Below are positions 1-34,772 of a stretch of 34,772 nt of DNA, piece by piece. The position numbers and the translations under genes were made by a program. The notes under the pieces were generated by a model, which saw only the letters and a list, made by a program, of their open reading frames with translations, searched no databases and was not told where the DNA came from. The DNA is from Armatimonadota bacterium (lineage in GTDB: Bacteria; Armatimonadota; UBA5829): NCBI GenBank assembly GCA_029907315.1, contig JARYME010000025.1, positions 1 to 34,772 on the forward strand, in the 5' to 3' direction. The first letter of the stretch is position 1; each line of letters begins with the position of its first letter.

Positions 1-564
1 GAACAGCCGTCGGTTTTCAGGCGGATAATTAACATCAATGCCGGATCCCAAGAACGCCACGGTTCTGCCACCGGCTTCCAAAGCTCCCTGATGGGCGGCA
101 GTGTCTATCCCCCTCGCGCCTCCGCTGACTATGGCGAGGCCCTTAGATGCCAAATCTCTCGCTAGCTTTCGCGCAATCGACAGGCCGTACTCGCCCGCGC
201 GGCGCGAGCCCACTATTGCAATAGACATCTTATCTGATTCCAGAAGCCGCCCACGGACGTAAAGAAGCACGGGAGGATCATAGATGTGCTTGAGGTTAGG
301 CGGATAGTCCTCTGATGAGATAGGCAGCAGCGTGACGTTCAGGCGTTCAATCAGCTTGAGGTCATTTTCAATCGCTGCAGGCACAGGCCCGAGAATCTTA
401 GCTACGACATTGTCGGTAACCCTATCGATTCTCCGCAGGTCCGACTCCGCGGCGTCAAAAACAGCCTGCGGGCTGCCAAAGCAATCCACCAAGGCTCTGC
501 CCACTGCTGGCGAAATTTCGAGTCGGCTGAATCGCAGCCAAGCCCGCAGTTCCAGTTCATCCAC
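1..564 (-). CDS. dprA: DNA-processing protein DprA (Smf), 3' end off the window
   Basis: Seen: reading the minus strand from a GTG at 564 gives 188 codons open to the window edge. The first ~75 residues are a helical, SAM/HhH-like region. They are followed by the Rossmann-like DprA core with 'IAIVGSRRAG' and 'VSGGARGIDTAAHQGAL', then 'TVAFLGSGIDVNYPPENRRL'. These are the signature segments of the DprA family. Known: DprA binds incoming single-stranded DNA and loads RecA during natural transformation. The GTG start is chosen because an in-frame TGA lies just upstream (about 9 codons) and no ATG lies between; no strong ribosome binding site is visible. It lies 97 nt downstream of the propeller lipoprotein gene on the same strand and may share its transcript. 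The C-terminal half, including any winged-helix domain, is outside the window. Confidence 0.93.
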   Translation of the reverse strand, partial: MDELELRAWLRFSRLEISPAVGRALVDCFGSPQAVFDAAESDLRRIDRVTDNVVAKILGPVPAAIENDLKLIERLNVTLLPISSEDYPPNLKHIYDPPVLLYVRGRLLESDKMSIAIVGSRRAGEYGLSIARKLARDLASKGLAIVSGGARGIDTAAHQGALEAGGRTVAFLGSGIDVNYPPENRRLF

Positions 565-661
565 TATACCAATCCGTAATAGAAGCGTTCACTCGAGGGC
601 GGATTCTCACCAACGAGTGACACGCAGCGTATGAAAAACTATATGCCCCGAAAGCCGACTC

Positions 662-2386
662 TCAGAAGGGTCTGGGTGCTCCGCTCGGTGGACCTTGCGG
701 TGCCGGAGGTCCTTCGAAGCCGGGAGATGGGGGAGGCGGCGGTGGTGGCGGCGCCTCTATGCCGGGCGGTTGAGGACCCGGAGGAGTCTCGGTGCCCGCG
801 GGCGGCGTCGAGGGCTTCGGCTGCTCAGTCGGCTTGGTCTTGGGCTCCTTTGTCTGCTTGCCGGTCTCTTCGCCCGCAACTACCCTGCGAGGCGGCGGAA
901 GACTGGAGTCCGTGATAATATACCATTCTTTGACTACTGAGTTACCGGCATAATCCTTTGCCGATACGGCGATGTAGTGCAAGCCGTCCGGTTTTATGTA
1001 GACAGCCTGCTTGCCAGCTCCGCCCACAGGAGTCACGTATGAAACGGTCGACGTTGGCAAATCGACAGTAGTCTCAACCGGCTGACCATCTAGGGTTATC
1101 GCGGCCGTCGAAAAATCCACGCCGCTGCCAACGTCGTAAAGCACAGCGGATATCTTTATCGGCGGTGCCGGAGACATCAAAGAGCCGCTGACAGGACTGA
1201 CCGAGTACACCTTCGGCGGCAGTTGATCAGCAGCATCTGGACTGAAACAGTGGAGAACGCCGTCGTCCGTGAGCACAAGCAGGACGCCGTCTGCGATTGT
1301 CGGTGAGGAAGCGGCGTCACAGTACAACGCGTTGGGCGTCGTCACCGTCGATGGAGAAATCGGATATCTCCATTTGAGCGAGCCGTCCTGCGCGGCAAAT
1401 GCAGCCACGACTCCGCGAGCTCCCGTAACCCACACGGTATCGCCTGCAACCACCGGACTGGACATAGGCGTTGCCTGCAGATCGGCTGGCTGCGTCCACT
1501 TAAAGATTGGCTGCCTGGCATTGGTCAGATACGCGTAGATCTTCTTGTCCTTGCAGGGAACGTAAACGTCGTACCCCTGAGCGGCAGGGGTGGCGGCAAC
1601 TTCCGCAGGCAGGGTAACGTGCCATTTCTGCTGTCCGCTCCGCGTGGACAAGCCGTACATGTTGTTTCCGACGGCCATCACGACGATGCTTTCCGTTATA
1701 ACAGGCGAGGAATCGGTTGGGGCAAGGGGCAGGCGAAAGATCCAGCGGAGCTTTCCGGTAGACTGAGCTATGCCGTATAAGTTGCCGTCCATACTGGCAG
1801 CAACGACCATGCCCGAACCGACCGCAATGCCCATCGCTATATCATCACGAGCCGTAAACACCCATCGTCTCTCACCTGTTTCCGCTTCGATAGCGTATAA
1901 CGACTCGTCATCCGCCCCTACGTAGATCATATTGTCTACGATGACGGGCGGACAGCGTATAGCGCCTCGCACCCGATATGCCCAACGGAAGGTGCCCGTC
2001 TCCGCATCCAGGCAGTAGAGGTTTTCGTCGGTCGCACCAAAGTAGATCGCGCCTTTGTAGTAAGCAGGGGTGCACTTAACGGAGCCTCCCAGTCCTTGCT
2101 CGCGAGGATAACGCCATTTGAGGGAGCCGGTTTCCAGATCTACCGCATACACCCTATCGCCGCAGGCAAAATAGGCCGTGCCGTTAACAACAATCGGCGA
2201 CGCAGCGTTGTTATCGAACTTGTTCGCCACGTACTGCCATTTGAGAGCAACGGGCAGAGCCAGCTGCTGAGACGTGGAGCTTGACTGGGTAGGGTCGTAC
2301 CTCGCCATCACCATTTCGGCGGAAGCACAACCCGCAGCGACGAGGACAAGCAGTATTACAAATATGGCTCTACTGCCAAACCGCAT
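662..2386 (-). CDS. PQQ-like beta-propeller lipoprotein with Ig-like domain and poly-proline tail
   Basis: Seen: 574 aa from an ATG at 2386 preceded by GGAGG at 9 nt; a longer frame to 2410 lacks this. The N-terminus is a lipoprotein signal with lipobox 'LVAAGC'. About eight repeats follow with the PQQ/Trp-docking pattern, for example 'LYCLDAETGTFRWAY', 'LYAIEAETGERRWVF' and 'AAFAAQDGSLKWRY', enough for a full eight-bladed propeller. After residue ~400 comes an Ig-like module ('SGVDFSTAAITLDG', 'GLHYIAVSAKDYAGNS'), then a ~75-residue Lys/Pro then Pro/Gly tail with a run of prolines. Known: such propellers include BamB and WD40-like docking proteins; PQQ binding itself is not implied. Inference: an envelope-anchored scaffold. 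A strong promoter precedes it (2470-2499). The substrate or partner is unknown. Confidence 0.85.
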   Translation of the reverse strand: MRFGSRAIFVILLVLVAAGCASAEMVMARYDPTQSSSTSQQLALPVALKWQYVANKFDNNAASPIVVNGTAYFACGDRVYAVDLETGSLKWRYPREQGLGGSVKCTPAYYKGAIYFGATDENLYCLDAETGTFRWAYRVRGAIRCPPVIVDNMIYVGADDESLYAIEAETGERRWVFTARDDIAMGIAVGSGMVVAASMDGNLYGIAQSTGKLRWIFRLPLAPTDSSPVITESIVVMAVGNNMYGLSTRSGQQKWHVTLPAEVAATPAAQGYDVYVPCKDKKIYAYLTNARQPIFKWTQPADLQATPMSSPVVAGDTVWVTGARGVVAAFAAQDGSLKWRYPISPSTVTTPNALYCDAASSPTIADGVLLVLTDDGVLHCFSPDAADQLPPKVYSVSPVSGSLMSPAPPIKISAVLYDVGSGVDFSTAAITLDGQPVETTVDLPTSTVSYVTPVGGAGKQAVYIKPDGLHYIAVSAKDYAGNSVVKEWYIITDSSLPPPRRVVAGEETGKQTKEPKTKPTEQPKPSTPPAGTETPPGPQPPGIEAPPPPPPPPSPGFEGPPAPQGPPSGAPRPF

Positions 2387-2469
2387 GTCGAAAATCCTCC
2401 GCAACAGCACCCGCCGCTTGGAGCACGCGACTTGAGATAAAGTGATTTCATCTCGGGTGCAACGTGACG

Positions 2470-2499
2470 ATTATAACCGTCGGCAAACACGCACGTCAA
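2470..2499 (-). promoter_or_regulatory. sigma-70-type promoter of the propeller lipoprotein gene
   Basis: On the minus strand TTGACG (2494-2499) is followed after 18 nt by TATAAT (2470-2475), a near-consensus pair. The predicted start near 2463 gives a leader of about 75 nt. The leader contains an imperfect palindrome at about 2435-2455 (GAGAT arms) that could be a small hairpin or an operator. Confidence 0.72.
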
Positions 2500-2648
2500 C
2501 TGAAGGGTGCGCAGTCTACGCATCTGTTAGACTGGTCCATTACTGCAGCGGTTCCTGGGTCAAATCAGATTACACGGAAGGGACATTGAAGGGGAATCCA
2601 GTATCGTGCAGGCAGAGTGCACAGACCTAACCACCTGTGACAACTCCT

Positions 2649-3383
2649 CTAGAACAAGTCGAACGTGACGACCACACCTTCCATCGAAATGCTGCAAGTG
2701 CCCTGCGATGCGTCTACGGGAACATTCGACACTTGCAGTCTCGCGGATTGGTTTGAAAGTTTGCCTATACGTTCCACGCTTCCCGAGACGCTAAGCAGCA
2801 TTTGCGGCGGACGAGTTGTAAGTTTCAACGTTCCGGAGAGCGTGTATTTTGCCAAAGGGGTATCCTGCTGTGCTCGAACCTCTGCTGCACCCTCCAACAC
2901 AAAGGAGTCCCTTGAAATCGAAAACTTCACAGGGACTAAGAGCCGTCCCAACCTGGCCTTACCTGTACCTGAGAAGCGTCCACTAGTATCTACGGATGCT
3001 GTAACCTCTGAGACTGAATGAGGAACCAGCCGTATTTCAGCTTTGCGAGTGCGTAGCCCACCGGCATCTAACAGATAGGTCCCCAGAAGCTCCGCACCGG
3101 ATATCCTTGCACTCATTAAAACTTCTGCTGAGATGTCACCATCGGACGAACGCCTCAGCCTTGTTTTCTGCCCTGGAATACCAGGAATGGAAACTATTCC
3201 TTCGGCTTCGCCAGAACCGTCGCTGTTGACGGTTCCCCGTATGTTCGTAATACTGAAACCACCAAGCCGCATCTCTTCGGGCCATTCCCATCCTTGGGCT
3301 GCACAAGGCGAGACGAAGCAAAGCGTCAGCAAACACGCGAATGCCGATAACGAAGGTATGCGCCTGTATATATCCCCGAACAA
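2649..3383 (-). CDS. exported protein of unknown function
   Basis: Not recognised as a named family. Seen: a Sec-type signal peptide (positive 'IYRRIPS', hydrophobic 'LSAFACLLTLCFVS', cleavage near 'CAAQ'), then ~215 residues rich in short beta-strand patterns with many Ser/Gly/Thr and repeated segments of the type 'SGSVERIGKLS' and 'LEGAAEVRAQQ'. This suggests a beta-structured, LptA/LolA- or barrel-like secreted domain. The TTG at 3383 is preferred: AAGGAG lies 10 nt upstream and a TATAAA lies just before that, whereas the in-frame ATG at 3440 has no ribosome binding site and would add an unusually long basic leader. The stop is a TAG at 2649-2651. It is divergent from the AICAR transformylase gene. 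The CDS is secure; its role is unknown. Confidence 0.72.
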   Translation of the reverse strand: MFGDIYRRIPSLSAFACLLTLCFVSPCAAQGWEWPEEMRLGGFSITNIRGTVNSDGSGEAEGIVSIPGIPGQKTRLRRSSDGDISAEVLMSARISGAELLGTYLLDAGGLRTRKAEIRLVPHSVSEVTASVDTSGRFSGTGKARLGRLLVPVKFSISRDSFVLEGAAEVRAQQDTPLAKYTLSGTLKLTTRPPQMLLSVSGSVERIGKLSNQSARLQVSNVPVDASQGTCSISMEGVVVTFDLF

Positions 3384-3697
3384 AGCAATGAAGCTCCTTT
3401 TCCGCGCTTTATAAGTCGTTCGGCGGTTCTCAGCGATCATTAGTGCGGATTTGCCGTGGTCGACCTACCATAACACCGACTCTAGAGAATGTCAACCGAT
3501 AACCCCTCCATTGTATATAAGACGTTTGTAGAACGGGCTATTTGCCACTGATGGGAAGGACTCGAGAAACAAATCAATAATTCTGTCTTGGTGGGCACTC
3601 GCCGGTGCAGCAGTTTTGCCGAGCAGCAGCGATGCCTGGGTGCCGTAAGCTCGGACCTACGGTTGTGCACTAACGTGTAAGGAGGACGACGAGCGCA
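3384..3697. other. divergent intergenic region, 314 bp
   Basis: Contains a TATAAA on the minus strand (3408-3413) placed suitably for the exported-protein gene, and TATATA/TATAAG (3514-3521) on the plus strand, possibly a -10 for the transformylase gene. Neither has a convincing -35. The strong AAGGAGG of the transformylase gene is at 3679-3685. No small gene with a ribosome binding site was seen. Confidence 0.45.
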
Positions 3698-4831
3698 TTG
3701 GGAACAGATTTCAGAGCGAAGTACTTCAGCCGCACGAAAAGCGAGTTTCCGGATGAGATTGAGGTTTTGGGTGTAACTTACGAGAAGGTCGAGGACTTGC
3801 GGTACGGGACCAATCCACACCAAGCCGCCAGCTTTTACAGACCTAAGGATTCCCAAGGTCTTCCGTTCGGACATATGGAAATACTCAAGAGCGGCAAGTC
3901 GGGTCTTTCCGAAACCAACTACGGCGACCTAAATCACGGCGCAAACATTGTCAAGTACTTCGACAGGCCAGCCTGCGCGGTAATGAAGCACCTGAACCCG
4001 AGCGGCGTTGCCGTGCAACCTGCACACACGTCGACCGCGCAGAATGGGTCAGCTTTGAGATCAGTCTACGTTCGAGCGCGAGATGCGGATGCAGTGGCGG
4101 CATTCGGCGGAACCGTGGTTTTCAACACGACCGTAGATGCGGAGACTGCGCGCGAAATAATGACCAGCGTGGTCGAAGTCGTTGCAGCACCAGACTTCGA
4201 ACCCGAAGCGGTGCAGATTCTCTCCGACTACGAAACCTACAAGATGAACAAGGAGATCAGGGTTATCAGGCTTCCCAACTTGATGAGCCTGCCCAAATGG
4301 ATTGGAGACGATGCGGCTCCGACAATAAAAGTCCTCGCTGACGGCAGCCTGGTGGTTGCTGAGCCCCTGCTGACAGGAATCAAAGGTGCACAGGATCTGA
4401 TGCCCGCGTCCACCAAGCATCCTCAGCACGGCGAGGTCACAATCAACAAGCTGCCCACCGAGGAACAGATCCAGGATCTACTGTTCAGTTGGTATGTGAA
4501 CCTGAGCGTGAGGTCCAACGGGGTTGTGATCGCGAAGAACGGTGTCACGCTTGCCGTCGGCACAGGACAACAGGACCGAGTATCGGCTGTCAGGCAAGCC
4601 ATACAGAAAGCGCGAGAGCGTTTCAAAGGCGCTGAGACACTGGAAGGAGCCGTATTAAGCTCGGATGCATTCTTCCCATTCAGAGATAGCGTAGACGCGT
4701 GCGCGGAAGCGGGGATTGCGGCGATTATTCAGCCCGGCGGCTCCGTAAGGGATTGGGAGTCGATACAAGCTTGCAACGAACACGGCATCGCGATGGTCTT
4801 TACCGGCGAGCGGTGCTTCTCGCACCACTAG
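3698..4831 (+). CDS. purH: stand-alone AICAR transformylase (PurH C-terminal domain)
   Basis: Catalyses 10-formyl-THF plus AICAR to FAICAR, the penultimate step of purine synthesis. Seen: 377 aa, all of it the AICARFT/IMPCHase bienzyme domain. Segments include 'DLRYGTNPHQAASFYR', 'MKHLNPSGVAV' with the catalytic Lys97-His98 pair, 'AFGGTVVFNTTVD', 'SNGVVIAKNGVTLAVGTGQ', 'VLSSDAFFPFRDSVD' and 'IIQPGGSVRD'. Bifunctional PurH is ~510-530 aa and carries an N-terminal MGS-like IMP cyclohydrolase domain; that domain is absent here and cannot fit in the 314 bp upstream. TTG start at 3698 with AAGGAGG 12 nt upstream; no in-frame ATG nearby. Genes on both sides run the other way, so it is probably transcribed alone. 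The symbol is used for the domain only; an IMP cyclohydrolase must be encoded elsewhere. Confidence 0.92.
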   Translation: MGTDFRAKYFSRTKSEFPDEIEVLGVTYEKVEDLRYGTNPHQAASFYRPKDSQGLPFGHMEILKSGKSGLSETNYGDLNHGANIVKYFDRPACAVMKHLNPSGVAVQPAHTSTAQNGSALRSVYVRARDADAVAAFGGTVVFNTTVDAETAREIMTSVVEVVAAPDFEPEAVQILSDYETYKMNKEIRVIRLPNLMSLPKWIGDDAAPTIKVLADGSLVVAEPLLTGIKGAQDLMPASTKHPQHGEVTINKLPTEEQIQDLLFSWYVNLSVRSNGVVIAKNGVTLAVGTGQQDRVSAVRQAIQKARERFKGAETLEGAVLSSDAFFPFRDSVDACAEAGIAAIIQPGGSVRDWESIQACNEHGIAMVFTGERCFSHH

Positions 4832-4886
4832 TAGGCCTGCCGGTATTTAGACCGCGCGTATGCGAAGGGCACGGCGCGGACGGCGT

Positions 4887-6536
4887 TTACGAAACTTTTC
4901 TGCGAGCACCCGTCTTTTGTTTTGCACCGCTTGCGCTTTCGGTCTTCGGCTTGGCTTCGTAGATATCGAATCCGACGCTGATGTCCCGTATGCTCCACCC
5001 AGGCTTGTACTCGATCATCTGAAGCACAATCTTTCCCTCGGTCGAGCGTAGCGCAGCTTTGCCCACGACTCGGTCCTCGTAGGATTCGGCGGGATCCCAA
5101 GGCGGAACCGCAACGTCGAACGTTTTGCCCTCCGCACGCGCGCGAGCCAGCTCCGCAGCGGGACGCGGCGTCACGAGCTCGAGGGTTTGTCCGGAACGTC
5201 CGATTGAGGCCACTGGGCCGTACCAGCGTCCTTGTTCAGGATCAGTAAACTTCACGAGAACCGAGTTCTGCGAGATCGGAGCGTAAGAGTACTGCGGCCG
5301 CGTCACTCCCAAGTAACCTCTGCTGGTCGGATTTGCACCAATGACCACATAACCCACGTTTTCGTACACAAGCTTTTCATACCTATCGTCCCACACAACC
5401 TGCCGCGCCAGAAGCCTCTGAAATCCAGGCAGAGGCGCATCAAGTTCCAGCTTTCCGGGGTCGTCGGGTGAGAAGGTTGTGGAGACAATCCTACCTACAC
5501 CTTTTTCAGGACTTGGAGCCGGCGGGTCATAGACGCCAGTTCCTTTTGAAATGTCTTGCTTCCCCAGCGGACGCATGGGATAGTATACGGCGGTCCACTG
5601 GTTACCCTGCGATCCCACAACCACTGCACGGGCAATAGGAGCCGCGGTGATATTCTCATAATAGAAATCCCAGCCCTTTGTCATCAACCAAACGACGTGA
5701 CCTTTGGCAAGCTGGCGGCCGGTCAAAAAAGTCACGGTGGAACCGGACACCGCTGAGACCTCAGCAATCTTGTAAGGCCTCGCCACCTCCTTCACTTCCT
5801 CTGGCGGAATAGGGACCCCCATCTTCTGAAGGAGTTCAGTCAGATAACGCTCTCGTTCAGGAGTCGGCGGATGGGAAGAGAAGATTTTCGGCGGCTCGCC
5901 GCCTTGTTCGGTTTGAAACCTGCGTATTTTACGCATCGCAAGAAGCAAGCCCGCCGGGTTGAACCCGGCCTTGTAACATAATTCGACCCCGACTTCGTCG
6001 GCCTGGCGCTCGTCGCCGCGCGAGTATTTAAGGGTGTAGAGTTGATGGGCGAGGTCCGCAATGTTGGTCCACGTCTCGTTGGCTTTTAGGACGGTCAGTA
6101 ACACGGCAAGCAGCATTTGCCGACGCTGAGCTTTCAAGAGAGCGTCTATAGCGTGCCTGCGATCCACGTGCACTATCTCGTGAGCCAGGACGCCCACCCT
6201 TTCGTCGTGCCGCAGCACTTCCCATAGTCTCTGAGAGAAGTATACGAACCCCCCTGGGACAGCAAAGGCATTCAATTCGTCGGTGCGCAAGATCCGGAAG
6301 TGATACTTTATTTCAGGTCTCTGAACGTATTTCACGAGCTTCTGGCCGATGTCGTTGATCTCCTTAATGGCTTTCTCGTCGGAGATCTGCGGCGTCTCTT
6401 TGAGGATTTGCTCATCGACTTTTTTGCCTAGATCGATTTCCTCTTGGAGTGAAACGGCACCTGCCGATACAGCCAGCAGCATCAGCACCGGCACGAGAAA
6501 TTGAAAGAGCGCGCGGCTATACCTGTTGACCAGCAT
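4887..6536 (-). CDS. exported M48-family metalloprotease with long C-terminal extension
   Basis: Seen: 549 aa; signal peptide ('LFQFLVPVLMLLAVSAGAVS'), then an M48 peptidase domain with the zinc motif HEIVH (119-123) and the third ligand Glu176 in 'DERQADEVG'; also 'NAFAVPGGFVYFSQRLW', typical of BepA/LoiP-like proteases. After residue ~270 the protein continues for ~280 residues with beta-rich segments ('VSGSTVTFLTGRQLAKGHVV', 'GRIVSTTFSP', 'SIGRSGQTLELVTP') and a Lys/Ala-rich basic end. BepA-type relatives carry TPRs in this position instead. ATG at 6536 with GGAG 7 nt upstream; a GTG one codon earlier is possible. Inference: periplasmic quality-control protease; the tail may bind wall or membrane. 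It lies 93 nt after the zinc-ribbon gene on the same strand and converges on the transformylase gene. Confidence 0.88.
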   Translation of the reverse strand: MLVNRYSRALFQFLVPVLMLLAVSAGAVSLQEEIDLGKKVDEQILKETPQISDEKAIKEINDIGQKLVKYVQRPEIKYHFRILRTDELNAFAVPGGFVYFSQRLWEVLRHDERVGVLAHEIVHVDRRHAIDALLKAQRRQMLLAVLLTVLKANETWTNIADLAHQLYTLKYSRGDERQADEVGVELCYKAGFNPAGLLLAMRKIRRFQTEQGGEPPKIFSSHPPTPERERYLTELLQKMGVPIPPEEVKEVARPYKIAEVSAVSGSTVTFLTGRQLAKGHVVWLMTKGWDFYYENITAAPIARAVVVGSQGNQWTAVYYPMRPLGKQDISKGTGVYDPPAPSPEKGVGRIVSTTFSPDDPGKLELDAPLPGFQRLLARQVVWDDRYEKLVYENVGYVVIGANPTSRGYLGVTRPQYSYAPISQNSVLVKFTDPEQGRWYGPVASIGRSGQTLELVTPRPAAELARARAEGKTFDVAVPPWDPAESYEDRVVGKAALRSTEGKIVLQMIEYKPGWSIRDISVGFDIYEAKPKTESASGAKQKTGARRKVS

Positions 6537-6629
6537 CACAAATCTCCAGTTTTGGAATGGCGATTTCCCATATTCACAGAGGAAAGACGCAGAAAACAGC
6601 GCGACGTTTACCCAGTTCGACGCCAGCTC

Positions 6630-6998
6630 TCAACGATTGTATCGAGCGGTAGTATCGATAGGTTCCGCAGGCGCCGGCTCGCCGTTTTCGTCAATGACTA
6701 CCGGCCGACGGCAGATGTCGCAGCTGAAGCGTGTTCTAGATCGGTAGACCTCATTCTTACTGGCACAATACGGGCAGAAAAGCGTACGAGTTGGCTCCTT
6801 GCCGAGAACAGACACATAAGCCATCGCGCCGATAAGGACGACCAAAGAGAGAATAATCACGGGGACACCGATTACAACCAGGCCGATTAAGGTAAGCAGA
6901 AGACCAATAAGTAGAGAGGAACCTGAGTACATAAAGACCTTGTGCGTTTTTCGCTCAAGCTCTCTGACAGTCGAGAATTCTATTTTGTGAGGAGCCAT
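6630..6998 (-). CDS. small membrane protein with cytoplasmic zinc ribbon
   Basis: Not a family I can name. Seen: 122 aa; a basic N-terminus, two adjacent hydrophobic helices (about 23-44 and 46-66), then a ribbon with two Cys pairs, C75-x2-C78 ('FCPYC') and C93-x2-C96 ('SCDIC'), and an acidic, Pro-rich tail. The spacing is that of a treble-clef or rubredoxin-like zinc ribbon. Start ATG at 6998 with only a weak ribosome binding site; 28 nt after the prepilin-like gene, so probably read from the promoter at 7903-7931. Inference: a membrane-tethered zinc-ribbon adaptor; no enzymatic residues are evident. Confidence 0.75.
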   Translation of the reverse strand: MAPHKIEFSTVRELERKTHKVFMYSGSSLLIGLLLTLIGLVVIGVPVIILSLVVLIGAMAYVSVLGKEPTRTLFCPYCASKNEVYRSRTRFSCDICRRPVVIDENGEPAPAEPIDTTARYNR

Positions 6999-7026
6999 AG
7001 CTCTGCTCGAGCTTTCTGAGGAAGAA

Positions 7027-7845
7027 TTAATCCAATTCCGTGTATGAATGCCAGCGCTCTAACTGCTGCAGCCGAGCCTCAAGATGCTCGACTCCCCTTA
7101 CTCGCGCTGCGTGGCCGTCAGCAAACAAGGTATTGCAATACGCCACCTTGTTTTCCGGCATAACATAGTCGCCGAGGTGCCAGAACCATATATCGCCCAA
7201 CAGTGCCTTACGTGCACTACTGACTACGGCACCCAGAGGCGCTCCGATGCGGGTTCGTTCGCCGTTAATTTCCACCTCTGGAGCTAGAGCTGTGCGCGGA
7301 ACCTTCGGCGGATTCTCTCCGGCGGAGCCTAGGTAATCCCGCTGGTTGGCAGCATAGTATTCGTAGCTGCAGCCGGTCTGACGCCAAACAGGCACACCGG
7401 CTTTTACACCCCCACCGAATCCGTCAAAAGTCTTCGGCAGTCCCACATCGCTGGGGCAACGAAAGACGCTGCGCTTGGAGTATGAACGAGAACCGTCTGG
7501 CAGTTTGGCCGACACCATACCGCCCGGTACAAACGGCACCAAGATCTCTTGAATAGTCTTCTGGCCGTGCGTTGCCGGTGAGCCTGGAATACCCCACGGC
7601 ACCGCTGCTGGGAACTGCTCATCGTAGTCGTCCAAATACATTCGGAACGCTACTCCCAGCTGGCGCATATTCGCTAGGCATTCCGTGGTCTGAGCATTTC
7701 GCTTTGCCTTTACCAGAACAGGAAAGCCTATCGCTGCCAGAAGGCCTACGATGGCAAGCACCGTCAACAACTCAACGAGCGTGAACGCTCGGAGGGTTGT
7801 CCTCGATTTGGCCGCGGTTTTCAGTTTTGAAGGCCACCCTATCAT
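7027..7845 (-). CDS. prepilin-like (type IV pilin/pseudopilin) protein
   Basis: Seen: 272 aa from ATG 7845, with AGGAGG 9 nt upstream; a longer frame to 7947 covers the promoter and is rejected. The basic leader ends at 'LRA|FTLVELLTVLAIVGLLA', the class III prepilin motif with Ala rather than Gly at -1, followed by the single N-terminal helix. Next comes 'CLANMRQLGVAFRMYLDDYD', a hallmark of the large prepilin-like families of Planctomycetes, Verrucomicrobia and Armatimonadota, and near the end 'LFADGHAARV'. Known: processed by prepilin peptidase and assembled into, or attached to, a pilus/pseudopilus. Family members are often scattered singly, as here. First gene of a probable prepilin - zinc-ribbon - M48 transcript. 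Confidence 0.88.
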   Translation of the reverse strand: MIGWPSKLKTAAKSRTTLRAFTLVELLTVLAIVGLLAAIGFPVLVKAKRNAQTTECLANMRQLGVAFRMYLDDYDEQFPAAVPWGIPGSPATHGQKTIQEILVPFVPGGMVSAKLPDGSRSYSKRSVFRCPSDVGLPKTFDGFGGGVKAGVPVWRQTGCSYEYYAANQRDYLGSAGENPPKVPRTALAPEVEINGERTRIGAPLGAVVSSARKALLGDIWFWHLGDYVMPENKVAYCNTLFADGHAARVRGVEHLEARLQQLERWHSYTELD

Positions 7846-7902
7846 CTCTCCCAGCCTCCTGCCCCGCCAGTATCCGGCGCAGCCACGGAAGGCTCCGTAG
7901 GC

Positions 7903-7931
7903 ATTGTACACCACAATTCTGTCAAAGTCAA
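7903..7931 (-). promoter_or_regulatory. promoter of the prepilin-zinc ribbon-M48 transcript
   Basis: On the minus strand TTGACT (7926-7931), 17 nt, TACAAT (7903-7908). TTGACA copies flank the -35 on both sides, giving three TTGAC(A/T) units starting 6-7 nt apart in about 19 nt. The predicted start near 7896 leaves a ~50 nt leader before the ATG at 7845. Confidence 0.68.
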
Positions 7932-8095
7932 CTGTCAATCCGAACACCGATCGGTCAGCAACTTGTTGCCCAGCTCATCAGTAGAACTATCAGTAGGAAT
8001 TATCAGCAGGTGTCGTCTTTTTCTGAACGGCTCAGCACCACCCGGATGCAAGAAACGTGCTGAACGACGGCTTTCGTGATTAGCAGATTCGGCCG

Positions 8096-8125
8096 TTGAC
8101 TTGATAGGCATGGCGGTGGTATCTT
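8096..8125 (+). promoter_or_regulatory. probable promoter of the SpoIIE-type phosphatase gene
   Basis: TTGACT (8096-8101), 18 nt, TATCTT (8120-8125). The -35 is good and the -10 is fair (4 of 6). Predicted start near 8132, about 58 nt before the ATG; GGAGG of the gene lies in this leader. Confidence 0.5.
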
Positions 8126-8189
8126 ACTAGTGGTTGCCTCGGACGTCGGCCGCGGCACCTTGCTCCAGGAGAGGAGGTGCGTCTGAAAT

Positions 8190-9932
8190 ATGGCGAAGAG
8201 AGGACGATCCAAGGAAGGACAGCCAGAGATGCCGACGGTCCGTGACGGCAACTCTATGCCCCTGTCACGATCTGACAGCAGCGAAATCACCTGCCGGCAA
8301 TGCGGTACTACCCAACCGGAACCAGATACATCGCAGCTGCAAAACTCTGAAGAAGCAGCCCTGCTCAAAACGATTTGGAACCTTACCCCGGATCTACTGG
8401 CGGTCAAGACCGTCCGGGGAGTTTATCAGACGATAAATCCCGCTTTCTGCGAGTGTTTCGGGTTCGACGAGCAAGAGGTTATTGGGCGAACAGACGCTGA
8501 TTTATTTCCCGGCAAAGACGGCGAAGTATTCCTGAGAACCGACCTTGACACCATCCGCCAAGGGGAACCGACATCGACCGAGGAAATTCGCCGCACTATA
8601 AAGGGACTGCGCCACTATCAGGTAATCAGAATCCCCTACTGCGACGCCCAGGGGACACCTCTCGGACTGCTCTTCTGTCTCAGAGACATCACCGAACTCA
8701 AACAGATGATAGCAAAGGCCGAACAAGCCTTTGAAGCCGTCAAGAAGCACGAGCAAGCTTTGCAGCAACTTATTGACTGTATGCCAGCCGGGATTATGCT
8801 GCTTGACTCAGAACTCAGGCTTCTTGCGTGGAACCGGAAATACCTGACTTACTTTGAACCCTCCGTCAAGTGGCGCGTTGGGACACGCATACAAGATGTG
8901 ATACCGCTGGCTGAAGAATCAGGTATGATGGAAAAGCTTCGTCGAGCCCTGAGTTCAGGCCGTCCAGTGCGGGTTAACGAGTTCAAGTATGAGGGACTGA
9001 GAAAGGGCACGACGTACTGGCGGGGAGTTGCCGTACCGATGGAGCTCACTCTGGAAAGCGGCTCGACGGCTGCGCTCGCCGTTATGGTTGTCGATGTAAC
9101 CCGCGAGGTTATGGCCCGCGAGAAATATGCCCAGGCTGCTGAATTGGCAAGGCGGCGGGAGGAAGAGCTCCTAGACTTATACGAGCGGGAGCACTCCGTA
9201 GCCGTTCAGCTTCAGAAGAGCTTCTTAATGCACGATGTCCCGGACATCCGCGGTTTCGAAATCGTTCGCCGCTATCAGGCGGCATCTGACGGCGCTTTGG
9301 TCGGCGGGGATTTCTACGACATGTTCCGCATTTCGGCACGCAAGTACGGAATCGTGATAGGCGACGTATCCGGCAGAGGGCTCAACTCTGCAATTTATAC
9401 TGCAATGACAAAGCACATGCTTAGGGCCTATGCGCTGGAGAACAGTTCACCGAACCTTGTGCTGGCACGCCTCAACGACGCGCTGACCTCTTGCACTCCG
9501 GAGGAGGTGTTCGTCACCCTGATATACGGAGTACTTGATTTTGACGAGGGCACGTTCACCTACTGCAACGGTGGACACGAAACGCCCATATACTACTCAC
9601 ACAGCACCTGCGAAGTTTGTTCTTTGGACCTGACAGGGCGCGCACTGGCACTGGCACCGGGGTGCGATTATGTGTGCAGAACAGTGTCGTTCGACCCGGG
9701 TGATGTATTGGTGCTTTACACGGACGGTATCTCAGACGCCGGAAAGGGCAGCAATAGGCTGGGGCGAGAATCACTGGTAGCGATAGTCGAGACCTGTTGT
9801 ACGCGCAGCGGGGAAGAGATTGCAAACGCGATAATGCAAGCCGCAGTGGAGTATGCCGGTGGGCGTCTTACCGACGATGCCGCTCTGCTGGTTATACGAC
9901 GCGTACCCCGGCGGCGAACACGCTCAAGGTGA
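8190..9932 (+). CDS. PAS-PAS-SpoIIE/RsbU-type protein phosphatase
   Basis: Seen: 580 aa. N-terminal tail with a CxxC (C35, C38); PAS domain 1 at ~58-170 ('IWNLTPDLLAVKT', 'GLLFCLRDITELKQMI'); short coiled coil; PAS domain 2 at ~192-305 ('LQQLIDCMPAGIMLLDSE', 'LAVMVVDVTREVM'); a charged coiled coil at ~305-345; then the PP2C-like SpoIIE domain with metal-binding aspartates in 'GGDFYD' (Asp374) and 'IGDVSGRG' (Asp392), then 'NGGHETPIYY' and 'VLYTDGISDA'. Known: such phosphatases dephosphorylate anti-sigma antagonists in partner-switching stress systems. No transmembrane segment, so a cytoplasmic sensor. No RsbV/RsbW partner is encoded beside it. ATG at 8190 with GGAGG ~12 nt upstream. Its stop overlaps the stop of the convergent fumarase beta gene by 9 bp. 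Confidence 0.9.
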   Translation: MAKRGRSKEGQPEMPTVRDGNSMPLSRSDSSEITCRQCGTTQPEPDTSQLQNSEEAALLKTIWNLTPDLLAVKTVRGVYQTINPAFCECFGFDEQEVIGRTDADLFPGKDGEVFLRTDLDTIRQGEPTSTEEIRRTIKGLRHYQVIRIPYCDAQGTPLGLLFCLRDITELKQMIAKAEQAFEAVKKHEQALQQLIDCMPAGIMLLDSELRLLAWNRKYLTYFEPSVKWRVGTRIQDVIPLAEESGMMEKLRRALSSGRPVRVNEFKYEGLRKGTTYWRGVAVPMELTLESGSTAALAVMVVDVTREVMAREKYAQAAELARRREEELLDLYEREHSVAVQLQKSFLMHDVPDIRGFEIVRRYQAASDGALVGGDFYDMFRISARKYGIVIGDVSGRGLNSAIYTAMTKHMLRAYALENSSPNLVLARLNDALTSCTPEEVFVTLIYGVLDFDEGTFTYCNGGHETPIYYSHSTCEVCSLDLTGRALALAPGCDYVCRTVSFDPGDVLVLYTDGISDAGKGSNRLGRESLVAIVETCCTRSGEEIANAIMQAAVEYAGGRLTDDAALLVIRRVPRRRTRSR

Positions 9933-10484
9933 ACCCAGACTATACCTAGAGCGGCTTTGCCGGTAAAAATCGTTGCCGAAACAGTCGTTTATTACTATTA
10001 GAGGAAAATCGACTACCTCGAGCTTGTGAATAGCCTCGCATCCCAGATCTTCGAACGCAACGACCTCACATGAGACGACACGCTTGGCAAGCAGCGCCCC
10101 CGCTCCACCAGTCGCTGCGAAATAAACCGCGCGGTGCCTTACGATGGCATCTATGACGTCAGTGCTTCTCTCGCCTTTGCCGATCATCCCCTTGATGCCT
10201 GCGTTCAACATCTCCACGGTGTAAACATCCATCCTTGAGGACGTGGTAGGCCCGAGCGAACCAATCACGCGACCCGGCGGAGCGGGCGTAGGACCCGCGT
10301 AGTACAACACCTGTCCAGTCAGATCGAAAGGCAGCTTATCTCCGTGACGTATCATCTCAACCAACCGAGCGTGTGCTGCGTCGCGAGCGGTGTATATCGT
10401 CCCCGACAGTAACACCCGATCGCCCGCAATGAGCCCGCAAACATCACGTTCGGTCAACGGAGCAGAGAGTTTCTTGACTTCCAA
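9924..10484 (-). CDS. class I fumarate hydratase, beta (C-terminal) subunit
   Basis: Small subunit of the [4Fe-4S] two-subunit hydro-lyase (fumarase, less likely tartrate dehydratase), interconverting fumarate and malate. Seen: 186 aa with 'DVCGLIAGDRVLLSGTIYTA', 'ARDAAHARLVEMI', 'YYAGPTPAPPGRVIGSLGPT', 'TTSSRMDVYT', 'MIGKGERS' and 'YFAATGGAGALLAK', all conserved in the fumarase C-terminal domain. Full length (~180 is usual). Start TTG at 10484, with a weak AGGT upstream; 17 nt after the alpha subunit stop, so co-transcribed. The last nine bases overlap the convergent phosphatase gene. Confidence 0.92.
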   Translation of the reverse strand: MEVKKLSAPLTERDVCGLIAGDRVLLSGTIYTARDAAHARLVEMIRHGDKLPFDLTGQVLYYAGPTPAPPGRVIGSLGPTTSSRMDVYTVEMLNAGIKGMIGKGERSTDVIDAIVRHRAVYFAATGGAGALLAKRVVSCEVVAFEDLGCEAIHKLEVVDFPLIVINDCFGNDFYRQSRSRYSLGSP

Positions 10485-10501
10485 GGTCGATTACCTGTCC
10501 A

Positions 10502-11344
10502 TCAAAAAGTAAAACTTGCGTGTCTGGCTGCGTGGCACTGCAGCGTTACGGCAACAGGCAAGCTGGCAATATGACAAGGGAAAGACTCGACGTGAACTGC
10601 AAGCGCCGTAACTCGGCCGCCCAAACCTGCGGGACCAATACCAGTAGCATTGACGGCGTCGAGCAGGCGGCGTTCGAGTTCGGCATCCGGGGGAACGCAA
10701 CTGGCTTTGCCGACCTCGCGAAGTAGTGCTCTCTTCGAAAGTATCGCAGCCATCTCCATCGTGCCACCCAATCCTACGCCCACAATGATGGGCGGACAGG
10801 GATTCGAGCCGGCGTTTCGCACTGTTTCCACAACGAAGCGGAGCACGCCGTCGGCACCCTCAGAGGGTGTTAGCATCCTCACGGAACTCATATTCTCGCT
10901 TCCTCCGCCCTTTGGAGCAACTGTGACCGAAATGGTGTCTCCGGGAACCAGGCGGCAGTGAACGACGGCTGGCGTGTTGTCGCCCGTGTTGGTGCGTGCA
11001 AGGGGATGAGATACGACGGATTTACGAAGGTAGCCTTCTGTGTATCCCTGTCGGACGCCCTCGTTGACAGCCTCGTATAAACTGCCTCCAACAAGACGCA
11101 CGTCCTCGCCCATATCGACGAAAACGAGAGTCAGCCCAGTATCTTGGCAAATAGGAATGCCTTCTTCACGTGCGATGTGAGCATTCTCGATGAGCTGTTT
11201 AAGCACGTCGCGGCCGGAGTCAGATTCCTCACGCGCCAGGGCGTTTTCCAACGCATTCAGAACATCCTGCGGAAGCACCGTGCACGCCTCAATGCAGGCA
11301 TCCTTGATACGAGTCACTAGCTCGCTCGCCGATATTTGCCTCAT
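10502..11344 (-). CDS. class I fumarate hydratase, alpha (N-terminal) subunit
   Basis: Large subunit of the oxygen-sensitive iron-sulfur fumarase. Seen: 280 aa, the usual length for the alpha chain; iron-sulfur ligand cysteines in 'IPICQDTG' (Cys66), 'NPCPPIIVGVG' (Cys183) and 'QCHAARHA' (Cys270); substrate-site segments 'HPLARTNTGDNTPAVVH' and 'PKGGGSENMS'. Known: catalyses fumarate hydration in the TCA cycle; TtdA-type tartrate dehydratases are close relatives. ATG at 11344 lies 1 nt beyond the prepilin stop and has no clear ribosome binding site of its own, so translation is probably coupled to the prepilin frame. This is an odd pairing of a pilin-like and a metabolic gene. Confidence 0.93.
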   Translation of the reverse strand: MRQISASELVTRIKDACIEACTVLPQDVLNALENALAREESDSGRDVLKQLIENAHIAREEGIPICQDTGLTLVFVDMGEDVRLVGGSLYEAVNEGVRQGYTEGYLRKSVVSHPLARTNTGDNTPAVVHCRLVPGDTISVTVAPKGGGSENMSSVRMLTPSEGADGVLRFVVETVRNAGSNPCPPIIVGVGLGGTMEMAAILSKRALLREVGKASCVPPDAELERRLLDAVNATGIGPAGLGGRVTALAVHVESFPCHIASLPVAVTLQCHAARHASFTF

Positions 11345-11345
11345 G

Positions 11346-12086
11346 TCAGTTCACGTCTTTGCCCTGAACGCCGTTGCGCGTAAGGTTGATGTCTGGCAGT
11401 AGCCTGGGACGCTCAACCAGCGGACTTTCAGCCGGCAGTATTTCTTTAGTCGGCAAATAGCGCACCCGGCCGTCAGCGAACAGGTAGTTCCGAAAACCGC
11501 TCCACGGGTCATTGCCTGTTTCGGCAGGGTCGTCGTACCAACCGACATTGTTGTCGGCAGCATGTAGAGTCCAATACTCAGCCGCGAGGACTTTCTTTGA
11601 AGGATGCTTTACCATTGAGCTCGGAATACTCGAGCAAGGGAGCTTCGGGTTGGTCGAAGCAAACTTGACGCGGATGTAGTTCGGGTTTGCTATACGATTT
11701 ACCTGCTCAGGTGTCATGTAGAAACAGGCCGAATAGGCATATGACGTGCCAGCGTACACTCCAGGCGGTGTGGGATCAGCCGGACACGAAAGGATTTTGT
11801 TCTTGTCTTCGCTGCCGGACGCTACAACGTACTTACGCAGCGGCTCACGCCAATAGTAGCCTCCCCACAGGTATTGATTGTTTGTGTTGGGATAGTATCC
11901 CTCATAGTCCGCTAGATACGAATCGAAAGCACAAGCTATCTGACGGAGGTTGGACTGGCACTTTGAGCGCAAGCTGAGCTTTTTGGTCTCGTAATAGACA
12001 GGCATAAGGAATGCAAAAAGAACACTTATAAGGCTTACGGTCAAAAGAAGCTCGACCAGGCTGAAACCGCGGTCGTCAAACCTCAC
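11346..12086 (-). CDS. prepilin-like (type IV pilin/pseudopilin) protein
   Basis: Seen: 246 aa; very short leader 'RFDDRG|FSLVELLLTVSLI' with canonical Gly at -1 and Glu at +5, a hydrophobic helix to residue ~30, then 'CQSNLRQIACAFDSYLADYE' and near the C-terminus 'NYLFADGRVRYLP'. Same family as the gene at 7027-7845, but the two diverge strongly outside these motifs. Start GTG at 12086: the GTGA at 12083-12086 joins this start to the stop of the upstream DnaA-domain-like gene, a classic coupling overlap. It is followed 1 nt later by fumarase alpha. Confidence 0.87.
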   Translation of the reverse strand: MRFDDRGFSLVELLLTVSLISVLFAFLMPVYYETKKLSLRSKCQSNLRQIACAFDSYLADYEGYYPNTNNQYLWGGYYWREPLRKYVVASGSEDKNKILSCPADPTPPGVYAGTSYAYSACFYMTPEQVNRIANPNYIRVKFASTNPKLPCSSIPSSMVKHPSKKVLAAEYWTLHAADNNVGWYDDPAETGNDPWSGFRNYLFADGRVRYLPTKEILPAESPLVERPRLLPDINLTRNGVQGKDVN

Positions 12087-12718
12087 TCCAACTTGCCCTC
12101 TGAGCGTAGTTTGAAGAACTCATAAGCAAGAATCGCGCTTGGCACTTCCACAACAGTTGCCAACCTCTCGAAAACTCTTGAAAGAGCGCGCTTGTGCATC
12201 TCATCGGCTTCATGAGTGTAATTGAGGCGATTGACGGCTTCGTTGATGATCTTGAAGGCTTCCAGGATGTACAGTCCCTTGCTCTGCGCGAGCTGCCGAA
12301 GTGGAAGCGCAGCGTACCCGCGGGAGATTTTCTCTGCTACATCATCCCAAGCTTCCTCAATTTGGCGCTCTCTCTCGCGGAGCGTAGACATTGCAGCCCT
12401 TCGCTGCTCTGCCAACGACTGGATTTTCTTCCATTCCTCGTATGCCTCCAGCGTGGTCCCCTCTATGATCCTGAGGCGCACCTTCCTACCGATCACTTCG
12501 CTGAGGCACTGTTCAACAGTTGGCAAGTGCTGGGCACTACGGATGTGCCCTGCCATCGGCAAGTCTGCGCTTGAAAAACCGAGAACAAAATAGTCACCGT
12601 CGATCGTAATGCCAACGCCCAACTCTAGAGCACGATACAACGTCGGCGCTATCACTCGGTCCTTGACGCGTTCAGCCGCCTCCAACCATATTTGATGCGC
12701 ATTCAGCTTTTGCTGCAT
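12083..12718 (-). CDS. DnaA-domain-I-like protein without AAA+ or DNA-binding domain
   Basis: Not a family I can name with certainty. Seen: 211 aa from ATG 12718 (GGAGA 9 nt upstream; a longer frame to 12820 runs through a hairpin and is rejected). Residues ~5-90 have the layout of the DnaA N-terminal/KH-like domain: 'AHQIWLEAAERVKDRV', 'ITIDGDYFVLGF', then 'LPTVEQCLSEVIGRKVRLRI'. Residues ~95-145 are a charged coiled coil and the last ~65 are helical ('ALPLRQLAQSKGLYILEAFK'). There is no Walker A, and no helix-turn-helix signature of DnaA domain IV. Known: DnaA domain I mediates self-association and contacts with DnaB and DiaA. Inference: a protein-interaction module, maybe a replication or DnaA modulator. 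It starts the set with the prepilin and fumarase genes and follows the nuo hairpin. Confidence 0.66.
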   Translation of the reverse strand: MQQKLNAHQIWLEAAERVKDRVIAPTLYRALELGVGITIDGDYFVLGFSSADLPMAGHIRSAQHLPTVEQCLSEVIGRKVRLRIIEGTTLEAYEEWKKIQSLAEQRRAAMSTLRERERQIEEAWDDVAEKISRGYAALPLRQLAQSKGLYILEAFKIINEAVNRLNYTHEADEMHKRALSRVFERLATVVEVPSAILAYEFFKLRSEGKLE

Positions 12719-12750
12719 TTTAAACTTTCTCCGATCAAAGGGGTAATGTA

Positions 12751-12828
12751 AAAACCGAAAGTGGAAAGTCGAAAGCCCGGTGGAGACAGAACCATCGTCC
12801 TCCGGCTTTCCACTCCCCACTTTCTTTC
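12751..12828 (-). terminator. long imperfect hairpin plus U-tract after nuoN
   Basis: Arms 12757-12787 and 12797-12828 pair over about 28 bp with a few mismatches, around a loop of about 9 nt; on the minus strand the stem is followed by TTTTT (12751-12755 region). It follows nuoN by ~40 nt and precedes the next ATG by 33 nt, so it looks like the nuo operon terminator or an attenuator for the following genes. The left arm also carries direct GAAAGT(G/C) repeats. Confidence 0.6.
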
Positions 12829-12869
12829 AGTTGGGATTATAGAACCACGACGGCACGTTGTCAACGCGG

Positions 12870-14534
12870 TTAGTCTAGCAAGCTGCAAACCGCTAAGCTG
12901 ATGAAGTCTACCACGGGTCCTGCTGCAAATACCAACCCCAATGTACCAACCAAGCAAACAGCCACGACCAAGTTCAGAACAAAGCTTACCTTAAATGAAG
13001 GTCGACTATTCGCGGGAGCAAAAAACATAACGCGAACTACGTTGAGATAGTAGTAAGCGGAGATCACGCTGTTGATTATACCCAACACGGCAAGAACCAC
13101 CAACTCAGGATGGCTCCTCCCTGCCTGGATTGCTCCACCGAAAATGAAGAGCTTTCCAACGAACCCCGCCGTCGGCGGCACGCCGGCAAGCGAGATCAAG
13201 AACACGGTCAATGAAGCCGCAAGAAATGGACAGCGATGTATCATGCCGGCATAATCATCTATTGCATCAGAGCGGATTCTCCTGCCTAGTCCTGCCGCAA
13301 CAGCAAACGCCCCGAGGTTCATAAACAGGTAAGCCGCCAGATACACTATCACACCCTGCATATCCCAAGGCGTCTCCCATGACGCACGATGCACCACGCC
13401 GGCCGCCGAGCGGACGAGTGCATTGGGAACATTCCACAACCCTGGTAAGAGACGGCCCTCTCCGGTAAATGCGTGAAGAGCCGACAGCACGCCAATCATC
13501 AGATAACCGACCTGAGCTATGCTCGAGTAGGCAAGCATCCTCTTGATATTCTTTTGCGGTATGGCAACCAAGTTGCCGAAAAACATAGCGGCCGCAGTGA
13601 GAACAACCAAAATCCAATACCAACTCAAATGCTCAGGAGGAAGAGGGAAAACGGCCGTAACGAGAAAGCGAACTAGAACCACCAGACCGGCCGCCTTGCT
13701 CACGACGGAAAGAAAGGCGGTGACTGGAGTCGGCGCACCCTGATACACATCGGGCGCCCAGAATTGAAATGGCACCAGCGCCAACTTAAACCCAAAACCG
13801 ACCAGCGTGAATACCACCCCTACCCAAGCTGCGCCCCCGGCAACCGCCGAAGGTGTCAGACCTCGCGCAATGGCGCTGAGTGCCGTGCTGCCACCCGTAA
13901 CACCGAATAGGACAGACATACCGTATAGACCGACGGCGGAGCAGGCTGCGCCGTAGAGGAAGTACTTGAGGCCTGCTTCTCCGGAACGGCGGTCAGTTTT
14001 TACGAAGCTTGCAAGAACATAGCTTGCCAGGCTCAACAGCTCAATTGAGAGATAGATTGCTATCAGGTCAGACGCGACGGCTGCAAACGAGACGGCAGCC
14101 GCAGCGAACATCAGTAGTGAATAGTACTCAGCTTTGTGCGGCTGTCTTGCTTCGAAGTAGTCAAGTGAAAGAAGCATTACTATGAGCGTTCCCGCAAATG
14201 CGATGAGCGTAAAGATAGCCCCGAACGGGTCAACGGTCAGCTGTGCGTGTCCGCCGCGCGTTACGAACAATGCAACCGCGGGCACACGGACCAGTTCTGA
14301 GCCGACGAGGGCATCTACCGTTTCGCCCGCTTCAGCCAGCGACTTCAAAACCGCCCACAGTGCATAAACAACGCCTGGAAACGTAAGGGCAGGCGCGAGA
14401 TACTGCGTGGGCAGCCAGTGGTCGAGACCCTTGTCGGGCTTCCGCCCCGCTATCACGCCCAGTATCAGAACCACCGCTGCCGCAAAAGCCAGGTACAGGG
14501 CCGGCGCTATAAGTTTTATGTTGCCTATGAACAT
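12870..14534 (-). CDS. nuoN: NADH-quinone oxidoreductase subunit N
   Basis: Antiporter-like proton-pumping subunit of complex I in the membrane arm. Seen: 554 aa (E. coli NuoN is ~485), about 14 hydrophobic helices, with 'SIELLSLASYVLASF' (conserved Glu in the channel), 'GLKYFLYGAACSAVGLYG', 'FQFWAPDVYQGAPTPVTAFL' and 'KRMLAYSSIAQVGYLMIG'. The extra length is mostly loop insertions, for example between residues ~65-90 and ~345-385. ATG at 14534 with a weak ribosome binding site, 88 nt after nuoM. Last gene of the nuo run; the hairpin at 12751-12828 follows. Confidence 0.95.
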   Translation of the reverse strand: MFIGNIKLIAPALYLAFAAAVVLILGVIAGRKPDKGLDHWLPTQYLAPALTFPGVVYALWAVLKSLAEAGETVDALVGSELVRVPAVALFVTRGGHAQLTVDPFGAIFTLIAFAGTLIVMLLSLDYFEARQPHKAEYYSLLMFAAAAVSFAAVASDLIAIYLSIELLSLASYVLASFVKTDRRSGEAGLKYFLYGAACSAVGLYGMSVLFGVTGGSTALSAIARGLTPSAVAGGAAWVGVVFTLVGFGFKLALVPFQFWAPDVYQGAPTPVTAFLSVVSKAAGLVVLVRFLVTAVFPLPPEHLSWYWILVVLTAAAMFFGNLVAIPQKNIKRMLAYSSIAQVGYLMIGVLSALHAFTGEGRLLPGLWNVPNALVRSAAGVVHRASWETPWDMQGVIVYLAAYLFMNLGAFAVAAGLGRRIRSDAIDDYAGMIHRCPFLAASLTVFLISLAGVPPTAGFVGKLFIFGGAIQAGRSHPELVVLAVLGIINSVISAYYYLNVVRVMFFAPANSRPSFKVSFVLNLVVAVCLVGTLGLVFAAGPVVDFISLAVCSLLD

Positions 14535-14622
14535 GACCTAATCTTTAAAAAGTTCTCTGTCAGTAGGTCTGCATCAAGCAAGCAATCCACAACATCCAGA
14601 TGCATAACCCCAGTGCAAACAG

Positions 14623-16158
14623 TTAATGCAGGATTCCGACTATCACCTCAGATGCCGCGTTGAAAATCGATAATATATAGCCAGGCATTACGCCAAATAA
14701 CAGCGTTAAAGCCATCAGCGGCGCCAAGCTTACGACCTCCCTCGCATCCGCGTCCGGAAGATTCTGCCAACGCGGATTGATGGGACCCAGCAGCACTCTT
14801 TGCAACGTCCAAAGCATAAACGCAGCGGTCACCACGATTCCAATGAGCGCAAGGCCTGCCAAGACCGGCGAGGCATTGTATGTGCCCGTAAGAACTGAAA
14901 GCTCAGCAATAAACCCTGTCATGCCCGGCAAGCCAAGCGAACCGAAGCTGCAAAATGAAAGCATCCCGGCATATATCGGCATTACAGCACCCAGACCACC
15001 AAATTCTGATAGCATTCTCGTATGCGCCCGCTCGTAGATGATTCCGACAAGAATAAACAAAGCCCCTGTAAGCAATCCGTGGCTGAAGACCTGCATCTGG
15101 GCTCCGTTGAGCGCGATGATCTTGCTCTGTTCGCTTGCAAGTAGACCGCTGCCAGCTACCGCGCAACCAAGCGTCACATAACCCATATGGTTGACCGACG
15201 AGTACGCGATCAGCTTCTTGAAATCCCACTGCGCCATTGCCACCAAAGCACCGTACACGATCGCGATCAAAGACAAGACGGCGATAATCCACCAATATCG
15301 CGCGAAGGCAAAGGGCGTCATCGTCATCAATACGCGCATAAAGCCATAGGTGCCCATTTTGAGCAGCACTCCCGCCAGGATCACAGAACCGGCAGTCGGA
15401 GCCTCAACGTGCGCGTCAGGCAACCACGTATGGAACGGGAACATCGGCACCTTGATGGCAAATCCCAGGAACAAGCCCCAGAAAACGAGCGCCGCCACTG
15501 CAGCGTTGGAAGCGTAGGGATGAGCTTTTGCTATGGTCAGCATATCGAACGTGTGCTGCCCAGCCAGGCGCGTCACTTCCGGCGAGAAGTACATTGCAAG
15601 GATTGCAAGCAGCATAGTCATACTGCCAACCATCGTATAAAGGAAGAACTTGATCGCGGCGTAATCGCGCCTTGGACCACCCCAGATACCGATCAGGAAA
15701 TACATCGGCACGAGAGACACTTCCCAAAAAACGAAGAACAGGACAAAGTCAAGCGACACGAAAACCCCGAGCATACCCGTTTCGAGCAGAAGAAACATCC
15801 AGAAATACTCTTTAGGTCGCTCGTTGATGATAAACGAATACAGCAAACTCAGCGTGGTCAGCAGAGCGGTTAGGAATACCAAAGGCACGCTCAATCCGTC
15901 CACGCCCATCGCAAAGTTGACGCCCAGCGATGGAATCCACGGCAGCTTAATCCCAAACTGTGCGCCGTTCGGAAACTGTGGACCGCTACGGTCATAAGCA
16001 GCCCAGAGCCACACCGACAGCGCCAGAGGGATGAGGCTTATGACAAGCGATACCGCCTTGATGGCAGCCGCTTTTTCCTTTGGTATAAACATTACGATCA
16101 GAACCCCTAACAGGGGGATGAATGTGATTATCGGTAAAATCCAGCAATTGGGATCCAT
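14623..16158 (-). CDS. nuoM: NADH-quinone oxidoreductase subunit M
   Basis: Second antiporter-like subunit of the complex I membrane arm. Seen: 511 aa, the usual NuoM length, with 'FFVFWEVSLVPMYFLIGIW' (conserved Glu), 'RRDYAAIKFFLYTMVGSM', 'PFHTWLPDAHVEAPTAGSV', 'KKLIAYSSVNHMGYVTLG' and 'GLPGMTGFIAELSVL'. ATG at 16158 with GGGAGGA upstream. The start lies inside nuoL, giving a 31 bp overlap, so the two are translationally linked. Confidence 0.97.
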   Translation of the reverse strand: MDPNCWILPIITFIPLLGVLIVMFIPKEKAAAIKAVSLVISLIPLALSVWLWAAYDRSGPQFPNGAQFGIKLPWIPSLGVNFAMGVDGLSVPLVFLTALLTTLSLLYSFIINERPKEYFWMFLLLETGMLGVFVSLDFVLFFVFWEVSLVPMYFLIGIWGGPRRDYAAIKFFLYTMVGSMTMLLAILAMYFSPEVTRLAGQHTFDMLTIAKAHPYASNAAVAALVFWGLFLGFAIKVPMFPFHTWLPDAHVEAPTAGSVILAGVLLKMGTYGFMRVLMTMTPFAFARYWWIIAVLSLIAIVYGALVAMAQWDFKKLIAYSSVNHMGYVTLGCAVAGSGLLASEQSKIIALNGAQMQVFSHGLLTGALFILVGIIYERAHTRMLSEFGGLGAVMPIYAGMLSFCSFGSLGLPGMTGFIAELSVLTGTYNASPVLAGLALIGIVVTAAFMLWTLQRVLLGPINPRWQNLPDADAREVVSLAPLMALTLLFGVMPGYILSIFNAASEVIVGILH

Positions 16159-18179
16159 GCTTCCTCCCTATAGTGGCCCGCAAGGACCGCAAGGCTGATG
16201 ATAATAAGTGCGACGACGGTCAGGAACACATAGTGTTGAGCGACTCCCGTCTGCAAGTATCTGAGTGCATTACCTACGGTCTTTGTCGTCCAACCGACGA
16301 GGTTGACCACGCCGTCGACGACGGTTCTGTCGAACCAACCGTACAGTTGGGATGCAAGTCGTGTGAGATACGCCGTGCCATTAACGATTGCATAATCTAT
16401 GACCCAGTAGTCGAACTTGAAAGCAATCCAGGACGCAAGCATCAACCCGCGTATGATGGTGGCTTGGTAGATCTCATCGATGTAGTACTTGTTCTCAACA
16501 AGTCGCGCCAGCCAACCGAGGTAGGGCTCAAGCCTTTCGATTCTGAGTAGGGGCTTCAGCCAAATCGCACTTGCGAGTCCCACGCCGAGTGCGACAGCCG
16601 TGAGTGCAACGAAGAACACCACGGGGTTGAAGCCATGATGCATGCCCTCCAGGCGATGTTCGAGAACCGAAGCATACGAATGACCCAACACGGGGAGCAT
16701 ATTGTGTTCGAAAACATTCGCCCAAGGCGTGCCCACGTAACCAGCTGAGATCGCAAGGAATGCTAGAATAACGAGCGGCGCCAGCATAACCCGCGGGCTT
16801 TCGTGGGCGTGTATGTCTTTGTTCCTCGGCTCTCCATGAAAGACCTTGTAAACCAGCCTGAACATGTAACAGGTAGTTACAAACGCGCAGACCGCCCCTG
16901 CTGCAAAGACAAGTCGATTCGTGTGCCACGCGACGGCGAGGATTTCCTCCTTGCTCCATCCGCCCGCCGTAACAAACGGGACGCCGCACAGTGAAAGCGT
17001 TGAAATGAGGAAAGTCCAATAGGTCCACGGCATTTTCCGGCGGAGTCCGCCCATATCACGGATGTCCTGCGTGCCGGTACCGTGAATAACACTACCGGCA
17101 CCAAGGAATAGATTTGCCTTAAAGAAAGCGTGGGTCATCAGGTGGAATACGGCTGCAACGTATCCGAAAACCCCGAGCGACATAATCATATAGCCAAGCT
17201 GGCTGATCGTCGAGTACGCCAATACGCGTTTAATGTCGTTTTGAGCAAGGCCGATGGTCGCCGCAAATAAAGCAGTAAACGCACCTATGTACGCCACGAC
17301 TTGCAGTGCAGTCCCGCTCGAGTCTGCAAGGTACACCGGATACATCCTGGCAACCAGGTAGACACCGGCAGCTACCATAGTGGCAGCATGAATCAATGCC
17401 GATACAGGAGTCGGACCTTCCATCGCGTCGGGAAGCCATACGTGAAGCGGGAACTGGGCAGATTTGCCTACTGCCCCGCAGAAAAGAAGCAAGCCCGCCA
17501 CAGCCAGAAGCGGTAAGCCAAAGGGTCCTACGACATCCAGCCTGCTGAGATTCTCAAATACACCGTTTGCTCCAAAAAGGTTGAAAGAACCTGTTTTAAG
17601 ATACAGAAGTATCATGCCTGCCAAGAAGCCCACATCCCCAACGCGGGTTACGAGAAAAGCCTTCTTGGCCGCCCGCATTGCAGAGGGCCGCTCGAACCAG
17701 AACCCGATCAAGAGGTACGAGGTAAGTCCGACAAGCTCCCAACTTATGAACATCAGGAGCATATTGTTGGCGATAACGAGCGTCAGCATCGCAGCCGCGA
17801 ATAGGGAGTGGAAGGCGAAGTATCTAGGGTACCTGGGGTCGCCGTGCATATAGCCGATCGAGTATATCTGAACCAGCGACGCAACTATGGTCACAACAAG
17901 CAGCATCACGACCGAAAGCGCGTCAATGCAGAAACCCGTCTCGACAGCTTGCGAACCGGCAGGCATCCATGGCACGCTCACGGAGTAGAGCCCGTGGTAC
18001 GCCTCAGACCCTCCCGCCAAGAACCACCTTGCGGCTACAATCAAGGACATCGCAAGCGACGTACATATGGCGGCTATGGCGATATACGCGCCCTCTCCTG
18101 GACCCCTTCGCCCAAACAGCAAGGTCAGTCCAAATGCGATAGCTGGCAGCAAAGGTATTAACCAAGCGTGTTCAACCAT
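16128..18179 (-). CDS. nuoL: NADH-quinone oxidoreductase subunit L
   Basis: Distal antiporter-like subunit of complex I, with the long lateral helix. Seen: 683 aa; 'LLMFISWELVGLTSYLLIGF' (conserved Glu), 'KKAFLVTRVGDVGFL', 'FPLHVWLPDAMEGPTPVSAL', 'KRVLAYSTISQLGYMIM' and 'MTHAFFKANLFLGAGSVIHG', then 'FVTAGGWSKEEIL' and a C-terminal amphipathic region with two or more helices ('NKYYIDEIYQATIIRG'). ATG at 18179 has a weak ribosome binding site and lies 67 nt after the inserted barrel-protein gene. Overlaps nuoM by 31 bp. Confidence 0.97.
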   Translation of the reverse strand: MVEHAWLIPLLPAIAFGLTLLFGRRGPGEGAYIAIAAICTSLAMSLIVAARWFLAGGSEAYHGLYSVSVPWMPAGSQAVETGFCIDALSVVMLLVVTIVASLVQIYSIGYMHGDPRYPRYFAFHSLFAAAMLTLVIANNMLLMFISWELVGLTSYLLIGFWFERPSAMRAAKKAFLVTRVGDVGFLAGMILLYLKTGSFNLFGANGVFENLSRLDVVGPFGLPLLAVAGLLLFCGAVGKSAQFPLHVWLPDAMEGPTPVSALIHAATMVAAGVYLVARMYPVYLADSSGTALQVVAYIGAFTALFAATIGLAQNDIKRVLAYSTISQLGYMIMSLGVFGYVAAVFHLMTHAFFKANLFLGAGSVIHGTGTQDIRDMGGLRRKMPWTYWTFLISTLSLCGVPFVTAGGWSKEEILAVAWHTNRLVFAAGAVCAFVTTCYMFRLVYKVFHGEPRNKDIHAHESPRVMLAPLVILAFLAISAGYVGTPWANVFEHNMLPVLGHSYASVLEHRLEGMHHGFNPVVFFVALTAVALGVGLASAIWLKPLLRIERLEPYLGWLARLVENKYYIDEIYQATIIRGLMLASWIAFKFDYWVIDYAIVNGTAYLTRLASQLYGWFDRTVVDGVVNLVGWTTKTVGNALRYLQTGVAQHYVFLTVVALIIISLAVLAGHYREEAWIPIAGFYR

Positions 18180-18246
18180 AGCAAAAACCAGTGTTTACTC
18201 AACTCCCTGATGAGCAGCTCGCCTGCCGACAAGTCGGACCGAGCGT

Positions 18247-19182
18247 TTATCTGCTCACGTATCCCACTCCAAACGAATACTCCATCGTGCCGTCGCCGAC
18301 AACCCCGAGGTCTATGACCAGACCAGGAACCACCTCAGGATAAAAACGCAGCCCAGTGTCGAATATAAACCGCCCCTTGTGGTCGCCTGTGCCGCGCCTA
18401 GCGCTGTTGACGTATGCCTCTCGAAAGTTGACGAACGGTGAATCCCACATACCCTCAGCAATGAAGCTGGCCGCCTGGAAAAGCGCAATTTCCACACCAA
18501 ACATTGCAGCCAAATGCGACCGGCTGCTGTGAGATAAACCAAAATGCGCATCCACGAATGTGCCTGTGGCACCGCTGCGCGTAAATCTCTTGCTCGCCAG
18601 CAGGAAGAACTTGCGGCCATTGTGCACGTTATTCAGCGGTTCGGCATCGCAGTCCGAATTCGCTATGTCGCGCACCGCCAACGCAATTGCGGGACCCGTG
18701 CTCGTCTCGGGACGTATCAGCAACTTTGCCGAAAAGACGGCAAGATCGTCGTTCTCGAGCGCCGGCTGAAGCGATACATCGTATTGATTGCTCTGATACT
18801 GGGCACAAACTTCGAAGCGCTCGCTCAACCCATACGTAATAGGCGCTCTGATCTGGCGATCCATGAATCGCGAATAACTGAATATCTCCACATGCTTGGA
18901 CTCGCTGTAGCTGACCGCGCTTTTGCCCTTGCCTATCACCCGAGCAGTCGGCACCACAAACAGACCCGACAGGCCGTGCCAAGATTGACATGTAAACTGC
19001 TGCGAAGACTGAGAAAAGGCGCTTCCAGCCGCGCACAGAAGAAAAGCGACCGCGATAGTCCGCCCCGACCAGTGTCGAGCTGCCAACAACCGAAAGCCGT
19101 TACCCAACCACATGGCGATATCCCACAAACACCTTGTGCGCAATGCAAACCTCGACGCAAAAACCAACTGACCCTCAGACAA
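18247..19182 (-). CDS. exported YjbH-like beta-barrel protein inserted in the nuo operon
   Basis: Seen: 311 aa from a TTG at 19182 (AAGGA 9 nt upstream), or 288 aa from ATG 19113, which puts the start beside a signal peptide 'IAVAFLLCAAGSAFSQ'. After the signal, 'WHGLSGLFVVPTARVIGKGK' then 'AVSYSE', 'PITYGLSERFEVCAQYQ' and alternating strand patterns to a C-terminus 'MEYSFGVGYVSR' that ends in aromatic/hydrophobic strands. This 'GL.GLF..PTAR....G....YS' opening is what I know from YjbH-like and related outer-membrane barrel proteins. Inference: an outer-membrane or periplasmic protein. It sits 19 nt after the nuoK stop and 67 nt before nuoL on the same strand, so it is almost certainly co-transcribed with complex I. 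No respiratory motif is present. The family assignment is tentative. Confidence 0.7.
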   Translation of the reverse strand: MSEGQLVFASRFALRTRCLWDIAMWLGNGFRLLAARHWSGRTIAVAFLLCAAGSAFSQSSQQFTCQSWHGLSGLFVVPTARVIGKGKSAVSYSESKHVEIFSYSRFMDRQIRAPITYGLSERFEVCAQYQSNQYDVSLQPALENDDLAVFSAKLLIRPETSTGPAIALAVRDIANSDCDAEPLNNVHNGRKFFLLASKRFTRSGATGTFVDAHFGLSHSSRSHLAAMFGVEIALFQAASFIAEGMWDSPFVNFREAYVNSARRGTGDHKGRFIFDTGLRFYPEVVPGLVIDLGVVGDGTMEYSFGVGYVSR

Positions 19183-19201
19183 CCGAAACCATCCTTGAAG
19201 C

Positions 19202-19528
19202 TCAGAACTTCATCGATGTGATCTTGTCCGCCTCGATGTGCAGTTCCAGCCGGTATATGTTGATGATTATGGCAAGCCCAATCGCCGCCTCAGCTGCAGC
19301 AAGAGTAATCACAAAAATCGCAAACACCTGCCCCGCGATCGTCGGCACCCTGAGATAGGATCCGAACGCGAGCAAGTTTATGTTTGCAGCGTTGAGCATT
19401 AATTCAATCGATAGCAGCATGCCGATTGCGCTGCGCCGGACCATCATACCGAAAAGCCCGATGCAGAAAAGCAGTGCGCCCACCGTCAAAAACCAGCTTA
19501 TGGGTATTCCGTATGCGCTATGGCTCAC
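19202..19528 (-). CDS. nuoK: NADH-quinone oxidoreductase subunit K
   Basis: Small three-helix subunit of complex I. Seen: 108 aa with 'FGMMVRRSAIGMLLSIELML' (conserved Glu of helix 2), 'NAANINLLAF' and 'VITLAAAEAAIGLAI' (second conserved Glu). The start is taken as GTG 19528 because AAGGAGG lies 9 nt upstream; the longer frame to 19561 has none and would give an extra N-terminal tail. The start overlaps the nuoJ end by 11 bp. Confidence 0.95.
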   Translation of the reverse strand: MSHSAYGIPISWFLTVGALLFCIGLFGMMVRRSAIGMLLSIELMLNAANINLLAFGSYLRVPTIAGQVFAIFVITLAAAEAAIGLAIIINIYRLELHIEADKITSMKF

Positions 19529-20057
19529 CGGGCCGGTCCTCCTTTGCGATGACCACTGCACCTATAAGCGCCACAAGAAGCACCAACGAAGCCATTTCAA
19601 AAGGAAATACATACGGCTGCAGAAGCGCATACGCCACCGCGTGAACTCCTACGTCGGTGTTTGCCGGCCCTGCTGCGCAGATATCTTTAACCCACAACGA
19701 GTTAGCCACTGTCATAAACAGGAATATGAACATAACTGCGGCGGCCGCGAACGCGAAAACGGGATTGTGTATCGCCTGTGTAAAGCCGACCTGCATAACT
19801 CGATGCGACAGAAAAACGGCAAGAATGATCATCGTGGTCACTGCACCGACGTAGATCATCACTTGCACTGCTGCAAGAAACGGGGCATTCATCAGCACAT
19901 ATAGGCCAGCCACACCGAGAAGAGTCAAGCCCAGGAACAGTGCCGCCCTCAGAATGTTGGGCATCAAGACAACCAGAGCTGCCGAACCCAGCGTAATGCC
20001 CGCGAGCACCACGAATGCCACTTGGTATCCTGTTACTTGGAAACCCAAAATCGTCAT
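19518..20057 (-). CDS. nuoJ: NADH-quinone oxidoreductase subunit J
   Basis: Five-helix subunit of the complex I membrane arm. Seen: 179 aa from ATG 20057; 'FLGLTLLGVAGLYVLMNAPF' then 'AAVQVMIYVGAVTTMIILAV', the conserved helix-3 pi-bulge segment, and the C-terminal 'FEMASLVLLVALIGAVVIAK'. A longer frame to 20144 would read back into nuoI and is rejected. 13 nt after nuoI; overlaps nuoK by 11 bp. Confidence 0.95.
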   Translation of the reverse strand: MTILGFQVTGYQVAFVVLAGITLGSAALVVLMPNILRAALFLGLTLLGVAGLYVLMNAPFLAAVQVMIYVGAVTTMIILAVFLSHRVMQVGFTQAIHNPVFAFAAAAVMFIFLFMTVANSLWVKDICAAGPANTDVGVHAVAYALLQPYVFPFEMASLVLLVALIGAVVIAKEDRPGEP

Positions 20058-20070
20058 CTTGGAGTCTTCC

Positions 20071-20565
20071 CTACTCGTCCCCCGAACTTTCCGATTCTTC
20101 GGCTTCGGGCTCCAGCGTGCCGCCCAAACGCATGAGGTCCTCAAGCCTGTAGATCATGCCTTGCCTGTCGTAGCAAGCAAGTTCGAACGTGCGGGCAGGT
20201 TTCAGGCACTTCTTAGGACACACTTCCATGCACAGTCCGCACCACATGCACCTTGAGATGTCGATGGTGAATTCCGCAGGCCGCCGGTCTTTCGGATCCG
20301 TTCCCTTTTCCGGCACGACTGTAATAATGTGCTCTGGACACATCCGAGCACACGCCCCACAGGCTATGCACGGCGTTCGGCCGAGCTGCGGATCCACCGG
20401 CAGTGTAGGCATCCCCCGGTACCGCTCAGGCAAAGTCGGTTTTTCCTCAGGGTACAACTGGGTAACCGACGGCCTAAGGAACGACCAGTTCTTTGCCGTT
20501 ACCCATAAGCCTTTCGGAAGGCTGATAAAGGTATTGACGATGTCCTTGAGTAGACTTTTCCTCAA
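20071..20565 (-). CDS. nuoI: NADH-quinone oxidoreductase subunit I (two [4Fe-4S])
   Basis: Ferredoxin-like subunit carrying clusters N6a and N6b that pass electrons towards quinone. Seen: 164 aa; amphipathic N-terminus 'LPKGLWVTAKNW', then two 8Fe-ferredoxin motifs, 'CIACGACARMCPEH' (~66-79) and 'CMWCGLCMEVCPKK' (~106-119), followed by a Glu/Ser-rich acidic C-terminal tail. Start is TTG at 20565, 22 nt after nuoH, with no strong ribosome binding site; no better in-frame start keeps the conserved N-terminus. Confidence 0.95.
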   Translation of the reverse strand: MRKSLLKDIVNTFISLPKGLWVTAKNWSFLRPSVTQLYPEEKPTLPERYRGMPTLPVDPQLGRTPCIACGACARMCPEHIITVVPEKGTDPKDRRPAEFTIDISRCMWCGLCMEVCPKKCLKPARTFELACYDRQGMIYRLEDLMRLGGTLEPEAEESESSGDE

Positions 20566-20587
20566 AGAGCGTCACCCACACTGCACA

Positions 20588-21640
20588 CTATCGAGCAAGC
20601 CATAAACCAACGTAGGCTCCCGTTATGAGCAGATTTGCCAAACCTACAGGAATAAGTGCTTTCCAACTTAGATTCATAAGTTGATCTATGCGAACGCGCG
20701 GGAAAGTGGACCTTATCCAAAGAATGAACACAACAACAAGCCAACATTTAAAGAGAAACCAAACAAGCGAGACCAATGAATACCAGTATCCGGTGAGTTG
20801 TCCTCCGAGAATGTGGAGCGGCGGATTGTAACCCCCCAGGAACAGCGTAACGAGCAGCGCCGAAAGCGTAAAGGTTTCTGCAAACTCCGCAAGGAAGAAC
20901 AAGGCGAACTTCATTCCGGAGTATTCGGTGTTGAAACCCGCAACCAGTTCGGACTCCGCCTCCATTAAATCGAACGGCGTAGTGTTAGCCTCAGCCAACC
21001 CCGCGACCAACAGCATCAGGCATGCCACCTGACACATAGGGAAGGCATTGAAAAGATTCCAGTTTGCAATTCCGCCGGTTTGCTTTTGGACAATCACGTC
21101 GAGATTGAGCGAGCCTGAGAGAAGAACAGGAATGCACATTGCGAGAATAACCGGCACTTCGAACGCGATGAGCTGACTCGCGGCTCTAAATGCTCCCAGG
21201 AGAGACCACTTGTTATTGGATGCCCAACCAGCAGTGATTATACCGATGATGCTTATGCTGGAGATAGCAGTTACGTATACGACGCCGACATCCAGCGGCC
21301 TTACCGTCAGACCTTTGCCGAAGGGTATCACCACATAGACGACATAAGCCGGTATGAAAACTATAGCTGGTGCTATGGTGAAAAGCCACCTGTCTGCTCC
21401 CTGCGGAATGATGTCTTCCTTTTGGAAGAGCTTAATGGCGTCGGCAACCGTCTGGAGAACGCCCCAAGGGCCCGTTCTGTTAGGACCGAGCCTAGACTGG
21501 ATTCGCGCTATCACCCAGCGGAGCTTAAGAACTACGTAGAGGACGACCAGCAGTATGAAGACAAGTATGACAACAGCAGCGGCGAGTATTTTGACAATCT
21601 CGACTGCCAGTGCTGTTATTTGCTGCGTGTCTATTTGCAT
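20588..21640 (-). CDS. nuoH: NADH-quinone oxidoreductase subunit H
   Basis: Membrane subunit forming most of the quinone chamber. Seen: 350 aa, eight or so helices with all the usual loops: 'RIQSRLGPNRTGPWG', 'GWASNNKWSLLGAFR', 'AEANTTPFDLMEAESELVAG', 'NTEYSGMKFALFFLAEF' and 'IRSTFPRVRIDQLM'. First gene of the cluster: upstream lies a perfect-consensus promoter and then the divergent rhomboid gene, so nuoA-G are not part of this operon. ATG at 21640. Confidence 0.97.
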   Translation of the reverse strand: MQIDTQQITALAVEIVKILAAAVVILVFILLVVLYVVLKLRWVIARIQSRLGPNRTGPWGVLQTVADAIKLFQKEDIIPQGADRWLFTIAPAIVFIPAYVVYVVIPFGKGLTVRPLDVGVVYVTAISSISIIGIITAGWASNNKWSLLGAFRAASQLIAFEVPVILAMCIPVLLSGSLNLDVIVQKQTGGIANWNLFNAFPMCQVACLMLLVAGLAEANTTPFDLMEAESELVAGFNTEYSGMKFALFFLAEFAETFTLSALLVTLFLGGYNPPLHILGGQLTGYWYSLVSLVWFLFKCWLVVVFILWIRSTFPRVRIDQLMNLSWKALIPVGLANLLITGAYVGLWLAR

Positions 21641-21750
21641 TTCGTGTTAGAAACAGAACTAAAGCGCCCATTCCGGCATGGAACGCGCGCACTGTCTAGA
21701 AGCGATACAGGGATTTTGCTTATCCAACAGAGCCCGAACAGCTCCGGCTA

Positions 21751-21779
21751 ATTATAGGTTTCGCAAGTCAAAGTGTCAA
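21751..21779 (-). promoter_or_regulatory. perfect-consensus sigma-70 promoter of the nuo operon
   Basis: On the minus strand TTGACA (21774-21779), exactly 17 nt, TATAAT (21751-21756): 12 of 12 consensus bases at the optimal spacing. Predicted start near 21744, giving a leader of ~104 nt before nuoH. It faces away from the rhomboid promoter; the two -10 boxes are 64 bp apart. Confidence 0.88.
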
Positions 21780-21820
21780 GCTTTTGAGAAAAGCCGCTTT
21801 GGGGATCGGTTTTCAGGTAG

Positions 21821-21826
21821 TATAAT
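21821..21826 (+). promoter_or_regulatory. -10 box of the rhomboid gene, 7 nt before its ATG
   Basis: TATAAT at 21821-21826 is followed by 7 nt and then the ATG at 21834, so the transcript would begin at or next to the start codon. The matching -35 at 17 nt (TTTGGG, 21798-21803) is weak. No Shine-Dalgarno is present, as expected for a leaderless mRNA. Confidence 0.68.
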
Positions 21827-21833
21827 CTGAGCC

Positions 21834-23045
21834 ATGACGCGCGCCTGCAGCAAGCTGATTGTGGATCTCACACAGCGAGTGCCGTTCGTCACTTTGGGAA
21901 TCATTTTCATCAACTGTCTCGCAACGTACCTGGCCAGACGCGACATGACCTTTTACGAAACCTATGTGCTTTCGTATGGGCTCATACCTGAGCAGTTTCG
22001 CGTCGGCAGGCTTTTGAGTTCGACATTCATCCACGACGGATTCGCGCACCTTGCCCTAAATATGTCAGTTCTTTATCTGTTCGGCCGCGAGGTCGAGCGC
22101 GCGATGGGCAAGGTAGAGTACATAATGTTCTACGTGGGAGCCTGTTTTGCGGCTTCTTTGCTGCATGTGGTGATCGTGCTTTACGCGATGATGCCCGCAT
22201 ATTATGCAAGCAGGCCTATGGTGGGGGCTTCCGGCGCAGTTGCAGGAGTGATGGGCGTATATGCGGTGCGGTTCCACAGGCGAGTGTTCCGGCTCGGCGG
22301 TGCAGAGATGCCCGCGCTGCTGGTAATAATGATCTGGCTAGTACTGCAGCTTGCCCTCGGCATAATAGGGCTTTACCGCGACCAATTTCTGGGCATAGGC
22401 GTCAAGCAAATAGGGTACTGGAGCCATCTCGGAGGGTTTGCATTCGGCATAGGAGTAGCGCTGCTTGCTGATATGGCTTTGGACGGCGAGCGCGAGTACC
22501 TGACCTCTCAAGCAAGGCGCTGCGAAGAAAACGGTAGCTATCTGGAAGCTGTTCAGTATTACGAAACGCTGCTCAGGTACGACCCGGATGACGCAGCTGC
22601 GCACGCACAAATAGGCAAGCTGTGGGCATACCTGGGCGAAAACGAAGACGCTATGAAATACTATCAAACGGCGGTCGAGCTTTTCCTGGCTGCTGGCGAG
22701 GAAGACCAGGCCTTGGCCGCAGCCGACGAAATGACGCAGCTCCTACCTTCGGCACGGCTTCACTCGGAGACTCGGCTCCGGCTGGCAAACTACTTGGAGG
22801 AGACAGGTCGACCTGAGCGGGCAGCAGCCCAGCTGAAGCTAATAGTAGAGAACGAACCTGAGTCCATTGAGGCTCAGATGGCGCTGCTTAAAATGGGTCA
22901 CTTACAGCTGCGCTTCCTTGGCGACGCCCGTTCCGCACAGGACGCTCTGAACCAACTCCTCCAGCGCTTCCCGCACAGCGATTGGTGCGGTTTTGCGCGC
23001 GAACTGCTGGGGGAAATAACACAGGCGGACGGTAAAACCGACTAG
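21834..23045 (+). CDS. rhomboid intramembrane serine protease with C-terminal TPR-like domain
   Basis: Cleaves membrane proteins within or near the bilayer. Seen: 403 aa. Residues 1-215 are a six-helix rhomboid core with 'AHLALNMSVLYLFG' (His72, Asn76 of the oxyanion region), the nucleophile Ser133 in 'VGASGAVAGVMG', and His198 in 'WSHLGGFAFG'. Residues ~220-400 are helical repeats of the TPR type ('GSYLEAVQYYETLLRYDPDD', 'GENEDAMKYYQTAVELF'), with later ones more diverged. The TPR part follows the last helix, on the cytoplasmic side if the topology is as in GlpG. Probably leaderless (see the -10 box). It converges on topA. Confidence 0.92.
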   Translation: MTRACSKLIVDLTQRVPFVTLGIIFINCLATYLARRDMTFYETYVLSYGLIPEQFRVGRLLSSTFIHDGFAHLALNMSVLYLFGREVERAMGKVEYIMFYVGACFAASLLHVVIVLYAMMPAYYASRPMVGASGAVAGVMGVYAVRFHRRVFRLGGAEMPALLVIMIWLVLQLALGIIGLYRDQFLGIGVKQIGYWSHLGGFAFGIGVALLADMALDGEREYLTSQARRCEENGSYLEAVQYYETLLRYDPDDAAAHAQIGKLWAYLGENEDAMKYYQTAVELFLAAGEEDQALAAADEMTQLLPSARLHSETRLRLANYLEETGRPERAAAQLKLIVENEPESIEAQMALLKMGHLQLRFLGDARSAQDALNQLLQRFPHSDWCGFARELLGEITQADGKTD

Positions 23046-23202
23046 AGATACCCAGCGGACAATGTTGGCAGGGAAAGCGTCACACTCGAATCACTGATTC
23101 CTCAACCTAACCTTGCCTGCCATTGCCCTGCTTACCCACACGCTGCCCGAGTCAACTGCGGCCGACTCAGCGTCAGGGTATTCTTGCCTCCAGTGCCCCG
23201 AA

Positions 23203-25401
23203 TCACATCGCTGCGCGGGTAATTTCCTCGTCAAATACCTCAAGCGCTTCGGGCGAGGCTTTGGCGTCGCCATTGGTCGGCGGTTGGGTATCACCGCTTG
23301 TCTCGCGGTCGCTCGATATAGTCTTTGTTTCGTAGTCACACCCCTGCGTCGTGCATCGATAGCCGATCAGCCGATTCCTGAACCGCCGCTCGCCCAAAAG
23401 GCCGCCGCACTTTGGGCAATGCTTATCTGTGGGCTTGTTCCAGGAGACGAAGCTGCACTCCGGATAACGACTGCACCCGTAGAACACCCTGCCTTTTCTG
23501 GAGCGCCTCTCGATTATGTCTCCCTCGCCGCACACTGGACACTTGACGTTGATCGAATTGTTGAGAGGTTTTGTAGTCTTGCACTCCGGATAGCCCGAGC
23601 AACCAAGGAATTCACCGTAGCGGCTCTCACGAATGACCATCTTCCGCCCGCAGTTCGGGCAAATCTCGTCTGATTCCTTGGGAGCAATTTTTACTTTCTC
23701 CATGTTTTCGAGCGCTGCGTGTACATCTCGCTCGAAAGGTCCGTAGAACTCCCTCAGCAGCTCAACCCAGTCGAGGGTGCCTTCCTCGACTTTATCCAAT
23801 TTGGACTCCACGCCTGCCGTGAACTCCACATCCATAATGTCAGGGAAGTACTTCACCAGCTGATCCGTCACGATGAAGCCCAGTTCGGTGGGTCTGAATT
23901 TCTTGTCGACCAACTCCACATACTTACGCTCTTGAATGGTAGATATGATCTGGGCGTATGTGGACGGCCTGCCTATTCCCTTCTCTTCGAGCGCCTTGAC
24001 CAGTGTGGCTTCCGTATATCGCGGAGGAGGCTCGGTAAAATGCTGCTCGGGCAGAAGTTTGATCAGATCCAGAACCTCGCCCTCGTGCATCTCCGGCAGA
24101 GGAGGTTGTTCTTCGTCTGCGACCGCCGCAGTATCGTCTTTGCCTTCGATGTATACCCTCATAAAGCCCGGGAACCTGACCGTTGAGCCGGTAGCTCGGA
24201 AAACGAAGTTGTTGGCTGATATATCCACGGTCACCACGTCGAAAACCGCAGCTGCCATCTGACTGGCGACGAACCTCTGCCACACCAGCCTGTAGAGCTT
24301 GTACTGGTCAGCCGTCAGGTATTGCTTGATTTGGTCTGGATGGCGATATACCGAAGTCGGTCTGATGGCTTCATGGGCATCTTGCGCCCCCTTGCGGGTC
24401 ACCTGCCTCGCACTGGCCGGCAAATAGTCCTTGCCGAATGTCTCCTCGATATATTGCCTTGCCTCCGCTTGTGCTTCTGCAGCGACGCGGGTTGAGTCGG
24501 TTCGCATATACGTGATCAAACCAACTGCGCCTTCCGGACCAAGCTCGATACCCTCATACAACTGCTGCGCAACCAACATTGTGCGCTTCGCCGCAAAACC
24601 CAGTTTACGAGATGCTTCCTGCTGAAGAGTGCTGGTGATAAACGGTGGCGCCGGGTTCCGACGTTTTTGCGTTTTCTTGACCGACTTGACGACGTACTGC
24701 GCGCCCTCGAGCTCCTTTAGAATGGAATGCGCCTCTTCCTCGTTGGAGATCTTTACCTTCTCGTCGTCTCGCTGGACCAGCTTGGCGTCGAAAGGCTGCC
24801 TCCGCGGACGCGGCGTGAGCGTCGCAGTGATTGTCCAGTATTCCTCCGGCACAAACGCTTCAATCTCACGCTCGCGATCACAGATGAGCCGCACAGCAAC
24901 CGACTGCACTCTGCCCGCGCTGAGGTTTCTTTTAACCTTCCGCCACAAAAGCGGGCTGAGCATATAACCCACCAGCCGATCCAGCACTCGGCGAGCCTGC
25001 TGAGCGTTCACCAAGTTGAAGTCGATATCGTCGGAGTTCTTCAGTCCCTCCAAAACCGCGGTCTTCGTTATCTCGTTGAACCGCAGCCTTCGCGGGTTTC
25101 GCAGCTTCAGCAGCTCGCAGAGGTGCCATGCGATAGCCTCACCTTCGCGGTCTGGATCTGAGGCGAGATATACAGTCTCCGCTTTAGCCGCCGCCTGCTG
25201 AAGCTTTTGGATAACCTCCTTCCTCTCAGGAATGACTACATAACGCGGGCGAAAGTCGTGCTCTATGTCCACGCCAAGCGTGCTTTTGGGCAGATCGCGG
25301 ACATGGCCCATGCTCGCCTGGACATCGTACTCCGGACCAAGAAAGTTCTTCAGCGTCTTGGTTTTAGCCGGCGATTCTACAATTACTAACGCCTTGGACA
25401 T
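23203..25401 (-). CDS. topA: DNA topoisomerase I (type IA)
   Basis: Relaxes negative supercoils via a 5'-phosphotyrosine intermediate. Seen: 732 aa. Toprim domain 1-~115 with 'VIVESPAKTKTLK' and the acidic 'SDPDREGEAI'; core with 'QQARRVLDRLVGYMLSPLLW', 'SAGRVQSVAVRLICDRE' and the active-site Tyr298 in 'GLITYMRTDSTR'; then three four-cysteine zinc ribbons (~595-700): 'CPNCGRKMVIRESRYGEFLG', 'CPVCGEGDIIERRSRKGRVF' and 'CPKCGGLLGERR'. Shorter than E. coli TopA (865 aa), normal for other phyla. ATG at 25401 with GAGGGA upstream; promoter at 25449-25477. Only ~157 bp separate its stop from the convergent rhomboid gene. Confidence 0.97.
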   Translation of the reverse strand: MSKALVIVESPAKTKTLKNFLGPEYDVQASMGHVRDLPKSTLGVDIEHDFRPRYVVIPERKEVIQKLQQAAAKAETVYLASDPDREGEAIAWHLCELLKLRNPRRLRFNEITKTAVLEGLKNSDDIDFNLVNAQQARRVLDRLVGYMLSPLLWRKVKRNLSAGRVQSVAVRLICDREREIEAFVPEEYWTITATLTPRPRRQPFDAKLVQRDDEKVKISNEEEAHSILKELEGAQYVVKSVKKTQKRRNPAPPFITSTLQQEASRKLGFAAKRTMLVAQQLYEGIELGPEGAVGLITYMRTDSTRVAAEAQAEARQYIEETFGKDYLPASARQVTRKGAQDAHEAIRPTSVYRHPDQIKQYLTADQYKLYRLVWQRFVASQMAAAVFDVVTVDISANNFVFRATGSTVRFPGFMRVYIEGKDDTAAVADEEQPPLPEMHEGEVLDLIKLLPEQHFTEPPPRYTEATLVKALEEKGIGRPSTYAQIISTIQERKYVELVDKKFRPTELGFIVTDQLVKYFPDIMDVEFTAGVESKLDKVEEGTLDWVELLREFYGPFERDVHAALENMEKVKIAPKESDEICPNCGRKMVIRESRYGEFLGCSGYPECKTTKPLNNSINVKCPVCGEGDIIERRSRKGRVFYGCSRYPECSFVSWNKPTDKHCPKCGGLLGERRFRNRLIGYRCTTQGCDYETKTISSDRETSGDTQPPTNGDAKASPEALEVFDEEITRAAM

Positions 25402-25448
25402 CTGTGCTGTCCCTCGAAAAGATCAGTAGAACGAGGTCTCAATTTGGT

Positions 25449-25477
25449 ATTATGCCTTACTCGTGAGCTTATCTCAG
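25449..25477 (-). promoter_or_regulatory. probable topA promoter
   Basis: On the minus strand CTGAGA (25472-25477), 17 nt, CATAAT (25449-25454); 4/6 and 5/6 matches. Predicted start ~25442, leader ~41 nt. Confidence 0.45.
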
Positions 25478-25604
25478 GGCTTTCTTGTAGACGTCTTCGC
25501 TCTTTTTATCGTTCCCAGAATTCGGAAAGTCTAAAAGCACATTTTGGAGTGCCCAGTCACGGAGACGGATAATAACACGCTGCATAGTTGCTGTCAACGC
25601 GTCT

Positions 25605-25633
25605 TTGCCAAGAAAAACGAGCAGGAGTATAAT
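25605..25633 (+). promoter_or_regulatory. strong pfp promoter
   Basis: TTGCCA (25605-25610), 17 nt, TATAAT (25628-25633): 11 of 12 consensus bases at optimal spacing. Predicted start near 25640, leaving a ~75 nt leader. Confidence 0.75.
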
Positions 25634-25714
25634 GATATGTCGGACGGATCGCGCTGCTCCGAAGCAGCCGCGCTGCGAAATAGACTAGTCTAGTCGTAAG
25701 AGGATGATTGCACT

Positions 25715-27376
25715 ATGAACTGCGACATATCCCCTCTGCAAAAGGCACGTTATTCTTACCAACCCAAACTGCCCAAGGCCCTGCGATCAGGGCAGGTTGA
25801 CGTGAAGTTCGGTGCGCCGACTGAGCCGAAAACGCATAAGGAGCAAATAAAAGCTCTGTTCCCCAACACCTATGGACAGCCGGAGGTCAAACTGGTAGAA
25901 GGCTCCGGAAACCTGGCTACCGGACCTCTGAAGGTAGGTGTTGTGCTTTCAGGCGGGCAAGCTCCCGGAGGACACAACGTCATTGCAGGTTTGTTCGACG
26001 CACTCAAAGCGGCGAATCGGGAAAGCAAGCTTTACGGCTTTCTGATGGGTCCCAAGGGCGTCATACAGGGCAAATATCGCGAACTAACGGCCGAAATAAT
26101 AGATTCCTACCGCAACACTGGCGGCTTCGACATGATAATGACGGGCAGGGACAAGATCGAAAAGCCCGAAGAGCTCGAAGCCTGCAAAACCAACTTTGAG
26201 CAGATGGGCTTGGACGGGTTGGTCATAGTAGGCGGCGACGACTCCAATACCAACGCAGCCGTCCTCGCCGAATACCTCAAAGCTCAGGGCTGCAAGACCT
26301 GCATCATCGGCGTGCCCAAAACCATCGACGGCGACATGAAGAACGAACAGATCGAAACCTCGTTCGGTTTCGACACAGCCTGCAAGCTCTACTCTGAGCT
26401 TATAGGCAATATCTGCCGCGATGCTATGTCCGCAGTTAAGTACTGGCATTTCATTAGACTGATGGGCAGAGCCGCCAGCCACGTGACCCTGGAGTGCGCG
26501 CTGCAGACCCATCCCAATATCGCCTTGATCTCAGAGGAGATTCAGGCAAAGGGAATGACTCTTAGGGAGATAGTCGACTACATAGCGGACATTATCATCA
26601 AGCGCTCCGAGGCAGGTAAGGACTATGGCGTATTGATCGTGCCAGAGGGACTGCCGGAGTTCATTCCCGAGATCAAGCGAATGATCGATGAACTCAGCAC
26701 TATTCTCGCAACGGAAGAAGACTACATCCAGAGCCTGCCGGATCACAACGAAAGGCTGCAGTATTTGAGCACAAAGTTCGACCCGCACAGCGGCAACTTC
26801 GAAGTATATGGCTCATTGCCGCCGGACATCCAGGAGATTCTGCTCAAGCGCGACAGCCACGGCAACGTCCCGCTCTCGCAGGTCGAAACCGAGCGGCTCC
26901 TGATAGACTTGCTGCGCGATAAGTTCAGGCATATGAAAGCCAAAGGCGAGAAGGTGCCGAAGTTCAGCCCGCTTGCGCACTTTTTCGGCTACGAAGGCCG
27001 ATGCGTGTTCCCGTCTAACTTTGACGCCGACTACTGCTACTCGCTGGGCTACGCCGCGGCTCAGTTGGTTCGCGCAGGGCTAACGGGTTACACTGTGAAT
27101 GTCCAGAACCTTACGAAACCGGCGGATGAGTGGGTCGCGGGTGGTACCCCAGTCACGATGATGCTCAACATCGAGATGCGAAAGGGCAAAGAAGTACCGG
27201 TCATAAAGAAGGCGCTGGTAGATCTTGAGGGTGAACCCTTCAAGTACTTTGCCGCCAACCGGGACAAGTGGGCGCTCGAGGACTGCTACGTATTTCCGGG
27301 ACCGATTCAGTACTATGGTCCTTCAGAAGTCTGCGACGCGCCGACCATTACCCTCAGGCTCGAGAGAGGCGGATAG
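25715..27376 (+). CDS. pfp: pyrophosphate-dependent phosphofructokinase (PFP, long type)
   Basis: Reversibly phosphorylates fructose 6-phosphate with PPi. Seen: 553 aa, the length of the long bacterial/plant-beta-like clade. 'VGVVLSGGQAPGGHNV' (~74-89) is the phosphate-donor loop; 'GGDDSNTNA' (173-181) has Asp rather than Gly at the position that selects PPi over ATP; 'VPKTIDGDMKN' (200-210) has the Lys characteristic of PPi enzymes; 'LMGRAASHVTLECAL' and 'PEGLPEFIPE' are substrate-site motifs. ATG at 25715 with AGAGGA 10 nt upstream; no competing start. Inference: the reversible glycolytic/gluconeogenic enzyme of this organism; whether an ATP-PFK also exists cannot be seen here. Confidence 0.95.
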   Translation: MNCDISPLQKARYSYQPKLPKALRSGQVDVKFGAPTEPKTHKEQIKALFPNTYGQPEVKLVEGSGNLATGPLKVGVVLSGGQAPGGHNVIAGLFDALKAANRESKLYGFLMGPKGVIQGKYRELTAEIIDSYRNTGGFDMIMTGRDKIEKPEELEACKTNFEQMGLDGLVIVGGDDSNTNAAVLAEYLKAQGCKTCIIGVPKTIDGDMKNEQIETSFGFDTACKLYSELIGNICRDAMSAVKYWHFIRLMGRAASHVTLECALQTHPNIALISEEIQAKGMTLREIVDYIADIIIKRSEAGKDYGVLIVPEGLPEFIPEIKRMIDELSTILATEEDYIQSLPDHNERLQYLSTKFDPHSGNFEVYGSLPPDIQEILLKRDSHGNVPLSQVETERLLIDLLRDKFRHMKAKGEKVPKFSPLAHFFGYEGRCVFPSNFDADYCYSLGYAAAQLVRAGLTGYTVNVQNLTKPADEWVAGGTPVTMMLNIEMRKGKEVPVIKKALVDLEGEPFKYFAANRDKWALEDCYVFPGPIQYYGPSEVCDAPTITLRLERGG

Positions 27377-27397
27377 CGCAAGCAAACGCCAGAGCAG

Positions 27398-27443
27398 AAA
27401 AAAACAATGCCTCGCGGGTTGCAGGTTTACGCCGCGAGGCATT
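27398..27443 (-). terminator. intrinsic terminator, strongest for the minus strand
   Basis: Perfect 12-bp arms 27406-27417 and 27432-27443 around a 14-nt loop. On the minus strand the stem is followed by a run of seven T (A-run 27398-27404 on plus), ending the oxidoreductase transcript. The same stem, 30 nt after the pfp stop, could stop pfp too, but only a short T stretch follows on the plus strand. Confidence 0.85.
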
Positions 27444-27579
27444 CTGCTTTCAGTGTTACCTTTAAGGTGCTAAATCATGCCCGGTCCGGCACCATCCCTG
27501 GCCACCATCGCACCTCGCCACCGAAGTCGAGCAGCCGAAGTTCCTCAGATTGCAGCCTTTGAAGAAAACTGCCCACAGA

Positions 27580-28434
27580 TCACTTCGGTACTGGCACCCA
27601 CTCACCAGGCCTGGAGAGCGCATTTGTGCCAGCCTCGAGAACAGCGGTCACCTCCAGGGTCTGCTCGAGAGGCACCTTCGTTTCTCCCGTTTCAAAGAAC
27701 TCAAGCATTGCCTCGATGAACCGCGGGAAGAAATCCGCCATATTGTCGGCGACAATGGTTCCACCTTGGCCGTACGACGCTATGAACCTAAACGGGAAAT
27801 TGGGGTTCTGATTGAATACCGCGCGGCGGTCGTCGGCATATTGAATGATCATAACGTTCGTGTTGGGATTACCACACTGCATTACGCGCTCGGCCCCAGT
27901 ACCCATCAGCGCAACGATCGGCTCGACCTGGTGTATGGCGTAGATATCCCACGTGCCAGGTCCGAACGTAGCTATATAGTGAACCGCCTGGCCGCCTATC
28001 TGACACAGGGCGTTTTGCACCGTTGAGTCGAAGCGCAACGCTGAAGAAGACATAAGCGGCGTGTTGTGCGCCTTGGCGAGCTCGACCATCCTTTTGCCTA
28101 CCTCAAGCGAGGGCGCAAATGGTTTGTCCACATAGACCGGCTTTCCGCTCATAAGCGGCAGCCGAGCAAGATCCTCGTGCCGCTCAACGTTGTCCGGAGA
28201 AAGCACAACGATGCAATCGCATTCTTCGACGACTTGCTCTATTGAATCCGCCTTCGACACCCCGTGTTCTCGGCACCACTCGTCTATGTGAACCTTGCCC
28301 TCCGGATGAATTTCCTCCCACGCAAGAGCAACCTCGAACCTGTCTCCCCTTGTGCTCTCGCGGATCATTTGGGGATAGTTGTTTGCGTGCCATTCGTCGA
28401 TGAAATAGTCAATGAACCCGATCTTCTTTTTCAC
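27580..28434 (-). CDS. Gfo/Idh/MocA-family oxidoreductase
   Basis: NAD(P)-dependent dehydrogenase-like protein acting, in the family, on sugars or cyclitols. Seen: 284 aa. N-terminal Rossmann half beginning 'KKIGFIDYFIDEWHANNY', 'DCIVVLSPDNVERHEDLA', the family's 'GKPVYVDKPFAPS' (Lys of the E/DKP motif), then a C-terminal half that is shorter than the usual ~200-residue alpha/beta domain ('YIATFGPGTWDIYAIHQVEP'). The glycine-rich nucleotide loop near the N-terminus is poorly matched. GTG at 28434 is used because GGAGG lies 6 nt upstream; the TTG at 28440 would touch it. A TATACT -10 lies at 28471-28476. The substrate is unknown. Confidence 0.85.
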   Translation of the reverse strand: MKKKIGFIDYFIDEWHANNYPQMIRESTRGDRFEVALAWEEIHPEGKVHIDEWCREHGVSKADSIEQVVEECDCIVVLSPDNVERHEDLARLPLMSGKPVYVDKPFAPSLEVGKRMVELAKAHNTPLMSSSALRFDSTVQNALCQIGGQAVHYIATFGPGTWDIYAIHQVEPIVALMGTGAERVMQCGNPNTNVMIIQYADDRRAVFNQNPNFPFRFIASYGQGGTIVADNMADFFPRFIEAMLEFFETGETKVPLEQTLEVTAVLEAGTNALSRPGEWVPVPK

Positions 28435-28547
28435 TCGCAACCTCCAATAAAGAATTCTTCTTGCGTGCTCAGTATATTGAGTCGAGCCAAGTATGGTATG
28501 CTTTGCGTCAGGACGACCTTCATTAGCCTTTCATACTCAACTCGGTT

Positions 28548-28759
28548 CGGCACCCAGGACACACGGATCGAGCGTCTGGATTTCGTATCGCACTTGCAGC
28601 TGCGCATCATGCCAAATCGGATTCGGCATTCGGAGAACGCCGAATGCGTCACCTCGGCTTGACCCGGCACCCATACCACACGTCATGCCGAACTTGATTC
28701 GGCATCCAGTATGTTGTCATCTTATGGCATAGTAGACCCTGAATCAAGTTCAGGGTGAC
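28548..28759. repeat. tandem nested-palindrome repeat element
   Basis: Seen: an 18-nt direct repeat (15/18) at 28548-28565 and 28665-28682, 117 bp apart. The second copy is followed by palindrome ATGCCGAA-5 nt-TTCGGCAT (28685-28705). A further palindrome CCCTGAA-5 nt-TTCAGGG lies at 28737-28755, and the two are themselves inverted copies sharing GAACTTGATTC, bounded by GTCA (28683) and TGAC (28756-28759). The first unit carries diverged palindromes at 28609-28629 and 28626-28647. This is the layout of short non-autonomous intergenic (MITE/REP-like) elements, here probably two old copies. Confidence 0.65.
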
Positions 28760-28936
28760 ATCGTATTGCCGGAATCACGTAATTCTTAATGCCGCGCACA
28801 AAGGAAGGCCACCCTGGGCTTTAGCCGGAGGTCCGCAGTACACCGCCAATACCCCGGCAGTAGCAGTACCTGTCGCAGCCGAAAAACGCCAGGAGTGCCT
28901 TTAGACGTCCTTTGCCTCAATTCCTATCCGTACGGC

Positions 28937-28964
28937 AAAAAGAGCCCTGCGCAGCGCAGGGCTC
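28937..28964 (-). terminator. intrinsic terminator of the DUF4139 gene
   Basis: Inverted repeat 28942-28964 (GAGCCCTGC / GCAGGGCTC, 9-10 bp stem, 3-5 nt loop); on the minus strand it is followed by TTTTT (plus-strand A-run 28937-28941). It sits 35 nt beyond the stop of the gene at 28999-30441. Confidence 0.88.
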
Positions 28965-28998
28965 GAGACACCGCAGACGGTGCCTTGCTGCCGACACG

Positions 28999-30441
28999 TT
29001 ACCAAGATGTGCGAATCGTGTAGGTCACCTTAACCTCGCCATCCTTGGGCACATTCACTGGAAACTCGATCGTGTGCGCGTCCTTCTTCGTGTACTCGTG
29101 ACTGGACTTCACGACCTTCCAATCGCTCCACACGTGGTCGATGACTTTCACTTCCACCGGCGACGCCTTGTGGTTTCGGATCTTTACCTCGAAAGACTCT
29201 TCAATCGTCTTATCTGCTATTCGCTCGTAGTTAGTCCGTTTGTACTCGCCGACCACATCGAAGGCATCACCAATGTAGAGGCGCACTTTCTCATCCTTGG
29301 GTGTGTGATCGATCGTATCCTCGCCTATGAACTGTATGCTGCCGGTATCATCGAGTTTGTACACGCGCACCTTGCCCTTAGGCAGAGGCATACCCATATG
29401 GTTTTCCTTGGAATTCTGGAACTCAAGAACAATGTTCACTTTGTGGTAATCTGAGGTGTCATAACCTCTACCCGGGTGACCAGTTCTTCCCGGATACCAC
29501 CAGGCGCGCCACCAATCTCCTCGACCGTCATAAATCATTTCTTTGATGACTTTCACGTTGGAGGCATTAAGGAGCGAGAGCTGCTTGGTCTCGTTGTTGC
29601 GGATGGTGGTAGGCCGCTCCATGGCATACATGTGGTACTCGAAAAACGGTTTCTCCTCAAACTGATCTTTGGATAACTCCATAACAATCGGTTTGCCGTC
29701 CTCATCGTATCTGTCGAGTCTTCGCTCTCTGAGTCTTCGCACATCGCCTGCCATCAGCGTAAGTTTGGCATTCTCATAACTAGCACCGGACTCGTTGGTT
29801 AGAGTAACCCAACCGGAAATGTCGAGCGCGTTATCGTCCTGGTTCACCAAGGCAACGTAGTCGGCGCGCCAGTTGATACCATCCGTTATGTAGCTGATCT
29901 CGGTTTCCTGTTCGCCGTCGCGGTCGCACTGGAGGAGCCAACTGAGCGTAGGCCGCGGGTGGAGCCCTTCGGGCATTTTCTGAAGCGATATCTGACCAGA
30001 AGGATTGAGGACTATGGTTCCGCTGTCCGTGCGGATGGTTATTCCACCGTTCTGTGGTGGGTTGAGCAGTATTCCCGAATCGGTGATGGGTTCTCCGCGC
30101 TCGTTGAAGCGAGTAAATGTAATTCTCTCTCCGACGGATTTGTTGAGTATGTTATCCGGCGAGATCAGGTCGTACTGGTAGTTTTGCTCCAGTATGACGA
30201 CTGAATTAGGTGCTGTAAGCGATTTGAACAGCACGCTAGTAGGGTCGATTTTCGCAGCCACGTCTTCAAGTTCATAGGAAAAAATCCCTTTCGTGAACTT
30301 GACAGATCGAACATCTTTGACCAGGGCAAAGTTGCTATTGTAGACGGTAAGCTGTACAGATTTGCGAGCCGTGCCGGCGTGCGCACCGCACAAACTGCAG
30401 CACAAGACCCCCACCAATATTGCGATCCAATACTCATTCAT
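28999..30441 (-). CDS. exported DUF4139-domain protein
   Basis: Seen: 480 aa from ATG 30441 (GGAGGG upstream; a longer frame to 30531 is rejected). Signal peptide 'YWIAILVGVLCCSLCGAHAG', then ~450 residues of beta-rich domain: 'QLTVYNSNFALVKDVRSV' at the start, 'EISYITDGINWRADYVALVN' in the middle, 'GWVTLTNESGASYENAKLTL' then 'MAGDV', and at the end 'FEVKIRNHKASPVEVKVIDH' and 'VKVTYTIRTSW'. These are the hallmarks of the DUF4139 family, whose members often end with this 'V.Y..R..W' strand. Function is unknown; the fold suggests stacked beta-sandwiches exported to the envelope. Its terminator is directly downstream. Confidence 0.85.
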   Translation of the reverse strand: MNEYWIAILVGVLCCSLCGAHAGTARKSVQLTVYNSNFALVKDVRSVKFTKGIFSYELEDVAAKIDPTSVLFKSLTAPNSVVILEQNYQYDLISPDNILNKSVGERITFTRFNERGEPITDSGILLNPPQNGGITIRTDSGTIVLNPSGQISLQKMPEGLHPRPTLSWLLQCDRDGEQETEISYITDGINWRADYVALVNQDDNALDISGWVTLTNESGASYENAKLTLMAGDVRRLRERRLDRYDEDGKPIVMELSKDQFEEKPFFEYHMYAMERPTTIRNNETKQLSLLNASNVKVIKEMIYDGRGDWWRAWWYPGRTGHPGRGYDTSDYHKVNIVLEFQNSKENHMGMPLPKGKVRVYKLDDTGSIQFIGEDTIDHTPKDEKVRLYIGDAFDVVGEYKRTNYERIADKTIEESFEVKIRNHKASPVEVKVIDHVWSDWKVVKSSHEYTKKDAHTIEFPVNVPKDGEVKVTYTIRTSW

Positions 30442-30572
30442 AGCCGTTAACCCTCCTTCCATTTGTTTAGACCGGCCTGTCAACCTGCGGCTTCGACCGC
30501 ATACGAAGTTGCGCGATGCCGAGTCTGACAAAACTCCGGCGTCTTGCCTCTGTTGTAAACTGCACCTATAGG

Positions 30573-30601
30573 ATCAGCTTTGGGCAAACAGCAAAGCTGA
30601 T
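30573..30601. other. 10-bp inverted repeat between DUF4282 and DUF4139 genes
   Basis: ATCAGCTTTG (30573-30582) and CAAAGCTGAT (30592-30601) form a perfect 10-bp stem with a 9-nt loop, 40 nt after the DUF4282 gene stop. No T-tract follows on either strand, so a terminator is doubtful; it may be a protein-binding site or an RNA-stabilising hairpin. Confidence 0.5.
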
Positions 30602-30641
30602 ATCGATTACTGACTGCTTTACGCCGAGCTCGAGCACTTTG

Positions 30642-30977
30642 TCAAGGATTTTGCGCACCGGTTGTGTTTGATTGGCGTCCTCGCGCGGCGATTTCTTCCG
30701 TATTCTGCTGGATACGGAAGACAATTATAACTAGTTCCAATGATACTCGAGCCGCAATCACATAAAGGATGAAAAGAATGGGCGAGAGGATAATCATGCC
30801 GAAACCCCTCAGTGGATCAGAGCCGAATTGCACCAGGCCGCCGATAAACATCACCAGCGCGACGAAACCCGAAACAATCACCGCGAGCGCATAGAGGACC
30901 TTGATAATCCGAGTGGTGATGAATTCTGAGAAAGAGAAGTCGAACAGCCCAGCAAAGAAGCCTTTGTCCTGATTCAT
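30642..30977 (-). CDS. DUF4282 membrane protein
   Basis: Seen: 111 aa; 'FFAGLFDFSFSEFITTRIIK' then two transmembrane helices ('VLYALAVIVSGFVALVMFIG' and 'GFGMIILSPILFILYVIAAR'), followed by 'VSLELVIIVFRIQQNTEEI' and a polar tail. The FDFSF opening, the two helices and the 'R...E...V.FRI..N..' ending are the known DUF4282 pattern. Function unknown; it is a small inner-membrane protein of actinobacteria and many other phyla. ATG at 30977 with GGAGGT 8 nt upstream. No obvious promoter, but ~98 bp to the upstream gene. Confidence 0.85.
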   Translation of the reverse strand: MNQDKGFFAGLFDFSFSEFITTRIIKVLYALAVIVSGFVALVMFIGGLVQFGSDPLRGFGMIILSPILFILYVIAARVSLELVIIVFRIQQNTEEIAARGRQSNTTGAQNP

Positions 30978-31075
30978 TAACCCACACCTCCATCTCCTAC
31001 ATTGCGGAGCCGACTTCTTTCAGCCGTGGGCTCACTTACTCTCCGGTTGTACAAGCGTTAATCAGAATCCTTCTT

Positions 31076-31864
31076 TCACAGTTCATGATCTGCTCCATCA
31101 ACATCGATGTGTCCGACACATCTGTCACCGTTCATGAACTCGATGCGACCTTTGAGGTATCGAATCTTTATCCTGCCTGAGGACTCAAGCTCGATAGCTG
31201 CACCCTCGTCCAACCGGATCGAATTCGAATGAGCATTAATGCCAATCTCGAACTCACCGCCCAGATCCAGACCGACACGCCCCTTGCCGTTGAGACCGAT
31301 TGATTTCTCAACCACGCCCGGACCATGCACCTGAAGTCCGTATTGGCACGGCTGCCCCGCGAGTATCTGGATGTTGAGGCCGATCACTTGCGAAGCTTCC
31401 GAGCCGCTGTATTCGTTCGTCATCTCGATGTTGGCGCCAAGGGCTACCCCACCTGCATAATTGAATACCTCCGAATGCAGTCCCGTGGACCATCCAACCC
31501 CTTTCTTTGTGAGCCTCGAGCACAGCACGCATGCATCGCCGTTGACATGATGAGTAGTAAGGTGCGCATAGATGGTCCATGGATAAGAATTGTTACCCTT
31601 CTCTTCGTGCATTAACGAAAGTATCTCGTGGGTCATTGCGCGACCTGTGTTATTGTCGGAACGCTCGAATCGGATCATCGTGTCGAGCGGCTCGAGTGGC
31701 GGTCGCCCTTTAAAAACTGAAGTTCTTAATATTTCGCCTTCGGTCACCAGACCTGCATCGGACTCGTTCGGTTTACCGAAGGCCTTTTTGCCGGTAAGCA
31801 CACCTGCGACCGCCAATGCAAATCGTGTCAGAAACCCTCTACGGTCAGTTCTGTTCCCCGCCAT
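31076..31864 (-). CDS. Tat-exported beta-rich protein of unknown function
   Basis: Seen: 262 aa from ATG 31864 (AGGGGGG upstream). The N-terminus 'TDRRGFLTRFALAVAGVLTG' is a twin-arginine signal (RRxFL). The remainder is Gly/Ser/Asn-rich and beta-patterned: 'HSEVFNYAGGVALGANIEMT', 'SQVIGLNIQILAGQPC', 'YGLQVHGPGVVEKSIGLNGK', 'SIRLDEGAAIELESSGRIKI'. I do not recognise the family; the sequence style is like the trimeric beta-helix or sandwich parts of phage tail and surface proteins. No known cofactor or catalytic motif is apparent, so why it needs Tat export is unclear. Promoter at 31896-31924. Confidence 0.7.
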   Translation of the reverse strand: MAGNRTDRRGFLTRFALAVAGVLTGKKAFGKPNESDAGLVTEGEILRTSVFKGRPPLEPLDTMIRFERSDNNTGRAMTHEILSLMHEEKGNNSYPWTIYAHLTTHHVNGDACVLCSRLTKKGVGWSTGLHSEVFNYAGGVALGANIEMTNEYSGSEASQVIGLNIQILAGQPCQYGLQVHGPGVVEKSIGLNGKGRVGLDLGGEFEIGINAHSNSIRLDEGAAIELESSGRIKIRYLKGRIEFMNGDRCVGHIDVDGADHEL

Positions 31865-31895
31865 GTCTGCCCCCCTGTGTGAGATTCTGCGGCTA

Positions 31896-31924
31896 AATCT
31901 ACACCAGCTGCAGGACAGCGTCAA
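31896..31924 (-). promoter_or_regulatory. promoter of the Tat-exported protein gene
   Basis: On the minus strand TTGACG (31919-31924), 17 nt, TAGATT (31896-31901). Predicted start ~31889, leader ~25 nt containing the GGGGGG ribosome binding site. Confidence 0.55.
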
Positions 31925-32040
31925 GCAAATGCCATGCTCAGCGGCAGCTGCGGGCAGTGGTTGCTGAAATGGTACAACTCGACAGATCAACTAGCGTGAA
32001 CACTGCCGGGCTAGGGTTGAGCCATACTTTAGTCAACGGG

Positions 32041-33204
32041 CTAGATGTGTGTCTGTGAAGGCCAATTAAGAGAATGCCGCAGCTGAGGACGCTTCTGGTG
32101 AAGACGTGAGTGTTGTGGTTGCTTGTCCCGCAGGTGTGCAGCCAGTCGATCTCGCAGTAGGCTGTAGCAATCCTTAACGCCCTGCGGCACCCATCCGTAC
32201 GAGCGATAAAGATCGTACGCACGAGTAAGTTCAGTCGCTGCGAGTTTGGTCTTTCCCTGCATGAGGTGCAAGCGTCCCAACATATAAACAGCCAGCGGAT
32301 TTCCGGGGCACAGTCGAACGCTCTTTTTCAGCTCGCGCTCCTCCGCCGCTAGTCCCGCCGCGGTGCGATCTCGGTAGAGTAAGCCTCCCTTGGCCCGCTC
32401 TCCGCGATAGAAATAGAACTGCGACCTAACGAAATTGTAATCCAGCGGTCTGACTTTGGCAGTGGGCAACTTCTTATGCGAACCTACTGCGATGTAGCTT
32501 ACGATCGTATTCCGACCCTTGGAGTACACCGGCTGTACATAGACATAGGTAGTCGTGCGCATTAATAGGCGCTGATGCGGCACGTATGGCTCCGGATGTG
32601 AGGCGTCGACTAACAGGTCCTCCCCGTCGGACAGTTTGACCAGAGTGACAACGTGGCCGTTATTTGAGTCTTGACCCTCAGAGTTTCTGCACACCATTGC
32701 AATGCCTGCATCGATGCCTGCCTCCTGAAGAATTGCCGCGATCAACACCGACTGCAGAAGACACTGCCTATCCCCTCGTAGTGCGGCGTTGCAGAACTCG
32801 AATCCTGTGTCCAGATTGAAGTGTGGGATGGTTTTCTTGACCATCCCATGCAGCCACGCCGCGAACTGTGCTTCGCCAGAAGCCTTGGCGCTGGTACTAG
32901 CCACCTGTTCAAGCCTATGCTTCTGCTGGGCCGCGACCGAGTTTAGGCCCGGGCCTGGTTTTCCGCCGTATCGCCACTGCCTGAATACTTTCTCAAACCA
33001 GGCGTAGAACTGCTTTGCATCACCGAGTCTGTTCTCGCGATATGAATCATCGACTAACTGAGTGAATTGCTTAGATCCGTAAGGGTAGCTAAATTTGTCG
33101 GCATGCACCGCCGACTGAACCTGTTGACCCATTGCGACCGCAGCAGCAACGCCGACCGCAATGCAGAGGAACAGTTTTACACGACCATTCACGTTCATTT
33201 TCAA
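32041..33204 (-). CDS. exported transglutaminase-like cysteine protein with helical C-terminus
   Basis: Seen: 387 aa; signal peptide ('LFLCIAVGVAAAVAMGQQ'), and a domain with the order and spacing of a transglutaminase/papain-like fold: Cys148 in 'GDRQCLLQSVLIAAILQEAG', His184 in 'NNGHVVTLVKL' and Asp200 in 'LLVDASHPEPY'. After ~290 come TPR-like helices ('CPGNPLAVYMLGRLHLMQGK', 'KLAATELTRAYDLY') and a His/Gln/Arg-rich tail. Inference: periplasmic cysteine peptidase or amidase-like protein, substrate unknown. Start TTG at 33204 with GGAGG 9 nt upstream; ATG two codons later also fits. The gene begins 3 nt after the deacetylase stop, so the two form an operon. Confidence 0.78.
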   Translation of the reverse strand: MKMNVNGRVKLFLCIAVGVAAAVAMGQQVQSAVHADKFSYPYGSKQFTQLVDDSYRENRLGDAKQFYAWFEKVFRQWRYGGKPGPGLNSVAAQQKHRLEQVASTSAKASGEAQFAAWLHGMVKKTIPHFNLDTGFEFCNAALRGDRQCLLQSVLIAAILQEAGIDAGIAMVCRNSEGQDSNNGHVVTLVKLSDGEDLLVDASHPEPYVPHQRLLMRTTTYVYVQPVYSKGRNTIVSYIAVGSHKKLPTAKVRPLDYNFVRSQFYFYRGERAKGGLLYRDRTAAGLAAEERELKKSVRLCPGNPLAVYMLGRLHLMQGKTKLAATELTRAYDLYRSYGWVPQGVKDCYSLLRDRLAAHLRDKQPQHSRLHQKRPQLRHSLNWPSQTHI

Positions 33205-33207
33205 AGT

Positions 33208-34050
33208 CTACTGCCTCCGAGAAACCTTGTGGCATTCCAACATTTGGTCGATTGTGACCAACTCGTACCCCTTGCTCTTCAAGTATCGCAGAATTTGGGG
33301 CAATACGTCGATCGTCTGCCGAATTCCGTCGTGGAGCAAGATGATGCTGCCGTTGTCGATGCTGTCCAAGATTCGACTTTCTATAGTCTTCACGCCGGGA
33401 CTGGTGTAGTCCCCGGGATTGTCGGTCCAAAGCACGGTGATGTATCCGAGAGCCGTTGCCGCTTGTATAACATTTCTATCGTAGTCGCCGCCCGGCGGGC
33501 GGAAAAGGTGGGGTGCCTGCCCCGTAATTGATTGAAGAACTTTGCCGCACGCCTTGATCTCCGTAGCCACGTCCTCAATTGGAATCTTGGTTAGGTTGAC
33601 GTGATGATAGGTGTGGTTGCCGATACTGTTGCCGCCGGACATTATCATGCGCACGAGCTGTGGATACTTTTCCGCTTTCTCTCCGACAAGGAAGAAAGTT
33701 GCTTTCGCGTCGAATGCATCAAGTATAGCCAGTAGTTTCGGCGTATACGTAGGGTGAGGACCGTCATCAAATGTGATCGCAACCTGTTTCTTGCTCGGGT
33801 CGCCCTTTATGAGCTTGTGAAACCGGATTCCGCGGTTGAGTTCGTCCTGGTGCTGAGCAAAGAGCTCAAGAACACTCTTATAGACTTCCTTCTTGGCGTT
33901 CAGCCAGAATCTGCTTTCCTCAGCTTGCGGTAGCGGTCTTCGCTCCTTGTTGACCGCCGGAGCGTTCGCCGCTAAAGCGCCAGGCAGCCCCAGGACCACG
34001 AACAGCACTGTTGCAAGTCTGATAGCGCTAAATGTCATCTCCTCACTCAT
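33208..34050 (-). CDS. polysaccharide deacetylase (NodB homology, CE4)
   Basis: Removes acetyl groups from N-acetylated wall or exopolysaccharides. Seen: 280 aa; signal peptide ('LATVLFVVLGLPGALAANA'); all five CE4 motifs: 'TFDDGP' (Asp95, Asp96), 'NHTYHH' (zinc His146 and His150), 'FRPPGGDYD', 'LWTDNPGDY' and 'IILLHDG'. Length and motif spacing are those of PgdA/PdaA-like proteins. ATG at 34050; the ribosome binding site is poor and a second in-frame ATG follows four codons later. Co-transcribed with the transglutaminase-like gene. Confidence 0.94.
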   Translation of the reverse strand: MSEEMTFSAIRLATVLFVVLGLPGALAANAPAVNKERRPLPQAEESRFWLNAKKEVYKSVLELFAQHQDELNRGIRFHKLIKGDPSKKQVAITFDDGPHPTYTPKLLAILDAFDAKATFFLVGEKAEKYPQLVRMIMSGGNSIGNHTYHHVNLTKIPIEDVATEIKACGKVLQSITGQAPHLFRPPGGDYDRNVIQAATALGYITVLWTDNPGDYTSPGVKTIESRILDSIDNGSIILLHDGIRQTIDVLPQILRYLKSKGYELVTIDQMLECHKVSRRQ

Positions 34051-34405
34051 TCAGTTTCGCAGCACCTGTAAGTGTTTTTCAGCAGGAAGCACGGTCGGCC
34101 GTCAAGAATGTTTTGATGTTTAAGAACCACACTGCCACCGGCTGCAGAGAGGTAATTTAGGGAAGCCGACGGGCCTTGACAAGCCGCGATCGGCAAAGCA
34201 CAGGTCAGTTGAGAATGATGGCCCTCATAGTACCAGCCTAGAGAGCAAATCTTGTCTTGTTCACCGGTAAGCCCACCGCTATTGTAGCGTGCATCTGCGC
34301 TGTCTGGAAAGGGCGGCAGCTAAGAACACTGAACATACTCAATACGAATGAAAGAGAGGCACACAAGATCAGCGGGCAGCGGCTCAGGTGCGGCTCATGA
34401 CATCC
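34051..34405. other. intergenic region, 355 bp
   Basis: Upstream of the deacetylase and downstream of the PAP2 gene. A TTGACG (minus, 34100-34105) stands 17 nt from a poor -10 and may be the deacetylase promoter. No hairpin with a T-tract, RNA gene or small frame could be supported. Confidence 0.4.
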
Positions 34406-34772
34406 CTACCATTTCCAGCTTAGTCCAGACGCGCCCACCGAGAAGTGGTCGCTCGTGAAATGTTTTCCGATAAAGTAACCCAGCGCAGCTCCCGCTACCA
34501 GATCCTGCCAATAATGTGCACCCACCTCCTCTCGCGACCACGCGATAGTGACTGCACTCAGATAGGCGGGAATTGCAAAGCGAGGATGGTAATCGGCAAT
34601 CACGGTCGCCATCGCAAACGCGGCAGCTGTGTGCCCGGAGGGAAAACTCGTTCTCGAATCACTGTTCGGGCGCTTTTCTCTTACTGTGAGTTTGAGCAGT
34701 TCCGTTGCAAGCCCGTGGCAGCTAAGGCCTTTGCCCCCTGCATCATCTCCGTCTTCGCCGCGTGGCCGTCTG
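34406..34772 (-). CDS. PAP2-type phosphatase, 5' end off the window
   Basis: Seen: the frame is open from the right edge (34772) to a stop at 34406. It has all three PAP2 motifs: KxxxxxxRP ('KLTVREKRP'), 'FPSGHT' and SRxxxxxH ('WSREEVGAHYWQD'), then a C-terminal helix 'LVAGAALGYFIGKHF'. Known: such enzymes dephosphorylate lipid phosphates (undecaprenyl-PP, PA, PG-P), with the catalytic His in PSGH and in SRx5H. The N-terminal membrane helices are outside the window. Context is with the envelope genes to the left, 355 bp away. Confidence 0.9.
   Translation of the reverse strand, partial: RRPRGEDGDDAGGKGLSCHGLATELLKLTVREKRPNSDSRTSFPSGHTAAAFAMATVIADYHPRFAIPAYLSAVTIAWSREEVGAHYWQDLVAGAALGYFIGKHFTSDHFSVGASGLSWKW

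Follow-up and report, generated by a model that had tools for sequence, protein, structure and literature searches.

The KH fold is common to DnaA domain I, DnaX domain V and the N-terminal domain of DciA, and the first two of these are described as interacting with DnaB (PMC9912922). In E. coli DnaA domain I the contacts with DnaB and DiaA involve E21, W25 and F46, and dimerisation involves W6 (PMC5448010). Our analysis concerns a protein of this kind encoded in a 34,772-nucleotide stretch of Armatimonadota DNA (hereafter the window) and the family to which it belongs. The family resembles DnaX (tau) domain V (PF20964, DnaX_C) in its KH-like topology, and the alignment is nearly ungapped over residues 5–87, but here the domain stands alone at the N-terminus of a 211-aa protein that has no AAA+ part, forms its own clade and carries conserved motifs after the domain. 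With DnaA domain I (PF11638, DnaA_N) the family shares the fold (Z 11.8, 2.0 Å, 84 residues), a profile probability of 98% and the helix-1 Trp, whereas it has neither the AAA+ domain nor domain IV, its loop is ~3 residues longer, the DnaB/DiaA contacts are not kept and the clade is separate. The helicase loader DciA (DUF721), present in the same genomes, also has a KH-like fold (7ykm, Z 6.4; 8a3v, Z 6.9), but it is a separate gene, its profile similarity to the family is nil (0.8%) and the family protein gives no DUF721 match in Pfam. As for J-domain proteins (DnaJ, PF00226), an N-terminal J-domain occurs in one clade of the family, but not in the window protein or in most members.

A core gene of the Armatimonadota and its neighbours

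The reading frame window:12083-12718 (minus strand) consists of 211 codons plus TGA, starts with ATG at 12718 and has GGAGA 5' of this ATG. The features of the region are as follows.

12083..12718, minus strand: coding sequence of the family protein, 211 aa plus stop (TGA 12085-12083), with homologues in 266/291 genomes of the phylum
12458..12715, minus strand: KH-like domain, residues 2-87, assigned to the DnaA domain I / DnaX domain V superfamily (AlphaFold; VIA Z 11.8 to 4tps_D; hhalign 98%)
12311..12451, minus strand: predicted long helix, residues 90-136, starting past the conserved IIEGTT..DWE junction (AlphaFold and conservation)
12101..12289, minus strand: three predicted C-terminal helices, residues 144-206, with R181 invariant and R177 at 95% (AlphaFold and conservation; alone, no significant fold match)
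12083..12086, minus strand: GTGA, where the stop of the family gene overlaps the GTG start of the prepilin; across the class, 12 loci keep the two genes close, at -4 to +73 nt
11346..12086, minus strand: prepilin-like protein, a co-directional neighbour whose ortholog stays beside the family gene in the class (Pfam N_methyl 4.4e-5; adjacent copies are mutual best matches)
10502..11344, minus strand: fumarase alpha subunit, neighbour (PF05681, Fumerase, 5.3e-115)
9924..10484, minus strand: fumarase beta subunit, neighbour (PF05683, 1.2e-57)
12836..12864, minus strand: perfect sigma-70 consensus TTGACA-17-TATAAT upstream of the family gene (12/12 matches; a consensus match only)
12757..12824, minus strand: inverted repeat with 21-nt arms in the presumed 5' leader, predicted to form a stable RNA hairpin

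The gene is real, far beyond chance, because a profile of 39 members finds homologues in 266 of 291 Armatimonadota genomes, with identities from 86% down to ~20%; the original prediction had placed the frame correctly. A search with the single protein finds them in 54 of 61 genomes of the phylum. Among good-quality Armatimonadota genomes the 39-member profile detects the gene in 188 of 194 (~97%), nearly always as a single copy. The profile search detects none in the other ~3%, and the protein is therefore not indispensable everywhere. Good-quality genomes without a detectable copy include G016, G024, G052, G179 and G180, of which G179 and G180 are small (1.5 Mb). Conservation spans the full length of the protein, and a tree of 79 members groups largely by genome family and broadly follows taxonomy, as expected of a vertically inherited core gene. 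The family protein belongs to the core of the phylum; it is ancient and no recent copy.

Outside the phylum, a profile search of ~225 other good genomes, a sample of the other phyla and not all of them, returned no full-length relatives, and a contig scan with one sequence reached close relatives only. The family profile does match 16 places in 15 of these outside genomes, each time with the N-terminal domain alone. Most matches are the C-terminal part of DnaX (best E 2.4e-8): 13 lie at the C-terminus of frames of ~500–690 residues (12/13 with DnaX motifs), and three at the N-terminus of DnaA-sized frames. The window protein has no significant match in Pfam or NCBIfam, and the absence of AAA+ and domain IV from its 211 residues, claimed at the outset, is borne out. 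Weak matches in these databases (DUF3069, Anticodon_1, RseA, SecA2 and others, E 0.001–0.08) vary between members and were set aside. We found no paper on the family protein in the open-access literature searched.

At the window locus the gene lies between nuoN (upstream) and a prepilin–fumarase alpha–fumarase beta run. The GTGA coupling to the prepilin and the distance of 1 nt from the prepilin to fumarase alpha are both confirmed on the sequence, and Pfam confirms the N-methylation motif. The order nuoL-nuoM-nuoN-gene-prepilin-fumarase recurs in the bacterial family of the window. In many members of the class a prepilin with the motif CQSNL.QI directly follows the family gene, often with a 4-nt overlap, and the prepilins beside the family gene match one another best in 12 loci from families f1, f2, f4 and f5, all of one class (window:11346-12086, L073, L074, L077, L079, L082, L083, L084, L086, L094, L096, L097). 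This setting, which had been called unexpected, is indeed present in the window, but it is a local arrangement: the complex I/fumarase context is confined to the family of the window, the prepilin coupling is conserved no further than its class, and in the rest of the phylum the gene stands beside other genes. Neighbours in other families follow no pattern (sugar isomerases, xylose-isomerase-like proteins, metallo-beta-lactamase-fold proteins, RecO, SelB and others). Across the loci examined in the phylum no replication gene recurs consistently beside the family gene, and RecO, in family f9, is the only one seen at all. With no constant partner beyond the class-level prepilin, we rejected the neighbourhood as a clue to function. 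The orthologous prepilin pair, with its frequent 4-nt overlap, and the recurrent nuoLMN-to-fumarase order could be taken to mean that the protein is part of the adjacent pseudopilin or of a respiratory/fumarase function. However, unrelated neighbours outside the class and genome G003, where the prepilin is missing from its place and the family gene stays, make this barely credible.

The gap after nuoN is 151 nt here versus 11–52 nt in 9 of 10 relatives with nuoN in that place, and it holds the promoter and the hairpin. Three promoter-like sites were found in the region against 0.2 expected, and in this genome the TTGACA-17-TATAAT element probably serves the gene-prepilin-fumarase run as its own promoter. 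The leader repeat folds as RNA with -43 kcal/mol (z -3.7); a mobile repeat is ruled out by its single copy in the genome. At the other end of the run, a PAS-SpoIIE phosphatase gene (window:8190-9932, plus strand) runs towards fumarase beta from the opposite direction, and the two genes overlap at their ends by 9 nt.

Fold and kinship of the N-terminal domain

AlphaFold run on the family alignment (pLDDT 96) places helices at residues 2-21 and 25-33, strands at 35-40 and 43-48, helices at 50-60 and 65-76 and a strand at 81-86. Over residues 2-87 this predicted helix-helix-strand-strand-helix-helix-strand order is the topology of DnaA domain I. The original prediction had seen such a fold by eye in residues ~1–90, and its landmarks map to elements of the model: the Trp-led helix is helix 1, DGDYFVLGF is strand 2 and VEQCLSEVIGRKVRLRI is helix 4 with strand 3. 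The Trp of helix 1 (W11) is invariant in 39/39 members. VIA-align superimposes B. subtilis DnaA domain I (4tps_D) with Z 11.8 and 2.0 Å over all its 84 residues. In Foldseek against solved structures the top places go to the C-terminal domain of E. coli tau, DnaA domain I of B. subtilis and DciA, with 5fkv_E and 4tps among these matches and modest E-values of 0.003–0.09. Together with hhalign, these methods uphold the reading by eye.

After DnaA domain I the next chain in VIA is RbfA (2dyj_B, Z 8.0, 3.2 Å, 84 residues), and a second RbfA structure, 2kzf, gives Z 6.9 and 3.1 Å over 90 residues. KH folds can bind RNA, and an RNA- or ribosome-associated protein similar to RbfA might be considered on these grounds. 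We regard it as very unlikely, given the gap in Z to DnaA domain I, the profiles, which point to DnaX and DnaA, and the absence of RbfA from the Pfam matches listed for the window protein and the family members.

Profile comparison with 79 members gives hhalign probabilities of 97.6–98.8%, while 60 column shuffles of the family reach at most 4%. The value is 98.3% (E 2e-14) for DnaA domain I and 98.8% (E 1e-16) for DnaX domain V. For DnaA domain I from 30 Armatimonadota genomes it is 98.1%, and for DnaX C-terminal regions 96.9–98.6%, where the score against DnaX of other phyla is biased because that set was chosen for matching the family, whereas the Armatimonadota DnaX set was not so chosen and alone gives 97.6%. 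Single members of the family match Pfam DnaX_C (best 1.2e-4), DnaA_N-like_STI and DnaA_N. A profile probability >90% together with a KH-like fold had been set beforehand as support, and it stands at ~98% against both DnaA domain I and DnaX domain V. By significant profile similarity and the same modelled fold, the N-terminal domain belongs to the DnaA-I / DnaX-V superfamily.

The original prediction went further and took the protein for an orphan copy of DnaA domain I that could be a decoy or adaptor. Freed from DnaA, such a domain might regulate initiation or serve as a decoy by competing for DnaB or for other proteins that DnaA binds. The shared fold, the hhalign value of 98% and the correspondence of the dimerisation residue Trp6 of E. 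coli DnaA to the invariant W11 are consistent with it. Descent argues otherwise. In a tree of 69 domains, which rests on few columns (88) and is limited in finer placement, the family and DnaA fall into separate clades (100/98 and 99/94, respectively), and the DnaX rows lie between them. Against DnaX the family aligns without gaps through a loop that is shorter in DnaA, and in other phyla its profile favours DnaX over DnaA by 13 places to 3. Where E. coli DnaA has the helicase-contact residues E21, W25 and F46, the family has T/S, A (38/39) and L/M, so these contacts are not kept; the position matched to F46 rests on an alignment with a gap. On the separate clade, the DnaX-type loop and the unconserved helicase-contact residues, the family protein is a member of the superfamily but no copy of DnaA domain I. 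For an ancient core gene a decoy freed from DnaA is decidedly unlikely. The fold had been recognised rightly and the parent wrongly, and the gene is far wider and older than a local orphan.

The same genome encodes an intact DnaA that includes a domain I (C171, L060), DnaX as a separate frame of 591 aa with its own domain V (C131) and a true DciA as a separate gene (C171). A displaced part of one of these three is ruled out, since all are present here and in most relatives. The clamp-loader AAA+ domains I–III of DnaX are absent from the family protein. Two additional DnaX_C matches in frames of ~101 aa, one with a stop, were noticed in one genome (G031:C4:5332-5592 and G031:C41:804-1073); they are possibly free copies or fragments of DnaX domain V.

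The helical C-terminal domain and the J-domain clade

Behind the KH-like domain, AlphaFold predicts one long helix (90-136) followed by helices at 144-164, 173-190 and 194-206. The 'coiled coil' proposed earlier is thus a single long helix in the model with three helices after it, and the separate helical domain is recovered, with no significant match. Residues 88-211 predicted alone reach pLDDT 95 and pTM 0.79. Past the KH-like domain come the conserved motifs IIEGTT..DWE, RQLPQ and LARV.ER, and W124, R141, R177 and R181 are conserved at 92–100% (R181 invariant, R177 95%). In structure searches with the C-terminal domain the best Foldseek E is 0.4 and the best VIA Z is 7.6, below the meaningful level for helical bundles. 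The helical subdomain of DnaG (Pfam DnaB_bind) was considered as a relative (VIA Z 6.2–7.2, 2.3–2.4 Å over 63–68 residues) and set aside for want of profile support: comparison of DnaB_bind with the C-terminal helices gives 1–2%, rising to 40% only when cropped, and 0.2% in global mode. The resemblance to DnaG is an unproved lead.

In families f12, f22 and f35 a J-domain is fused to the N-terminus of the family protein (Pfam DnaJ 7e-13 to 7e-24); the window protein and most of the family have none. Two such members were examined in f12, three complete and one cut by a contig end in f22, and one in f35. The f12 and f22 members keep the HPD motif, which the f35 member lacks. All form one clade (88/89) in the 79-member tree, and a single gain therefore explains them. 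The fusion loci are as follows.

L102:7765-8697, J-domain fusion
L178:4871-5803, J-domain fusion
L179:3626-4519, J-domain fusion
L192:4779-5678, J-domain fusion
L190:5040-5957, J-domain fusion
L191:4993-5913, J-domain fusion

These fusions, with HPD in two of the three families, could point to a co-chaperone-type client adaptor, whose KH-like and helical parts would hold clients for Hsp70, with the J-domain built in (in the one clade) or acting in trans, and which would have no role in replication. The C-terminal part gives several matches to BAG domains in VIA, but at Z ~6 they are noise for helical bundles, and we rejected BAG as an assignment. As the J-domain is carried by 7 of 79 sampled members only and HPD is lost in f35, a co-chaperone of this type seems to us rather unlikely.

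A possible role in replication

The simplest reading is that the family protein is a docking adaptor of the replication machinery, an accessory protein of the phylum core, since DnaA domain I and DnaX domain V, which have the same fold, are described as DnaB binders and the whole phylum keeps the module in free form. We give this reading about an even chance. The KH-like domain would dock on a replication protein; judging by where the sister domains act, this could be DnaB helicase, the polymerase alpha subunit or DnaA. A second partner may bind to the helical part, in which the conserved arginines lie, and such two-ended docking would let the protein link or time two replication steps. In f12 and f22 the protein could, through its attached J-domain, summon DnaK to remodel the molecules it binds; the J-domain clade suggests recruitment of DnaK to the bound partner. 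The binding partners, and all steps beyond fold and homology, are our inference. It should be noted that several observations count against the docking adaptor: no replication gene is a constant neighbour, the family does not keep the DnaB contacts of E. coli DnaA, no relative of the C-terminal domain was identified and no copy is detectable in ~3% of good genomes.

More tentatively, the family may be an undescribed core replication component of the whole phylum, a further branch of the DnaA-I / DnaX-V / DciA type that exists as a free protein with its own helical effector domain and is wired to Hsp70 in one clade by a built-in J-domain. Helicase loading and replisome assembly are poorly known beyond E. 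coli and B. subtilis, and the known carriers of this domain, DnaA, DnaX and DciA, all act there. With a single copy in ~97% of good Armatimonadota genomes, the family protein is a concrete candidate for a replication factor that has so far been missed, and its J-domain fusion offers a direct way to probe the link between such complexes and DnaK.
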